Below are positions 1 to 64,000 of a stretch of DNA of 64,000 bases, piece after piece. Position 1 is the first letter of the stretch, and every line of letters begins with the position of its first letter. A program made the translations under genes and the position numbers. Under the pieces are notes generated by a model that worked only from the letters and a program-made list of their open reading frames with translations, was not told the DNA's origin and ran no database searches. The stretch comes from Posidoniimonas polymericola. GTDB taxonomy: Bacteria > Planctomycetota > Planctomycetia > Pirellulales > Lacipirellulaceae. Where the stretch lies: NCBI RefSeq assembly GCF_007859935.1, contig NZ_SJPO01000001.1, positions 496,001 through 560,000 on the forward strand. The letters are read 5' to 3'.

Positions 1-1
1 C

Positions 2-1033
<1,032 letters not shown>

Positions 1034-1051
1034 TTCCGGCAAAGAAGGAGT

Positions 1052-1112
1052 AGGAACACTAATTGCCGCTGATGGACTTCAATGAGAGCTCATTAGTGTT
1101 GATCAGTGTTCC
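1052..1112. repeat. Interrupted inverted repeat downstream of trpB
   Basis: The left arm AGGAACACTAAT (1052-1063) is mirrored by ATTAGTGTT (1092-1100) and AGTGTTCC (1105-1112). The core GGAACACTAAT with a similar following context recurs at 52683-52693, so this is a dispersed repeat and not only a local hairpin. It could attenuate or stabilise the trpB mRNA end, but it has no T-tract and is not a standard terminator. Confidence 0.5.
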
Positions 1113-1178
1113 CTAACGTCATCGCTCGAATGCCGGAACGGCGCTGTCGCTAGTTCCTGCCTACCTCTAATGTCAGCT

Positions 1179-1310
1179 ATGAATTTCATCCTCGCCCGTA
1201 CCGCCCTGATGGAACGCCTGAGCGTGACCTCGCAGATCATTGTGGGGGTGTCGCTGTTGATCTCGCTGGCGTTCGTCGTCTGGCTGCTGACCCGCCGGCC
1301 AAAGGCGTGA
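1179..1310 (+). CDS. Small single-pass membrane protein, 43 aa
   Basis: A short ORF lies between trpB and trpA on the same strand. It begins with ATG at 1179 and ends with TGA at 1308-1310. The product is a polar N-terminus with an Arg-Glu-Arg cluster, one hydrophobic segment (about residues 19-37, IIVGVSLLISLAFVVWLL), and a basic tail RRPKA, which is the pattern of a small inner-membrane protein with the positive end in the cytoplasm. No family is recognised. There is no clear Shine-Dalgarno sequence. The hydrophobic composition and its place between two cotranscribed genes argue for coding. It may also be an accidental ORF. Confidence 0.5.
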   Translation: MNFILARTALMERLSVTSQIIVGVSLLISLAFVVWLLTRRPKA

Positions 1311-1421
1311 ACGGCGGTGACTTTGGCTGCTTACCGATGGCCGTGGGCTCGAGGAAAGTGGCACTCCGCAGCCCGCGACGCCGGGGCTATACTGGTCTTC
1401 CCTGCTGCGCTGGGCGCCGGT

Positions 1422-1450
1422 GAATCCGCAATCTGCAATCCCGAATCCGA
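1422..1450 (+). repeat. AATCCGCAATC-type leader repeat at trpA start
   Basis: Immediately before the trpA ATG there is a run of near-repeated 7-8 base units of the form AATCCGC / AATCTGC / AATCCCG / AATCCGA. A run of the same kind, also ending just before a start codon, occurs on the minus strand before mqnE (15147-15181). The shared position next to a start codon is unusual. Its role is unknown. Confidence 0.55.
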
Positions 1451-1451
1451 A

Positions 1452-2252
1452 ATGCCTTCGATCCCCGACCTGTTCCAGAACCTCCGTGCCGAGGGCCGCA
1501 AGGCGCTCATGCCGTTCGTCACCGCGGGCGACCCCGACCTCGACTTCACCGCGGCGGTGCTGAAGGAAGTGATCGGCCGCGGCGCCAGCCTGTGTGAGCT
1601 CGGCATCCCCTACAGCGACCCGATCGCCGACGGGCCGGTAATCCAGGCGAGCTACACCAGGGCGCTCGGCAAGAAGATCAAGCTGGCCGGCATCCTCGAG
1701 ATGCTCGGCGGCGTCTGCCCCGAGGTCGACGCGCCGATCGTCACGATGGTCAGCTACGCGATCATCTACCGGCACGGCGTCGAACAGTACTGCGCCGACG
1801 TCAAGGCCAAGGGGGTCAGCGGGCTGATCGTGCCCGACCTGCCAGTCGAGGAATCGCCGCGGCTGGCGAAGGTGACCGGCGAGCACGGGCTGAGCCTGAT
1901 CCAGCTGGTCACGCCGACCACGCCGCGCGAGCGGGCGCTGCGGATCTGCGAGACGTCGACCGGCTTCGTGTACTACGTGAGCGTCGCTGGCATCACGGGC
2001 GAGCGCACCGAGCTGCCGCCCGACCTGATCGACAATGTTGGCTGGCTGCGGAGCCAGACCGAGCTGCCGATCTGCATCGGCTTCGGCATCAGCAAGCCCG
2101 AGCACGTCAAGCTTTTGGCGCCGGTGGCCGACGGATTGATCGTCGGCTCGGCCGTGGTGCGCCGCATCGCCACCGCCGCCGAGCGCCCCCGCGACGAGGT
2201 GCTCAAGGAAGTAGGCGACTACGTCGCCGAGTTGCTGGCGGCCATGCCGTAG
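1452..2252 (+). CDS. trpA: Tryptophan synthase alpha chain
   Basis: TrpA cleaves indole-3-glycerol phosphate to indole, which is channelled to TrpB. The 266-residue product is the normal family length. The catalytic pair falls at the standard positions: Glu49 in CELGIPYSDP and Asp60 in DPIADGP. Other family motifs are PFVTAGDPD (residues 21-29), the GLIVPDLP loop, and the C-terminal phosphate-binding GFGIS and GLIVGSAVV stretches. ATG 1452 is chosen because it gives this alignment; the frame is open further upstream, but that part crosses the repeat leader and is not TrpA-like. It forms the tryptophan synthase pair with trpB upstream. Confidence 0.97.
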   Translation: MPSIPDLFQNLRAEGRKALMPFVTAGDPDLDFTAAVLKEVIGRGASLCELGIPYSDPIADGPVIQASYTRALGKKIKLAGILEMLGGVCPEVDAPIVTMVSYAIIYRHGVEQYCADVKAKGVSGLIVPDLPVEESPRLAKVTGEHGLSLIQLVTPTTPRERALRICETSTGFVYYVSVAGITGERTELPPDLIDNVGWLRSQTELPICIGFGISKPEHVKLLAPVADGLIVGSAVVRRIATAAERPRDEVLKEVGDYVAELLAAMP

Positions 2253-2624
2253 CGGTGCAGGCGCTAGCTGGAAGGCGGTGGGCGCTAGTCGTAGCTGGCG
2301 TGCCCCCAAGGTGTCCAATGCCGAACCAGCGCCCAGCGGCCTCCAACCAGCGCCTACTCTGCGGCATTTCAGTGTTGCACGGGCGGCGGGAATGCCGATA
2401 TAAGCGGATGGGGCGAATGTCCGGAAGATTTATGTTGATTTGGATTTTCGCCGCAAGCTAGAATAGAGGTACTGAGAGTGAGAGAAGCGCCAGGCGGCTG
2501 GTCGTCCTTCTCGCCTACGACCCGCCGCTGATTACGTGGAAGAGGCGCACCGGCTATCCGGTCGTGACGTCACGCCTACGGTCACTACCGGAATCGCCGC
2601 TGCGGGGCGAGACGGAGACCGTCC
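2253..2624. other. Intergenic region trpA to the 2625 gene
   Basis: A 372-base gap. The first part (2253-2390) is rich in GCTAG and CCAGCGCC repeats without coding character. A promoter-like pair lies at 2435-2464. Short ORFs in the gap have no ribosome site and no protein-like composition. Confidence 0.5.
2435..2464 (+). promoter_or_regulatory. Candidate sigma70-type promoter
   Basis: TTGATT (2435-2440) and TAGAAT (2459-2464) are separated by 18 bases in a locally AT-rich stretch of an otherwise GC-rich region. It would drive the gene starting at 2625. This rests on pattern match only. Confidence 0.35.
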
Positions 2625-3173
2625 ATGCTTGACGCCCGTTCGCCCCAAGACCGCCACGACTCTACCGCCCGCCGCTTCTTCGCGGGCCTCACCGAATACG
2701 CCTTCCAAAGCCGCTTGGGCGTGGCCGACCCGCCGCTGGTCGATTACGTCTCGGAGCTGCTGGAACGCTTCGTCAGCACAACCTCGCTGTACGGCGTGCG
2801 GAGCGTCCGCGGCGAGCAGCTCACTCAGGTGGCCGACATGCTCGCCGAGGCCGAGGCCCGCATCGGCCCCGCACGCCGCCGCGTGCACCGCCACATCGGC
2901 GACTTCACGCTGTTCTGGACCGGCGTCTATCCCGAGATGGCCGACCGCATCAAGCGGGCCGGGCTGAAGGACTCGCTGCTCGACTACCGGGACCAGGGCC
3001 GCCGGGCGTACTTCCTGGCCAGCCGGATCCCCACCGACAACGACAAAGCGCCGGGCGAACTGCTCGAGCGGATGGCCGATCAATTCGAACTGATTGAGTA
3101 CGGTTTGGCTGAGGTCCGTCGACTCTGGGACGAAGGTGAACATGAGAACGAGCCCCTGGGCATCATTGTTTAA
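2625..3173 (+). CDS. Conserved hypothetical protein, 182 aa
   Basis: This gene is not recognised as a named family. The product is soluble, has no signal peptide or membrane segment, and is mostly predicted helical, with many Arg/Glu pairs. Its N-terminus (RRFFAGLTEYAFQSRLGVADPPLVDYVSELLERF) and central LFWTGVYPEM stretch look like a structured globular protein. It ends at 3173, about 100 bases before rnhA on the same strand. The codon use matches its neighbours, so it is very probably real. No function is proposed. Confidence 0.75.
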   Translation: MLDARSPQDRHDSTARRFFAGLTEYAFQSRLGVADPPLVDYVSELLERFVSTTSLYGVRSVRGEQLTQVADMLAEAEARIGPARRRVHRHIGDFTLFWTGVYPEMADRIKRAGLKDSLLDYRDQGRRAYFLASRIPTDNDKAPGELLERMADQFELIEYGLAEVRRLWDEGEHENEPLGIIV

Positions 3174-3271
3174 TGTATTGAGGCTTCCGCCCTTGGCGAA
3201 GCGTGGTCCGCGGGATACGGTAGGGGCCTTGTCACCCCATCCGGCCCACCCCGCACCCCGACCTCACCTCT

Positions 3272-3721
3272 GTGGCAGACGTACACCTCTACACCGACGG
3301 CGGTTGCAGCGGCAACCCGGGGCCGGGGGGCTGGGCCTATCTCCTGCGCCACCCCGAGAGTGGCAAAGAGCTCGAGGGCTCCGGCGGCGAACCCGAGACC
3401 ACCAATAATCGCATGGAGCTCACGGCGGTGGTGGAGGGGCTCGCCACCCTCAAACGCCCGACCGAGGTCGAGCTGTTCACGGACAGCGTCTACGTCGGCA
3501 AGGGGCTGAGCGAGTGGATGAAGAACTGGAAGAAGAACGACTGGCGTCGCCGCGAGGGCAAGAAGTGGGCCCCGGTTAAAAACGAGGACCTGTGGCGTAA
3601 GCTCGACGAGCTCTCCCAGCTCCACCAGATCAAGTACACGAGGGTCGCCGGCCACAGCGGCCACGCCGAGAACGACCGCGTCGACGAGCTGGCGGTCGCC
3701 GCCTATCAGAAGTACTTGTAA
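3272..3721 (+). CDS. rnhA: Ribonuclease HI
   Basis: RNase HI cuts the RNA strand of RNA-DNA hybrids and removes primers and R-loops in the cytoplasm. The 149-residue protein is single-domain and of standard length. All four metal-binding carboxylates are visible: Asp9 in YTDGGCSGNPGPGG, Glu49 in NNRMELTA, Asp71 in FTDSVYV, and Asp135 in HAENDRVDELA. The basic handle region KNWKKNDWRRREGKKW (residues 84-99) is also present. The start is GTG at 3272, which gives the usual short lead before the first strand. It lies 48 bases upstream of recG, and both gene products act on R-loops, so the pair makes functional sense. Confidence 0.96.
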   Translation: MADVHLYTDGGCSGNPGPGGWAYLLRHPESGKELEGSGGEPETTNNRMELTAVVEGLATLKRPTEVELFTDSVYVGKGLSEWMKNWKKNDWRRREGKKWAPVKNEDLWRKLDELSQLHQIKYTRVAGHSGHAENDRVDELAVAAYQKYL

Positions 3722-3769
3722 CGCGACGCTTCATAACGCTCGCCGGCTGATCGCGATACAATACCCGGC

Positions 3770-5866
3770 ATGGAGCCCGCTTCCGCCAAGTCGACCATCG
3801 AGCAGCTCGCAACGCCGATCACGGTGTTCGACGAGGTCAGCCCGCAGCGGGCCGTGCTGTTTGAGAAGCTCGGCCTCCGCAGCGTCCGCGACGTGCTGTT
3901 CTGCTTCCCACGCGACTACGAAGACTTCTCCGACGTCCGCCTGGTCGACGACCTCGAAGAGGGCCTGCTGCAGACCGTCCGCGGCCGCGTGACCGAGGTC
4001 GACTCGCGCGGCGGCTTCGGCCGCACCCGGGTCGGCGTGATCATCGAGGACGCCCAGGGCGGCGCGCTCCGCGCCACCTGGTTCAACCAGATCTTTATGC
4101 GCGACAAGTTCAAGCCGGGCCAGCTGGTGCAGCTCTCGGCCAAGCCCCGCAAGTCCGGCCTGCGGTGGGAGATGGCCCACCCGCGGGCCGCCTGGCTCGA
4201 GGACGACAACGCCGCCGAACACGACGGCCTCTTGCCGGTCTACCCACTGACCGAGGGGATCAGCCTGTACCACCGCCGCCGGCTGTCGGAGCTGGTGGTC
4301 GAGCAATTCGCCGAGGTGCCCGAGGAGGTGTTCCCCGACGACCTGCTGCAGCGCCACGGGCTGCTGCCGCTGCGGCAGGCGATCCCGCAGGTGCACTTCC
4401 CCAAGAACGACGCCGAGCGTGACACGGCGCAGCGGCGGTTTGTGTTTCAAGAGCTGTTCATCCTGCAGCTGGCCCTCGCCGCGCGGCGGCTCCAGCAGCA
4501 GCTCTCGTTCAAGGCGCCGGTGCTGCCGATCGACGCCAAGATCGACGCGAGGATCACGCGGCTGATGCCGTTCGAGCTGACCGCCGCGCAGCGCGGCGCC
4601 ATCGACCAGATCGCCGCCGACATGGCCCGCGACGTGCCGATGAACCGCCTGCTGCAGGGCGACGTCGGCAGCGGCAAGACCGCGGTCGCGTTGTTCGCGA
4701 TGCTGCTGGCGGTCGCGCACGGCAAGCAGGCGGTGCTGATGGCGCCAACCGAGGTGCTCGCCCGCCAGCACGCCCGCACACTCGACGCGCTGCTCAAGGA
4801 GAGCCGCGTCAACTACCGCCTGCTGGTCGGCGGACAGGGCGACGCCGAGCGCCGCGAGGTGCTCGCGGGCTTGGCCAGTGGCGAGGTGAGCGTCGTGATC
4901 GGCACGCACGCCATCCTGCAGGACAAGGTCGAGCTGCCGCACCTCGGCCTGGCCGTGATCGACGAGCAGCACAAGTTTGGCGTCAAGCAACGCGCCGCCC
5001 TGCGGACCGGCGACCGCTCTCCGCACTACCTGGTGATGACCGCCACGCCGATCCCCCGCACAATGGCGATGACCCAGTTCGGCGACCTCGAGGTGTCGAT
5101 CCTCGGCGAGTTGCCCGCCGGCCGCCAGCCGGTCAGCACGTACCTGGTCGAGCCGAGCCAGCTCGACCGCTGGTGGAAGTTCGTGCAGGACAAGCTCCGC
5201 GAGGGCCGCCAGGCGTACGTCGTGGCGCCGCTGGTCGAGGAGTCGGAGAACGTCTCGGCGACCAGCGTCGAGCAGGAGTTCGAGCGACTCACCTACGGCG
5301 AGCTGCACGGCTTCCGCGTCGGGCTGATGCACGGCCGCATGTCGTCCGACGACAAGGAGGGCGTCATGCAGCAGTTCCGCTCGGGCGCGCTGCAGGTGCT
5401 GGTCAGCACCACGGTGATCGAGGTCGGCGTCGACGTGGCGAACGCGTCGGTGATGGTGATCGCCTCGCCGGAGCGGTTCGGGCTGAGCCAGCTGCACCAG
5501 CTCCGCGGCCGTGTCGGCCGCGGCGGCCACCCCGGGTTCTGCGCCATCATCCCGCAAGAGGAGCTCTCCGACAACGCCCGCGGGCGGCTCGAGGCGTTCG
5601 CCAGCACGACCGACGGGTTCGAGCTGGCCGAGCTCGACTTCTCGCTCCGCGGCCCGGGCGAGCTGTTCGGCGCCAAGCAGAGCGGGCTGCCACCGATGCG
5701 CATCGCCGACCTGCAACGCGACCGCGACGTGCTCATCGAAGCCCGCGAGGCCGCCCAGCAGCTCTTCTCCCAAGACCCCGGCCTCAAGGACCCCGAACAC
5801 CAGAAGCTCCGCAAGCAGATGCTGTACCGGTACGGCAAGGCTCTAGAGCTTGGTGATGTGGGGTAA
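3770..5866 (+). CDS. recG: ATP-dependent DNA helicase RecG
   Basis: RecG is the branch-migration helicase that remodels stalled forks and removes R-loops. The 698-residue protein shows an N-terminal OB-fold wedge domain (about residues 60-160), a DEAD-like helicase core with Walker A GDVGSGKT, the RecG-type DEQHKFGV box, MTATPIPRT, and the C-terminal motif [14 protein letters not shown] followed by QLRGRVGRG. The TRG-like end ([13 protein letters not shown]) is present. It follows rnhA closely. A TACAAT hexamer ends 7 bases before the ATG (3757-3762), which would place a transcript start almost on the start codon; no matching -35 was found. Confidence 0.97.
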
Positions 5867-5900
5867 TGGCTGGTCGACGGTGGTTGGGTGCCGGTCATGA

Positions 5901-6145
5901 AGCGTCGCGGCTCCGCCGCGCGCTCAGGGCAAGCCGCGCAGCGGCGCGCGTAAATCCCCCTCCCCGGAAGGGGGAGGGGCTAGGGGAGGGGGCTAAGTTC
6001 CCCGTTAGTCACTGCTCTCCTGTACTGGCCACAACGCAAGCGACTCGTACAGGAGCGCGACAACGCGCTTTGCAACCCGACCCCCTCCCTTAATCTCTCC
6101 CCCCCCTGGGGGAGGGAGATCAAGTCGCGCCGCTGCGCGGCTTGC
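5901..6145. repeat. Nested palindromic element between recG and the 6167 gene
   Basis: A perfect 20-base inverted repeat, GCAAGCCGCGCAGCGGCGCG at 5929-5948 and its complement at 6126-6145, encloses G/C-rich inner palindromes built on CCCCCTCCC and GGGGGAGGG (about 5957-5994 and 6079-6120). The 18 bases at 5901-5918 (AGCGTCGCGGCTCCGCCG) occur again at 18911-18928. There is no coding potential. It may end transcription between the convergent recG and 6167 genes. No target-site duplication is visible. Confidence 0.7.
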
Positions 6146-6166
6146 TTTCTGATCAGCGGTCCCGGC

Positions 6167-6901
6167 TTAACGAATCCGCACGGCCGCCGGCCCGCCTGGC
6201 AGCACGTGCGACGCCGGCGGCTTCGGCACAACGCCGCGGAGCTCGAGGTCGTCCCATTCGGCAGTGTCGTCGAACGTGCCGACGCCGACGCTGCCGTAGG
6301 CGAAGGTCTTGTCGACGGCGGTCATGAACGGCTTGGGGTGGTTCTCCCAGTAGACCTCGATCTGGCCGGACTCGACCTGGCGGACAACGCGCACGGTGTG
6401 CCAGTGGTCGTCCCACGGCGTGCCGTCGTTGGTTGTGGCAGTGATCTTCCGGCGGTCCGCGCCGTCGACAATGTGGATCTGGTTGTGGATCGCATCGGTC
6501 TGCTTGCCGAGGTGGGCGTAGTAGTAGTGCGCCGGATCTTGGTAGCCGAAGATCAGGCAGACGTCGCGGCCGCCGTAGTCGGCGTGGGTGCTCTTCACCC
6601 GTGCGGTCAGCTCGCAGTCGCTCACCACCGCGGCGTTCCAGAGGGCGACATGAAACGGGCTGCGGTGCGGCGGCTGGTAGCTTGGCTTCTTGGCGTGCTG
6701 GCTGAACACGCGGTTGCCGGCTTGGCTCACGACCCGCCAGTTGTCCGCGTCGAGCGGCGCCCAGTCGTCGGCGCCGTCGGCAAAGTCGTCCTGAGCGATC
6801 AGCGCCCAAGCTTCGGCCTGAGCGGAGGGCTGGGCGGCGGCAAGCACGCCGCAGCTGGCGAGCCAGACGAGCGGAAGGCAGATTTGGCAGAGAGTCGGCA
6901 T
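6167..6901 (-). CDS. Secreted concanavalin-like (DUF1080/LamG-type) protein
   Basis: The 244-residue product starts with a hydrophobic signal peptide (about residues 5-24, ending VLAAAQ) and continues as a single jelly-roll domain. Motifs of the DUF1080/LamG type include VALWNAAVVSDCELTARVKS, IFGYQDPAHYYYAHLG, DHWHTVRVVRQVESGQIEVYW, and the closing YGSVGVGTFDDTAEWDDLEL. Such domains bind or sit beside carbohydrate-active enzymes outside the cytoplasm. ATG 6901 is chosen because the signal peptide follows directly; an in-frame ATG at 6946 would add a polar lead. Catalytic activity cannot be claimed from sequence. Confidence 0.8.
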   Translation of the reverse strand: MPTLCQICLPLVWLASCGVLAAAQPSAQAEAWALIAQDDFADGADDWAPLDADNWRVVSQAGNRVFSQHAKKPSYQPPHRSPFHVALWNAAVVSDCELTARVKSTHADYGGRDVCLIFGYQDPAHYYYAHLGKQTDAIHNQIHIVDGADRRKITATTNDGTPWDDHWHTVRVVRQVESGQIEVYWENHPKPFMTAVDKTFAYGSVGVGTFDDTAEWDDLELRGVVPKPPASHVLPGGPAAVRIR

Positions 6902-7069
6902 CGTTGGGGTCCGGTGTTCTGGCGTCCTGTTGGCGACGCATCGCACGGCGCCGACGAGCCCTCATTGAACCGCGCCGGAAGCCCGATTGCTACACAGCGA
7001 CGCCACCAAAGCAGCCGCTGGGCCAGGAAGAGCCGGCCCGGAGCTGCCCGGCCAGGTACAGCCGGTCGG

Positions 7070-7336
7070 CTAGCGTCGCCGCTCGGTTTCGGGACGCTGC
7101 CCGGGCAGGCGGCTCGAGGCGGGCGTTGGGACGCCCTGCGGCCGGTCGACGCGGTTCAGCTCGTCGGTCACGAGCCATTCGAGCAGGCAGTGCACCTGGA
7201 GCGCGTCGGAAAAGCTGCGTCGCGCCATGGGGTCGGCGTCGAGGTTCGCTAGCAGCCGGCGATGCACCTCATCGGAATCGCTACCATCCAGCAGCTCGCA
7301 GACGAGATTGAACGTTTCGTCTGGTTCGGTCGGCAT
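7070..7336 (-). CDS. Small protein resembling a planctomycete FecR/anti-sigma N-terminal domain
   Basis: The 88-residue product contains VCELLDGSDSDEVHRRLLANLDADP followed by ARRSFSDALQVHCLLEWLVTDELN. This pattern is seen at the N-terminus of planctomycete FecR-like and LamG anti-sigma proteins, where it is followed by a membrane segment. Here the membrane and periplasmic parts are absent and the tail is Arg/Pro-rich, so it may be a decayed or stand-alone version. An alternative start at 7387 would add 17 residues. It lies between the VWA protein (upstream) and the concanavalin-like protein (downstream) on the same strand. Confidence 0.55.
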   Translation of the reverse strand: MPTEPDETFNLVCELLDGSDSDEVHRRLLANLDADPMARRSFSDALQVHCLLEWLVTDELNRVDRPQGVPTPASSRLPGQRPETERRR

Positions 7337-7421
7337 GCTGGCGGGCTCTCGCGGAAACGGATTCAGAAGTGGCGTCACTAAGTACATCGCTCATCGACGC
7401 GAAATCTGACCAGAATTCTGC

Positions 7422-10148
7422 CTATTCGCCCGCTTTTACGCCATCCGACTCTGTCGTTGCAGGCAGGGGCGCTACTTCAGCGGCCGAATCGGCCGCCGGC
7501 TTGCCGCCCGCGGGGTCCGGCGCTGGGCGGGGCGTGGGACGCAGCGCGGCCGCCTTGTCGATGAGCGTCAGGAACTCGTGGCGGTTGCCGTGCGGGTCGG
7601 CGCCGACGCCGGGCTGGGCGATTTCCCGAACCGCCTCCCACGTCAGGTTGCCGCTGTGGGCCGAACCGCGGAGCAGCATGCCGAACCCGGCCGCCGCGGC
7701 GGCGAACTGCGTATCGGGCGTCGCCTCGCCAAACGACTTGCCGTCGTCGGACACGGGCCACTCCCGCTTGGTGCTGGTGTCTTCGTCCGGCAGCTTGTAC
7801 CGCATCTTAAGCGTCAGCAGCTCGCCGCTGGCTGCTGGTTCCTCGGCGTCAGGCCGCGGCTTGGGTTGCTGGTAGCGGAGCTCGTCGAGCTCGGGCGTGG
7901 GGGCCGGCTCGCCGGCGGGGACTAGCTCGTACAGGGCGGTCACAGTGTGCCCGGCGCCGATCTCGCCGGCGTCCTTCTTGTCGTCGTTGAAGTCCTGGGC
8001 GGCCAGCACGCGGTTCTCGTAGCCCAGCAGCCGGTAGGCGGCGACCTGGGCCGGATTGAACTCGACCTGGATCTTTACGTCCTTGGCGATCGTGACCAGC
8101 GTGCCGGTCAGGCCGCGGACGAACACCTTCTCGGCTTCCTGCTGCGTGTCGATGTAGTAGTACGTGCCGTTGCCGCGGCCGGAGATGGTCTCCATCATGG
8201 CGTCGTTGAGGTTGCCGCGGCCGAAGCCGCAGACCGAGAGGAACACGCCGGTCTGGTCGGCCTTCTCGGCGACCATCCGCTCGAGGTCGCCCGTGCTGGT
8301 CGTGCCGACATTAAAATCGCCGTCGGTGCACAAGATGACGCGGTTCGAACCCCCTTCAATAAAATTGTCCTCGCAGATCTGGTAGGCAAGCTGGATGCCG
8401 GCCCCGCCCGCGGTCGAGCCGCCGGCGGTCAGCTTGTCAAGCGCCGCCAGGATCGTGTCTTGCTGGTCGCCCGGCGTGCTCGGCAGCGCCAGGCCCTCGG
8501 TCGACGCGTACACGACGATCGCGACGCGGTCGTTCTCGCCGAGCTGCCGCGTGAGGGCCTTCATGCCTTCGATGACCAGCGGCAGCTTCTCTGGGCTCTG
8601 CATCGAGCCGCTGACGTCGATCAGGAACACTAGGTTCGACAGCGGCCGCTTGTCGGCGGCCAGCTCGCGGCCCTTGATCCCGATCCGGGCGAGCCGGTGC
8701 TTGCCGTTCCAGGGGCAGGCGGCCACCTCGACGTGCGCGGCAAACGGGGTGTCGTCGGTCGGGGGCTGGTACTGGTAGTCGAAGTAGTTGACCAGCTCCT
8801 CCAGCCGTACCGCGTCGGGCGGCGGCAGCCGGCCGCTATTGAGGAACCGCCGCACGTTGGCGTAGCTGGCGGTGTCGACATCGATGCTGAACGTGCTGAG
8901 CGCCTGCAGGCCCTCGACCGCGATGAACGCGTTCTCGTGGATCGGCTGGTACTTATCGCCGGAGGCGTCTGGTCCCTCGCCGGCGGCTCCGCCTTCGGGC
9001 CACCTCTTTCCGGATTGGCTGTCGAGCTCGAAGGTTTCGCGCCCGTTGCGTGTGACCATCCAGAGGTAGATCTCGGGGTCGATATTGTCGCTGATGGGGA
9101 CGCCTCGCCCGTCGCCGAAGCCGTGTTGGACGACGTTGCCACCGTTCGCGTGAAGGCGAATCGTGTCGATTGTCGGGGCGAAACCAGGCGGGCCATTGTC
9201 GCCTCCGTAAGAGCTCATGTCATCCGGCTTGCTCGCTGCCGCGACGCCATACTCGGTGGCCGCTCCGCCTTGGCCCTCGCTCGGCGGCAGAGGAGCAGAG
9301 AGGGGCACGGCAGGCCGTGGTCTTACTGGGCCCTCGCCGCCGCGCGACATCGGTGAAAGGTTGGCCGCCAAGACGCGATTTTCGCGTTCTACCCCGCGGA
9401 GATAAGTGTCGCCGGCCGCACTCTGGTTGCCGGCGGTCGTTGCGGGGGGGTAATACGGCGCATCACTAGTCATGGCGTAACGGTTCATCAGTTTGCGCTC
9501 TGAACCAGCATCAATTCTGAACTGCTGACCTCCGGACTCGGCCATGCTACGGTTCTGAGAGTCTGGTGCGTCCCCTGATTGTTCGCCCGGTGCATGGTAG
9601 TGCGACCGTTCGAAGTATTTCTGGTCAGCTCGAACCTGACCGCCGACGCCCGTGTCGATCTTTGACCTGTCCATGCGGCGCGATACATTCGAGTCGCTAC
9701 GATTAATGGACTCTTGAATCGCTTGCCGCAAGAGGTCTGCCGTGCGGCGGTCGTGAACTGCGGACGCTTCCGTCTCGTGTAACGTTACGGGGGCATCGTG
9801 CCCGAACTGCCGCCGCATCTGTTCGAGCATGGCGAGCTGCTCCGCTTCTTCTTGAGCGGTTGCCTCCGGCGAAGCCTTGGCGACCTCCAGCGGCCGATCG
9901 TTAAGCGCGCTGTACCCCACCACGCCCGCCAGCAGGCTCGCGGCGGTCGCCAGCGTGCCCCACACCCGCCAAGAGCTCGGCGTGGTGCGCCCAGCCGGGG
10001 CCTTCGTACGGGCCTCGACCGCGGCGCGGGCGAGGATCGACGCCGACAGGTCGGGCGCCGACTCGCCGCCTAGCGTGTCACGCAGGCCAAGGTCAATCAG
10101 CCGGTCGGTTAGCTCGTTGGGGTCGGTGGATTCGGTCAGTTCGTTCAT
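7422..10148 (-). CDS. Membrane-anchored VWA protein (YfbK-like, VWF_A-N/VWA/DUF3520)
   Basis: This 908-residue protein has a cytoplasmic N-terminus of about 60 residues, one membrane segment (about 62-82), a long low-complexity linker, and then a YfbK-type C-terminal half. The N-terminal VWF_A motif FSIDVDTASYANVRRFL is followed by a VWA domain with the metal-binding site DVSGS (Asp511, Ser513, Ser515) and a DUF3520 C-terminal region. It lies 150 bases downstream of an ECF sigma factor gene; the short cytoplasmic segment ahead of the membrane helix could bind that sigma factor, as anti-sigma proteins do (inference). Residues about 260-295 look like translated intergenic repeat (see findings). 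Confidence 0.85.
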   Translation of the reverse strand: MNELTESTDPNELTDRLIDLGLRDTLGGESAPDLSASILARAAVEARTKAPAGRTTPSSWRVWGTLATAASLLAGVVGYSALNDRPLEVAKASPEATAQEEAEQLAMLEQMRRQFGHDAPVTLHETEASAVHDRRTADLLRQAIQESINRSDSNVSRRMDRSKIDTGVGGQVRADQKYFERSHYHAPGEQSGDAPDSQNRSMAESGGQQFRIDAGSERKLMNRYAMTSDAPYYPPATTAGNQSAAGDTYLRGVERENRVLAANLSPMSRGGEGPVRPRPAVPLSAPLPPSEGQGGAATEYGVAAASKPDDMSSYGGDNGPPGFAPTIDTIRLHANGGNVVQHGFGDGRGVPISDNIDPEIYLWMVTRNGRETFELDSQSGKRWPEGGAAGEGPDASGDKYQPIHENAFIAVEGLQALSTFSIDVDTASYANVRRFLNSGRLPPPDAVRLEELVNYFDYQYQPPTDDTPFAAHVEVAACPWNGKHRLARIGIKGRELAADKRPLSNLVFLIDVSGSMQSPEKLPLVIEGMKALTRQLGENDRVAIVVYASTEGLALPSTPGDQQDTILAALDKLTAGGSTAGGAGIQLAYQICEDNFIEGGSNRVILCTDGDFNVGTTSTGDLERMVAEKADQTGVFLSVCGFGRGNLNDAMMETISGRGNGTYYYIDTQQEAEKVFVRGLTGTLVTIAKDVKIQVEFNPAQVAAYRLLGYENRVLAAQDFNDDKKDAGEIGAGHTVTALYELVPAGEPAPTPELDELRYQQPKPRPDAEEPAASGELLTLKMRYKLPDEDTSTKREWPVSDDGKSFGEATPDTQFAAAAAGFGMLLRGSAHSGNLTWEAVREIAQPGVGADPHGNRHEFLTLIDKAAALRPTPRPAPDPAGGKPAADSAAEVAPLPATTESDGVKAGE

Positions 10149-10298
10149 GGTCGTTCGCTCAGTTAATTATTCAACAACTCGCAGCCAGTCAGGAGCCGGC
10201 AGCGCTAGCCGCCGGAGCAAAATCGGTTCGCGGTCGAGCTAGCGAGCCGCGTTCTCAAGCAACTCCGACGGCTGACGCCGACGGCTCATAGGAGGTAT

Positions 10299-10934
10299 CT
10301 ACACGCGGCGTTCAATGCACTCACGCAGCACGGCGCGGGTGCGGCGGAGCAGCGTTTTCACGCCGGCGGGTTTCATGTCGAGCCGGTCGGCGATCTGCTC
10401 GCGGCCGAGGCTCTGCCGGTAGGCGAGGTCGATCGCTAGAGCGGCGCGGCCCTCGAGTTGTTCGGTGCACGCCCGCAGGGCGGCGGTGAACGCCTGCCAG
10501 CCGCCATTGGGTTGATTGTCGATCCGCTCGGCCCACACGGCCTCGGCGGCTTCCAGGGCGACGGTGCTGACCTGCCGTTGCTGCTTGCGGCGGAGCATCA
10601 GCAGCTGGTTGCGGGCCGCGGTGCGGAGGTAGGCCGCGGTCTGCGGGGTGGTTTGGTGCTGGAAGCGGCTGCGGGCGAGGGCGAGGAAGGTCTCTTGGGT
10701 CAGGTCGTCGGCCTCGGCGGCGTCGGCCCCGAGGTACCGCAGCAGCCGCCAGACGCCGGCCTGGTGCTGGCGGACGAGCTCGGCCAGCGGTTGGTCTGGC
10801 GCGGCCGCGGAGATCGCACCCGCCGCTGATCCCGACGCCGGCGGCGGGGCGTCGGCGTTCTCCTCGGCGGTCTGATTTGGCGTTTCCAGGGCAGTGGAGG
10901 CCCGGGCGTCGGGCGACTGGCTGAGGGCGGTCAT
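10299..10934 (-). CDS. ECF-type RNA polymerase sigma factor
   Basis: The 211-residue protein has an unusual Ala/Pro/Thr-rich N-terminal extension of about 48 residues. A region 2 follows (LVRQHQAGVWRLLRYLGADAAEADDLTQETFLAL), then AYLRTAARNQL, and a region 4 helix-turn-helix (LGREQIADRLDMKPAGVKTLLRRTRAVLRECIERR). It should direct RNA polymerase to a small regulon. The VWA gene 150 bases downstream on the same strand is its likely partner or target. Both face away from the TadE operon. ECF membership is clear; the subgroup is not determined. Confidence 0.92.
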   Translation of the reverse strand: MTALSQSPDARASTALETPNQTAEENADAPPPASGSAAGAISAAAPDQPLAELVRQHQAGVWRLLRYLGADAAEADDLTQETFLALARSRFQHQTTPQTAAYLRTAARNQLLMLRRKQQRQVSTVALEAAEAVWAERIDNQPNGGWQAFTAALRACTEQLEGRAALAIDLAYRQSLGREQIADRLDMKPAGVKTLLRRTRAVLRECIERRV

Positions 10935-11199
10935 GTCTGCCTTAGTGCTCGAACGAGGGCCGGGGGTTCAAGAAAAAGTCAATCTAGCCGATTCGACGCC
11001 GCCGGGCGCCCGTCGGTTCCCCGTCGGGCGGCGAATGATTGTGAGGGTTGCGCCGGAAACGGCCGGGGGTCGGGCCACTCGCCGGGGTCCGCCAAACCGG
11101 GGCCGCCGCCTGCAGGTGAAAGTTGACATACGCTTTTACAACAGCCAACGACGCGGCCCCGCTGCGTGTGCTAGCTTGCCCCCCCGCCCGAGTCATCCT

Positions 11200-11706
11200 A
11201 TGAAGAACGATGCCGTTAGTCCGACCAGCCCGCACGAGCGGCGGCGGAAGGGCGCGTTGCGACTGCCGATCCAGAAGGCGATCGCCGTGCGGATGGTGAC
11301 CCAGTGGCTGTGCGCGGCCGTGGTGGCCATTGCGCTGACGCTGGTGATGCAGATCTTCACGAACCCGACGATGTCGGTCGAGGAGCAGGACCAGCTGCGG
11401 TCGATGACCTGGGGCCCGATGGTGATCGCGTTCCTGGCGACCGCCCCGATGGCGGCGCTCGACATGGCCCGGTTCTCGCACTCGATCGCCGGGCCGGTGG
11501 TGCGGTTGAAGCGGGTGATCGGCGAGCTGGCCGACGGCCGGCAGGTCCCGAGCGTCGAATTCCGCAAGGCCGATCACTGGCACGACCTGGCCGACGATTT
11601 CAACCGGCTGAACGTTGAGGTCGAGCGGCTGCGAGAGATCGAACGGGCGTACCTGGCCCAAGAGGCGCCGCACGCGAACCACGACGACCAATTGGTCCAG
11701 GCTTAA
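11200..11706 (+). CDS. Small HAMP-like two-helix membrane protein
   Basis: The 168-residue product has two membrane helices (about residues 33-52 and 72-90), followed by a stretch that reads like a HAMP linker (GPVVRLKRVIGELADGRQV, then HDLADDFNRLNVEVERLREIE). It has no kinase or methyl-acceptor output domain. Only 3 bases separate its stop from the TadE start at 11710, so it is the first gene of the Tad-like operon. ATG 11200 gives a polar start; the frame is open further upstream but reads as non-coding. A TTGACA hexamer lies at 11123-11128 without a convincing -10. The function is unknown; a scaffold or signal-relay role at the pilus site is only a guess. Confidence 0.8.
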   Translation: MKNDAVSPTSPHERRRKGALRLPIQKAIAVRMVTQWLCAAVVAIALTLVMQIFTNPTMSVEEQDQLRSMTWGPMVIAFLATAPMAALDMARFSHSIAGPVVRLKRVIGELADGRQVPSVEFRKADHWHDLADDFNRLNVEVERLREIERAYLAQEAPHANHDDQLVQA

Positions 11707-11709
11707 CGC

Positions 11710-12120
11710 ATGACCCAGACCACCCCTGAAACACGCGGCCCCCGCCGCCGTGGCACCGCCACGGTCGAGCTGGCGGTGTGCCTGCCCGTGCTGACCCTGC
11801 TGGTGTTTGGGTCGATGCAGGCGTGCGACATGATCTACCTGAAGCACGGGCTGACCACGGCGGCCTACGAGGGCTCGCTCGAGATCGCCCGGCCGGACGC
11901 CAATAACATCACGGTCTCAGCGCGGATCAAACAGGTGCTCGGCCTGCGTGGCGTGACGAACGGCACCTACTTTTTCACCGCGGCCGAGAACATCCAGGAC
12001 CTTTCGCCCGGCGACCCGGTGACGATAAGCATCACAGCGCCGGTCGACGAGAACCTCATGGTGTCGGGGTTTTTTGGGACGCCAAGCGTGTTGACGGTCA
12101 ACTTTGAGTGCACGCGTTGA
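11710..12120 (+). CDS. TadE-like pilus assembly protein
   Basis: The 136-residue protein begins with an RRRGTATVELAVCLPVLTLLVFG segment, the TadE signature of a basic lead, the Glu of the pilin-like helix, and one membrane segment. The extracytoplasmic part is mainly beta and ends VLTVNFECTR. TadE proteins are minor pseudopilins of the Flp/Tad secretion system. It is directly followed by a TadG-like VWA protein, the normal arrangement. No tadA/cpaF ATPase or flp pilin is in the window, so this is a satellite minor-pilin locus. Confidence 0.88.
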   Translation: MTQTTPETRGPRRRGTATVELAVCLPVLTLLVFGSMQACDMIYLKHGLTTAAYEGSLEIARPDANNITVSARIKQVLGLRGVTNGTYFFTAAENIQDLSPGDPVTISITAPVDENLMVSGFFGTPSVLTVNFECTR

Positions 12121-12155
12121 ACCCACTTCCCTTGTCTCACGGTATTGTGATTGTC

Positions 12156-13289
12156 ATGACCCACGCGAAGAGTAGACGAAGACTCGGCGCTATGCTGCCG
12201 CTGATCGCGGTGCTGCTTCCGGTCATGCTGGTGTTCCTCGGGTTTGCAGTGGACGTCGCGTACATGCAGAACACGCGGCTCGAGCTGCACGCGGTGACTG
12301 ACGCTGCCGCTCGGGCGGCGGCCAGCACGCTGAGCCGCACCGACAGCAAGAAGCTCGCCCGCGACGCGGCAGAACGCATCGCTGATAGCAACCGGATCGC
12401 TGGACAGCCGCTGAAGCTGGCAGTCAGCCAAATCGAGTTTGGACGTTCGGTGCGTTCAGAGTCGGGGAAGTACGAGTTCTCGGTCAACACTCAGCCGTAC
12501 AACGCGGTGCGGGTCACGGGTGACCGGCGTGAGGGTTCGGACACCGGTGCGGTGCCGCTGCTGTTCGGCAAGATCATCGGCGCGAAGAAGTTTGAGCCGG
12601 TGTTCACGTCGACCGCCAGTTTCCTCAACGTCGACATCTGCCTGGTGCTTGACCGGTCGACCTCGATGAAGGCAGACGTCAACGCCACGACCTCGGGCAT
12701 GTACACGACCGACCCGCTGTTTTGCCAGCCGCCAAAGCCCAACACCCGTTGGCGGGCGTTGGACGGGGCCTCTAAGGTGTTCACCGACGCACTCCGCGAC
12801 AGCAACGCCAGCGAGCAGGTGGCGATTGTCTCGTACAATAGCGCGTTTAGTCCGGCGGTTTACTGTGGCACGTCGACCGACGCGGCCTCGCTCAATATCG
12901 ATCTGACTACTGATCTCGACGCGGTTGACGGCTCCGTCACGGACCTCACCGGCAGCGTCTGGAACGGCAATACCGACATCGAGTCGGGTATGCGGAAGGG
13001 GCTGAACACGCTGCTCGCTAGCGCCTCGGCTCGGCCCAATGCCGACCGCATCATGATTGTCATGACCGACGGCAACGAGAATGTCGGCAGCGCGGTCGCC
13101 GCCGCGTCTGATTGTCGGACCGCGAGGGTTCAGGTGCACACCGTGACGTTCAGCGTCGAAGCCAACCAGACGGTCATGAAGGAAGTCGCGTCTATCGGCG
13201 GCGGAAAGCACCTTCACGCCGAAACCGAGGCTCAGCTAAAGGCGGCGTTTAAGGAATTGGCGGCCATCGCTTCTCAGCTCACCGACTGA
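12156..13289 (+). CDS. TadG-like protein with VWA domain
   Basis: The 377-residue product has a basic N-terminus, a TadG-type membrane segment (about residues 12-32, MLPLIAVLLPVMLVFLGFAVDVAYM), the LHAVTDAAARAAAS stretch typical of TadG, and a VWA domain with metal site DRSTS (Asp166, Ser168, Ser170). The C-terminal part includes IMIVMTDGNENVG and GGGKHLHAETEAQLKAAFKELA. ATG 12156 is preferred over the upstream in-frame ATG at 12108 because the lead is then the usual short basic stretch. It lies between two tadE genes. Confidence 0.9.
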   Translation: MTHAKSRRRLGAMLPLIAVLLPVMLVFLGFAVDVAYMQNTRLELHAVTDAAARAAASTLSRTDSKKLARDAAERIADSNRIAGQPLKLAVSQIEFGRSVRSESGKYEFSVNTQPYNAVRVTGDRREGSDTGAVPLLFGKIIGAKKFEPVFTSTASFLNVDICLVLDRSTSMKADVNATTSGMYTTDPLFCQPPKPNTRWRALDGASKVFTDALRDSNASEQVAIVSYNSAFSPAVYCGTSTDAASLNIDLTTDLDAVDGSVTDLTGSVWNGNTDIESGMRKGLNTLLASASARPNADRIMIVMTDGNENVGSAVAAASDCRTARVQVHTVTFSVEANQTVMKEVASIGGGKHLHAETEAQLKAAFKELAAIASQLTD

Positions 13290-13316
13290 TCAGGCTCCCC
13301 ATCCGGAGTATCGCAA

Positions 13317-13976
13317 ATGCAGACAATACTTTCGCGGCGAGGTTCCGCGCTCCGGCGGCGAGGAACCAGCGTCGTTGAGTTCGCGCTGACCGCGCCGGTG
13401 CTCTTCGCCCTCGTCTTCGCAGCGGTCGAGTTCGGACGCGCCAACATGCTGCTCCACACCACCGCGATCGCCGCCACCGAGGGCGCTCGACGGGGAATCA
13501 TCGCTGGTGTGACCGCGGAGGAGTGTCATCAGGCAGCGATCAACGAACTGCAGATGCTCGGCATCAAGGACGCGCTCATCATGGTGCACCCCGAGGTGAT
13601 CACCGACCAGACTGAGATGATCACTGTGGGCGTTCGGGTGCCGATCAACACCGCTAACAGCTACCTGACTCCGCGGTTCTTTCTCGACGACAGCGTGATC
13701 AAGGTGGTCTCGATCACACGCGAGGCGAAGAGCGGCGCCGAAGCCGCTGCGCTCGCCGACAATTTCAATCAACTCGTCGCCGACGCCCTGAACGAAGGCT
13801 TGGGCAAGAAGCTTGGCAAAGGCGCTGAAAAGGACGCGAAGGCGGCAGCCAAGGCTGCCGAGAAAGCCGCCAAGGCTGCCGAGAAAGCGGCTGCTGAGGC
13901 TGCCAAAGCTGCAGAAAAGGCAGCCGCTGACGCCGCGAAGTCCGCCGCGAAAGCGGCTAAAGGGGGCGGGAAGTAA
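13317..13976 (+). CDS. TadE-like protein with Lys/Ala-rich C-terminal tail
   Basis: The 219-residue protein starts as a TadE protein (RRRGTSVVEFALTAPVLFALVFAAVEFGRANML, then TTAIAATEGARRG). After a globular region ending near residue 165 it continues for about 50 residues as KAAEKAAKAAEKAAAEAAKA-type repeats, which is histone H1-like composition and very unusual on a pseudopilin. The tail would be outside the cytoplasm if the TadE topology holds. The ATG at 13317 follows a CCGGAG site. It is the last gene of the four-gene operon, ending 5 bases before the oppositely oriented mqnE stop. Confidence 0.88.
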   Translation: MQTILSRRGSALRRRGTSVVEFALTAPVLFALVFAAVEFGRANMLLHTTAIAATEGARRGIIAGVTAEECHQAAINELQMLGIKDALIMVHPEVITDQTEMITVGVRVPINTANSYLTPRFFLDDSVIKVVSITREAKSGAEAAALADNFNQLVADALNEGLGKKLGKGAEKDAKAAAKAAEKAAKAAEKAAAEAAKAAEKAAADAAKSAAKAAKGGGK

Positions 13977-13981
13977 CGCCG

Positions 13982-15142
<1,161 letters not shown>

Positions 15143-15146
15143 CGTT

Positions 15147-15181
15147 GCGATTGCGGATTGGGGATTTCGGATTGCGGATTC
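15147..15181 (-). repeat. AATCCGCAATC-type leader repeat at mqnE start
   Basis: Read on the minus strand, units of the type AATCCGC, AATCCGA and AATCCCC run up to a few bases before the mqnE start codon. It matches the run before trpA in sequence, unit length and position relative to the ATG. Confidence 0.55.
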
Positions 15182-15325
15182 GCCGCGGGGGATCGTGTCG
15201 CGGCGCCGATCATTCGCCAACGGCGACATTCATCGTAGCCTAGGGTTGGTTTCGTCGCGTGTTGGCCAACGGCCAACCTCATCGTAGCCTAGGGCATCGC
15301 CCTAGGTGGGTGGGCTCCTTCTCCA

Positions 15326-16321
15326 TCACACCATCAGGTCTAACGCCCCCACCACCAAGAGCCCCAGACTGATCACCGCGTTCACGTTAAAGAACGCGAG
15401 GTTCACTTTTTCCAGGTTGTCGGGGCTCACCAGGCGGTGCTCGTAGACCAGCAGCACGGCGACCGCCGCGATGCCGATCCCGTACAGCCAGCCGAACGGT
15501 GGGTACACCAGCGGCAGCAGGGCTAACAGGAGCACCGTGGCCGCGTGACAGCCGGCCGCCAGCCGCAGGGCGCCGGGGACCCCGAGCCGCGTGGGGATGC
15601 TGTTGAGCTCCGCCCCGCGGTCGAAGTCGTAGTCCTGACACGCGTATAGGATATCGAATCCCGCCACCCACGTCAGGACGCCGGCGCCGAGCGTTGCTGC
15701 CGGCAGCAGGTCCAGCGGGTTCTGCATCACGGCCTCGCCGCGGATGGCGATCCAGGCCGCCAGCGGCGACATCGCCAGCGCCGCCCCCAGCCAGAAGTGG
15801 GCCAGCGAGGTAAACCGCTTCGTGTAGCTGTACCCGCATAGGAACAATAGGACCGGCACGCTCAGATAGAAAGGGAGCCAGTTCGGCAGAAACAGCAGCG
15901 TGCTGGCGACGAAACCGGCCGAGCAGAGCACCGCGAACGCCGTGACCTGCGTCACGCTCAGGATGCCGGCCGGCAGGTGCCTCCCTGCCGTCCGCGGGTT
16001 GCCGGCGTCGATCTGGCGGTCGACCAGCCGGTTGAACGCCATCGCCGCCGAGCGGGCGAACACCATGCAGAGCAGGATGCCGAGGAGTTCCTGCCAGCGG
16101 ACGTCGAGCATGGCTGCGAGGTTGGACGGGGCGAATTCAACAACCGGATCCGAACCGGGGGGATTCAAGTAAACAAGCTTCGGGCCTGGGCCGAGGTAAG
16201 CGACGTGCCTGAACGCTTGGTAGTGCCAAGCCATCAGCGCCGCCAGCAGCGCGAAGGGCAGCGCGAAGATTGTGTGGCTAAACCGGATCAGCGACAGCAG
16301 GTGTTTGGCAGTTTGCAGCAT
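15326..16321 (-). CDS. UbiA-family prenyltransferase (menaquinone pathway, MqnP-like)
   Basis: UbiA enzymes attach a polyprenyl chain to an aromatic acid at the membrane. The 331-residue product has about eight or nine hydrophobic helices and both Asp-rich motifs: NRLVDRQIDAGNPRTAGR (motif 1) and DILYACQDYDFDRGAELNSIP (motif 2). An inserted stretch of about 35 residues sits between the first two helices (residues 40-75). Its place between mqnE and a UbiX homologue, with ubiE beyond, supports the MqnP role in the futalosine pathway over a role in ubiquinone or heme A synthesis. Confidence 0.88.
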   Translation of the reverse strand: MLQTAKHLLSLIRFSHTIFALPFALLAALMAWHYQAFRHVAYLGPGPKLVYLNPPGSDPVVEFAPSNLAAMLDVRWQELLGILLCMVFARSAAMAFNRLVDRQIDAGNPRTAGRHLPAGILSVTQVTAFAVLCSAGFVASTLLFLPNWLPFYLSVPVLLFLCGYSYTKRFTSLAHFWLGAALAMSPLAAWIAIRGEAVMQNPLDLLPAATLGAGVLTWVAGFDILYACQDYDFDRGAELNSIPTRLGVPGALRLAAGCHAATVLLLALLPLVYPPFGWLYGIGIAAVAVLLVYEHRLVSPDNLEKVNLAFFNVNAVISLGLLVVGALDLMV

Positions 16322-16356
16322 TCAGCGTGAGCGAATCGCGATGGTTGTCGATACGG

Positions 16357-16450
16357 AGTAGCCCACGGCGGAAGCCGTGGGTTTGCCGATCGTAGTGGTT
16401 ACTGCTTTGGCGGCAGCGAGCGTGAAACCTCCGGCTTCCGCCGGAGGCTA
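16357..16450. repeat. Paired REP-like palindromes
   Basis: Two hairpins face each other. The left one has foot GTAG (16357-16360) and stem CCCACGGC/GCCGTGGG around a GGAA loop. The right one (about 16426-16450), read on the minus strand, has the foot TTAG, stem CCTCCGGC/GCCGGAGG and the same GGAA loop. Stem bases differ between the two, but both halves change together, so pairing is kept. It sits between ubiX and ubiA. Confidence 0.75.
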
Positions 16451-16468
16451 AGAAGAACTGCCGCAGGG

Positions 16469-17116
16469 TTATTCTTCTCCCCAACGCTTGATCAAGGCAT
16501 TACGCACCCCGAGCTGGTCACAGATCCGCGCGACGACGAAGTCGACCAGGTCGGCCATCGTTTCGACGCCGTGGTACCAGCCGGGGGCGGCCGGCAGCAC
16601 GACCGCGCCGGCCTCGGTCGCCTTGCGCATGTTGTCGATGTGCGTCAGCGAGATCGGCGCCTCGCGGGGCACGAGGACCAGCTTGCGGTGCTCCTTGAGC
16701 TGCACCTCGGCGGCGCGCTGGATCAGGTTGCCAGCCGCGCCGGCGGCGATGGCGCTGAGTGTCGTGCCGCTGGTGGGGCAGATCGCCATGCCGCCACTCA
16801 GGAACGAGCCGCTGGCGATCGGGGCCATGAAGTCCTGGTAGTGGTGGTAGTGCAGCACGCCCGGCTTGTCGGCCGGGTCGGCGATCTCGGCCCGATCGGC
16901 CAAGAGCGGCGTGCGCTCGGGCGACAGGTCGGCCGCCGTTAGCTTGTTCAGGTCGAGGTCGAAGCCGAGCTCCTGCTTCACTACCGCCGCGCCCGACGGG
17001 CTGACCGCCAGGTGCACGTCGCGGCCGACGGCGAGCAGCACCTCGAGCAGCCGCACCGTGTACACCGCGCCGCTGGCGCCGGTCACGCCGAGGATGATTG
17101 GGAGTTGGTCGGTCAT
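16469..17116 (-). CDS. ubiX: UbiX-type flavin prenyltransferase
   Basis: UbiX makes prenylated FMN, the cofactor of UbiD-type decarboxylases. The 215-residue protein has the FMN-binding start ILGVTGASGAVYTVRLLEVL (about residues 7-26), the SGGMAICPTSGTTLSAIAAGAAGNLIQRAAEVQLKE core, and the REAPISLTHIDNM motif. ATG 17116 is selected, since the upstream in-frame ATG at 17140 adds only an acidic lead. In this cluster the cofactor would serve an MqnL-type decarboxylase that is not in the window. The match to the family is very good. Confidence 0.93.
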   Translation of the reverse strand: MTDQLPIILGVTGASGAVYTVRLLEVLLAVGRDVHLAVSPSGAAVVKQELGFDLDLNKLTAADLSPERTPLLADRAEIADPADKPGVLHYHHYQDFMAPIASGSFLSGGMAICPTSGTTLSAIAAGAAGNLIQRAAEVQLKEHRKLVLVPREAPISLTHIDNMRKATEAGAVVLPAAPGWYHGVETMADLVDFVVARICDQLGVRNALIKRWGEE

Positions 17117-17227
17117 AGGCTCCGCCGGTGCATCTTCCAAGAGCCGCGAGCGTCAGCTCGCGGAGCAGCTCAATGTCGGTGTTCGATAAGGGAGATTCGG
17201 CCTGGCGGCCGACGCTAGGTTGGGGGG

Positions 17228-17971
17228 TTAGGTAGAGGGCTTCGTGCCGACGTACAGCGTGGCGACGCCGAACGTCATTGGGTAGAACTTCACGCCGCTC
17301 AGGCCGGCCGACTCCATCCGCTCGACCAGCTGCTCGTACTCGCAAAACTGGCCGACGCTCTGCGGCAGGTACTCGTACGCGGCGCTGTTGTTGCGCGCCA
17401 GCGCCTGGCCGATCCGCGGCAGCACGTTGCGGAAGTACCAGCCGTACATCCCGCGGAGCGGTTGGCGGCGGGGCGTGGTGAACTCGAGCACTGCCACCTT
17501 GCCGCCGGGCTGGCAGACCCGCGTCATCTCGCGGAGCCCCTGGTCCGTGTCCGCGACGTTCCGCAGGCCAAACGCGACGCTGACGATCTGGTACGCGTCG
17601 GATGCGAAAGGCAGGTTTTGCGCGTCGGCCTCGACCCACTCGACGTGGTCGTTGACGCCGAGGGCCTCGCCCTTCTTACGGGCGATGGCGAGCATCTCGG
17701 GGCAGAAGTCCGAACCGGTGACCGGCAGGCGGCCCCCCGCGGCGCGGTCGTAGGCGAGGGCCAGGTCGCCGGTGCCGGTGCAGAGGTCGAGGACCGGCGC
17801 CTCCCCACTTGGGGGGACCAGGCGCACGGTTCGCCGCCGCCAGTAGCGGTCGATGTTGAGCGAGAGCAGGTGGTTGAGCAGGTCGTATCGCGGCGCGATT
17901 TCACCGAACATCCGCCGCACGCGGTCGTTCGACTTGTCCACGCCGTCGCCTGGGGCGACGGCTTCTGTCAT
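17228..17971 (-). CDS. ubiE: Demethylmenaquinone methyltransferase
   Basis: UbiE/MenG carries out the last step of menaquinone synthesis, the SAM-dependent C-methylation of demethylmenaquinone. The 247-residue product has VRRMFGEIAPRYDLLNHLLSLNIDRYWRR, the SAM-binding motif VLDLCTGTGDLAL, motif EADAQNLPF with SVAFGLRNVAD, and the C-terminal MTFGVATLYVGTKP. ATG 17971 gives the normal family start. It is the first gene of the minus-strand run ubiE, ubiX, ubiA and mqnE, with gaps of 111, 147 and 183 bases, so cotranscription is likely but not proven. Confidence 0.95.
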   Translation of the reverse strand: MTEAVAPGDGVDKSNDRVRRMFGEIAPRYDLLNHLLSLNIDRYWRRRTVRLVPPSGEAPVLDLCTGTGDLALAYDRAAGGRLPVTGSDFCPEMLAIARKKGEALGVNDHVEWVEADAQNLPFASDAYQIVSVAFGLRNVADTDQGLREMTRVCQPGGKVAVLEFTTPRRQPLRGMYGWYFRNVLPRIGQALARNNSAAYEYLPQSVGQFCEYEQLVERMESAGLSGVKFYPMTFGVATLYVGTKPST

Positions 17972-18139
17972 TGTGGTCTTTTTCAGGCAAGGGGTTTCCG
18001 GGCACGGGCCGCGGGAATTCGTTATGCTGCTCCAAGTAGACCCGCACAGCGGGCGGTTGTGCAACCGGCGGCGCTCGTCTCTCCGCAGTTTGTCGCCACG
18101 CAGGTTCGCTGGCTTTTCTGCACGGAACGGAACCAATCG

Positions 18140-18910
18140 ATGACGGCGCTCCCCGATCTCTCGGTGCACTACCTGCCGCAGTTTGTCGCCGAGCACGACT
18201 TTGTCGGCGGCACGGTGGTAGTGATCGACCTGCTGCGGGCCTCCACGACGATCTGCCACGCCCTGGCGGCCGGGGCCCGCGAGGTGACCCCGTTTGTCGA
18301 GGTCGACGACCTCCGCCGGGCGGCAGAGGGCCAGGACCGCTGCGGCCTGCTGCTGGGGGGCGAACGCGGCGGCGAGCGGATCGACGGCTTCGACCTGGGG
18401 AACTCTCCGCGGGACTATACGGCCGAGGTCGTGTTCGACAAGCGGATCCTGTTCACCACTAGCAACGGCACCCGGGCGCTGCACCACGCCCGCCTGGCCG
18501 CCAAGGTAGTGGTCGGCTGCCTGGCGAACCTGTCGGCGCTGGTCGAATCGCTCTCGCACGACGTCGACCTGCACCTCTTGTGTGCGGGCACCAACGGGCA
18601 TGTCTCGCGGGAGGACATCCTGGCCGCCGGCGCTATCGCCTACGAGGTGACCAACAACGACCGCCCGGCCCGGCGTCTGAACGACGCCGCCGAGTCGGCC
18701 CGCGGCGAGTGGCAGGAGCTGCTGAACACGGCCCGCTCGGCCGGCCGCAACGCCGACGAGCAGCTAGCGGTCGACCTCCGCGACACGCCGCACGGCAAGA
18801 CGCTGGTGAACCTTGGCTTCGAGTCCGACCTGGCGCTGTGCGCCACGCGTGACTCGGCGGCGGTGGTTCCCTCGTACGATGCGCGGTCGGGGAAGGTCCG
18901 GGCAGTCTGA
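18140..18910 (+). CDS. comB: 2-phosphosulfolactate phosphatase family protein
   Basis: ComB removes phosphate from 2-phosphosulfolactate in coenzyme M synthesis; homologues are common in bacteria that do not make coenzyme M and their substrate there is uncertain. The 256-residue protein has the family motifs VVVIDLLRASTTICHAL, LGGERGGERIDGFDLGNSP, ILFTTSNGTRALHHA, and the LCAGTNGHVSREDILAAG stretch. ATG 18140 follows an AT-richer stretch and begins with the usual family N-terminus. It is divergent from ubiE and convergent with the DUF2617 gene. Confidence 0.88.
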   Translation: MTALPDLSVHYLPQFVAEHDFVGGTVVVIDLLRASTTICHALAAGAREVTPFVEVDDLRRAAEGQDRCGLLLGGERGGERIDGFDLGNSPRDYTAEVVFDKRILFTTSNGTRALHHARLAAKVVVGCLANLSALVESLSHDVDLHLLCAGTNGHVSREDILAAGAIAYEVTNNDRPARRLNDAAESARGEWQELLNTARSAGRNADEQLAVDLRDTPHGKTLVNLGFESDLALCATRDSAAVVPSYDARSGKVRAV

Positions 18911-18974
18911 AGCGTCGCGGCTCCGCCGAGCGTTGCCGTGGTGCTGAGCAAGAACGCGGCGGAGCCGCGGCGCT
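18911..18974. repeat. Inverted repeat between convergent comB and the 19011 gene
   Basis: Arms AGCGTCGCGGCTCCGCCG (18911-18928) and CGGCGGAGCCGCGGCGCT (18957-18974) pair with one mismatch. The left arm is identical to 5901-5918. Its place between two convergent genes suits a bidirectional transcription stop, although there is no T-tract. Confidence 0.6.
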
Positions 18975-19010
18975 AAATGCCAACGCGCCGTTAGAAGATG
19001 CGGCTGCTGA

Positions 19011-19610
19011 CTACGGCAGCTTGAACACCGATTGCGTCTTCACAATGGCGTAGTCGTCGGGGAAGGTGTGCAGCGCCTGGACCAGCATCGAGCGGTCGCG
19101 GGACTGGACATTCACGTAGCTCAGCGCGCCGAGGCCGAACCGGCCGCTGGAGTCGAACTGGTGCAGCATGCCTTCTTTGGCGCCGGCCAGCATGATCTCG
19201 TTTTGGAAGGTGTAGAAGGCCTTGGCGTCGACCGACTCGAGCGAGAAGTTGACGCGGTAGGTCACGCCGCCGCGGCACTCGACCTGGTCGTTCTGCTCGC
19301 CGCGGAGCGAGTGGCACATCAGCCGCCGGCGTTCGGGCAGCAGGTCCTGTGCCGAGGTGGCGATCTCGGTCAGAACCAGGCCGTCGTAGCGCCACTCGAT
19401 CGCGTGGCCGGCGCTGGTGATCGAGAGCTTCGCCTCGTAGCCGCCGCCCGGCTCACTGGCCGAGCCACTGCCGGACCCATCGGCCGGCTTGCTACCTGGT
19501 TTGCCCCGCTTAACCGTGCGGCTCTTGTAGGTCTGGAAGAGTTCGGGGTGCAGAGTCCTCCCGTAAAGTTGGAAGGTGAGCTCTGCAATCTTGGGCCGTG
19601 TTGATAGCAC
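19011..19610 (-). CDS. DUF2617-like protein
   Basis: The 199-residue product begins LSTRPKIAELTFQLYGRTLHPELF and resembles the DUF2617 family, known mostly from planctomycetes and actinobacteria and without a known function. It has no signal peptide or membrane helix. A Gly/Ser-rich linker (about residues 40-58) splits it into a short N-terminal part and a main domain containing HAIEWRYDGLVLTEI, RRLMCHSLRGEQ and VQALHTFPDDYAIVKTQSVF. A good promoter lies 69 bases upstream. The family assignment is from memory of the motif. Confidence 0.72.
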   Translation of the reverse strand: MLSTRPKIAELTFQLYGRTLHPELFQTYKSRTVKRGKPGSKPADGSGSGSASEPGGGYEAKLSITSAGHAIEWRYDGLVLTEIATSAQDLLPERRRLMCHSLRGEQNDQVECRGGVTYRVNFSLESVDAKAFYTFQNEIMLAGAKEGMLHQFDSSGRFGLGALSYVNVQSRDRSMLVQALHTFPDDYAIVKTQSVFKLP

Positions 19611-19678
19611 GAATCCGTCCTCTTCCGCTACACGTCACACGAGGGTTGAGTCGCCGCGACAACCGCGTCGACACCCCA

Positions 19679-19707
19679 ATTATACTCGCGCCATGGAGAG
19701 CGAACAA
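19679..19707 (-). promoter_or_regulatory. Sigma70-type promoter for the 19011 gene
   Basis: On the minus strand TTGTTC (19702-19707) and a perfect TATAAT (19679-19684) are 17 bases apart. This is the best -35/-10 pair in the window and lies 69 bases before the start codon at 19610. Confidence 0.65.
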
Positions 19708-19872
19708 AGGTCGATTATTTATGTTCTTAAACGCGGTTCTTTCCACTTGACACTGCGGCAATCATAGAGCCAGTTGAGCGCTAAGCAAACGCGCCCGGCC
19801 GCCCGATCGGTGGGGTTGCAATCCGCGCCCGATTTGCTCTCGCCGCGTGCGCCGAAACCCGCCTCTCCCAGT

Positions 19873-20634
19873 TCACCAGGCGATCGCGCCGGTGAGGATG
19901 TCGTACACCGCGTGCGCGCCGATCGCAACGCCGAAGCCGCGGTACAGGAAGATGCCCGCGAACAACGCGCCGGCGATCGCGCGGAACAAGAACACCGACA
20001 GGTAGAGCGGCTCGCCATACGCGCCGACGTGGTGCGCCGCCGCGAACAGCAGGCTCGACACCGCCACCGCCAACGCGATCGCCCGCGGCCGCGGCAGCGT
20101 GTACGCGAACATCGCCATCAACGCCGGCAGCAGCAGCAGGCGGAAGAGGGTCTCCTCGTAGATGCCCGCGCCGACGAACTCGATGATCTGCTCAAAGAAC
20201 CGCTGCACCGGGCCGGCGGCCATCGCGATGCGGTGCTTGTCGCCCGGCGCCGCCGTGGAGAGATCCGTCGAAAACGTCATCGACAGCAGCGGCGCGAACG
20301 CCGACCCGAGCCCCCGCAGCGCCAGGCCGATCAGGATCGACTCGCCCACCATGCCGGGCAGCACGCCGCGGGGGGTCTTCCACGGCTGCCGCGACGCGTG
20401 GTGCCACGCCAACAGCACACCGACAATCACTGCCGGCAGCACCAGCCCGCCTCCGAGTCCCAACACGCCGAGCCAGCCCCGCATCCAGACGTCGGCCCCG
20501 TTGCGCGGCGCGTCGGGGAAGGTCCACACGCCGATCTCGTACAGCGCGAGCAGCGGCGCCACGAACAGCAGGCAGACCAGCGGCCGGCGGGTCTCGTTCC
20601 AGTAGCGGCGGAAGGCGGCCGAGTCGAGCTTCAC
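19873..20634 (-). CDS. CPBP-family intramembrane metalloprotease
   Basis: The CPBP (CAAX protease/bacteriocin-processing) family cleaves peptides within the membrane. The 253-residue protein has about six to eight hydrophobic helices and the family motifs: EETLFR (EExxxR) after GAGIYE, the FAAAHHVG helix, and a last helix with GVAIGAHAVYDI. The start is GTG at 20634, chosen because AAGGAG stands 7-8 bases upstream and because starting at the ATG 20736 would run into the preceding gene. It follows the 20661 gene by 26 bases, so the two are probably one operon. The substrate is unknown. Confidence 0.85.
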   Translation of the reverse strand: MKLDSAAFRRYWNETRRPLVCLLFVAPLLALYEIGVWTFPDAPRNGADVWMRGWLGVLGLGGGLVLPAVIVGVLLAWHHASRQPWKTPRGVLPGMVGESILIGLALRGLGSAFAPLLSMTFSTDLSTAAPGDKHRIAMAAGPVQRFFEQIIEFVGAGIYEETLFRLLLLPALMAMFAYTLPRPRAIALAVAVSSLLFAAAHHVGAYGEPLYLSVFLFRAIAGALFAGIFLYRGFGVAIGAHAVYDILTGAIAW

Positions 20635-20660
20635 GGTGGGGCTCCTTGGCTGGTGGAGCG

Positions 20661-21920
20661 TCACCGTTGCAGCGCGGGCGCGTTGGTCGGGTCCTGCGTC
20701 GGCAGCTTCGCGAGCAGCTCCACCGCCCGCGGGCACGCGTACGGCGACCCCACGCCGGGCGTTTGGACCAGCGGTAGTAGGGCGTCGAGTGGCTGGGCGT
20801 GTTCGCCGTCGGCGACCAGCATTGTTTGCCCCTGACGCTGCATCACGCAGTTCTGGTCAAAGCCAGCGGAGGGCGACAGCAGGCCTAGGACGCGGCAGCC
20901 GGCGCCGTCGAGCCGCAGGCGGAACGCCAGCGCGTCGAACGCCAGCGGGGTGTTCGGGTACGCCTGCAGCCGGATGTTTTCCTCGACCGCGGTCAGCATC
21001 GGCCCGGTAAGCACGCACCTTAGCTGGTAGCGGGCGAGGTCGGCGAACGGCCACGCGGCCTCGCCGGCGGCGGCCTCGACGCACAGGTCGAGCCGCTCGA
21101 ACCGGCCCGCCTGCCAGGCGAGGTCAACGCCGTAGAGCCGGGCCGGCACGTGCGTGTGCAGGCCGGACTCGGGGGGGGTGAACGCGGCGAGGTCGACGCC
21201 GTTGAAGCCGCCTTGGAGCTGGCCGTGGTTCGCTTCGAGGTCCAGCGTTAGCTTGCCGGCGAACGTCGCGGCGGGGCCGAGGGCGGCCGGCAGCGGCGTG
21301 AGCCCGGCGAGCCGGCCCCAAGCGAGCGGCGCGGCGCCGGTCTCCAGCGTGAGCCGCGTGGTGGGCGGGTCGAGCTGCCGGTTGCGGACCAGTTGAAACC
21401 GCCGCCCATCGGCGGCCTCCTCGGCAAGGCTCCACACGCGGCGGTCGGCGACTGGTGACTCGGACGTCAGCCGTGCGTCGGCCGCTAGCAGTTGGTTGCC
21501 GCAGCGGACCTCGGCGAATGTGATCGACGCGACGCCTGCCGTGACCCCGCGGAGCGAGTCGCACAGCACCCGCCCGGCGTCGGCCAGCTTGCCGACTTCA
21601 ATTGTCAGCACGCCCGCCACGCCAACGACCCCCTCATCCGTGCCGGCGCACCGCAGCGTGTCGAGCGTGGCAATCAGCGCGCCGGTCTCGGGGTGCAGCA
21701 CCCGCAGGTCGGCGAACCGCCGTTCGCCGGGACGCGGGGTGTAGCACTGGCCGCACTCGACCCGCACGCCGAGCCCGGCGGCGAGGTCCGCTAGCTGCTT
21801 GTGCGAGTAGTCGGGCCGCAGCCGCCAGGCGATAACGCCGGTCACCGCGAAGGTCGGCAACAGGCAAGCCAGCAGAAACAGCGCCCGGCAGAGCCGGCGT
21901 TTGGTCGATTGGTGGAGCAA
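20661..21920 (-). CDS. Membrane-anchored hypothetical protein, 419 aa
   Basis: This gene is not recognised. The product has a basic N-terminus, one membrane helix (about residues 12-32), and a large extracytoplasmic part of mainly beta character with Cys residues at irregular spacing, including CGQCYTP near residue 56. Repeated patterns such as TLDTLRCAG, KLTLDLEANHGQLQGGFNGVDL and LYGVDLAWQAGRFERLDL look faintly like AsmA/translocation-type repeats, but this is not secure. It lies directly upstream of the CPBP protease gene and could be its partner or substrate (inference from position only). Confidence 0.7.
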   Translation of the reverse strand: MLHQSTKRRLCRALFLLACLLPTFAVTGVIAWRLRPDYSHKQLADLAAGLGVRVECGQCYTPRPGERRFADLRVLHPETGALIATLDTLRCAGTDEGVVGVAGVLTIEVGKLADAGRVLCDSLRGVTAGVASITFAEVRCGNQLLAADARLTSESPVADRRVWSLAEEAADGRRFQLVRNRQLDPPTTRLTLETGAAPLAWGRLAGLTPLPAALGPAATFAGKLTLDLEANHGQLQGGFNGVDLAAFTPPESGLHTHVPARLYGVDLAWQAGRFERLDLCVEAAAGEAAWPFADLARYQLRCVLTGPMLTAVEENIRLQAYPNTPLAFDALAFRLRLDGAGCRVLGLLSPSAGFDQNCVMQRQGQTMLVADGEHAQPLDALLPLVQTPGVGSPYACPRAVELLAKLPTQDPTNAPALQR

Positions 21921-22000
21921 AGCAGCAGGGTCGGCGGTCGGAGGCGGGCGATCGAGTCCAAGTTCCTAGGCGCTCTCCCACCGGGCTGCTGGTCGAAAAA

Positions 22001-22177
22001 CGGGGACTAGCTCGGTGCGTCGAGCCGGTTGGATCCCACGCCGGGGGAGCGCAAGCGTCGTGCCTGTCCCCCTTTTTCGACCCCACTTGCAGGCATCGGA
22101 AACGGGGACAGGCACTCGACCGCAGCAGCGTCAGAACGCAGCCAATGCGATCTCGTGCGGTCGAGAGCTAGTCCCCG
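22001..22177. repeat. Nested inverted repeat around GGGGACAGGCAC
   Basis: Outer arms CGGGGACTAGCTC (22001-22013) and GAGCTAGTCCCCG (22165-22177) enclose inner arms GTGCCTGTCCCC (22060-22071) and GGGGACAGGCAC (22104-22115). All arms are perfect complements. The surrounding 21921-22236 gap between the 20661 gene and aroC holds no gene. This looks like two insertions of related palindromes, one inside the other. Confidence 0.7.
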
Positions 22178-22236
22178 ATTCCTGCCCAACCCAGCAGGTT
22201 CGTGCCGACGCCCCTACCTCGGTCGTTGCCGCTCGT

Positions 22237-23376
22237 CTACTGCTCGCGAGCCATCTGGAGGAAGAGGTCGTAGCGGGCCTGCATCTCGCGCAGGCTGTCG
22301 CCTCCAAATTTATCGACCAATGCGACGGCAATCTCGAAGGCAACCACATTCTCGACAATGACGCTAGCAGCGGACACCGCGCAGACGTCGGATCGCTCGT
22401 AACTTGCCTCCTGCGGCTCTTTTGTCTCAAGATTGACGCTGCCGAGCGGCTTCGCAAGGGTGCTGATCGGCTTCTTGGCGGCGCGGATCACCAGCGGCTG
22501 GCCGTTGGTCATGCCCCCCTCGAGCCCACCGGCATTGTTCCGCGGCCGGGTGAAGCCGAGGTTCGGCGTGTCGCGCTGCGCGGGGTCGTACTCGATCGGG
22601 TCGTGCACCTCGGAGCCGGGCAGCCGGGCCGCCTCGAAGCCCAGGCCGATCTCGACCCCCTTGATTGCTTGCACCGCCATCACCGCCTGCGCGAGGCGGC
22701 CGTCGAGCTTGCGGTCCCACTGCGCGTGGGTCCCCAGGCCGAACGGCAGACCCTCGACGCGGACCTCCATGATGCCGCCGAGCGTGTCACCCGCCTTGCG
22801 GGTCTTGTCGATGAGGGTCTTGAAGGCGGCGTCCTGCGCCGGGTTGAGCGAGTAGATGATGCTGCTGTCGCGCAGCTCGCGGAGCTTGTCGATCGGGCCG
22901 GTCACCGGGTCGATCTTCTCGCCGCCGAGTTCGACGACGTAGCCAACCACCTCGATGCCGAACTGCGAGAGCAGCTGCTTTGCCAAACCGCCCGCGGCGA
23001 CGCGGACCGCGGTCTCGCGGGCCGACGAGCGCTCGAGGATCGGCCGGATGCCGCCCAGGTGCTTGATGCTTCCGGTCAGGTCGGCGTGTCCCGGCCGGGG
23101 GCGGGGCAGGTCCTCGAGCCGCTCGAGCTTGTAGTCGCGGTTGGGGACCTCGAGCACGATCGGCGAGCCGAGCGACTCGCCCTTCCAGATGCCGGTGCGG
23201 ACCTGCACCTGGTCGGTCTCGATCCGCTGCCGCCCGCCACGCCCGTAGCCCCCTTGGCGGCGGCGGAGCTCGTTGTTGATCGGCTCGGGGTCGATCTTCA
23301 CCCCAGCGGGGAAGCCATCGACTAGCGCAATGAGCGTCTGCCCGTGGGATTCGCCGGCGGTCCAGTAGCGTAGCAT
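22237..23376 (-). CDS. aroC: Chorismate synthase
   Basis: AroC converts EPSP to chorismate, the last common step to aromatic amino acids, using reduced FMN. The 379-residue protein has the family motifs AGESHGQTLIALVDGFPAG (near residue 7), RRRQGGYGRGGRQRIE, RPRPGHADLTGSIKH, SSARETAVRVAAGGLAK, FTRPRNNAGGLEGGMTNGQP, and the C-terminal RSDVCAVSAASVIVENVVAFEIA. ATG 23376 is chosen over an in-frame ATG at 23418 because the family starts right at this point. The trp genes it feeds are 20 kb away in this window. Confidence 0.97.
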   Translation of the reverse strand: MLRYWTAGESHGQTLIALVDGFPAGVKIDPEPINNELRRRQGGYGRGGRQRIETDQVQVRTGIWKGESLGSPIVLEVPNRDYKLERLEDLPRPRPGHADLTGSIKHLGGIRPILERSSARETAVRVAAGGLAKQLLSQFGIEVVGYVVELGGEKIDPVTGPIDKLRELRDSSIIYSLNPAQDAAFKTLIDKTRKAGDTLGGIMEVRVEGLPFGLGTHAQWDRKLDGRLAQAVMAVQAIKGVEIGLGFEAARLPGSEVHDPIEYDPAQRDTPNLGFTRPRNNAGGLEGGMTNGQPLVIRAAKKPISTLAKPLGSVNLETKEPQEASYERSDVCAVSAASVIVENVVAFEIAVALVDKFGGDSLREMQARYDLFLQMAREQ

Positions 23377-23507
23377 TGCAGGGTAGGGGAGCGGGTTCAG
23401 CGGGTTGGTGAGAAACATTCAGTTTACTTAGCGGGGCCGGTTTCGACTATCGGGAGCGGTTTTTGCCTGTTTTTTCAGCGGTCTGTCCCGTTGACGCCGC
23501 ATGCCCA

Positions 23508-23532
23508 GTAGCCGATGGATTACATCCATCGG
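23508..23532 (+). repeat. REP-like palindrome left of RAYT 1
   Basis: A GTAG foot (23508-23511) is followed by a perfect hairpin CCGATGGAT-tac-ATCCATCGG (23512-23532). A partner in opposite orientation stands on the other side of the transposase gene (24183-24207). Confidence 0.8.
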
Positions 23533-23617
23533 AGGCCCCGGGTAAGACTCGCAGGCTATAGTGTCGTTTTCGGTGCTTATCCGCAGGATGCAATCTGGCC
23601 CCTCCGGAGAAGCGTGC

Positions 23618-24100
23618 GTGCCCTGCTATTTGTTCACTTACCACGCTTACGGCTCGTGGATGCCAGACCGCGAAGACGGGTACGTTCGCCGCCGGCGAGG
23701 AGTCCTGCCGCCGGATCTCGGCATGGCGGACCAATATCGGACGAACGCCAGCGAAGACGCGGCAGACTTCTACGCTCCTGAGCAACGCACAATTATCGAG
23801 GCCGTGCTTGACGCGGCGCCGTTCATTCAAGTTGAGGTTCATTCGATCGCGACAGAGGCGACGCATTTTCATGTGCTTGCAAGCTGGAGATCTGAGCGGG
23901 ATCGCATCGGTGTTTCGAATAGCCTGCGCGGCCGAGTCCGGCGTGAACTGAGATTGCATTTTTCGGCGCGTCGTTGGCTTGCCCGAGACGCTTCGCGCCG
24001 CCAGGTGAAAGATCGGCAACACTTTGAGTACTTAGTGCAAACCTACCTTCCTAGACACCGGGGCCTGAAGTGGGACCGAAAACTTGGAATCTACGAGTAG
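23618..24100 (+). CDS. RAYT-like Y1 (HUH) transposase 1
   Basis: REP-associated tyrosine transposases are IS200-like single-strand DNA enzymes that act on REP hairpins. The 160-residue product starts PCYLFTYHAYGSWMPDREDGY, has the HUH motif as HFH in ATEATHFHVLASW, and a C-terminal block SRRQVKDRQHFEYLVQTYLPRHRGLKW in which the Tyr of QTYLP is the likely nucleophile. GTG 23618 is chosen by alignment with the second copy (start 26216). It is flanked on both sides by inverted palindromes. About 50% of residues match the second copy in the shared blocks, so the two are old relatives, not a recent duplication. Confidence 0.82.
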   Translation: MPCYLFTYHAYGSWMPDREDGYVRRRRGVLPPDLGMADQYRTNASEDAADFYAPEQRTIIEAVLDAAPFIQVEVHSIATEATHFHVLASWRSERDRIGVSNSLRGRVRRELRLHFSARRWLARDASRRQVKDRQHFEYLVQTYLPRHRGLKWDRKLGIYE

Positions 24101-24182
24101 CTGGTGTCAGCATGCAATACACGGCGGCGATTAAGTATTCTGAAGTGGAGTTGTTCAGCATAGAAACCGACCTGGTGATTCT

Positions 24183-24207
24183 CCGACGGATGTAATCCGT
24201 CGGCTAT
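24183..24207 (-). repeat. REP-like palindrome right of RAYT 1
   Basis: Read on the minus strand: foot ATAG (24204-24207), then hairpin CCGACGGATTACATCCGTCGG (24183-24203 on the plus strand as its complement). It differs from the left copy by one T-to-C and the matching A-to-G, so stem pairing is retained. Confidence 0.8.
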
Positions 24208-24224
24208 TGTGGTGATCTGTAGCG

Positions 24225-24785
24225 ATGGAAGCCGAACAACCCTTCAACCCTTACGCGTCGCCAACGGCCGAAGAAGCCCCCAGCGAGGTCGAGCAGCTGA
24301 AGGACAAGCGGCTGATCATCTTGCCTCCTGTGTGCGAGCTGCCGCGGCGGTGCGTATTCTGCAACCAGCCCGCCACCAAGTCGCACCGGCTGCGGTACCG
24401 CTGGTGGCTCTACTTCTGGGGCGTGTTCAGCATCTCGATCAAGTGGTACGCCTGTGAGTTGCATGATGTCCAGGTGCGGCGTCAGCAGCGTTCGTGGTGG
24501 AATTGGTTGGTCTGGTTCGCGGGCTTCATCGTGGTCGCGAATGGGATCGACTATCTGCCAGCGGGCGTTAGTGGTTTTCTAGGCGCCTATGGGTTCGGTG
24601 TGGCGATCGCGCTCGTTCTGGTGGCACACTACTGGTCGCGACGCAGAGAACACGAAGTGCTCACCCTCCCGACGGTCGACCGCGCGGAACCCGACGCGGT
24701 CGCCTTTAAGCACGCCGGCCGACCGTTCCTTGACAGCCTGGCCGACGGGGCCGAGGGGTACCTGGTGGTCGATAAAATCCCATAG
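24225..24785 (+). CDS. NPYASP zinc-ribbon-like membrane protein, paralogue 1
   Basis: This is the first of three tandem paralogues of a family not recognised. In the 186-residue product the order is: NPYASPTAEE lead (residues 8-17), a cytoplasmic module with Cys43-x2-Cys46 in ELPRRCVFCNQPA and Cys77-x2-His80 in WYACELHD, two membrane helices (about 92-108 and 115-137), and a short C-terminal tail with HAGRPFLDSLADGAEGYLVV. The CX2C-X30-CX2H arrangement could hold a zinc ion. Its stop is 9 bases before paralogue 2. The start ATG 24225 lies just after the REP of RAYT 1. Confidence 0.85.
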   Translation: MEAEQPFNPYASPTAEEAPSEVEQLKDKRLIILPPVCELPRRCVFCNQPATKSHRLRYRWWLYFWGVFSISIKWYACELHDVQVRRQQRSWWNWLVWFAGFIVVANGIDYLPAGVSGFLGAYGFGVAIALVLVAHYWSRRREHEVLTLPTVDRAEPDAVAFKHAGRPFLDSLADGAEGYLVVDKIP

Positions 24786-24794
24786 GTCTTGGCG

Positions 24795-25358
24795 ATGAAC
24801 GAAAACCCGTACGCGTCGCCAACGGCCGAGGAGCAGCCCGACGTTCTGCCCTCCAAGGACATCAAGGACGACCGGCTGCTGGTGACCCCGCCCATGTGCT
24901 CGCTGCCGCCGCGGTGTGTGTACTGCAACGCCGCCGCGGGGGACTCTCGCCCGACTGCCGGGTACTGGTGGTTCTCTTGGTCCGGACTCCGACGCGCCAA
25001 GGTGCAGTGGTTCACTTGCCAGGCCCACAAGCGTCAGCTCAATCGGCAGGCATGGCCGGGCCTTGCGATTGGTATTGCCTACCCTGCAATCTTCCTCGCG
25101 TCCGCGCTGCACGACTACATTCTTGGTGAGGAAGATTGGTTGGAACGCGTGCCGAAGGTTTTCATGCCCGTCTTCATCTTGACGATGGTGATTGCCTCAC
25201 TGCTATCCCTCTGGCTGACGAAAGGTTATCTGAAGCTCCCGAAGGTGGTCCGCGTGAAAAACGGCTCCGCCTACCTCAAACACGCCGGCCGGCCGTTCCT
25301 CGACAGCCTGACCGACGGCGCCGAGGGGTTCCGGGTTGTGCATAAGTTGCCGTCGTAG
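24795..25358 (+). CDS. NPYASP zinc-ribbon-like membrane protein, paralogue 2
   Basis: The 187-residue product has the same plan as paralogue 1: NPYASPTAEE at residues 4-13, Cys41-x2-Cys44, Cys75-x2-His78 with identical 30-residue spacing, two membrane helices (about 89-107 and 123-142), and the tail HAGRPFLDSLTDGAEGFRVV, which is nearly identical to that of paralogue 1. Between these blocks the two sequences differ strongly. ATG 24795 starts right at MNENPYASP; an in-frame TTG two codons upstream is not needed. It is closely spaced behind paralogue 1 and so likely cotranslated. No function is known. Confidence 0.85.
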   Translation: MNENPYASPTAEEQPDVLPSKDIKDDRLLVTPPMCSLPPRCVYCNAAAGDSRPTAGYWWFSWSGLRRAKVQWFTCQAHKRQLNRQAWPGLAIGIAYPAIFLASALHDYILGEEDWLERVPKVFMPVFILTMVIASLLSLWLTKGYLKLPKVVRVKNGSAYLKHAGRPFLDSLTDGAEGFRVVHKLPS

Positions 25359-25393
25359 TTGCTCGCCATCGCGATGCGCGCCGCGTTTGACTC

Positions 25394-25472
25394 GTAGCCC
25401 CCGGCTCTGCCGGGGGACGACTTACTAGGCTGGCCTGCCTATCATGCGATCCCCGGCAGAGCCGGGGGCTAC
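25394..25472. repeat. REP-like palindrome pair between paralogues 2 and 3
   Basis: The arm at 25394-25415 (foot GTAG, then CCCCCGGCTCTGCCGGGG) is a perfect 22-base complement of the arm at 25451-25472. Each arm is also a small hairpin by itself. The right arm is repeated exactly at 36465-36486. Confidence 0.85.
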
Positions 25473-25523
25473 GGGCGTATACTGGGATCGAATGATTCTC
25501 TTGTTCGCTGCTGAGTTGAGATT

Positions 25524-26060
25524 GTGACCGAATCCGCCGACCACAACCCGTACGCGTCGCCCCTGGCAGAGGACGAGCCTGGCGATCCGCCCGTGTGGGA
25601 CGCCTTCAGTCGCAACGGGTTGGTCGTCACGGCGCCCAAGTCAGAACTGCCTGCGAGGTGCTTCGTGTGCAACCAGCCCGCGACCCGCCGGCATCGGATG
25701 CGGCGCGACGGCTGGGTCACGATGAAAGGGTTGGTCTCCGTTTCTCTGCTCTGGTACTACTGCGACACGCACCACAAGCGTCAGTGGATCCGCCGGCTGT
25801 CACTTCCGGCGACGGCCCTGCTCATCCTACTGCTGCTGCAGATGGGGCCTGTGGTGACGCTGGCAATCCAGGCGGGGAATGTGGGCCTAGTAATATCACT
25901 GGCCGTCGCGATCGTTTTGTTAGTTTCGACGCTCTACGGCATCCGCTTGGCAGGGGAGTGGATTGGCGGCCGGCCAACCATTGTCGAAGTGACTCCCGCA
26001 CGTGTGAAAGTGAAGGGCGCCGGAGCAGCCTTCCTGGCGAGCATCCACCGCCCCGCTTGA
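25524..26060 (+). CDS. NPYASP zinc-ribbon-like membrane protein, paralogue 3
   Basis: The 178-residue product has HNPYASPLAEDE at residues 7-18, Cys46-x2-Cys49 in ELPARCFVCNQPA, Cys80-x2-His83 in WYYCDTHHKRQ, with the same 30-residue spacing as in the other two, and two long membrane helices (about 95-115 and 120-142). The C-terminal HAGRPFLDSL block of the others is reduced to a degenerate GAGAAFLASIHRPA. The start is GTG 25524, the only in-frame start that leaves the NPYASP lead. It is separated from paralogue 2 by a REP pair. Confidence 0.83.
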   Translation: MTESADHNPYASPLAEDEPGDPPVWDAFSRNGLVVTAPKSELPARCFVCNQPATRRHRMRRDGWVTMKGLVSVSLLWYYCDTHHKRQWIRRLSLPATALLILLLLQMGPVVTLAIQAGNVGLVISLAVAIVLLVSTLYGIRLAGEWIGGRPTIVEVTPARVKVKGAGAAFLASIHRPA

Positions 26061-26076
26061 CCACCGACCCCGATCA

Positions 26077-26170
26077 ATAGCCGGCGAGCTACGTCTCGGC
26101 GGATCTCTCTTAGCGGGGCAAACTCTGCTCTCGTGGGGGAGCATCCGCCGACGCGTAGGTCGCCGGCTAT
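26077..26170 (+). repeat. 94-base palindromic repeat, left copy flanking RAYT 2
   Basis: The element has foot ATAG and two facing hairpin halves (CCGGCGA...TCGGCGG at the left, CCGCCGACGCGTAGGTCGCCGG at the right), ending CTAT. A second copy in the same orientation lies at 26718-26811; the two differ at 6 of 94 positions. Confidence 0.9.
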
Positions 26171-26215
26171 TTTGGGGAATCTCCACTTGTGTTTGCCCGT
26201 GACTATGCTAGGGCC

Positions 26216-26701
26216 ATGCCCTGTTTTCTCTTCACCTACCACGCCTACGGCACGTGGCTGCCGGATCGGAGCGAAGGGTACGTTCAACGCAAGCGAGGTT
26301 TGCTTTTTCAGGATGTTGAAATGGGTCGCATCTACAGACACGCCATGACGGCTGACGCCGTCGTCTTCGATGGCGAACGCCAACTCGTTGCAATTGAGGC
26401 CGTGCTGAACGCCGCCCGGTGTGTTGATCTCACCGCTCATTCGATCGCCACTGAAACGACGCACGTCCACGCCCTCGTGAGCTGGGCCAGCGAACAACGC
26501 ACTTGGCTGCAGAACCGCTCGAGCGTCAAGAAGGCAATCACGCTAGCCCTGCAGCAAGGCTCTGACCGCAAGCAGTGGCTTTCTGACAGCGCGTCGCGCA
26601 AGCAAGTCAAAGACCGCAATCATTTCGCGCACCTGCTGCATAACTATCTGCCGTCGCACCGTGGCTGGAAGTGGGACGAACAAAAGGGGCGCTATCAGTA
26701 A
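26216..26701 (+). CDS. RAYT-like Y1 (HUH) transposase 2
   Basis: The 161-residue product is a relative of RAYT 1: PCFLFTYHAYGTWLPDRSEGYVQRKRG at the N-terminus, HUH motif HVH in ATETTHVHALVSW, and the C-terminal SRKQVKDRNHFAHLLHNYLPSHRGWKW with the probable nucleophile Tyr. ATG 26216 is chosen over 26189 because MPCFLFTYHAYG is the shared start of both copies. The gene is bracketed by two 94-base direct repeats of a palindrome, as expected for a transposase that recognises those hairpins. A TATGCT hexamer ends a few bases before the ATG. All key motifs are intact, so the enzyme may be active. Confidence 0.85.
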   Translation: MPCFLFTYHAYGTWLPDRSEGYVQRKRGLLFQDVEMGRIYRHAMTADAVVFDGERQLVAIEAVLNAARCVDLTAHSIATETTHVHALVSWASEQRTWLQNRSSVKKAITLALQQGSDRKQWLSDSASRKQVKDRNHFAHLLHNYLPSHRGWKWDEQKGRYQ

Positions 26702-26717
26702 CCGGTCAGCGATTCCC

Positions 26718-26811
26718 ATAGCCGGCGAGCTACTCCTCGGCGGATCTCTCTTAGCGGGGCAAAATCTGCTTTCGTGGGGGAGCAACCGCCGACGCGTAGG
26801 TCGCCGACTAT
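26718..26811 (+). repeat. 94-base palindromic repeat, right copy flanking RAYT 2
   Basis: This is the second copy of the element at 26077-26170. It ends 7 bases before the purC stop codon on the opposite strand, so it also fills the gap between the convergent RAYT 2 and purC genes. Confidence 0.9.
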
Positions 26812-26818
26812 TGTCTTG

Positions 26819-27733
<915 letters not shown>

Positions 27734-28061
27734 AGCGATCGGTCGAATTGCGTGGGTGGGATTTGCGGGCCGGTGGGGCGTGCGGAGTATACCGCGGGGC
27801 CGGGGGGGCCGCCCAGCGTCGGCGATTGGCGGGCAAGAACGGTTGTTGCCGCCGTAGCCGCAACCTAGAATCAATGTTTGGACGCGGCTGACGGGCGTCC
27901 GACACCAGCGTCCAACTACTCTTGGGCCGCGTTGGGGGCAAGCGTTGGTCGTAGGCAATTTCTGAGGCGTCCATGGCGATCCCGGCATCTCATCTCCCTC
28001 GGCTGCTGGGCAACCCGCCCCGCGGAGGACGCGGCGCCGCCGACCGCGTGGGGAGCACGCC
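27734..28061. other. Divergent intergenic region purC / 28062 gene
   Basis: A 328-base gap. It contains one promoter-like pair on the plus strand (27843-27871) and G-rich stretches near 27765-27810. No ORF with protein-like composition and no clear promoter for purC were seen. Confidence 0.5.
27843..27871 (+). promoter_or_regulatory. Candidate promoter for the 28062 gene
   Basis: TTGTTG (27843-27848) and TAGAAT (27866-27871) with 17-base spacing, about 190 bases before the start codon. The match is moderate. Confidence 0.4.
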
Positions 28062-29570
28062 ATGGGACTGATGCGGCTGAACGTCCGCTGCCCCGAACGC
28101 ATCGCGGACCCCGACCTCAAACGCGTGTACCTCGCCGGACCCGACGACCTGCCGTACCACGGCCGGGCGCACCTCGCCGGCGACATGCTGCACATCGAAC
28201 GTCGCGAGGACGCCTCGGGCGCGCTGTGCGTCCCCTGGGTGCTCGACGAGCACGGCGTGTGGATGATCAACACCACCACGCTGATGGAGCGCGAACGCCC
28301 CTACCAGCTCGAGGTCGAGCTCGCCCGCGGCATCGTGTTCCGCGTCCGCAACCAGCTGGCCGCCTGGCAGATGCTCGGGCTCAAGGCGCCCGAGGACCTG
28401 ACCAACCTGATCTCCGAGGCGACCACCGCCTTCAGCCGCTCGGCGGTGATGCAGGCCGACCCGCCGGCCGCGGTCGCGAAGGCGATCGAGGCGATCTCGC
28501 TCGGCGCCGCCGCGTCGCTCCGCCTGGCGGACGTCTACGCCGAGCAGGCGCTGTCGGTCCGCACCGCCAACGGCGCCCGCCTGCCGACGCTGCTCGGCGT
28601 CCGCATGGCCGCGCCCCCCGACCCCGGCAAGGGGCTCGGCTACGGCGAGCAGCTCGACCCGTTCAGCATTATCTCGATCCCCAGCGGCTGGAAGGACGTC
28701 GAGCCGACCGAGGCCAAACGCGAATGGTCCCCCATCGACGACACCGTCAAGTGGGCCCAGGAAAACCGCCGCCGGGTCAGCCTCGGGCCGCTGCTAGAGT
28801 TCTGTGATTCGCGCGTCCCCGAGTGGGCCTACCTGTTCGAGGGCGAGGGCGACACACTCGCCTCGCTTATGCTGGGTCACGTCGAGGCGTGCGTCAAACG
28901 CTACCGCGGCCGCGTCAACCTGTGGAACGTCGCCGGCCGGGTCAACCGCAGCCGCGTGCTCGGCCTGACCGACGAGCAACGCCTGCAGCTGGTCGCCCGC
29001 GCGGTCCGGCGGGTCCGCGAGCTCGACCCCGGCACGCCGGTCACCGTCTGCTTCGACCAGCCGTGGGGCGAGTCGCTCGCCTCGGAGTCGGCCGACCTGG
29101 CCGCCATCGAGTTCGCCGACGCGCTCGAGCGGGCGGACCTCGGCATCGCCGGCTTCGGCGTCGAGCTGAACATCGGCTACCTCCCCAACGGCACCACCCC
29201 CCGCAGCCCGTTGGCGTACAGCCAGCTGCTCGACAACTGGAGCCTGCGGCTCGAGCTGCCGCTGCTGGTGATGCTGACGCTCCCCAGCGGCGCCGGCCCC
29301 GACCCCAAGGCGGTCAGCAAGGTCAAGGCCTTGCAAGCCAGCGGCAACCCAGACGCCCCGCCATTCCCGTCCCCCGATTCGCAGGCCGAGTGGATCCAGT
29401 CGTGCCTGCCGGTGTTCCTGGCGAAGAACTGCGTGCAGGTCGTGATCTACAATCAGCTCCGCGACGACGTCCCGCACGAGCTGCCCCACGGCGGCCTGGT
29501 CGACGCCGCCGGCGTCGCCAAGCCGGCCGCCGCCGCCCTGGCCGAACTTCGCGGCCAGTATCTGGCTTAG
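28062..29570 (+). CDS. GH10-like (xylanase-fold) protein, acid/base residue apparently lost
   Basis: The 502-residue protein has no signal peptide. Its second half looks like a (beta/alpha)8 glycoside hydrolase of the GH10 type as found in planctomycetes, with an N-terminal beta domain (residues 1-100) ahead of it. At the place of the GH10 acid/base motif WDVVNE it reads W288-N-V-A-G-R293, so the Glu is replaced by Arg. A Glu368 in FGVELNIGY may match the nucleophile motif. It could therefore be a binding or structural protein, not an ordinary xylanase. The gene is probably followed by a terminator-like hairpin pair. The next gene is a GH5 enzyme. Confidence 0.7.
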
Positions 29571-30079
29571 CTGTACCTGGCGTAGCTGGGGAGCCGGTGT
29601 GCTGCTCCATCGGCTGTCACCGATGGCTCTCTATTCCAGATTCTGGAATGCAGCGGTGACTTTTTTCCCTGCTGTCGACATCGGTTTATAGGGACAAAAG
29701 TCGGGCCCTGTGTGCGCCGCGCGTCTCGCTAAGTTGTTTGCCGGCTACACGTAATGAGATGCCGCACGCTTGTCACCAGGCGACTTTTGTCCGTTGTTGC
29801 GCACTCGTGGGGACAAATCTCCGCAGCTGGTCGTTTAGCGCCGCCGGCGCGCACACCCTGGGGAATGGCGTCGATCCTGTATTGGAACGGACGGGGTGGC
29901 TCTTTTCGACAACCAAGTGGCGAGACTCTGAGAACCCTGCTGGCCGCAGAAATGGCAGGCTCGGCCGGCGGTCGGTTGCAAACTTCTCGTCCTCCGCACT
30001 TTTTGCTTCCGCTCGGGGCGCCGCGGCGCGTAGGCTGATGGGACTCATGGCTTATCTCTTCGGAACAGGAGCTCCAGGC
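29571..30079. other. Intergenic region 28062 gene to GH5 gene
   Basis: A 509-base gap. It holds the hairpins at 29608-29649, the 12-mer AAAAGTCGGGCC (29697-29708) that recurs at 53061-53072, and an open frame that continues into the GH5 gene but reads as non-coding. A Shine-Dalgarno AGGAG stands at 30067-30071. Confidence 0.55.
29608..29649. repeat. Two adjacent hairpins after the 28062 gene
   Basis: CCATCGG-ctgtca-CCGATGG (29608-29627) is followed closely by the palindrome ATTCCAGA-T-TCTGGAAT (29633-29649). No T-tract follows, so a terminator role is only possible. Confidence 0.55.
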
Positions 30080-31435
30080 GTGAAGAATCGCACCGGCCTT
30101 TTCTTCTCAGCGACCGCGGTCCTCGTGCTGTCTGCTGGGAACCTCGCGGCGCAGTTCCCGACGCCGACCTACGGCTGGAACCTCGGCAACACGCTCGAGC
30201 CCCCGAGTGGCGAGGGGTCGTGGGCCCCGGCCGCGACTCAGCAGATGATCAACGCGGCAGCCGACGCCGGGTTCAACACCATCCGCCTGCCGGTGGCGTG
30301 GGACAGCCACGCCAACCAATCAACCCACCAGATCAACGCCGCCTGGATGACGCGGGTCAAGGAGGTGGTCGACTGGTGCATCGACGCCGACCTAACCGTG
30401 GTGCTCAACACGCACTGGGACGGCGGCTGGCTAGAGAACAACATCGGCGCCGCGGTCAACCCGACCATCGACGCCAAGATGGCCAGCTACTGGACGCAGA
30501 TCGCCACCACGTTTGCCGACTACGACGAGCGGCTGTTGTTCGCCGCGGCCAACGAGCCCAATGTCGACAACGCGGCGCAGATGACCACGCTGACCCACTA
30601 CTACCAGACCTTCGTCGACGCGGTGCGGGGGCAGGGGGGGGCCAACGCCGACCGCTGGCTGGTCGTGCAGGGTCCGCGGACCGACATCAGCAAGACCGAC
30701 CAGCTCATGAACACCCTCCCCACTGACCCGACCGAGGGCCGGCTGGCGATCGAGGTCCACTACTACGACCCGTGGCAGTTCGCCGGCCTTGATCAGGACG
30801 AGAACTGGGGCGACATGTTCTACTTCTGGGGCGAGGAACACCGCTCGACCACGCTGCCCGGCCGCAACGCCACCCACAGCCAGGAGGCCCACCTGGCGGC
30901 GCAGTTCCAGAAGATGAACGCCAAGTTCGTCAGCCAGGGCGTGCCGGTGATCCTCGGCGAGTTCAGCGCCATGAACCGTACCGGCAACCCCGACCTCGTG
31001 GGCGAGGAGCTCGAGCTGCACCTCGCCGCGCGCGAGGCGTACCACAAGCTGATCGTCGACACGGCCAACAGCCTCGGCATCGCGCCGTTCTACTGGGACA
31101 ACGGCCACACCGGGGCCAACGGCTCGGGGATCTTCAACCGCGTCGCCGCCACGGTCTTCGACCAGCGGACCGTCGCGGCCGTGACCGGCGGCCCCGGCCT
31201 GGCGGGCGACTTCAACGCCGATGGCCGGGTCAACGCGGCCGACTACACGCTGTGGCGGGACAACGCCGGCTCGGCCAACGACTACTTCGCCTGGTGGGGC
31301 AACTACGGCGCCGCGGCCGCGGCGCCCGGCGACGCGTCGGTCGTCCCCGAGGCGCACGCGCAGGCCGCGCTGGCGGTGCTCGCCAGCGTAGGCAGCGTCT
31401 GGCGGATGCTCACCACGCGGTCCGCTGGGCGGTAG
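30080..31435 (+). CDS. Secreted GH5 cellulase with dockerin-like repeat and PEP-CTERM-like end
   Basis: GH5 enzymes cut beta-glucans such as cellulose. The 451-residue protein has a signal peptide (residues 1-25, ending NLAAQ), the GH5 start YGWNLGNTLEPP, NTIRLPVAW, VVLNTHWDGGW, acid/base Glu159 in AAANEPNV, VHYYDPWQF, nucleophile Glu294 in VILGEFSAM, and FYWDNGHTG. After the barrel comes a dockerin-like calcium loop GDFNADGRVNAADYTLWRDN and a hydrophobic tail that starts VVPEAHA, close to a PEP-CTERM anchor but with PEA in place of PEP. GTG 30080 is chosen because AGGAG lies 8 bases upstream and the signal peptide then starts at residue 1. Confidence 0.92.
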   Translation: MKNRTGLFFSATAVLVLSAGNLAAQFPTPTYGWNLGNTLEPPSGEGSWAPAATQQMINAAADAGFNTIRLPVAWDSHANQSTHQINAAWMTRVKEVVDWCIDADLTVVLNTHWDGGWLENNIGAAVNPTIDAKMASYWTQIATTFADYDERLLFAAANEPNVDNAAQMTTLTHYYQTFVDAVRGQGGANADRWLVVQGPRTDISKTDQLMNTLPTDPTEGRLAIEVHYYDPWQFAGLDQDENWGDMFYFWGEEHRSTTLPGRNATHSQEAHLAAQFQKMNAKFVSQGVPVILGEFSAMNRTGNPDLVGEELELHLAAREAYHKLIVDTANSLGIAPFYWDNGHTGANGSGIFNRVAATVFDQRTVAAVTGGPGLAGDFNADGRVNAADYTLWRDNAGSANDYFAWWGNYGAAAAAPGDASVVPEAHAQAALAVLASVGSVWRMLTTRSAGR

Positions 31436-31462
31436 CGGAGAAGCCTCTACCAGGCCTCTGCT

Positions 31463-31521
31463 TCTTGTGCCTTTTTGTGGCCATTTGATAGAGCCACGAA
31501 AAGGCACAAAGGGCACAAAAA
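31463..31521. repeat. Palindromic repeat, copy 1, left of ECF/membrane pair
   Basis: GTGCCTTTTTGTGGC, a short spacer and GCCACGAAAAGGCAC form an imperfect hairpin. A second copy lies at 32851-32906, so the sigma factor gene pair is bracketed. Confidence 0.75.
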
Positions 31522-31716
31522 CTGGCGGTTAGGCTGTGTGTTCGCGTGCTTCGCGGCCTCGCTGCACTGACGTTTTTTGCTTTCTCGAGATCGCTTGTAA
31601 GAAACTGCGGTCCGCAGGCAACTAGTAGGGTGTTCTGCCCACGTGCCTGACCCTTGAGAGGCCGGCGCGGTAGGAGCTTTCATCACACACTCGAGTTTGA
31701 GTCCACGCGAACGCGG

Positions 31717-32226
31717 ATGCACGACCGGGAGCGGGAAGAGCGACTGAACGACTGGCTGAACCGCCACGAGGGCCTATTGGTCAAGGTCGCCCGCTCGTTT
31801 ACACGGACGTCGCACGACCAGGACGACCTGATCCAGGAGATCAGCTTCCAGCTGTGGAAGTCGATCCCCGGCTACCAGCCGAGAGTTGCCGAGTCGACCT
31901 GGGTGTACCGGGTCGCGTTCTACACGGCGATTAACTGGTCGCGTAAGGAGCGGTCGCGTGAAGAACGCGTCCGCGAACTCCGCGACAAGCCGCCGCCGAA
32001 CGAGCGATCGGGGCCGCCCGACCAGCGGCTGGAGTGGCTGTACGACCAGATCGCCCGGATGGAGCCCATCGACCGCTCGCTCACGCTGCTGGTGCTCGAC
32101 GGGCGCAGCTACCGCGAAATGTCCGAGACGCTCGGCATTTCCGAGAGCAATGTCGGGGTCCGGATCAACCGCCTCAAGAAGCGGCTCACAAATCAACTGG
32201 AACGAGGGGACGATCATGAGCTTTGA
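31717..32226 (+). CDS. ECF-type sigma factor
   Basis: The 169-residue protein has a standard ECF layout: region 2 with HEGLLVKVARSFTRTSHDQDDLIQEISFQLWKSI, YTAINWSRKERSRE, and region 4 with DRSLTLLVLDGRSYREMSETLGISESNVGVRINRLKKRL. ATG 31717 (MHDREREERL) is chosen as it gives a normal-length N-terminus. Its last 11 bases overlap the start of the next gene, a four-helix membrane protein, so translation is coupled; that partner is a candidate anti-sigma factor. The pair is flanked by copies of one palindrome. Confidence 0.92.
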   Translation: MHDREREERLNDWLNRHEGLLVKVARSFTRTSHDQDDLIQEISFQLWKSIPGYQPRVAESTWVYRVAFYTAINWSRKERSREERVRELRDKPPPNERSGPPDQRLEWLYDQIARMEPIDRSLTLLVLDGRSYREMSETLGISESNVGVRINRLKKRLTNQLERGDDHEL

Positions 32227-32803
32227 CGACGTGCAGGCGATCTGGGATTCACAACAACCCGCCGGGGACCGACTTGATCGGGACGCGCTGACGCAGTGCA
32301 TCAAGGCGGACAGCCGTTCGCTGATGCGGATCGTTGGAGCGACCGAGATGGTGATGACGCTCACGCTGTTGTTCATGGCGGCGATGTTCATGCGCGACCC
32401 GCTGCTCCAGGGGCACGACCGTGTGCTGCTGGTCGCCGCCTTCGCCTGCCTGGCGGCGGCGGCCTACGTGTGGACCGGCCGCGTGGCCCGCAAGAAGCGG
32501 GAGGTCCGCTACGACGCGTCGCTCTTGGGGATGGTCGAGCGGTCGATCGCCGCGATCGACTACCAGATCGCCCGCATGCGGGGCTTCCTGTGGTGCTTCG
32601 GGGCCCCGACCAGCCTCGGCCTGTTGATCGGGCTGCTGATCGTCGACGACTCGAAACGCTACCTGTTCTACTGGGTTTTCATCCCGGCCTACTGCCTCTG
32701 CATGGGCCTGACCTGGCTGCAGATCGGGCGCGAGATCCGCACCAAGACGCAGCCCGAGCGGCGGCGGCTCGCGCAGCTGCGCGACCAGCTCATCGAAGGG
32801 TGA
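32216..32803 (+). CDS. Four-helix membrane protein, candidate anti-sigma partner
   Basis: The 195-residue product has an acidic cytoplasmic N-terminus of about 40 residues (SFDDVQAIWDSQQPAGDRL), two membrane helices (about 41-60 and 68-86), a charged amphipathic loop (YDASLLGMVERSIAAIDYQIARMRG), two more helices (about 122-140 and 147-168), and a basic C-terminal tail. ATG 32216 follows GAGGGG and overlaps the sigma factor stop. Overlap with an ECF gene is typical for anti-sigma genes, though the zinc-binding HxxxCxxC motif of ZAS domains is absent. A similar four-helix module forms the C-terminus of the kinase at 32968. Confidence 0.82.
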   Translation: MSFDDVQAIWDSQQPAGDRLDRDALTQCIKADSRSLMRIVGATEMVMTLTLLFMAAMFMRDPLLQGHDRVLLVAAFACLAAAAYVWTGRVARKKREVRYDASLLGMVERSIAAIDYQIARMRGFLWCFGAPTSLGLLIGLLIVDDSKRYLFYWVFIPAYCLCMGLTWLQIGREIRTKTQPERRRLAQLRDQLIEG

Positions 32804-32850
32804 CCTCAGACGCCGGACCGCCAGGAGCCCCGACATTTCTCGTGCCTCTT

Positions 32851-32906
32851 CGTGCCTTTTTGTGGCCATTTGATTGAGCGACGAAAAGGCACAAAGAGCA
32901 CGAAAA
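32851..32906. repeat. Palindromic repeat, copy 2, right of ECF/membrane pair
   Basis: This is the same palindrome as 31463-31521 in the same orientation, with GTGCCTTTTTGTGGCC and ACGAAAAGGCACAAAG arms and a few changes in spacer and arms. It also separates the 32216 gene from the convergent kinase gene. Confidence 0.75.
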
Positions 32907-32967
32907 GTTGGTGTGAAAAGCGAAGTTGCACGCGGACAGGTGTCCGACCGTCTGTCCGCGATTGGGC

Positions 32968-34776
<1,809 letters not shown>

Positions 34777-35578
34777 TCTCGACCAATTCTTGCTGGCATT
34801 TTTCTCGGATCAGGTGCAGGCGGCGTTCGACCGTCCGCTCGGAACAGCCGAGTTTTGCGGCGATTTCGGCGTTGGTGTGCCCCGCTAACTTGGCAACCGC
34901 CAATTCCTGGAGCTGCCCGACACCCAGATGAGAAAAAAGTTGCTCCACCGCTTCCTGCAGCATCAGGACCATCTCGGGCGAGGGCTCGTCGCCGATCGCC
35001 TCGATGACCAGCGAGTCGTCCCCGGCGGGCCCATCCCGTGGCCCATCGAGCGAGTGGACCTGCACGCCGCCGCCCCGCCGCTGCCGCTGGTCGTGCCGGT
35101 GCTTGTCGACCACCTTGCGGGCCGCCATCCGCAGCAGCAGCCGCCACAGGTCGTCGCGGTCGGCCAGGTCGGGGAAGCGGCCTGCCTCGGCCGCCCGGTA
35201 GAAGCTGTCGAAGACGCTCAGCACGATGTCCTCTTCGTCCGACACCGCGGCGTTCTGACCCCGCAGCCGACTGCGCACCGCCCGCACCAGCCGATCAAAG
35301 TAGTGCCGCCAGAGCCGCGACGCCGCGGCCGAGTCGCCCGCCTTCACCAGGTCGATCCAGTGACTGACATCAGACGAGCGGGGCATTAGCGGGGGCGGGC
35401 ACGATGGGGCCCGGAGAGGAGCTGCGGGGCGGTTTGCCTTATGGTAGCACAACGGGGCGCCGCGGAGACGGCCCGAATGGGAGACTATGCCTTCCTACGT
35501 GGGCCGGGTACTGTTTACCGCTATACTTCTTGGATCGAGTTAATCCAATTTCGCAGTAGGCGTAGGTAGAGGAATGTC

Positions 35579-36304
35579 ATGATCAGACTGGCCCTCATTG
35601 GACTCGCGCTCTTGTGTGTGTCATGCAACGGTGACCCTGCAGAGCGACGCGCCGCTTCAGTCGAACCAGCGATCGACAGGACCGGCAAGGCCATATACGC
35701 GGAATTCAAGTCGACAATTGGCCAAGACAATGTCGTGAGGCCTACGCCGTTGTATCGGGAGGTTGCAGAAGATGACTCGTATTGGGAGTCTGAAACAGGA
35801 TTCAACCTGTACCGGAAAGTAATGATCGAACTGAGTGATGCAGACGGTGTGTGGCTGAATTTCTTGCACTGGCAAGCGCCGAAGATCAGTGGTCTGCAGG
35901 AAGCGATTAAAGATGGTATGGCGGCGTACGTATCCGAGGGGCAAACGCGAGCCTATGTCGCTGACCTGTACGAGCATGTTCCTGTTGAGGAACGAGACCT
36001 GTCGTACATGTTCTATGCGGCATTTGCTGACTCTCACTGTGGTGTGCGCCGTAACCTTCTGTATCAGATTCCAACGGATAGACTCAACTCAAATCAAATG
36101 GCTTGTCTCTTGAACAAGGCGAATGACGAAGATGAGTGGTACTTCGCTCGCATAGGAGCAGCGTGGGCCTTGGCCGCAGCAGGCAATGAATCTGGGGTGC
36201 TCTGGGCGCAATCGCAGAAAGAAATAATGGAGAACAAGGAGCATCAGCAGCTACTGGATCAAGTTCTTCAAGCGGCTGAAAGTCGTGCTAATCTGTCGCG
36301 ATAA
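35579..36304 (+). CDS. Hypothetical lipoprotein, lower GC than surroundings
   Basis: The 241-residue product starts with a lipoprotein signal MIRLALIGLALLCVSC with lipobox LCVSC (Cys16). The mature part is rich in Trp, Tyr, Asp and Glu, with DSYWESETGFNLYRKVMIEL and EWYFARIGAAWALAAAGNESGVLWAQ, and is probably helical. No family is recognised. The AT content, especially in codon third positions, is clearly higher than in the neighbours, which suggests recent arrival by transfer. A TATACT hexamer lies at 35522-35527 without a clear -35. The next 300 bases contain a REP pair. Confidence 0.8.
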   Translation: MIRLALIGLALLCVSCNGDPAERRAASVEPAIDRTGKAIYAEFKSTIGQDNVVRPTPLYREVAEDDSYWESETGFNLYRKVMIELSDADGVWLNFLHWQAPKISGLQEAIKDGMAAYVSEGQTRAYVADLYEHVPVEERDLSYMFYAAFADSHCGVRRNLLYQIPTDRLNSNQMACLLNKANDEDEWYFARIGAAWALAAAGNESGVLWAQSQKEIMENKEHQQLLDQVLQAAESRANLSR

Positions 36305-36403
36305 CGGTCGCCAGCGATGACTCGGACAGGACTGATATGAATCCCATCCGTGCTGTGTGGCGGGCTTGCGTTTGCTCCACGGGTTTGGCCAGCCATGCGA
36401 CCC

Positions 36404-36486
36404 GTAGCCCCCCGCTCTGCGGGGGAATCTTGTTGGCCCACGGTTGAACGTCGGTGACGCTATCCCCCGGCAGAGCCGGGGGCTAC
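36404..36486. repeat. REP-like palindrome pair
   Basis: The left arm (36404-36424, GTAG foot, CCCCCCGCTCTGCGGGG hairpin) faces the right arm at 36465-36486. The right arm is identical over 22 bases to 25451-25472; the left is an altered copy. Confidence 0.85.
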
Positions 36487-36617
36487 GAGCTTTTCCGCTA
36501 GGCTGCCGCTACGGTGGGTTTCGACTAGAATGTCATTGCGTGCCGCCGGTTCCTGAAAGGGCCAAACTGCCCGCCGCGTAGGCGTTGGATCCTTCTTCCC
36601 GACTGATTGATTGTTCC

Positions 36618-36947
36618 ATGGTCCGTCGCCTCACCTTCGCAGCGCTCTCCATATGCGCTGTGATCGTAGTCAGCGAGTGGGGCCTCTTTGGCGGCGAATA
36701 CCCACCCTGGCTGCTGGTCGGGCTGGTGCTCGGCCTGTGGTTCTTGTTCTTCCGTTGGTGCAGCGAAGGCAGGTTCTCCGACTTGCTCGCCGGCGTGGAG
36801 CACGAGGCCCCGGAGATTGCCTGGCCGGATCGCCGGCAGGTGGTGAGCGCCACCGTGCTGGGCATCGCGTTCATCGCGGCTGGCGCCGTTGCTCTGGCGT
36901 GCTTCGACTCCCTGGTGTCTCTGGGGCTGAGTTGGAATCACGGTTAG
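36618..36947 (+). CDS. Small three-helix membrane protein
   Basis: The 109-residue product has hydrophobic helices at about residues 6-24, 30-48 and 76-98, with a cytoplasmic or periplasmic loop WCSEGRFSDLLAGVEHEAPEIAWPDRRQV between the second and third. ATG 36618 (MVRRLTF) is selected since it gives a basic start before the first helix. It ends 6 bases before the convergent cupin gene. No family is recognised. Confidence 0.68.
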   Translation: MVRRLTFAALSICAVIVVSEWGLFGGEYPPWLLVGLVLGLWFLFFRWCSEGRFSDLLAGVEHEAPEIAWPDRRQVVSATVLGIAFIAAGAVALACFDSLVSLGLSWNHG

Positions 36948-36953
36948 CCCGCC

Positions 36954-37349
36954 TCAGCGCCGATACTGCTCATCCGTTACGTGCTCTAGCCACTCGACCA
37001 CCTTGCCGTCCTGGGCCTCCTGCACGGCGATGTGCGTCATCGCCACGGTCGGGCAGGCGCCGTGCCAGTGCTTCACGCCGGGCGGGAACCACACGACATC
37101 GCCGGGGCGGATCTCTTCGATCGGGCCGCCCTCGCACTGCGCCCAGCCGACCCCGGCCGTGACGATCAGCGTCTGGCCGAGGGGGTGCGTGTGCCAGGCG
37201 GTGCGGGCGCCGGGCTCGAAGGTCACGGTGGCGGCCGCCGCGCGGGCCGGCTCGGGCGATTGGAACAGCGGGTCGATCCGCGTCGTGCCGGTGAACCAGT
37301 CGGCGGGGCCGGGGGTCGAGGGCTGGGATCCTAGGCGGGTGATCTGCAT
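36954..37349 (-). CDS. Cupin-domain protein
   Basis: The 131-residue protein is one small beta-barrel cupin. Metal-binding motif 1 is seen as [22 protein letters not shown] (HTH plus downstream Gln) and motif 2 as [22 protein letters not shown] (His-rich). The sequence resembles carboxymuconolactone-decarboxylase-associated or quercetinase-type small cupins with the ending [26 protein letters not shown]. It would act in the cytoplasm. The substrate is unknown. Confidence 0.9.
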
Positions 37350-37486
37350 GGTGGTCTCCGTTGGCTGGGTTTGGCGCCGCGAGCGAAACCGAGTCAGACT
37401 TCACGGAGCGACGACGCCTACAAGAGCCCGTCGCAGCTCGGCCGCGAGTACCGCCGGCAGCACGGCGCAGCAGCGTCTTCAAGCAC

Positions 37487-37774
37487 CTACGTTGTCAACG
37501 CACAGTAAACGCCAAGCACCGCAAGCAGGATAATCGCGACACGGACCCCAATCATTCGGCGGAAAAGATTGGCCGAAAAGATCGTTCCCATGGACAGGAA
37601 CAACAGTCCGGCCGTCACCATGTTCGATTGAGTTCGCAACGCGCCTCCGACAAGCAACAGCGCCGAACCAAGAAGCATCCCTACTCCCACAAGCTGTACG
37701 GCCAGCGGTCTTTCCCGCGACCCTAGAGCTTGCGTGTCAACTAGGTCGCCAGTGCCGGCAGTTCGTCGCAACAT
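37487..37774 (-). CDS. Small membrane protein, 95 aa
   Basis: The product has three hydrophobic stretches: AVQLVGVGMLLGSALLLVGGAL, MVTAGLLFLSMGTIF and VAIILLAVLGVYCAL, with a basic FRRMIGVR loop between the last two. ATG 37774 is used; a GTG at 37834 in frame would add 20 polar residues. No family is recognised. It lies between a cupin gene and a sulfatase gene on the same strand. Confidence 0.55.
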   Translation of the reverse strand: MLRRTAGTGDLVDTQALGSRERPLAVQLVGVGMLLGSALLLVGGALRTQSNMVTAGLLFLSMGTIFSANLFRRMIGVRVAIILLAVLGVYCALTT

Positions 37775-37881
37775 GGGTATTTCCAGAGTTTGCAGAGAAT
37801 TAGGGGTAACGTCGAAGGGTATTCGCTTGCGCACTTCGGATCTTGGCCAATTCGACCGAGCAATTTATCGCCGGCCGGCAC

Positions 37882-39459
37882 TCACAACCCAATACTCTTC
37901 GGCGGGTACTTCTTAAACGTCGCGCCGTGGGCCTTGAGCTTGCCGCTGACGGTCGCCATCCATGGGTCGAGGCGGTGGCCCACGGTCATCTCTTCCTTGG
38001 GGTCGAGGTACAGGTTGAAGAACCACGGCGCGAGGCCGACGTCGCGCACCGTGGCGAGGTCGATGTGCATGTGCGGCGCCTCGGCGATGACCACCTTCAC
38101 GTGCGCCTTGTACTCCTTCATGCGGCACGCCATCAGCTCCTTACCCCACCAGAAGTAGACCGTTTCTCGCTTCGACTGGCCGTCGTCGGCCAGCAGGAAC
38201 GAAGCCTGGTCGATGTAGTCGTAGTAGCGGTCGCCGGGCAGCTTATCGGAAGCCACGCCCGCCAGGTTCAGGCCGACGCCGAACAGGTCCATCAAGTCGA
38301 ACAGCCCGTCGGACACGCGGCCGGCGGGGATCACCCCCGGCCACGAGGCGACGCCCGGCACGCGGACGCCCCCCTCCCAGGTCGTGCCCTTGGCGCCGCG
38401 GAACGGCGTGTAGCCGGCGTCGGGCCAGGCGTCCATCTGCGGGCCGTTGTCGGAGGTGAAGAAGATCAGCGTGTTCTCGCGCACGCCGGCCTGGTCGAGC
38501 GCCGCGACGATCGCGCCGACCTGCGCGTCGACCTCGCGGATGCTGTCCTTGTACGGGTACTTGGCTTCGCTCCGGCCGGCGTGGTCGGGGTGCGGGAAGT
38601 TGTCGCAGTGGACCTTCATGAAGCAGTGCTCGATGAAGAACGGCTGGTCGCCGGCGGCGAGCTCCTTGATCCGCTTGATCGTGAAGTCGGTGAGCGTCTG
38701 GTCGGCGGCGGCCATGTCGTCGGTCGACTCAATGGCCGCAAGCTCTTCGGTCGGGCCGCCCTTGCGGCCGTGGGTGAGCCGGTCGGACGGTCCGACCGCT
38801 TCGAACGCGGCCAGGCGTTCGGGGTTCAGCACCAGACCGGGAAAGCGGCGGTCGTCGACGCGCTGCGAGATCTCCTTCTGCGCCGGGTAATAGCCGTAGT
38901 ACTCGTCGAAGCCAACATCGTGCGGGCGCATGCCCTCGGACTCGCCGACGTGCCACTTGCCGGTCAGCAGCGTGAAGTAGCCGGCGTCGCTCAGCAGGGC
39001 GGGCAGGCTGACCTCGTCGGCCCACGGGTTGGCGGTGATCTTGTCGCCCGCCAGGATGGGACGCACCAGGCCGGTGCGGACCGGCAGACGGCCGGTGAGG
39101 ACTGCCGAACGGGTTGGCGTGCAGGTCTGCTGGGCGTAGCACGACGTCAGCCGCAGGCCCGAGGCCGCCAACTGGTCGATGTTGGGCGTCGACGCGCCGA
39201 CCGTGGCTCCGCCGCCGTAGCAGCCAGGGTCGCCGTACCCCAGGTCGTCGACCACCAGCCAGACGATGTTGGGCCGCCGGCCGGTCTTCGCCTGGAGGCG
39301 CGCTAGCTTGGCCGCCACCGCCTGGTCCTGCTGCGGACGGGGGATGGCGGCCTCGAAGTTCTCGGCGGTCTGGACCGAGCGGTCGAACCGCGGCGGCTGC
39401 TCGGCCGACGCGGCGGGCAAGCAGCAGAGCAAGAGCAGCAGAGTCGTGAGGCGTTTCAT
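37882..39459 (-). CDS. Secreted sulfatase
   Basis: The 525-residue protein has a signal peptide (residues 1-19, ending AASA) and a sulfatase catalytic domain. The formylglycine site is C113-T-P-T-R117 in QQTCTPTRSAVLTGR, a CxPxR type that needs a formylglycine-generating enzyme. Metal-binding Asp71 and Asp72 lie in IVWLVVDDLGYGDPG, and FFTSDNGPQMD carries the later metal ligands. TLLTGKWHVGES is the second signature. Sulfatases of this type remove sulfate from algal or animal glycans, and planctomycetes carry many. No maturase gene is in the window. Confidence 0.95.
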   Translation of the reverse strand: MKRLTTLLLLLCCLPAASAEQPPRFDRSVQTAENFEAAIPRPQQDQAVAAKLARLQAKTGRRPNIVWLVVDDLGYGDPGCYGGGATVGASTPNIDQLAASGLRLTSCYAQQTCTPTRSAVLTGRLPVRTGLVRPILAGDKITANPWADEVSLPALLSDAGYFTLLTGKWHVGESEGMRPHDVGFDEYYGYYPAQKEISQRVDDRRFPGLVLNPERLAAFEAVGPSDRLTHGRKGGPTEELAAIESTDDMAAADQTLTDFTIKRIKELAAGDQPFFIEHCFMKVHCDNFPHPDHAGRSEAKYPYKDSIREVDAQVGAIVAALDQAGVRENTLIFFTSDNGPQMDAWPDAGYTPFRGAKGTTWEGGVRVPGVASWPGVIPAGRVSDGLFDLMDLFGVGLNLAGVASDKLPGDRYYDYIDQASFLLADDGQSKRETVYFWWGKELMACRMKEYKAHVKVVIAEAPHMHIDLATVRDVGLAPWFFNLYLDPKEEMTVGHRLDPWMATVSGKLKAHGATFKKYPPKSIGL

Positions 39460-39645
39460 GGGAAGCGATGCTCGGCAGTGGGATTCAGGGCAGGGCGGCG
39501 ACCGTCCATTGTAGCCCGGATTGCCGCAGGGCGACTATTCATTGGAGGCTCTGCGCACGGGGTTGTTGTCCCCTGCCTGGCGGCCGGTAGAATCGCTTGG
39601 CGACCAAGCCCCCGCACGCGCGCGACCCACCCGAGGCGTCATCCG

Positions 39646-42009
39646 ATGCGAAGAGAGCCACACACGGCCATCACGCGGCGTCGATGCCTGCTGCGTTGCG
39701 TGGCGGGGGCCAGTTCACTTGTTCTGGCCAGGGGAGGCCCGCACGTGCTTGCAGCAGCCGAGGGCGGAGTCGTTGTCGATTTCGGCGCCGACGGCGAGGA
39801 CCTGTTCGCGTACCTCCACCGCACCGCGGGCGGCTTCGACCTCGCCGCGTACCGCCGGCTGCTCGGCGCGGGCAACGAGTTCAAGGAGGGCGACCAGTCC
39901 GAAGGGGTCGCCGCGGCCGACGACGCGTCCCGCGCGGCGGCCCGGGAACTGCTCGCCAACACCCGGATCGGCGACCTCGAGCGGCAACCAGTCTTCACCG
40001 ACGCGCAGTCGGACTACATTGCCCAGGCGGTGGACCCCGAGGCCGCTCGCAAGCTGGCGGGCTGGACGGTGGGCCGGCTCAAGGCGTTCCTGCTGGAGTC
40101 GAGCGAAGAGCAGATCAAGCAGATCATGCCCGGCCTGTCGAGCGACGCCATCGCGTGCGTCGTGAAGCTCTGCACAAATGACCAACTGATTGCGATTGGC
40201 GGCAAGGTATTCAACCCGCTGCCGGGCTCGAAGGTCGGCGCGCGGGGGTACATGGGCGCGCGGATCCAGCCGAACTCGCCGACCGACCACCCCGAGGACA
40301 TCCGCTGGCAGGTGTTCGACGGCTTCGCGTACGCCGTGGGCGATGTCGTGCTGGGGACCAACCCGGTGTCGAGCGAGGTCGAGTCGGTCGCGCGGGTCGA
40401 GCAGGTGCTGGCCGATATCCTAGAAACATTCGGCATCGAGGACGTGCTGCCGCACTGCGTGCTCGCCCACATCGACGTGCAGGCTGAAGTGGAACAGCAA
40501 CACCCGGGCACGACCGGCGAGTGGTTCCAGAGTCTGGCCGGCGTCGAGGACGCCGCGCGGACGTTCGACATCAGCGTCGACAAAATGGTGCGCCACGCCC
40601 AGAGCCGCGACGGACGCTTTGCCCTCTACTTCGAGACCGGCCAGGGCGCCGACGCGACCAATGGGCACGGAAAGGGCTTCGACATGGTCCTGCACGAGTC
40701 GCGCAAGTACGGCCTCGCCCGGGCGCTGCGGCAGGAGGCCGGTCGTGCGCAGCAGCGCGCCGGCCGCGCGGCGGCGCCGTGGGTCCACGTGAACGACGTC
40801 GCCGGGTTCATCGGGCCCGAGGTGTTCCGCAACCGCGAGCAGCTGGTGCGGTGCTGCCTGGAAGACATCGTGATGGGCAAGCTGCACGGCCTGACCATCG
40901 GCCTGGACGTCTGCTCAACGCTGCACATGGAGGTCGACCTCGACGACCTCGACTGGTGCGTCGACCAGATCATGCCGGCCTGCCCGGCGTACCTGATGGC
41001 GCTGCCGACCAAGAACGACCCGATGCTGAGCTACCTCACCACCGCGTTCCAGGACCACGTGCGGGTGCGGGAGAAGTTCGGCTACAAGGTCGACGACCAA
41101 ATGTGGCGGTTCTTCCAAAGCCTCGGCGTTATCGACAACCAGGGCCAACCGACCAAACACTTCGGCGACCCCGCCTGGGTCTACCTGCAGTACCGACGCA
41201 AGCAAGGCGACTCTCGCGCCGAAGCGGAGATCCTGGCCGAGGCCCGCGAGCAGATGGCCAACGTCCGCGGCCGCGGGGTGTTGCTGGCCGAGGGCTACGG
41301 CGGCCACCCGTGGGAGCTGGCGCCCGAGCTCGACCGCCGCGTCCGCACGCTGTACGAGGACTCGAAGCAGTGCATCTGGGCCGAGCTCAGCGCTCCGTTT
41401 GCCGCCGCCGTGCCGCACGCCGTGCCGATCCGCTCGCAGACCGAGGACCGTGCGGACTACATCCTCCACCCGCCCGCCGGCGAGGTGCTCGACGACGCGT
41501 CGCTGCAGACCGTGCGGCGGCTCCGTGACCGGCGTTCCGGCGACGGGCGTTCGGAAAGCGGCCGTCCCGCCGAATACGACGTGCAGCTGGTGATCTCCGA
41601 CGGGCTGAACGCCTTGTCGCTGATGGACAAGGATCACCTCGCGCCGTACCTGACGGAGGTTCGTCAGCAGCTTAGCGAGGCCGGCTACCGGCCCGCGCCG
41701 GAGAACCTGCTGCTCACCGGCGGCCGGGTGCGCGCGGGGTACCGGATTGGCGAGGAGCTGTTCGGCTCGCTGCCAGCAAGCAAAGATGCGCGGGCCGTTC
41801 TGCACGTTATCGGCGAGCGGCCCGGCTCGGGCCACCACGCGTTCTCGGTGTACATCACGGGCCAACCGGCGGGCGCCTGGGCCAAGCCCGGCGTGACCGA
41901 CCACAACGTGACGCGGGTCGTCTCGGGTATCGCCGACACGGCCTTGCCGCCTGCGACGGCCGCGGCCGACACCGTGCGGATCCTCAAACAGCTGGCGCCG
42001 CTCGGTTAG
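39646..42009 (+). CDS. eutB/eutC: Ethanolamine ammonia-lyase, EutB-EutC fusion with Tat-like signal
   Basis: Ethanolamine ammonia-lyase splits ethanolamine to acetaldehyde and ammonia with adenosylcobalamin. It normally consists of two proteins, EutB and EutC. Here one 787-residue chain holds both: the EutB part (about residues 40-590) has YFETGQGADATNG (Glu330), HVNDVAGFIGPEVF, and KLHGLTIGLDVCSTLHMEVDLDDLDWC; the EutC part (from about 605) has DYILHPPAGEVLDD, VQLVISDGLNALSL, LLLTGGRVRAGYRIGEELFG and ERPGSGHHAFSVYITG. The N-terminus has a twin-arginine-like TRRRCLL (10-16) before a hydrophobic stretch. ATG 39646 is the start that places this signal at the front. No eutA or microcompartment gene is nearby. 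Confidence 0.93.
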   Translation: MRREPHTAITRRRCLLRCVAGASSLVLARGGPHVLAAAEGGVVVDFGADGEDLFAYLHRTAGGFDLAAYRRLLGAGNEFKEGDQSEGVAAADDASRAAARELLANTRIGDLERQPVFTDAQSDYIAQAVDPEAARKLAGWTVGRLKAFLLESSEEQIKQIMPGLSSDAIACVVKLCTNDQLIAIGGKVFNPLPGSKVGARGYMGARIQPNSPTDHPEDIRWQVFDGFAYAVGDVVLGTNPVSSEVESVARVEQVLADILETFGIEDVLPHCVLAHIDVQAEVEQQHPGTTGEWFQSLAGVEDAARTFDISVDKMVRHAQSRDGRFALYFETGQGADATNGHGKGFDMVLHESRKYGLARALRQEAGRAQQRAGRAAAPWVHVNDVAGFIGPEVFRNREQLVRCCLEDIVMGKLHGLTIGLDVCSTLHMEVDLDDLDWCVDQIMPACPAYLMALPTKNDPMLSYLTTAFQDHVRVREKFGYKVDDQMWRFFQSLGVIDNQGQPTKHFGDPAWVYLQYRRKQGDSRAEAEILAEAREQMANVRGRGVLLAEGYGGHPWELAPELDRRVRTLYEDSKQCIWAELSAPFAAAVPHAVPIRSQTEDRADYILHPPAGEVLDDASLQTVRRLRDRRSGDGRSESGRPAEYDVQLVISDGLNALSLMDKDHLAPYLTEVRQQLSEAGYRPAPENLLLTGGRVRAGYRIGEELFGSLPASKDARAVLHVIGERPGSGHHAFSVYITGQPAGAWAKPGVTDHNVTRVVSGIADTALPPATAAADTVRILKQLAPLG

Positions 42010-42210
42010 TCGCGACGCTACGCGGCCGCCAGCTCGACGCGCAGCTAGTCCGAGTTTTCGAGCAGCAGAATCACGCGATATGGTCGAAAAGGAACCGCCA
42101 CCCCTTGTCGTTTGGAGTGGCCCACTCTATCGCGGCGGTTTTCGGCCAGCAGTGCATTGCAGCCAATGGGTAGTGCATGCAACCGTACGCCTAAACGGCG
42201 CTTAATTTTC

Positions 42211-42239
42211 TTGACTGGGCGATCAGCAACCGCTACAAC
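42211..42239 (+). promoter_or_regulatory. Candidate sigma70-type promoter for DUF1559 gene
   Basis: TTGACT (42211-42216) and TACAAC (42234-42239) with 17-base spacing stand 67 bases before the start at 42306, in a locally AT-rich stretch. The rest of the 42010-42305 gap shows no gene. Confidence 0.5.
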
Positions 42240-42305
42240 GCGATGCACTGCGTGCGCCTGCTAGTGAACTGGTGGGTCTCAGACGTGTCCTCTGAAGGAC
42301 CGCCA

Positions 42306-43343
42306 ATGCGATTCCATTGGGAAAACCGGCCACAACGGGGATTTACTCTCGTTGAGTTGCTTGTGGTTATCGCGATCATTGGGGTTCTCGTCGCGTTGCT
42401 GCTGCCCGCGGTTCAATCGGCACGCGAGGCTGCCCGGCGGACGCAGTGCATCAACCAGCTCAAGCAGCTCTCGCTTGGAGCGCTGAACCACGAGTCGGCG
42501 CACAAGATACTTCCCTCGGGTGGCTGGGGCTACAAGTGGACCGGCGATCCCGACCGCGGGGTCGGGGAAACTCAACCCGGAGGGTGGCCTTTCGCGCTGC
42601 TCGATTACCTGGAGGAGCCGGGCGTGGCGTCGGTCGGCAAGGGGATGCCTGAGTCCGAGAAGCAGGCCGCGCTGTTGAGGCAAAAAACACAGCCAATCGC
42701 GATGTTCTACTGCCCGAGCCGACACGCCGTTGGCCTAGGGTACGGACCAGAATCCTCACACAACTCCGATCAGCCGGCGGACAGCCTGGTGGCGAAGTCC
42801 GATTACGCCGCGAACGGCGGCAACCAGTTGCCCGGGCAGGGGGGCGCCAATGTCACGAGTGGGCCGGCGAAGTCGTGCCTGGTCGACTACCCTGCCTGCC
42901 CCGGTCTGGCGTCGCGCGCCGAGGCGTTCAAGAGCAACGGGCCAGTCGTTGCGCGGTACGGCGTGGCGCTCCGCCGGATCACCGATGGCACGTCCAAGAC
43001 GCTATTGTTCGGGGAACGCTGGCTGCACACAACGCTGCATGATCTGAACCACGGAGTGTTCGTGGGGTACGACAACAACTCGATGTACCAGGGGTACGAC
43101 TGGGACACCGTGCGGTGGGCGAGTTCACAAGTAAACAGCAACGGCGAGGCGCTCGGCATGCCGTGGCCGGATCAGCAGGGCGAAACCGGAGTCCGGGGCC
43201 CGTTGCCGTCGAGCACCTTCAGGTTTGGTTCCGTGCACTCCGGCGGGCTGAACGCGTCGCGTGTCGATGGATCGGTCAGCAGCGTGAGCTTCGATGTCGA
43301 CCCCGAAGTCTGGAACTCGCTAGGCGGCGGTAATGACGCCTAG
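42306..43343 (+). CDS. DUF1559 protein with type IV pilin-like signal (1)
   Basis: The 345-residue protein begins with a short lead, then the prepilin-type cleavage signal [38 protein letters not shown], and continues as a DUF1559 domain with [23 protein letters not shown] and [21 protein letters not shown]1559 proteins are hallmark planctomycete proteins, found in large numbers per genome, with an exported, membrane-tethered pseudopilin start; the role is unknown. The next gene is a second DUF1559 protein. ATG 42306 is chosen so that the lead before the cleavage site is short. Confidence 0.95.
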
Positions 43344-43387
43344 CGTCGGTCCGAGGGGCTGAAACACTTTCAACCGATTTACCATCT

Positions 43388-44689
43388 ATGCAGTCACACT
43401 TCACACTCAAACCTGTCGACTCGAGCAAACCTGTCGACTCGAGCAAGCCTGTCGACTCGAGCAAGCCTGGCGACTCGAGCAAGCCTGGAGACTCGAGCAA
43501 GCCTGGAGACTCGAGCAAGCCTGGAGACTCTAGGCGGCGTGCAGGAGTTGGGCAGCGCCGCCCCTGCTCCCGAGGGGCAGCCGCCCGCCGCGGCGGCGCC
43601 TTCACTCTGGTCGAACTGCTTGTCGTGATCGCCATCATCGGCATCCTGATCGCACTGCTCCTGCCGGCCGTGCAGTCGGCTCGCGAGGCCGCACGCCGGA
43701 CGCAGTGCAGCAATCAGATGCGGCAGATGGGTTTGGCGCTGCAGACGCACGTCGATTCGCTGAGCATCTTCCCGTCGGGGGGGGTCGACCCCTGGCCCCG
43801 GATCGAGGACTACGCGTCAGGCGGCAGGCCGTTTACTGCCCCCAAGCAGGGGCTCAGTTGGGCCTTCCAGATCCTGCCGTACATGGAAGAGGGGGCCGTG
43901 CACAACCTGGTGCAGTCGCAGCAACTCCCGCTCACCCCGGTCAACATGTACTTCTGCCCTTCGCGGCGCGGGCCAACGCAGAACCCCAATCCGGCGGCGT
44001 CGGTCACCGGCCGGTGGTTGATGGACTACGCCGCGCTGGTCGCGGCGCCTAGTCGCAGTCAGCTCAACGGGACCCGGGGACCGTTGTATTGGGGAGCGCG
44101 GGTAAGCAGTGACCAGCAGTACACGGACTACATGGCCGATGGTCAGATGTGCGCCACGCCGCTGATGTGGGGCGGCAGCACGACCCACCTCGAGGGCAGC
44201 ACGGCCACCTATGACCCATCGAGCCCTTTCCCCAAACTGTTCCCGACCCAGGGGGTGATCGTCCGCAGCAACTACTACGTGGAGGACGGGACCGGCATCA
44301 GCGGCTCGCCCCAGGCGCGCAAGCTGGGGCTGCCGAAGCCAACCACGTTCGCGAAGATCACCGACGGATCTAGCAATACGATCGTGTTGTGCGAGAAGCG
44401 CATCGCGGTGGGCCGCTACCCGGGCGACGCCACCGACGACGACGCAGGTTGGTCCGACGGGTGGGACTACGACACGCTGCGGCTGGCGACCTGCCAGCCC
44501 TCCAGCGACTCCGCCGAAATCACCTCCGGCGGCGCGACCGTGATGACCGCCGGCGCGGCCCACACGGGATTGATCTACTGCGCGTTCGCCGACGGCTCCG
44601 TCAGGGGAGTCAAGTACGACGTTGACCTCGAGACATTCAACCTGCTCGCGCACAAGTCGGACGGAGAACTGATCAACGAAAGCTTCTAA
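43388..44689 (+). CDS. DUF1559 protein with repeat-bearing leader (2)
   Basis: The 433-residue protein has an unusual N-terminus. Before the pilin-like helix ([22 protein letters not shown] from residue 72) there are 71 residues, of which 8-49 are seven copies of a [12 protein letters not shown] unit. The rest is a basic [10 protein letters not shown] and [10 protein letters not shown] stretch. After the helix comes the usual DUF1559 domain with [24 protein letters not shown] and [17 protein letters not shown]. No start codon in frame lies between the repeat and the helix, so the repeat belongs to the leader, which should be removed by prepilin peptidase. Confidence 0.92.
43409..43534 (+). 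repeat. 18-base coding minisatellite, 7 copies
   Basis: Seven units of the type AAACCTGTCGACTCGAGC run in frame through the leader of the second DUF1559 gene. Three units read GTC and four read GGC or GGA at the third codon, so the array is a gradient of a T-to-G change. Confidence 0.92.
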
Positions 44690-44810
44690 CCGTCCCAAGT
44701 GTCGAGCCGCCCGATACGGGAGCCCGGCCACCCCCCCCCGCCTGCGTGCACTGTAACTACGACACGCGGCATTCACCCAGTCTGCTTTTGTCAACCACGG
44801 AGCCACAGCG

Positions 44811-45947
44811 ATGAAGACTACTTGGAAATTGAGCACGCTTGCCGCGGGCGTTTGCTGCCTGCTGACAGCAAGCGCTGCGCTGGCCGACTACGAGGCGGCC
44901 GTCCTCGCTCTCAACCCAAGCCACTACTGGCGACTGAACGAGACCACCGAGGGCACCGCCGCCGACTTGATTGGGGCGCAGGACGGCACGCACCAGGGCG
45001 TGTTCGGCGAAGGCTTTGGGATGGTTGGCGCCGAGGGACCACCCGCAGCCGGACTCGGCGAGGGCAACCTGGCGTTCGCCGCCAATGACTTTTCGTCGGT
45101 CGGGATCGGGCCAGGGTCAGCGATGGCGGCGTCGACGATGACGGTATCCGGTTGGTTCCTAGAGCGGGGCAGCCAGGGCGGCGACCGGTTTTGGACCAAC
45201 AACCAGTCCGATCCCAACACCAGCTTCCAGATCTTCTTCGGAGGCGGCTCGGGTGACGTCGCGGCCAACCTTGGAATCGGCCTGAACCCCGCGGTTAACG
45301 GCTTCCCCTCCTCGGGGCTCCCCTCCGGGTCGGGGGTAGGCAACTTCCACATCCCCGAGTCCACGGTGAACGTGAAGGACGGCGAGTGGCACCACATCGT
45401 CGCGTCCCGCAACGGCAACAACATTGAGGACGTTATTGTTGTGATCGACGGCGTTGACTACGGCGTCGACACCTGGCGTGACTCCACCGACACTTGGGGC
45501 ACCACAGGGTCGGACGCCCAGATCGCCACCCGCACGCCCCCGGACGGCGGCCCGTCGCTGCAGGCGATCAACGGGTCGGTCGATGAGATCGCCGTGTGGC
45601 TCGACCGTCAGCTCACTGTCGAAGAATCGATCGCGCTCTACCAGGCCGCCATCGGCGTCACCCCCGGTCTGGTCGGCGACACCAATGACGATGGCGTTGT
45701 CAACACCTTGGACATCGACCCGTTTGTGCTCGCCTTGACCGATCCGGCGTCCTACGACGCCACCTATCCTGGCATCCGCCTCGAGCGGGCCGACATCAAC
45801 ACGGACGAGGTGGTCAACACGCTCGACATCGACCCGTTCGTGACCATTCTGACGGGTACCGCTTCCATCGCCGCCCCCGAGCCCGCCACCCTGGGTCTGG
45901 CCGGATTGGCCATCGCCGGCGTCCTTGGCGTCCGCCGTCGTCGCTGA
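44811..45947 (+). CDS. LamG-type secreted protein with dockerin-like repeats and PEP-CTERM
   Basis: The 378-residue product has a signal peptide (residues 1-25, ending AALA), one LamG/concanavalin domain with SHYWRLNETTEGTAADLIG, DGEWHHIVASRNG and NGSVDEIAVWLDRQLTVEE, two dockerin-like units (GDTNDDGVVNTLDIDPFVLAL and ADINTDEVVNTLDIDPFVTIL), and a classic PEP-CTERM tail: PEPATLGLAGLAIAGVLG followed by VRRRR. PEP-CTERM proteins are sorted by an exosortase; none is in the window. A strong terminator follows 55 bases after the stop. Confidence 0.93.
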   Translation: MKTTWKLSTLAAGVCCLLTASAALADYEAAVLALNPSHYWRLNETTEGTAADLIGAQDGTHQGVFGEGFGMVGAEGPPAAGLGEGNLAFAANDFSSVGIGPGSAMAASTMTVSGWFLERGSQGGDRFWTNNQSDPNTSFQIFFGGGSGDVAANLGIGLNPAVNGFPSSGLPSGSGVGNFHIPESTVNVKDGEWHHIVASRNGNNIEDVIVVIDGVDYGVDTWRDSTDTWGTTGSDAQIATRTPPDGGPSLQAINGSVDEIAVWLDRQLTVEESIALYQAAIGVTPGLVGDTNDDGVVNTLDIDPFVLALTDPASYDATYPGIRLERADINTDEVVNTLDIDPFVTILTGTASIAAPEPATLGLAGLAIAGVLGVRRRR

Positions 45948-46002
45948 GTGGTTGCCGCTGGGCGGTCGCCGCTCTCGCGAGCGGATCAACCTGAAGCATG
46001 CC

Positions 46003-46034
46003 AAGGGCCCCTGACTTGTCAGGGGCCCTTTTTT
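46003..46034 (+). terminator. Rho-independent terminator
   Basis: A perfect 13-bp stem AAGGGCCCCTGAC / GTCAGGGGCCCTT with a 2-base loop is followed by TTTT. It ends the LamG/PEP-CTERM transcript. It is one of the two strongest terminators in the window. Confidence 0.92.
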
Positions 46035-46144
46035 GTCGGGGGCCCGCGTGTTGGAACGCTGGCGCCGCGTCGCTGGCGATCTGTGCGCGGGCTTGTTGCT
46101 GGCACGGGGCGCCCAAGGGAGCGGTGGCGCCGAAACGGCCAGTA

Positions 46145-46411
46145 TCAGCCCGGCCGGGCTTGCTCCGCCGCCAGTTCGGCGCGGAGCTCGTTCGAGAGCT
46201 CGAGCTCCTGGGTCTGCGGCTCGTCACGCAGCGCGGCGAGCAGCAGCTCGAGTTGCTCGTCGGCGGTTTGGGCGAGGTCGAGCAGCAGGATCGCCCGGCC
46301 TTTGAGTTGGCAGACGCCGCCGCCGCGGCCGTCGAACCAGTCCTCCCGGACCTCGATGCCGACGCGCTTGGCGGCGGCGACCGCTTGGTTGCGTAGTTCC
46401 ACGGCGTGCAT
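46145..46411 (-). CDS. Conserved hypothetical protein, 88 aa
   Basis: The product is MHAVELRNQAVAAAKRVGIE, then VREDWFDGRGGGVCQLKGRAILLLDLAQTADEQLELLLAALRDE. It looks like one small alpha/beta domain followed by a charged helix. No family name is recognised, but the sequence is protein-like and the codon use fits. It lies between the terminator and the histidine kinase gene, divergent from the latter. Confidence 0.7.
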   Translation of the reverse strand: MHAVELRNQAVAAAKRVGIEVREDWFDGRGGGVCQLKGRAILLLDLAQTADEQLELLLAALRDEPQTQELELSNELRAELAAEQARPG

Positions 46412-46732
46412 GCTGGCGCCTTGTTGGTGTTGCCGCGCGCAGTTCGCTGCGCACGGCTTGATAGCGGCGGTAATCGTTATAGCCTCCGCGGAGCGCCGCG
46501 GCGGGTGTGGTCCTCACACGTTCTGCCGCGCCGCGAGGGGCGGCGGGGATTCTAATCGCTCGCTCTAAGGTTGCCCACGGCGAATCGACGATAGCCCTAG
46601 AGGAGCGGTAAGCAGTTAAGCGGCAACAAGTTAAGAGGATTCGGCTTGGCAAGACAGCCCGCCGCGCGAGCCACGGCAAGCTGCGGTGACCTTTCCGACC
46701 GATCTACGACCCCACGCCAGGCGGAGACTACG
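46412..46732. other. Divergent intergenic region 46145 gene / kinase
   Basis: A 321-base gap with GC-rich inverted stretches (46486-46548) and, near the kinase start, a GGAG site (46723-46726). A purine-rich stretch with repeated GTTAAG (46611-46640) has no assigned role. No promoter with a good score was found. Confidence 0.4.
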
Positions 46733-47539
46733 ATGCCAAGCAGTGCGCCAGCGAATCCGTCCGACCTCGAGCAGCAGCTCGCCGATCTCAAGGCCGAGCT
46801 CCTCGAGACCCAGAAGATGGCGGCCATCGGCGAGCTCGCTAGCACCACCACGCACGAGTTCAACAACCTGCTCACCACCATCCTCAACTACGCCAAGATG
46901 GGGCTGCGTCACACCGACGACGCCACCCGCACCCGGGCGCTCGAGAAGATCCTCAGCGCGGGGACCCGCGCCGAGAAGATCACCAACAGCGTGCTCGGCA
47001 TGGCGCGCAACCGCGGCGCCAACGCCGCGCCGACCAACCTGGCCGACCTGGCCGGCGAGACCCTCGTGCTGCTCGAGCGCGAGCTCGCCAAGTACCGCGT
47101 GCAGGTCGAGACCGACATCCAGACCGACCGCCGCGCGATGGTCGTCGGGGCCCAGATCCAGCAGGTGCTGATCAACCTGCTGACCAACGCCCGGCAGGCG
47201 ATGACGCAGGGCGGCCGGATACTGGTCCGCGTGGCCGAAGACCCGCAGAGCGGGACGGTCGACCTGACGGTCCGCGACAACGGGCCGGGCATCGCGCCGG
47301 AGCACCTGCCGAAGATCTTCGAGCACCGCTTCAGCACCAAGAGCGGCCCCGACGCCAGCGGCAAGGGCGGGGCGGGGGTCGGGTTGTCGGCCTGCAAGGA
47401 GATCATCGAGAACCACGGCGGCCGGATCCGGGTGGAGAGCACCGTGGGCCGCGGCGCCGCGTTCATCTTGAAGCTGCCGGCGGTCGCCGAGCAGGCGGCC
47501 GCGCCGACCGCGGTCAAGCGGCTCGGCGTGCCGGCTTAG
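46733..47539 (+). CDS. Soluble sensor histidine kinase
   Basis: The 268-residue protein has a short coiled-coil lead (LEQQLADLKAELLETQKMAAIGELAS), the H-box with His41 in STTTHEFNNLLTTILNY, and an HATPase domain with N-box NLLTNARQAM, G1 DNGPGIAPEHLPKIFEHRFSTK and G2 GGAGVGLSACKEIIENHGG. It has no membrane helix, sensor domain or response regulator nearby, so input must come from a partner. The short coiled-coil-to-H-box layout matches NtrB-like cytoplasmic kinases. ATG 46733 follows GGAG. Confidence 0.93.
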   Translation: MPSSAPANPSDLEQQLADLKAELLETQKMAAIGELASTTTHEFNNLLTTILNYAKMGLRHTDDATRTRALEKILSAGTRAEKITNSVLGMARNRGANAAPTNLADLAGETLVLLERELAKYRVQVETDIQTDRRAMVVGAQIQQVLINLLTNARQAMTQGGRILVRVAEDPQSGTVDLTVRDNGPGIAPEHLPKIFEHRFSTKSGPDASGKGGAGVGLSACKEIIENHGGRIRVESTVGRGAAFILKLPAVAEQAAAPTAVKRLGVPA

Positions 47540-47555
47540 GCTTGCAGACCGTGAG

Positions 47556-47650
47556 GGGGGCGCCCGGGGCGCTCCGCGTTAGCGGAAGCCCCGGAGGAGT
47601 ACGGGCCGGTTGAGGCCCATCACGGGGGCTTCCCGATCGGGGGCGCCCCC
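47556..47650. repeat. Nested GC-rich inverted repeat between convergent genes
   Basis: Outer arms GGGGGCGCCC (47556-47565) and GGGCGCCCCC (47641-47650) enclose inner arms GGAAGCCCC (47584-47592) and GGGGCTTCC (47625-47633). It lies between the convergent kinase and helicase genes and may end both transcripts. Confidence 0.6.
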
Positions 47651-47676
47651 GGCGCCCGAAGCTCCGAGGAGACGCT

Positions 47677-49044
<1,368 letters not shown>

Positions 49045-49250
49045 TTTGGCTCGCTGGGAAAGGATCGTTGTCACGGGGCGTGACGCTTTCCTCTCCGGGG
49101 CCCGGCCGCTGCCACTGCTGGGGGCCCGGCCGCCGGTGCTGCGCCACACTGCTCTGCTTGCTGAGTCTGTGTATTCGCTGTAAGCCTAGCAGTGTAAGGG
49201 GTTTGGGTCAACGGAGGCGCCCCCCGTGCCGGGTGGGGGCCCCAGCGCAT

Positions 49251-49286
49251 AAAAACAGGCCGGGACGCCCTGCGGCGTCCGGCCTG
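49251..49286 (-). terminator. Rho-independent terminator after the H1-like gene
   Basis: On the minus strand the hairpin AGGCCGGACGCC-gca-GGGCGTCCCGGCCT is followed by TTTTTATG. It stops transcription from the H1-like gene before the helicase gene. Confidence 0.82.
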
Positions 49287-49354
49287 ATTTGTTCGTTGTT
49301 TCACACGCTCGTGAGGAGCGGTCCTCATCCCGTGGGGGAGAGAAACAGAGCCGC

Positions 49355-49627
49355 CTACTTCTTCTTGGCGGTCTTCTTCTTGGCGGTCTTTTTGACAGCC
49401 TTCTTCTTGGTCGACTTCTTAGGAGCGGCCTTCTTGGTCGCCTTCTTAGCGGCCTTCTTCTTCGGCGACTTCTTCGCGGCCTTCTTCTTGGTCGACTTCT
49501 TCGCGGCCTTCTTCTTGGTCGACTTCTTCACGGCCTTCTTCTTCGTCGCGGCCTTCTTCTTAGTCGACTTCTTCGGAGCGGCCTTTTTGGCCGTCTTCTT
49601 CTTGGCCACCTTCTTCTTAGCTGCCAT
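49355..49627 (-). CDS. Histone H1-like Lys/Ala-rich DNA-binding protein
   Basis: The 90-residue product is almost only Lys, Ala, Thr, Ser and Pro in KKAAKKSTKKK-like units, as in the C-terminal tail of eukaryotic histone H1 and bacterial Hc1-like proteins. It should bind DNA nonspecifically and compact the nucleoid, in line with the condensed planctomycete nucleoid. ATG 49627 is preceded by AAGGAG with 9-base spacing, and a terminator follows, so it is a single-gene unit. Its repetitive coding sequence is prone to length changes. Confidence 0.9.
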   Translation of the reverse strand: MAAKKKVAKKKTAKKAAPKKSTKKKAATKKKAVKKSTKKKAAKKSTKKKAAKKSPKKKAAKKATKKAAPKKSTKKKAVKKTAKKKTAKKK

Positions 49628-49955
49628 TGCGAATGGCTCCTTCCCTGAAAGCGCCTCAAAAGTTTAAGGGTCCCTCTCTCGGGCGCAAGACAAGAGAGAA
49701 GACAACAGTTTCACTTTTAACGCGTTGTTGACACACCCGCACAACTCCGTCGCGAGTGCTTTGCGCGCATTGAAGCAGTTTCTGCTTCATTAAGTCAAGT
49801 GGAATTGGCAAAAAAGGGGAGTGAGGAGACAACCTCAAGAAGGGGTGACTAAGTCCTTCGAGTTCCTTAGCGAGAGTTTATCGGCGCCGGCGCGACCCGA
49901 CGTTAGCGAGACTCCCACCAGCGGCGCCCAACTAGTGGCCAAGATGGCGCCCCAG
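49628..49955. other. Upstream region of the H1-like gene
   Basis: A 328-base, AT-richer stretch between the H1-like start and the inositol-phosphate synthase stop. Only the Shine-Dalgarno of the H1-like gene is clear. The promoter must lie here, but no single -35/-10 pair stands out. Confidence 0.5.
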
Positions 49956-51188
49956 CTAGTGGTCCGAGGCCTCCGCCGAGTGGCGCCCCGCGTAGTGTTT
50001 GAGGAGCGCGGCGAACTGCTCGGCGTGACCCTCCAGCGGGGCCCCGACGGGGTTCTTGAAGAAGCACGCCAGCGCGCCGACCGCGCCCCGCTCGCCCCGC
50101 GCCGAAGACGCGTCCAGCAGCCGCGCGAGGTCGAGCACCAGCGGCGCCGCGAGCGCCGAGTCGTGGCCCTGCCAGGTGACCTGCAGCGTCATCTCGACCC
50201 CCATGAAACCGCGGAAATGCACGTGATTCCAGGCGGTTTTACGCTCGCCCAGGCTCGCCACGTACTCGATCGAGACCAGCGACTGCGGCCCGTCGCCGGG
50301 TTCGCGGCCGAGCAGCGCGTCGAGCGCGGCGTCCTTGCAGCCGAGCTTGCTCTGCTTGTTCTCCTGCGACGACAGAATCCGCCCGTCGGCGTTGCCGAGG
50401 ATGTTGTGGCCGACCCAGCTCATGACCTCCAGGTTGCGGCTGGCGAACATCGGCGCCAGGGTGGTCTTGAGGAGGGTCTCGCCGGTCTTGCCGTCGCGGC
50501 CGGCGTGGCACGCGCCGACCTGAATAGCCAGCTGGTCGATCGCCGCGCAGCTCGCCCCCAGCGACGGTGTGAAATTTACAAAACCGCAGCCCGACTCCAA
50601 CGCCGCGATCGCGTACAGCGAGCTGGCGCGCAGCGGGCAGTCGTGGGGCGTGGCGAGCAGCGGCTCGAGCTCTTCCCAAGAGTCGGGCAGCCGTGTGGCG
50701 TCGGTCGGCGGCTCGGTCGACGAGGCGACCGCCACGATCACGCGCTCGAGCCGTTCGGATTCCCGGAACCGGTCGAGATCGTGCTTGATGGCGTCGACCG
50801 CGGCGCGGGGCGTGTCGAAGCGGCGGGCGGCGTCGCCCGCGGCGAGCTGGTCGACCGCGGAGCCGCTGTTGTGGACCACCCCGGGCACGATCCGCTGGTC
50901 GATGGCGCGGAGCTCGTCGCCGCAGGCGGCGACCAGCGCGGGGGGCAGGCCGGCGTCGAGCGCCGCCTGGGGCAGCTCGCCCGCCCGGATCTCGCAGCCC
51001 CCCAGCACAAACTGCCCCCAGTCCCGCAGGCCGGCGGCCGCCAGCGGCGGCAGCTCGGTCACCAGCCCGGTGGAGCCGATCAGGCCCTGCTGCAACGCAC
51101 AGCAGCCGACTGCCGCGGTGGTCGCGACGCCGCCGCGGGCGCCGACCAGCCAGAGGCCCGTGCGTGGGGGGGCGGGTTGCGGGGGCAT
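49956..51188 (-). CDS. ino1: Myo-inositol-1-phosphate synthase
   Basis: The enzyme converts glucose 6-phosphate to inositol 3-phosphate with NAD. The 410-residue protein shows the NAD-binding LVGARGGVATTAAVG near the start, VAVASSTEP, FVNFTPSLGASC, and the core GRDGKTGETLLKTTLAPMFASRNLEVMSWVGHNILGNADG, then NKQSKLGCKD. The Lys residues of this core are catalytic in the family. It is divergent from the aminotransferase gene with about 220 bases between them. The product could feed inositol lipids or compatible solutes. Confidence 0.93.
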   Translation of the reverse strand: MPPQPAPPRTGLWLVGARGGVATTAAVGCCALQQGLIGSTGLVTELPPLAAAGLRDWGQFVLGGCEIRAGELPQAALDAGLPPALVAACGDELRAIDQRIVPGVVHNSGSAVDQLAAGDAARRFDTPRAAVDAIKHDLDRFRESERLERVIVAVASSTEPPTDATRLPDSWEELEPLLATPHDCPLRASSLYAIAALESGCGFVNFTPSLGASCAAIDQLAIQVGACHAGRDGKTGETLLKTTLAPMFASRNLEVMSWVGHNILGNADGRILSSQENKQSKLGCKDAALDALLGREPGDGPQSLVSIEYVASLGERKTAWNHVHFRGFMGVEMTLQVTWQGHDSALAAPLVLDLARLLDASSARGERGAVGALACFFKNPVGAPLEGHAEQFAALLKHYAGRHSAEASDH

Positions 51189-51410
51189 AGGTGGCCTGTT
51201 GGGTAGGGGCGGGGCTTGCGGCGGCCGCGGCTGGGTCGGCAGGCGCCGTCGCCCGCCGCTTGGAGAACCCTCGGTTCGGATCTATTATTGTCAAAGCGTC
51301 AGAGCGTTGCGTCAACGCGCGCTGACAGGCGCGACACGGCGCTCACCGGCGCGACCGAATGCTGCTCTTGGTGATTACTCCCGGCGGTTCCAATAGAAAG
51401 CCCTCGTCCG

Positions 51411-52607
51411 ATGTTTGAGTCCGTCTCTGCGGCCCCCCCCGACGCCATCCTCGGCCTGACCGACGCCTACAAGGCAGACCCGAACCCCGAGAAGATCAAC
51501 CTCGGCGTCGGGGTCTACCAGGACGAGCAGGGCAGGACGCCGGTTCTGGGGACCGTCCGAGCAGCGGCGGCCCGCCTGGCGGCGGACCTGGCGAGCAAGT
51601 CGTATCTGCCGATCACCGGCTCGGCCGACTACGCCGAGGCGGTGCAGAAGCTGATGTTCGGCGACCAGGACGAGATCCCCCGCTCCCGCCGCGCGGTCAC
51701 CGCCCACACGCCCGGCGGCACCGGCGCCCTGCGGGTGACTGCGGACTTCATCAGGCAGAACTTTGCCGACGCAACGGTCTGGATGTCGCAGCCGACCTGG
51801 GCCAACCACCCGGCCGTGTTCGCGGCCGCCGGCGTGCCGACCAAGACCTACCCCTACTTCGACAAGGCGAGCAACGGCCTCAACTTCGAGGAGATGATCG
51901 CCGCGCTGAAGAAGATCCCGGAGGGGGACGTCGTGCTGCTGCACGGCTGCTGCCACAACCCGACCGGCATCGACCCCACCGCCGAGCAGTGGGCCGAGAT
52001 CGCCAAGACCCTCCGCACGGTCGGCGCGCTGCCGCTGATCGACTTCGCCTACCAGGGCTTCGGCGAGGGCGTGAAGGAGGACACCGCCGGGCTGCAGGCG
52101 TTCTGCCGACCCGGTGAGGAGCTGATTGTCTGCAGCTCGTTCTCCAAGAACTTCGGCCTGTACCGCGAGCGGGTCGGCGCCGCCACGTTTGTCGCCGCCG
52201 ACCAGGACAGCATGCTGCGGGTCGCCAGCCAGGTGAAGCGGGCGATCCGCTCGAACTATTCCAACCCGCCCTCGCACGGCGCCGAGCTGGTCGTAACCAT
52301 CTTGCAGGACGCCAAGCTCCGCAAGCAGTGGGAGGGCGAGGTCGCCGAGATGCGCGACCGCATCAACGGCATGCGGACCCTCCTGGTCGAGAAGCTGGCC
52401 GAGCACGGCGCCCCGGGCGACTTCGAGTTCATCAAGCGGCAGAAGGGCATGTTCTCGTTCAGCGGCCTCACGCCCGACCAGGTCGAGCGGCTCAAGAACG
52501 ACTACGCGATCTACATCGTCGGCTCCGGCCGGATCAACGTGGCGGGCATCACGCCGAGCAACGTCGACCGGCTGGCGAAGTCGATGGCCGACGTGCTGAA
52601 GGGGTAG
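51411..52607 (+). CDS. Aspartate/aromatic aminotransferase (class I)
   Basis: The 398-residue PLP enzyme has the AspC/TyrB-type N-terminus FESVSAAPPDAILGLTDAYKADPNPEKINLGVGVYQDE, YLPITGSADYAEAVQKLMFG, the HGCCHNPTGIDPT motif, PLIDFAYQGFGEG, PLP-binding Lys246 in CSSFSKNFGLYRERVG, and INVAGITPSNVDRLA at the end. Length and motifs match the enzymes that transaminate aspartate and aromatic acids; the substrate range cannot be told apart here. ATG 51411 starts with the family pattern. Confidence 0.95.
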   Translation: MFESVSAAPPDAILGLTDAYKADPNPEKINLGVGVYQDEQGRTPVLGTVRAAAARLAADLASKSYLPITGSADYAEAVQKLMFGDQDEIPRSRRAVTAHTPGGTGALRVTADFIRQNFADATVWMSQPTWANHPAVFAAAGVPTKTYPYFDKASNGLNFEEMIAALKKIPEGDVVLLHGCCHNPTGIDPTAEQWAEIAKTLRTVGALPLIDFAYQGFGEGVKEDTAGLQAFCRPGEELIVCSSFSKNFGLYRERVGAATFVAADQDSMLRVASQVKRAIRSNYSNPPSHGAELVVTILQDAKLRKQWEGEVAEMRDRINGMRTLLVEKLAEHGAPGDFEFIKRQKGMFSFSGLTPDQVERLKNDYAIYIVGSGRINVAGITPSNVDRLAKSMADVLKG

Positions 52608-53196
52608 CGGCCGACGGGCACGCCGCGTTCTCTCCGCAGCTGCCGGCGGAAGCCGGCAGTTTCAGCGTCTGCGTTCGTGTTGGGAACACTAATAACCGCT
52701 AATGATGCGGGACCCCAGCTGATTGGCATTGGCGACAACGCCGCTTCTCAGCTGAAACTGCAAGCATGGACCCGAGTCGAAGCAGCGGAGTAGCGGCCCC
52801 GATTCTTGTCGAAATGAGCCAGCCGGTGGGGTCTAATGAACGGTGCTCCAAGGAGCCGTTTCCCTCAGGTCTGTCCCACGGCTCGCGCCGTGGGCTGAGT
52901 TTGCTGCTGCGCGTTTGCGAATCGCGGCATGAGCGGCGGTTTTTTGTTCCCGGCACGGTGCATGGGACAAAACGCCGGGTGCGGCGGACAAAACCCCCCG
53001 CGGCTCGAAGCCGCCCGATCGCAGAATCGCTGCAAAACAAGCGTGAGACGCGGTCCGGGGAAAAGTCGGGCCGGGGTTTTGTCCCCTCCGCTCGTGTTTT
53101 CGGACTAAACCATGGCTTCCCGCAGAATACTGGCGTCGGGCAGCCATTCGGTTCATAATCTTCTTTCTGTTTAGCTTTTCTCTTCGGGAGCCTCTC
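52608..53196. other. Repeat-rich intergenic region before GH51 gene
   Basis: A 589-base gap. It holds a GGCGGAAGCC hairpin (52640-52659), the core GGAACACTAAT (52683-52693) shared with 1053-1063, a CCCACGGC/GCCGTGGG hairpin near 52876-52895, and a 12-base inverted repeat GGACAAAACCCC (52986-52997) with GGGGTTTTGTCC (53073-53084). The 12-mer at 53061-53072 recurs at 29697-29708. No gene was seen. Confidence 0.6.
52640..52659. repeat. GGCGGAAGCC hairpin
   Basis: CTGCCGGC-ggaa-GCCGGCAG is a perfect 8-bp stem with a GGAA loop, followed by TTT. Its core is shared with the palindromes at 16357-16450, 62457-62470 and 63291-63310. Confidence 0.75.
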
Positions 53197-55620
53197 ATGC
53201 GCCGCCTCTTCGCGATACTCGCCCTACTTACTTGCGCTGCCGCCACGGCCCAGCAGGTCGACATCACTGTGCACGTCGACCAGCCCGCCGCCGAGATCAG
53301 CCCGCACCTGTACGGGTTGTTCTTTGAGGACATCAACTTCTCTGCCGACGGCGGGCTGTACGCCGAGCTCGTGCAGAACCGCTCGTTCGAGTACTACCCG
53401 GTGCCGGGCGGCAACCCGTTGAGCCAGCGTTACCACCCGCTGTATGCTTGGGAGCGGGTCACCCACGGCGACGCGGCCTGTGAGCTGCAGGTCGAGAAGG
53501 GGATCCCCCTGAACCGCAACAACACCTCGTACCTGGCGGTCCGCGTGCGCCGCGGCGGCGAGGGCGCCGGCGTGCAGAACCTAGGCTTCGACGGCATCCG
53601 TTTGGACAAGGGCGACGAGTACCGCGTCAGCCTGTACTCCCGCTGGGAGGACGGCCGCGGCGCGCCGCTGCAGGTCGAACTGGTCGACGCCGACGGCAAG
53701 TCGCTCGCCTCGACCGAGCTGGAAGCCGGCGGCCGCGACTGGCGCAAGTCCGAGGCGGTCATCACCGCCAAGGCCAACTGCGACGACGCCCGGCTGGCGG
53801 TCACCACCACGGGCCGCGGCAAGCTCTGCCTAGACATGATCTCGCTGCTGCCGGTCAAAACCTTCAAGGGCCGCGAGAACGGCCTGCGGGTCGACTTGGC
53901 CCAGTCGCTGGCCGACCTCAACCCGAAGTTCTTCCGCTTCCCCGGTGGCTGCATCGCGCACGGCCAAGGCCTGGAGAACGTGTACCGCTGGAAGGACTCG
54001 GTGGGCGACGTCGCCGAGCGGCGGGCGAACTGGAACCGCTGGGGGTACCACCAGACCTACGGCCTGGGCTACTTCGAGTACTTCCAGCTCTGCGAGGACA
54101 TCGGCGCGACCCCGCTGCCGGTGCTGCCGGTGGGCGTGTCGTGTGGGTTCACGCCGCCTTACCAGTGCGTGCCGATCGAGGAGATCGGCCCGTGGGTGCA
54201 GGACGCGGTCGACCTGATCGAGTTCGCCAATGGTCCGGTCGACTCCAAGTGGGGCAAGCTGCGGGCCGAGATGGGCCACCCCGAGCCGTTCGGCATGGAG
54301 TTCATCTGCCTGGGCAACGAGGAGCACGACACGCCGGAGTTCGCCGAGCGGTTCCCGTACTTCGTCGAGGCGGTCCGCAAGGCCTACCCGGACATCAAGA
54401 TCATCGGCACGTCGGGCCTGGGGCCGGGCATCCCGCTCTACCGCCAGATGCAGCGGCAGGACGTCTACAGCTCGGACGAGCACTACTACGAGAGCCCCGA
54501 TTGGTTCGTGCAGCACCAGGACCGGTTTGACGACTTCGACCGCAACGCGCCGAAGATCTTTGTCGGCGAGTACGCGTCGCGCGGCAACCGGCTGCAGAAC
54601 GCGGTCGCCGAGGCGGCCTACCTGACCGGCATCGAGCGGAACGCCGACATCGTCGACATGGCGTGCTACGCGCCGCTGTTTGCCGACGTGAATCACACGC
54701 AGTGGAACGCCGCTAACCTGATCCACTTCGACAAACGCAACCTGGTGAAGACCCCCAACTACTACGTGCAGCAGCTGTTCGCCAAGAATAAGGGCGACCA
54801 GTTCCTAACCACCGATATCGAGCAGAAGATCAACCAGCAGGACCTGCCCGAGTACGCCGGCGCGGTCGGCGTTGGATCGTGGAGCACGGCGGTTGCGGTC
54901 CGCAACGCCAGGCTCAACGGCGAGCCGCTCGACCCGTCTGACTGGACCGCCCACGGCGGCGACTTCGGCGTGCAGGACGGCGAGTACCGCCAGACCGACG
55001 AGCAGGCCCAGGGCGTCATCAGCATCGCCCCGGCCGAAGCCGGCGCCGAGGCGACCTACGAGCTCGAGGCCCGCAAGCTGAGCGGCGCCGAGGGCGTGCT
55101 GCTGGTCTTTGGCTGCGACGACCCCGAGAACTACTTCTGGTGGAACGTCGGCGGCTGGGGCAACACCCAGCACGCGATCGAGCACTGCGTCGACGGCAGC
55201 AAGTACGCCATCATCGAGACCCGCGGCTCGATCGAGACCGACCGCTGGTACAAGCTGCGGGTTGAAACGGAGCCCGGCCGCATCCGCTGCTACCTGGACG
55301 GCGAGCTCGTGCACGACTACCAGCACCCCACGCCGAAGGTGGGGGTCTCGAGCACGTTTGACAAGCAGACCGGCGAGGTGATCCTCAAGTTGGTGAACCC
55401 CTCGACCGAGGACCTCAAGGCCCAGGTCAGCCTGAGCGGCGGCAAGGTGCAGGCCAAGTCGGTCGACTCGATCCTGCTGACCGGCTCGCCCTCGGCGGCC
55501 AACTCGATCGAGGAGCCGGACAACGTCGAGCCGACCACTTCTCAGGTCGACGTGAGCGACAGCTTTGCGGTCGACATGCCCGCCAGCTCGGTGCGGGTGC
55601 TGCGGCTGCCGTTGGAGTAG
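53197..55620 (+). CDS. Secreted GH51 alpha-L-arabinofuranosidase with inserted module
   Basis: GH51 enzymes release L-arabinose from hemicellulose and pectin side chains. The 807-residue protein has a signal peptide (residues 1-18, ending ATA), an N-terminal carbohydrate-binding type region (about 65-225), the barrel with KFFRFPGGCIAHG, acid/base Glu375 in CLGNEEHDTPEF, SSDEHYYESPDWF, and nucleophile Glu458 in IFVGEYASRGN. Between the barrel and the C-terminal beta domain, residues about 570-720 form an extra concanavalin-like module with GVLLVFGCDDPENYFWWNVGGWGNTQHAIE and RWYKLRVETEPGRIRCYLDGELVHDY. ATG 53197 follows GGGAG. Confidence 0.93.
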   Translation: MRRLFAILALLTCAAATAQQVDITVHVDQPAAEISPHLYGLFFEDINFSADGGLYAELVQNRSFEYYPVPGGNPLSQRYHPLYAWERVTHGDAACELQVEKGIPLNRNNTSYLAVRVRRGGEGAGVQNLGFDGIRLDKGDEYRVSLYSRWEDGRGAPLQVELVDADGKSLASTELEAGGRDWRKSEAVITAKANCDDARLAVTTTGRGKLCLDMISLLPVKTFKGRENGLRVDLAQSLADLNPKFFRFPGGCIAHGQGLENVYRWKDSVGDVAERRANWNRWGYHQTYGLGYFEYFQLCEDIGATPLPVLPVGVSCGFTPPYQCVPIEEIGPWVQDAVDLIEFANGPVDSKWGKLRAEMGHPEPFGMEFICLGNEEHDTPEFAERFPYFVEAVRKAYPDIKIIGTSGLGPGIPLYRQMQRQDVYSSDEHYYESPDWFVQHQDRFDDFDRNAPKIFVGEYASRGNRLQNAVAEAAYLTGIERNADIVDMACYAPLFADVNHTQWNAANLIHFDKRNLVKTPNYYVQQLFAKNKGDQFLTTDIEQKINQQDLPEYAGAVGVGSWSTAVAVRNARLNGEPLDPSDWTAHGGDFGVQDGEYRQTDEQAQGVISIAPAEAGAEATYELEARKLSGAEGVLLVFGCDDPENYFWWNVGGWGNTQHAIEHCVDGSKYAIIETRGSIETDRWYKLRVETEPGRIRCYLDGELVHDYQHPTPKVGVSSTFDKQTGEVILKLVNPSTEDLKAQVSLSGGKVQAKSVDSILLTGSPSAANSIEEPDNVEPTTSQVDVSDSFAVDMPASSVRVLRLPLE

Positions 55621-55627
55621 CGTCGGC

Positions 55628-55828
55628 TCACAGCGCCTGTTCGCTCGTCGGCAACTCGGGGTCCGATGGCCCCTGACCGCCGGTCGGCAACTCTGGCTGT
55701 GACGGCGTGGGCGCCGGTGCGCTGGGGGGTGGGTCGGATGGACCCTGGGGGACGCCCGGCGGGTCGCCGGGGGCGGGGGCGCCCGGGTGCGGGCTTGGCG
55801 GTGGTGTGATTTCTGGTCGGGGGGCCAT
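55628..55828 (-). CDS. Small Pro-rich protein, 66 aa
   Basis: The product is about 35% Pro with PPPSPHPGAPAPGDPPGVP-type composition and a repeated PSQPELPTGGQGPSDPELPT pair, with no helix-forming stretch and no signal. An AGGAT site stands about 8 bases before ATG 55828. It could be a surface or linker-like peptide or a chance ORF in GC-rich DNA. It lies on the opposite strand only 7 bases after the GH51 stop. Confidence 0.5.
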   Translation of the reverse strand: MAPRPEITPPPSPHPGAPAPGDPPGVPQGPSDPPPSAPAPTPSQPELPTGGQGPSDPELPTSEQAL

Positions 55829-55856
55829 AGCTAGATCCTGAAGTGATGAAAGAGAA

Positions 55857-55887
55857 GAAGCCGCCGCGGCCGAGCCGCGACGGCTTC
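55857..55887 (-). terminator. Terminator-like hairpin after PRC-barrel gene
   Basis: On the minus strand GAAGCCGTCGCGGC-tcg-GCCGCGGCGGCTTC (14-bp stem with one mismatch) is followed by a pyrimidine/T-rich stretch TTCTCTTTC. It ends the PRC-barrel transcript before the small Pro-rich ORF. Confidence 0.65.
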
Positions 55888-55913
55888 CTCAACGAGGGAC
55901 TTAGCGGGATAGA

Positions 55914-56546
55914 CTACCGCTGGTTGTTGGGATTCACGTTGCGGTTCACGGCGCCGGTCGCGTTGGACCGACGGTCGTTCATCCGGCGATCGTCCTGGTG
56001 CTTCACGCCGTAACGCTCGTTCATCTGGCGGGTGAACTGCGGGTCGGTCGCGCTGGGCCAGTGGTCCTCGTCAAAGCCCTCGGCGCCTTCCAGCTTCTCC
56101 TGCGTGACGTCGAGGACGAGCACGTAGTCGTTCGGGTCGTTGGCGTCGTCCGGGTCGGGAGTCACCTTGAAGGCCTGGTAGGGCACGGCGAACATTTTGT
56201 TGCCCATCCCCAGGAAGCCGCCGTAGGTCACCGCGACGTACTGGATCTTGCCGGTGCGGGCGTCGAGGACGATGTCGCTCACCTCGCCGACATTTTCTTC
56301 GGCCGGGTTCTCGATCGCCTTGCCAATCAGAGAACTGGCGCGGACCGTGTGTCCGCTAGAGCTCTGGTCCAGCTTGCTGGCGTCGGCGCCGTAGTTGGCG
56401 GTGCGCTGCTGAGCCGCATGCTGCTGGCCGGACTGATGCTGGCGTGCATCCTGCTGGGCCTGCGTCTGAGCATTAGCGCTGGTCGCGCAGAGTGCGACGC
56501 CAAGCACCGTCGCCAGAATTCCCGTGGTCCACTTTTTGATAGTCAT
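55914..56546 (-). CDS. Exported PRC-barrel protein
   Basis: The 210-residue protein has a signal peptide (residues 1-27, TGILATVLGVALCATSANAQ), a Gln/His-rich stretch, and a PRC-barrel domain: VRASSLIGKAIENPAEENVGEVSDIVLDARTGKIQYVAVTYGGFLGMGNKMFAVPYQAF. PRC-barrel proteins of this exported kind are linked to stress response and surface charge; their role is not well known. ATG 56546 is chosen because the signal peptide starts there. It is 55 bases downstream of the CsbD gene on the same strand. Confidence 0.9.
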   Translation of the reverse strand: MTIKKWTTGILATVLGVALCATSANAQTQAQQDARQHQSGQQHAAQQRTANYGADASKLDQSSSGHTVRASSLIGKAIENPAEENVGEVSDIVLDARTGKIQYVAVTYGGFLGMGNKMFAVPYQAFKVTPDPDDANDPNDYVLVLDVTQEKLEGAEGFDEDHWPSATDPQFTRQMNERYGVKHQDDRRMNDRRSNATGAVNRNVNPNNQR

Positions 56547-56601
56547 CTTTTCCACCCTTTTGTGAGTTGCGTTGTTAATCTCGTGCCGCAGTTGTCTGCC
56601 T

Positions 56602-56805
56602 CTAGCAGCTGCAGCTTCGCTCGAAGTGCGAAACCTGCTCCTCGGCCTCTTCGCGTGCGATGCCGTACTTCTCCTGGACTTTGCCGACCAGCTGCTCACG
56701 CTTGCCGTCAACGACGTCGAGGTCGTCGTCGGTGAGCTTGCCCCACTTCTGCTGGGCCTGGCCCTTAGCCTGTTTCCACTTGCCTTCGATCTGATCCCAA
56801 TTCAT
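56602..56805 (-). CDS. CsbD-like stress protein
   Basis: The 67-residue product MNWDQIEGKWKQAKGQAQQK and DVVDGKREQLVGKVQEKYGIAREEAEEQV is a full CsbD domain. CsbD family genes are controlled by general stress sigma factors in other bacteria; the function is unknown. The end HFERSCSC with two Cys is uncommon. AAGGAG is placed 9 bases before ATG 56805. It probably shares its transcript with the PRC-barrel gene, a pairing that suits a stress operon. Confidence 0.92.
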   Translation of the reverse strand: MNWDQIEGKWKQAKGQAQQKWGKLTDDDLDVVDGKREQLVGKVQEKYGIAREEAEEQVSHFERSCSC

Positions 56806-57235
56806 GTCTATGTCTCCTTGGTCAGGGTTCCTGTTGCTCGCACCACTGAGGTGCGTTGGGGTATCACTTAGGCAAAGGGTGTGCCACGGCGCGGTTGGTT
56901 GTTGGTTGGACCAAGCGGGGCCTCTCAGCCGGTACGAAGTGACCGCCCGCCGGGCAGCCTGGACGCGCCGGCGTCGGCGGCATTAGCAGTGGCGATACGG
57001 GGGTGAACGCGATTCGAGCGGTAGCTGGGTCGCCCGCGTCCGGCGTGACCCGTCGCCTTGCAGGGCGCCAGAGGTTCGTGCTGTGCGAGTCGTTCGGGAT
57101 ATCCGCCTGCCTGTTAGGCTGGGTAGGAAAACCGCGGTGGAACAGTTGCACTGGGGGGTGGGTGAACGCCGAATCTGCTATCCTGGTAGCGTTTATCGCT
57201 GAGGCAATCCTTACCGCCCCGACCGACCGCCCACT
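56806..57235. other. Divergent region csbD / glgA
   Basis: A 430-base gap. Apart from the Shine-Dalgarno of the CsbD gene (around 56815-56820) and a TATCCT hexamer at 57178-57183 before glgA, no clear signal is seen. No ORF has good coding quality. Confidence 0.45.
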
Positions 57236-58726
57236 GTGAATATCCTCTTCGCGACCACCGAAGCCGCCCCGTTCTGCAAGACCGGAGGCCTAGGAGATGT
57301 ATGCGGCGCGCTGCCGATCGAGCTCGAGAAGCTCGGCGACCGCCCCGTGGTAATCATGCCCGCCTTCCGCCAGGCGCTCGAATCGGGCCAGCCGATCGAG
57401 AGCACCGGCGTGCGGTTCGAGGCCCCGATCGGCCGCAAGCTGGTCGCCGGCGAGCTGCTGCGAAGCACGCTGCCCGGTTCGGGAGTGCCGGTCTACCTGA
57501 TCAAGCAAGACGAGTACTTCGACCGGACCGAGCTGTACGGGGAGCACGGCGCTGACTACGGCGACAACTGCGAGCGGTTTGTGTTCTTCGCCCGGGCGGT
57601 GCTCGAGTCGATCCGCGCCCTCGACCTAGAGGTCGACGTGCTGCACTGCCACGACTGGCAGGCAGGGCTGCTGCCGGTTTACCTGAAGACCATCTACGCC
57701 GACCGCACCCGCTACCGCGACATCGCCACGCTGTACACGATCCACAACCTGGCCTACCAGGGGAGCTTCTGGCACTGGGACATGGAGCTGACCGGCGTCG
57801 GCTGGGAGTACTTTACGCCGCAGCACATGGAGTTCTACGGCCGGCTGAACTTCATGAAGAGCGCGCTGATGTTCGCCGACGTGCTCACCACGGTGAGCCC
57901 GCGCTACGCGATGGAGATCCAGAGCCAGCCCGCCAGCTGCGGGCTGGAGGGCGTGCTGCGGCACCGCAGCGACCAATTGTTCGGCGTGCTCAACGGAGTC
58001 GACTACACCGTCTGGAACCCGGAGACCGACCCGCACATCGCCGCCAACTACGGCCCCGAGAACTTCCAGCACGGCAAGGCGGTCTGCAAGGCCGCGCTGC
58101 AGCGCGAGTTGGGCCTGCCCGAGCGTTCCGGCATCCCGCTGATCGCCACCGTCGGCCGCCTTGCTGAGCAGAAGGGGTTCGACCTCATCGCCGAGGTGCT
58201 GCCCCGCTGGGCCCAGCAGATCGACGTCCAGTGGGTGCTCCTTGGGACCGGCGAGCAACGCTACCACGAGCTGCTCGCCCGGCTGCAGGCCGAGTTCCCG
58301 GAGCGGGTCGCTGTGCGGCTCGGGTTCAGCAACGAGCTGGCCCACCGCATCGAGGCCGGAGCCGACCTGTTCCTGATGCCCAGCCGCTACGAGCCGTGCG
58401 GCCTGAACCAGTTGTACAGCCTCAAGTACGGCGCCGTGCCGGTGGTTCGCGAGACCGGCGGGCTGGCCGACACTATCACCAACTGCACCGACGCCACCCT
58501 CGCGGGCGGCACGGCCAACGGCTTCAGCTTCGGCGACCCTAACGCCCACGCGCTGTCCGACGCCATCGACCGCGGTTGCCGCGCGTACCAGGATCAGGGC
58601 TTGTGGGACAACTTGGTGCGGACCGGCATGCAGCAGGACTGGAGCTGGGGCCGCAGCGCCCGCCGGTACGACGAACTGTACCGCCTGGCGATTTCTCAGG
58701 TTCGTGAGCCCGCGACGATGGGGTAG
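57236..58726 (+). CDS. glgA: Glycogen synthase (ADP-glucose type)
   Basis: GlgA adds glucose from ADP-glucose to glycogen. The 496-residue GT5 protein has the substrate-binding KTGGLGDVCGALP (Lys15), DVLHCHDWQAGLLPVYLK, TIHNLAYQG, TTVSPRYAMEI, NGVDYTVWNPETDP, the GT-B core IATVGRLAEQKGFDLI, and the EPCGLNQLYSLKYGAVPVVRETGGLADTI motif. The start is GTG 57236, at the normal distance before the first strand. The galT-family gene follows 50 bases later and a GH57 enzyme after that, forming a glucan cluster on one strand. Confidence 0.96.
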   Translation: MNILFATTEAAPFCKTGGLGDVCGALPIELEKLGDRPVVIMPAFRQALESGQPIESTGVRFEAPIGRKLVAGELLRSTLPGSGVPVYLIKQDEYFDRTELYGEHGADYGDNCERFVFFARAVLESIRALDLEVDVLHCHDWQAGLLPVYLKTIYADRTRYRDIATLYTIHNLAYQGSFWHWDMELTGVGWEYFTPQHMEFYGRLNFMKSALMFADVLTTVSPRYAMEIQSQPASCGLEGVLRHRSDQLFGVLNGVDYTVWNPETDPHIAANYGPENFQHGKAVCKAALQRELGLPERSGIPLIATVGRLAEQKGFDLIAEVLPRWAQQIDVQWVLLGTGEQRYHELLARLQAEFPERVAVRLGFSNELAHRIEAGADLFLMPSRYEPCGLNQLYSLKYGAVPVVRETGGLADTITNCTDATLAGGTANGFSFGDPNAHALSDAIDRGCRAYQDQGLWDNLVRTGMQQDWSWGRSARRYDELYRLAISQVREPATMG

Positions 58727-58776
58727 GATCGAGGACGTCCCCGCCAACCCCCGCCCGGCCGTTCCCTGCCTGCTTG

Positions 58777-59721
58777 ATGAACGAACTCCGCCGCGATCCG
58801 CTCACCGGCCGCACCGTCCTGTTCGCCAGCGGCCGGGCCGGTCGGCCGAACGACTTTGACCAACGCCGGGCCGCACCGCCCGAGCAGTCATCCAACGGCT
58901 GCCCGTTTTGTGCCGGCCACGAGTCGCAAACTCCGCCTGCCCTGGCCGAGCGGTTGGGGCCCGACGGCAATTGGACCCAGCGGGTGGTGCCGAACAAGTA
59001 CCCGATCTGTGGTCGCCGCGACTCGGACGTCTGCGCCGGCGCCCATGAGGTCTTGATCGAGAGCCCGCGGCACATCCAGACCACGTCCGAACTCGGGCAG
59101 GAAGGGTTAACCGGCGTGCTCGGTGTCTACGGCGAGCGCCTTTCTTTCTGGCGTGCCGACGGGCGATTCCCCTGCCGGATGGCGTTCAAGAACTTCGGCG
59201 CGTCGGCCGGAGCGTCGCTCGCTCACCTGCACAGCCAGCTGGTGGCGCTGCCGCTGCTCTCCAACCAGCAGGCAATCGAGGCCGCCCTAATCGCCCAGCA
59301 CACCGCGCCCGCCGAAGCCTGGCGGCAGTGGCAGGAAGAGGAGCTGTCCGACGCTCGGCGGATCGTCGCCGAGGGACCCGGCTTGGTCGCCTTCTGTCCA
59401 ACGGCTAGCCGTGCCGCGGGCGAGCTGTGGTTGATGCCAACCGAGCCGACGCCGTTCATCGAGGGGACGCTCGCCGATAACGCCGACGAACTGGCGGCGT
59501 TGCTCTACCCGCTGCTGGCGAGGCTCGAGGAGCAGATCCTGCCGGCCGGCTACAACCTGATCGTCTCCACAGCTCCGACCGAGGGAGTTCTCCAGGACGC
59601 CTTCTGCTGGCGGATAGAGGTCGTGCCGCGGGTGGCTGCGCTCGCCGGGTTCGAGCTAAGCTCGGGCATGTACATCAACACGCTGCCACCGGAAGAAGCC
59701 GCCGCAAGGTACCGCGGCTAA
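58777..59721 (+). CDS. galT: GalT-family nucleotidyltransferase
   Basis: The 314-residue protein belongs to the HIT-like galactose-1-phosphate uridylyltransferase family. It has the zinc-type CPFCAGHESQTP near residue 43, VVPNKYPICG, AHEVLIESPRH, FKNFGASAGASLAHLHSQLVALP with the catalytic HxHxQ form as HLHSQ, and a second HIT-like half ending FCWRIEVVPRVAALAGFELSSGMYIN. In a glycogen cluster it may act on ADP-glucose (ADP-glucose phosphorylase type) and not only on galactose 1-phosphate. ATG 58777 is used; an in-frame TTG one codon upstream is not needed. Confidence 0.87.
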   Translation: MNELRRDPLTGRTVLFASGRAGRPNDFDQRRAAPPEQSSNGCPFCAGHESQTPPALAERLGPDGNWTQRVVPNKYPICGRRDSDVCAGAHEVLIESPRHIQTTSELGQEGLTGVLGVYGERLSFWRADGRFPCRMAFKNFGASAGASLAHLHSQLVALPLLSNQQAIEAALIAQHTAPAEAWRQWQEEELSDARRIVAEGPGLVAFCPTASRAAGELWLMPTEPTPFIEGTLADNADELAALLYPLLARLEEQILPAGYNLIVSTAPTEGVLQDAFCWRIEVVPRVAALAGFELSSGMYINTLPPEEAAARYRG

Positions 59722-60138
59722 ATCCTCGTCTTACGCGGCGCCCCTACTTCCGCCCCCTTTGGCGTCCGCGAGCAAGGTAGGCAGGTCCGCTCTCCGCAGG
59801 TGCTCAACATCAGTGGTCGTCAGCGAATCTGCTACGACCCAACTGTCTGGCATCCGGGTCGGTCTGAATCTGCAAACTCACCCGGATCGGGCCAAACGCC
59901 GTGGGCCGGAGGGTCGATGGTAGTGACTGCGGCTCTCGGGTGTACTTTGCCGATTGGCGAAGCTGGAGGCCGCGAAATCCGGTGAGTTTATCGCCTTATC
60001 CGTTCACAACGCATGGACGGATTGCCCGCGGTCGCATTAGGATTGTGGACGTGCCGGGCGGCGAAACGAGAGTGGTTGGGCAGTCGCTGCGGATTGCCCC
60101 GCCTGAACCCTAAAGAAACGCCGCCCCGTCGGCCCCTG
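59722..60138. other. Intergenic region galT / GH57
   Basis: A 417-base gap. It holds a small inverted repeat ATCCGGGT (59852-59859) with ACCCGGAT (59880-59887) and several short open frames without ribosome sites. No good promoter pair was found. Confidence 0.45.
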
Positions 60139-62343
60139 ATGACTGAGGAACTGGCCCCTATGAGCCCCTTCGTGCGACTCGTGCTGGTGCTGCACAACCA
60201 CCAGCCCATCGGCAACTTTGATGGCGTCTTCGAGCAGACGTACCAGGACAGCTACCTGCCGTTCCTGGACGTCTACGAGCGGTACGAGGGGCTGCCGATA
60301 TCGCTGCACACCAGCGGCTCGTTGATCGAGTGGCTGGCCGTGCACCACCCCGAGTACCTGGACCGCGTCGCGAACCTGGTTGAGCAGGGCCGCATCGAGG
60401 TGATCGGCGGTCCGTTCATGGAGCCGATCCTGACGATGATCCCCGGCCGGGACCGCGTCGGCCAGATCCGCGCCTACAGCCAGTACCTGCACGACCGCCT
60501 GGGCGCGACCGTCCGCGGCATGTGGATGCCCGAGCGTGTCTGGGAGCAGACCCTGACCGCCGACATCGCCGAGGCCGGCATCCAGTACACCGTGCTGGAC
60601 GACTACCACTTCCGCAACGCCGGCTGGACCCCCGACCAGCTGCACGGCTACTACGTCACCGAGCACGACGGCCGCCTGCTGTCGGTCTTCCCGGGGAGCG
60701 AGCGGCTGCGGTACACGATCCCGTTCGCCGAGCCCCAGGCGACCATCGACCACCTCCGCGGCATCGCCGAGCAGCAGCCCGGCTCGATCGTCACCTTCGG
60801 CGACGACGGGGAGAAGCTCGGCTCGTGGCCCGACACCAAGCAGCACGTGTACGACAACGGCTGGCTGTGCCGCTTCTTCGAGGCGCTGCTGGCCAACCAG
60901 GAGTGGCTTAAGGTCACCACGCCCGGCGAAGCGGTCGACAACGTCGCGCCGCTCGGCAAGCTCTACATCCCCGAGGCGAGCTACCGCGAGATGACCGAGT
61001 GGGCCCTGCCCGCCGTGCAGCAGAACGCCTACCACGACACGCAGCACCTGCTGGAGGACGAGGGCCGCTGGGAGCTGATCCAGCCGTTCACCCGCGGCGG
61101 CTTCTGGCGGAACTTCAAGGTCCGCTACCCCGAGACCAACGAGATGTACTGCCGCATGCTGCAGGTCAGCAACCGGCTGGCCAAGCTCCGCACGCAGGGC
61201 GACGGCGGCGAGCTGCTCGACGCCGCGCAGTACGAGCTGTACCGCGGGCAGTGCAACTGCAGCTACTGGCACGGCGCCTTCGGCGGCTGCTACCTGCCGC
61301 ACCTGCGGAACGCGGTCTACAAGGCGCTGATCGCGGCCGACAACCTGATGGACCAGCACGAGGGCCGCGGCTGGGAGGGCGACCGCTCGTACTGGGTCGA
61401 GGTCGACGCCGACGACTACAACCTCGACGGCCGCAAGGAGATCCGCCTCGCGTCGAACCGGCTCAAGGCGTTCCTCGCGCCGGGCGAGGGGGGCAAGCTT
61501 TACGAGCTGGACGTCCGCAGCATCTGCCACAACCTGCTCGCCACGCTCAGCCGCCGCGAGGAGGCCTACCACCGCAAGGTGCTGCTCGGCCCGACCGGCG
61601 ACCAGGGCGCCGTGGCCAGCATCCACGACCGCGTGGTGTTCAAGCAGGAAGGCCTCGATCAGATGCTGCAGTACGACTCGTACGGCCGCAAGAGCCTGAT
61701 CGACCACTTCTACGACATCGACGCGTCGCTCGACGCGGTGTCAATGAACGAGGCCCGCGAGCAGGGCGACTTCGTCACCGGCGCGTACGAGTCGAAGCTC
61801 CGCCGCAACCCGGACCGGATGCAGGCCCAGATGTGGCGCGACGGCAACGTCGACGGCGCCCCGGTCAAGGTGACCAAGGGCGTGACCCTCGAGGCGGGCG
61901 GCTCGGAACTGGAGATCACCTACCTGCTCGAGAACCTGCCGGGCGACCGCCCGCTGCACTTCTCGGTCGAGCTCGGCATGGCCGGCCTCCCCACCGGGGC
62001 CGACGACCGCTACTTCGTCGCCGGCGATGGCAATCGGCTCGGCCAGCTCGGCACGAAGCTCGACTTGGCGGACGTCGACTCGCTGAACTTGGTCGACGAG
62101 TGGCTCGGCATCGACGTCGGTCTCTCGATGGACCGCCCGACCTCGATCTGGACCTACCCGATCGCCACGGTCAGCCAGTCCGAGGGTGGCTTCGAGATGG
62201 TCAACCAGAGCGTGGTGGTGCAGCCGCACTGGATCCTGCAGGCCGACGAGCACGGCCGCTGGAGCGTCACCATGCGGATGAAGATCGACACCACCATGGC
62301 CGAGTCCCGCATGCACCAAGCCGCCGAAGCGGCGACCGTGTAG
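60139..62343 (+). CDS. GH57 alpha-glucan enzyme (amylase / 4-alpha-glucanotransferase type)
   Basis: GH57 enzymes act on alpha-1,4-glucans. The 734-residue product starts VLVLHNHQPIGNFDGVFEQTY and has all GH57 conserved regions: EVIGGPFMEPIL, GMWMPERVWEQ (nucleophile Glu), TVLDDYHF, TFGDDGEKLGSWP (acid/base Asp), and IPEASYREMTEW. The C-terminal half (from about 400) has the DUF1925/DUF1926-type beta domains with QCNCSYWHGAFGGCYLPHLR. Such long forms include 4-alpha-glucanotransferases and amylases. ATG 60139 is used; ATG 60160 is a good alternative with a GAGGA site. It fits the nearby glgA. Confidence 0.93.
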   Translation: MTEELAPMSPFVRLVLVLHNHQPIGNFDGVFEQTYQDSYLPFLDVYERYEGLPISLHTSGSLIEWLAVHHPEYLDRVANLVEQGRIEVIGGPFMEPILTMIPGRDRVGQIRAYSQYLHDRLGATVRGMWMPERVWEQTLTADIAEAGIQYTVLDDYHFRNAGWTPDQLHGYYVTEHDGRLLSVFPGSERLRYTIPFAEPQATIDHLRGIAEQQPGSIVTFGDDGEKLGSWPDTKQHVYDNGWLCRFFEALLANQEWLKVTTPGEAVDNVAPLGKLYIPEASYREMTEWALPAVQQNAYHDTQHLLEDEGRWELIQPFTRGGFWRNFKVRYPETNEMYCRMLQVSNRLAKLRTQGDGGELLDAAQYELYRGQCNCSYWHGAFGGCYLPHLRNAVYKALIAADNLMDQHEGRGWEGDRSYWVEVDADDYNLDGRKEIRLASNRLKAFLAPGEGGKLYELDVRSICHNLLATLSRREEAYHRKVLLGPTGDQGAVASIHDRVVFKQEGLDQMLQYDSYGRKSLIDHFYDIDASLDAVSMNEAREQGDFVTGAYESKLRRNPDRMQAQMWRDGNVDGAPVKVTKGVTLEAGGSELEITYLLENLPGDRPLHFSVELGMAGLPTGADDRYFVAGDGNRLGQLGTKLDLADVDSLNLVDEWLGIDVGLSMDRPTSIWTYPIATVSQSEGGFEMVNQSVVVQPHWILQADEHGRWSVTMRMKIDTTMAESRMHQAAEAATV

Positions 62344-62368
62344 GGCTCATAGCCACAACGAACCGACG

Positions 62369-62409
62369 AACGCGACGCACGGGGGGCGACCCTGTGCGTC
62401 GCGTTTTTT
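62369..62409 (+). terminator. Rho-independent terminator after GH57 gene
   Basis: The stem AACGCGACGCAC / GTGCGTCGCGTT (12 bp) is followed directly by TTTT. It lies 25 bases after the GH57 stop. Confidence 0.92.
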
Positions 62410-62456
62410 GTGCTGCATCGATTCTTGGTTGTTTCGGAGAGTGCTGCGCAGAAACC

Positions 62457-62470
62457 TCCGGCGGAAGCCG
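62457..62470. repeat. GGCGGAAGCC core, degraded hairpin
   Basis: The stretch around CTCCGGCGGAAGCCGAAAGG keeps the GGCGGAAGCC core, but the outer stem no longer pairs well. It is a decayed copy of the palindrome seen at 16357-16450 and 52640-52659. Confidence 0.5.
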
Positions 62471-62523
62471 AAAGGCCTCAGATTGACACTTCTGGCGCCG
62501 TCAATTTTCCGGCCCGCGCACAC

Positions 62524-63135
62524 CTACGCACGCCAATGAAGCACGCTAGCCAACAAGGAAAGGGAGATTAGCAGAAGTCTGCTCCCAGTTGGTTCGGGTG
62601 CAACGGCTGCCCAGACTCCTGATTTCGTTACAAAGTACGGTCTAAGAAGAGTAGGCGGTGGTGTCTCGTCCTCCGGCCAAGTTGCAGTTAAGACGGTTAG
62701 ACTGCTGTAGTTCCGAGTGAAAACCCCGTCGATTCCGAAGATAGGACCTTCTTCGAGAGTGAAGTCGAGGACTATCCCTCGGGGCTCTAGGAATCGACTG
62801 TTGGGTGGTGTGGCATTGGAGTACCAAATACCGCTGGGGTGTGGGGCAAGCTCCCCGAGCTCGTTTTCTTGCAGTTCGAATGGAAGATGCAGTTCGCTAA
62901 ACGCCCAGTCGAACACTCCTTCGTAGCCAAAGATTGTGGCTGCGGCGCTGGTGAAAGTCAGCGATTGAATGCTAGCGAGATCGTAGGGCGCCGGTTCTCT
63001 GAGCTGTAGGTAAGCCAGCGTCGCTGAGCCATCGTGAGGATCGAACGCGTATGTCCGACCGAGCGCAGTTCTTTGGCCGATGGCGAAAACGCCCAGCAGC
63101 AGCGCAAGGCCCGCAATCGCATGGGAGCTGGGCAT
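62524..63135 (-). CDS. Exported protein with PEP-CTERM-like end
   Basis: The 203-residue product has a hydrophobic start (IAGLALLLGVFAIG) that acts as a signal peptide, a beta-rich mature part with DGSATLAYLQLREPAPYDLASIQSLTFTSA, and a C-terminal APEPTGSRLLLISLSLLASVLHWRA, which is PEP, a membrane stretch, and a basic end, as in PEP-CTERM anchors. The base composition is more AT-rich than its neighbours, so transfer is possible. No domain is recognised. It is convergent with the GH57 gene. Confidence 0.78.
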   Translation of the reverse strand: MPSSHAIAGLALLLGVFAIGQRTALGRTYAFDPHDGSATLAYLQLREPAPYDLASIQSLTFTSAAATIFGYEGVFDWAFSELHLPFELQENELGELAPHPSGIWYSNATPPNSRFLEPRGIVLDFTLEEGPIFGIDGVFTRNYSSLTVLTATWPEDETPPPTLLRPYFVTKSGVWAAVAPEPTGSRLLLISLSLLASVLHWRA

Positions 63136-63290
63136 GAGATTGGAAGCCCGATCGGCGAGTATTGGTAAAATGGCGAGACTGTCCGCAGGTTCTCACATAA
63201 GAGCGACCACGGCAACATCACTCTACGATCAGCAGACGCAGAGCTACCACAGCTTGGGTGGTAGCTGGCTCGTATGGCTGACATGGTCAA

Positions 63291-63310
63291 CCTGCAGGCT
63301 TCCGCCGGCA
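63291..63310. repeat. GGCGGAAGCC core, minus orientation
   Basis: CTGCAGGCTTCCGCCGGCAG contains the complement of the GGCGGAAGCC core with partly paired flanks. It lies between bioD and the 62524 gene. A further hairpin AGCTACCAC/GTGGTAGCT (63242-63266) stands next to it. Confidence 0.5.
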
Positions 63311-63334
63311 GTTGCCGGGTGTATTAGCGCGCTC

Positions 63335-64000
<666 letters not shown>

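Follow-up and report, generated by a model that had tools for sequence, protein, structure and literature searches.

Three tandem NPYASP-lead membrane proteins of Posidoniimonas polymericola: a short-linker branch of a wider family with a predicted zinc ribbon

Introduction

How is it that three adjacent genes of Posidoniimonas polymericola encode proteins that have diverged over most of their length, yet keep four Cys and His residues at exactly the same spacing? The genes, designated A, B and C here, lie in what we call the window, that is, the whole 64,000-nt stretch of DNA that was analysed. A sequence-only reading of this DNA had proposed that the 3 products belong to an undescribed family of membrane proteins with an invariant CX2C-X30-CX2H ligand set and a cytoplasmic zinc ribbon, and that the genes may form an accessory set expanding together with the RAYT transposase genes on either side of them. 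Equal spacing in 3 homologues is inherited and does not constitute 3 independent observations, so that a wider family is the real test of the proposal. As described below, the observation itself was confirmed and its interpretation was partly supported.

Results

The 3 paralogous ORFs are adjacent and all lie on the + strand. Gene A (24225..24785, 186 aa) encodes an NPYASP lead (24246..24263, +), a zinc-ribbon-like ligand set, 2 membrane helices and an HAGRPFLDSL tail. Genes B (24795..25358, 187 aa, ATG start) and C (25524..26060, 178 aa, GTG start, with the tail GAGAAFLASI) follow the same plan, with their NPYASP leads at 24804..24821 and 25545..25562, respectively, on the + strand. An in-frame TTG at 24789, upstream of the ATG at 24795, is also open in gene B, which is best read from the ATG, the start that yields the residue numbering of the sequence-only reading. 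The 4 putative ligands are located where that reading had placed them: C43, C46, C77 and H80 in A (24351..24464, +, as computed from the sequence), C41, C44, C75 and H78 in B (24915..25028, +), and C46, C49, C80 and H83 in C (25659..25772, +). In a six-frame translation of the whole window the pattern C..C-x30-C..H occurs 3 times, once in each ORF. Identity between A and B was 41% in a whole-genome search and 44% by alignment, and between A and C 34% and 33%, respectively; the products are thus homologous, at 33–44% identity. Each has 2 hydrophobic segments, an [ES]LPxRC stretch is common to all 3, and A and B have the HAGRPFLDSL tail in common, all as had been described. A perfect 23-nt inverted repeat (25393..25473; arms 25393-25415 and 25451-25473) lies between B and C. 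With a broad profile we detected no further copy in the genome at E ≤ 0.001 (6.26 Mb, 27 contigs; 78 of 101 candidates scored).

Beyond the window, A, B and C have relatives in a larger family of membrane proteins that is not catalogued, in which they form a branch with a short linker. The trio aligned with a set of 23 relatives, no window protein among them, with an hhalign probability of 99.1 and E of 6.7e-19; hmmsearch gave E of 2.9e-40 to 4.6e-35 for A–C with a profile that itself contains them. The relatives share a plan that begins with an NPYxxP lead, continues through GxWRxGxLLV, LPxRCxxCNxPA, a hydrophobic stretch and CxxH with Arg/Lys behind it, and ends with 2 membrane helices and then WLKGVxxxFLxxLP. 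No Pfam or NCBIfam model reached its cut-off for A–C or 10 relatives, in agreement with the earlier statement that the family could not be named, and no zinc-ribbon model of Pfam matched A, B or C. A literature search on the lead motif returned no paper, which is weak evidence of absence given that most subscription journals lie outside its coverage, and a search of the same coverage on Planctomycetes, the GYF domain and membrane proteins likewise returned none.

We found 26 loci among 34 candidate stretches in a scan of genome contigs; all 26 are MAG contigs, and single placements may be binning errors. They come from Planctomycetota, Verrucomicrobiota, Acidobacteriota (Holophagaceae and Blastocatellia) and proteobacterial or myxococcal records, with full-length members in L052 (record title delta proteobacterium) and L061 (proteobacterium), and partial ones in L063 (Deltaproteobacteria) and L064 (Myxococcota). 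With a broader profile, matches at E ≤ 0.001 were obtained in 15 of the 43 genomes that represent the taxonomic family. At the level of the phylum, where 8 candidates were scored in each genome, at least 23 of 392 genomes had a match at E ≤ 1e-4. The trio profile matched 26 of the 296 genomes of the order at E ≤ 0.01, of which at least 2 matches are false: L030 and L032 are transporter-like ORFs and were rejected as members, so that the figure of 26 is too high by at least 2. The same profile gave a fourth match in the trio's own genome, C15, with E of 0.005.

We used the wider family to examine the 4 ligand positions. Among 96 distinct family ORFs, 8 with E above 1e-9 were left unaligned and 88 were aligned, giving 89 rows; 6 rows with gaps in the ligand columns were dropped (L012, which reads CT-A; the 2 pieces of L017, which together read CCCH; L064; and the 2 pieces of L083), and ligand counts refer to the 83 rows with letters at all 4 ligand columns. 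The ligand pattern of a zinc ribbon, a CX2C pair and a CX2C/H pair, was present in A, B and C and in 55 of the 83 relatives. These 55 are the rows in which the second Cys is present, and all of them are complete, having the third Cys and, at the fourth position, either His (44) or Cys (11). The other 28 rows have Thr (25), Ser (2) or Tyr (1) at the second position. In no case is their set complete: 25 have neither later ligand, while L033 and both L093 ORFs keep one. Homologues that lack the Cys/His residues, which had been named beforehand as evidence against the proposal, thus make up part of the family, and they limit the term "invariant" to the window branch. The joint loss itself argues for a metal site. 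The association among ligands 2–4 in the 83 rows has a Fisher p of about 1e-22, with kinship ignored; the best quick tree, built without the ligand columns, contains 9 changes of ligand state, and its strongly supported branches force only 1.

A second search, run with a different profile, added 39 ORFs. This later set drew on 29 places and on the 10 new loci among another 12; the duplicates L215 (of L206), L226 (of L062), L198 (of L087) and L199 (of L119) were not counted, and the second tetrads were assigned by visual inspection and confirmed with a script. Here the ligand set was complete in 33 of the 34 proteins with the second Cys, and both later ligands were present in 1 of the 5 without it. 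The 2 exceptions to joint loss among the 39 are L200 (CVVC and CVND), with 3 Cys and Asp for His, and L204 (CMIS and CNQH), which has lost the second Cys and kept CxxH. In the aggregate, the later ligands accompany the second Cys in 88 of 89 proteins and are present in 1 of the 33 without it, and loss of ligands 2–4 nearly as a unit is what a joint metal site predicts. The first Cys was kept in 122 of 122 proteins, even where no other ligand remains. A purely structural zinc site does not account for this conservation, and the 28 of 83 rows with incomplete sets indicate that metal is not essential to the module.

The spacing between the ligand pairs, which had been described as fixed, is so only in the window branch. 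This branch, comprising A–C and 2 proteins from G115, another genome of the genus, has a linker of 30 residues in 5 of 5 members and forms one group (support 94, quick tree), while the 55 ligand-complete relatives have linkers of 30 to 85 residues. The linker is 47–49 residues long in 52 of all 83 rows. Other short linkers are those of L013 and L039 (31) and L038 (36), all without the ligands, of L027 (36), with them, and of L205 (29), a kinase-linked member in which the short linker looks like a separate loss of an insert.

That insert is visible in the predicted structures. The AF2 model of A (mean pLDDT 81.9, from 26 aligned sequences, with low confidence in the lead) has strands at 30-33 and 36-43 leading into the first ligand pair, a hairpin of strands 52-63 and 66-76 with no helices between them, a helix at 78-107 that begins within CxxH, a second helix at 117-143, and then strands and a short helix; the 2 predicted membrane helices correspond to 24456..24653 on the + strand. 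In the model of L043, which represents the usual form (pLDDT 90.2), strands 56-63 and 88-95 enclose helices 66-74 and 76-86, and helices 98-127 and 134-155 follow. In the usual form the ribbon hairpin is thus predicted to end in a helical hairpin some 20 residues long, which is too short for 2 membrane crossings and probably dips into the membrane; the window branch is without it, and we read it as lost there. Both models place a zinc-ribbon-like beta-hairpin ahead of 2 membrane helices. Because no solved structure matched, the ribbon assignment rests on the ligand pattern and the predicted strands: Foldseek gave no solved fold for the models of A or L043 at E ≤ 0.001, its lists being filled by generic helical hairpins, so that the absence of a zinc ribbon from them carries no information, and a PDB sequence search gave nothing below E 0.15. 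The earlier description of a membrane protein with a zinc ribbon is supported, as regards a zinc-ribbon-like ligand set, by the beta-hairpin predicted between the ligand pairs and by the near-joint loss of ligands 2–4, zinc being the presumed metal.

Under the positive-inside rule, basic stretches beside membrane helices mark the cytoplasmic side, and the basic residues that adjoin CxxH would place the ribbon there. Nucleic-acid binding is common among zinc ribbons, and this general property, together with those basic residues, would suit a membrane-tethered regulator in which the ribbon reads DNA or RNA. We consider such a regulator highly improbable, since the sequence around the ribbon varies strongly, the linker is freely replaced or shortened, and a Pfam scan of the trio and relatives revealed no helix-turn-helix or other reader.

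The module is attached to several different N-terminal parts. It stands behind GYF_2 in 3 proteins of Verrucomicrobiota (L056, E 2.5e-19; L041; L060), all over the cut-off, behind a double zinc ribbon (DZR) in L044, just over the cut-off, and behind a Ser/Thr kinase in L087 and L119, the latter also having ankyrin repeats behind the module. A profile of the kinase-linked form matched 33 of the 297 genomes of the class at E ≤ 1e-5. In 9 of those 33 genomes the matching open frame was longer than 500 aa, with shorter frames in the others, and the kinase domain was present in 9 of 9 long ORFs (L087, L119, L200, L201, L202, L203, L204, L205 and L211), 3 of which (L200, L201 and L204) have an incomplete ligand set. 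The module is thus portable, and it is the N-terminal part that varies.

These fusions bear on the main rival to the reading that we favour, namely a zinc- or redox-responsive sensor whose ligand set would be a switch acting on the attached N-terminal part. Metal loss or Cys oxidation would, on that view, change the hairpin at the membrane and hence the lead or the kinase. A kinase domain ahead of the module in every long ORF scanned, a Cys-rich site predicted to lie at the membrane surface, and a first Cys retained without the others would all suit a sensor. We nevertheless think a sensor unlikely, because 28 of the 83 relatives keep the module without the full set, because 3 of the kinase-linked proteins are themselves among the incomplete ones, and because no metal-homeostasis family stands out among the neighbouring genes beyond 4 CNNM/CBS matches among 107.

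The lead, by comparison, is not confined to this family. We observed 56 matches to AAYCCNTAYNNNNNNCC in the P. polymericola genome, compared with 15 for the permuted control CCNAAYTAYNNNNNNCC. Of 46 distinct matches to the lead, 36 lie at most 20 codons from an in-frame start (ORF of 60 aa or more); among these 36, 34 read NPYxSP and 32 have a hydrophobic segment, whereas 6 of the 15 control matches were start-proximal, one of them with a hydrophobic segment. A Pfam scan of 29 NPYxSP-type proteins gave 3 RDD and 2 YcxB matches and 1 DUF6814 match at 0.00092, with no match for the rest. The NPYxSP lead is therefore a general feature of membrane proteins in this genome and no mark of the trio's family. 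GYF_2, a candidate reader of the lead, occurs at 5 places in the same genome.

The trio is flanked by 2 RAYT-like HUH genes that are outside the family, at 23561..24100 (+) and 26189..26701 (+). Inverted repeat arms (23506-23534 and 24181-24209) lie on both sides of the first, and 95-nt palindromic direct repeats (26077-26171 and 26718-26812) on both sides of the second. Residues H102, H104 and Y162, corresponding to an HUH motif and a Tyr, are invariant in 5 homologues, and alignment with PF01797-type transposases gave an hhalign probability of 63.7 and E of 6.7e-5, with the HxH pairs aligned. The flanking genes themselves had no Pfam match and no PDB sequence match, and PF01797, found at 6 places in the genome, was matched nowhere in the window. 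As to such repeats, PMC3733652 reports GTAG-tagged ones in the PVC superphylum and describes RAYT genes as having GTAG repeats or other terminal inverted repeats on their flanks.

In support of an accessory set spreading with transposases, as the sequence-only reading had suggested, it can be said that 2 of only 4 RAYT-like copies in the genome, each with its own repeats, flank the trio, and that counterparts of B and C are present at the same place in G115 together with a single RAYT-like gene. The repeats surround the RAYT-like genes and not the trio, however, the genes around the trio otherwise keep their order in G115, and no RAYT-like gene was found at the other family loci scanned (flanks of 1.5–4 kb; loci up to L192). 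The link is local, to 2 genomes of one genus. In a quick tree, A falls outside the pair formed by B and its G115 partner (support 92 and 96), so the A/B duplication seems older than the split of the 2 species, and the absence of A from G115 probably reflects a loss there and not a recent gain in P. polymericola. On these grounds we rejected an expanding, RAYT-tied set, to which we now give hardly any credence.

Neighbouring genes provided a measure of divergence. B and C are 44% and 42% identical to their G115 partners, compared with 94% for the gene before the trio, which by sequence reading we take to be chorismate synthase, 72% for the gene after it, presumably SAICAR synthetase, 84% for the next gene, and 62–80% for 3 others upstream. 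These proteins thus evolve fast around fixed ligands. Adjacent family copies were found at 8 places in the first set (the window, G115, G095, G221, L062, G598, G006 and G580), accounting for 17 of the 96 distinct ORFs if the broken gene L083 is not counted, and also in G747, G790 and G849. Tandem arrangement is thus recurrent without being the rule. Fast divergence and recurrent tandem copies are also what one would expect of small effector or immunity-type membrane proteins, whose tandem copies an arms race would maintain. This seems improbable to us: PADLOC gave no model match at E ≤ 1 for any of 10 proteins, which included 8 members of the family (A, B, C and 5 relatives); PHROGs gave no match for A–C and elsewhere only matches weaker than E 0.001, the best (0.002) being that of the N-terminal part of L056 to a DksA-like finger; and members of the family occur in fusions with kinases and GYF_2 domains. 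A search of viral contigs with A gave 3 stretches, with no relative among them.

We surveyed 139 neighbouring ORFs from 23 of the 26 named loci, omitting L048, L049 and L055 as near-copies of L045; in L040, L045, L053 and L062 the simple ORF caller preferred another frame over the family gene. Of the 139, 107 were scanned, the remaining 32 being mostly short or overlapping. The commonest families were ABC_tran, CNNM and CBS, with 4 each of 107 among the best 25 of 116 families. There was no clear conserved gene partner, and no Pfam family occurred in more than 4 of the 107 neighbours among the matches listed, a result more in keeping with a generic module than with a dedicated pathway.

Discussion

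We lean, with some reserve, towards the reading that A, B and C are membrane-anchored zinc-ribbon modules with a docking or regulatory role. The homology, the near-joint loss of ligands and the exchange of N-terminal parts are computed results and the fold is a prediction, whereas zinc as the metal, the cytoplasmic side and the docking function are deduced. On this reading each would be a small inner-membrane protein in which a flexible N-terminal NPYASP lead is followed by a cytoplasmic zinc ribbon, made up of CX2C, a beta-hairpin and CX2H, and then by 2 helices that span the membrane; a small element, KHAGRPFLDSL in A and B and WLKGVxxxFLxxLP in relatives, would lie C-terminal to them. At the membrane surface, the metal would hold both ends of the beta-hairpin together. 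Most relatives would have the short helical hairpin at the tip, where it probably dips into the membrane, and the window branch would do without it. Ribbon and C-terminal element might together form a platform on the cytoplasmic face, to which the N-terminal attachment, whether an NPYxxP lead, GYF_2, another zinc ribbon or a Ser/Thr kinase, would bring partners or catalysis.

A broader possibility, which we hold to be slightly less probable even than the sensor, is that the family constitutes a new and widespread signalling module of the membrane interface. Such a module would sense the condition of the membrane or of zinc and relay it to exchangeable N-terminal parts, Ser/Thr kinases included, and the NPYxSP lead would serve planctomycete membrane proteins as a general address tag recognised by a common partner. 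If true, the module would consist of a two-helix anchor that carries a zinc ribbon, whether or not the ribbon has a membrane-dipping tip. The kinase-linked members make the sensor alternative testable. Since the module is present in full-length form in at least 3 phyla, is matched over cut-off by no Pfam or NCBIfam model in the members scanned, and stands behind protein kinases and GYF_2 domains, giving it a name would provide an annotation for many orphan membrane proteins in one step, and the lead, carried by some dozens of mostly unnamed membrane proteins in one genome, is possibly an unrecognised sorting or docking signal.

Several known families resemble A–C in part. Zinc ribbons such as DZR (PF12773) likewise have 2 CX2C/H pairs with a beta-hairpin between them, the hairpin being predicted in our case; they differ in that the ribbon of this family directly precedes 2 membrane helices and in most relatives has a helical hairpin at its tip. 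YyzF (PF14116) and the CxxH/CxxC protein TIGR04129 are also small CxxC/CxxH proteins, with models spanning 48–49 residues, and gave weak matches: L011 scored 12.9 of 27 and 13.4 of 35 bits, respectively, and A 11.7 of 35 bits. The best Pfam score of A, 20.3 bits against DUF6232 (PF19744), is under the cut-off of 27.4 and covers residues 78-145, which are the membrane helices. RDD (PF06271) and YcxB-like (PF14317) proteins have the NPYxSP lead in common with the trio in the P. polymericola genome, but their membrane domains are different ones, with no match in A, B or C. Planctomycete Ser/Thr kinases (PF00069) include the 9 long ORFs with the module behind the kinase, whereas the window proteins are without a kinase. 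Similarly, GYF_2 (PF14237) proteins of Verrucomicrobiota have the same module behind GYF_2, in the position where the window proteins carry the NPYASP lead instead.

Putative metal-ligand residues of the family

Family alignments showed that the first ligand Cys, which in member A of the trio is C43 (window 24351-24353), is retained in 122 of the 122 family members examined, including those that do not carry the remaining ligands. In nine kinase-linked members (L087, L119, L200 to L205 and L211), a Ser/Thr kinase domain is followed by the membrane module, and the ligand set is incomplete in three of these (L200, L201 and L204). The linker between the ligand pairs, which in the usual form of the family is predicted to contain an inserted helical hairpin, is 29 residues long in the kinase-linked member L205 (982-3333, genome G797) and cannot accommodate the hairpin; apparently, this insert was lost separately in L205. 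Also, one family gene (L083:1477-2189, genome G478) is broken across two overlapping frames, reflecting either a frameshift or an assembly error.

The NPYxSP lead

We observed 56 DNA matches to the NPYxSP-type lead in the P. polymericola genome, where it lies at the start of some dozens of membrane proteins, mostly unnamed (for example, at loci L142:1474-2563 and L150:1218-2188). Among these are two further arrays, on contigs C3 (545476-547163, 4 leads) and C4 (461484-464636, 6 leads). Possibly, the lead is a general address tag.

RAYT-like genes and repeats around the trio

The two RAYT-like HUH genes of the window (23561-24100 and 26189-26701) gave no match to PF01797. The four RAYT-like copies in this genome constitute a divergent group, in which HxH and YLPxH are invariant. 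A perfect 23-nt inverted repeat, with GTAG near its outer ends, lies between members B and C (window 25393-25473). Each RAYT-like gene of the window is bordered on both sides by its own pair of palindromic repeats (23506-24209 and 26077-26812), and one of these repeat types ends in GTAG, resembling in this regard known REPs (PMC3733652).
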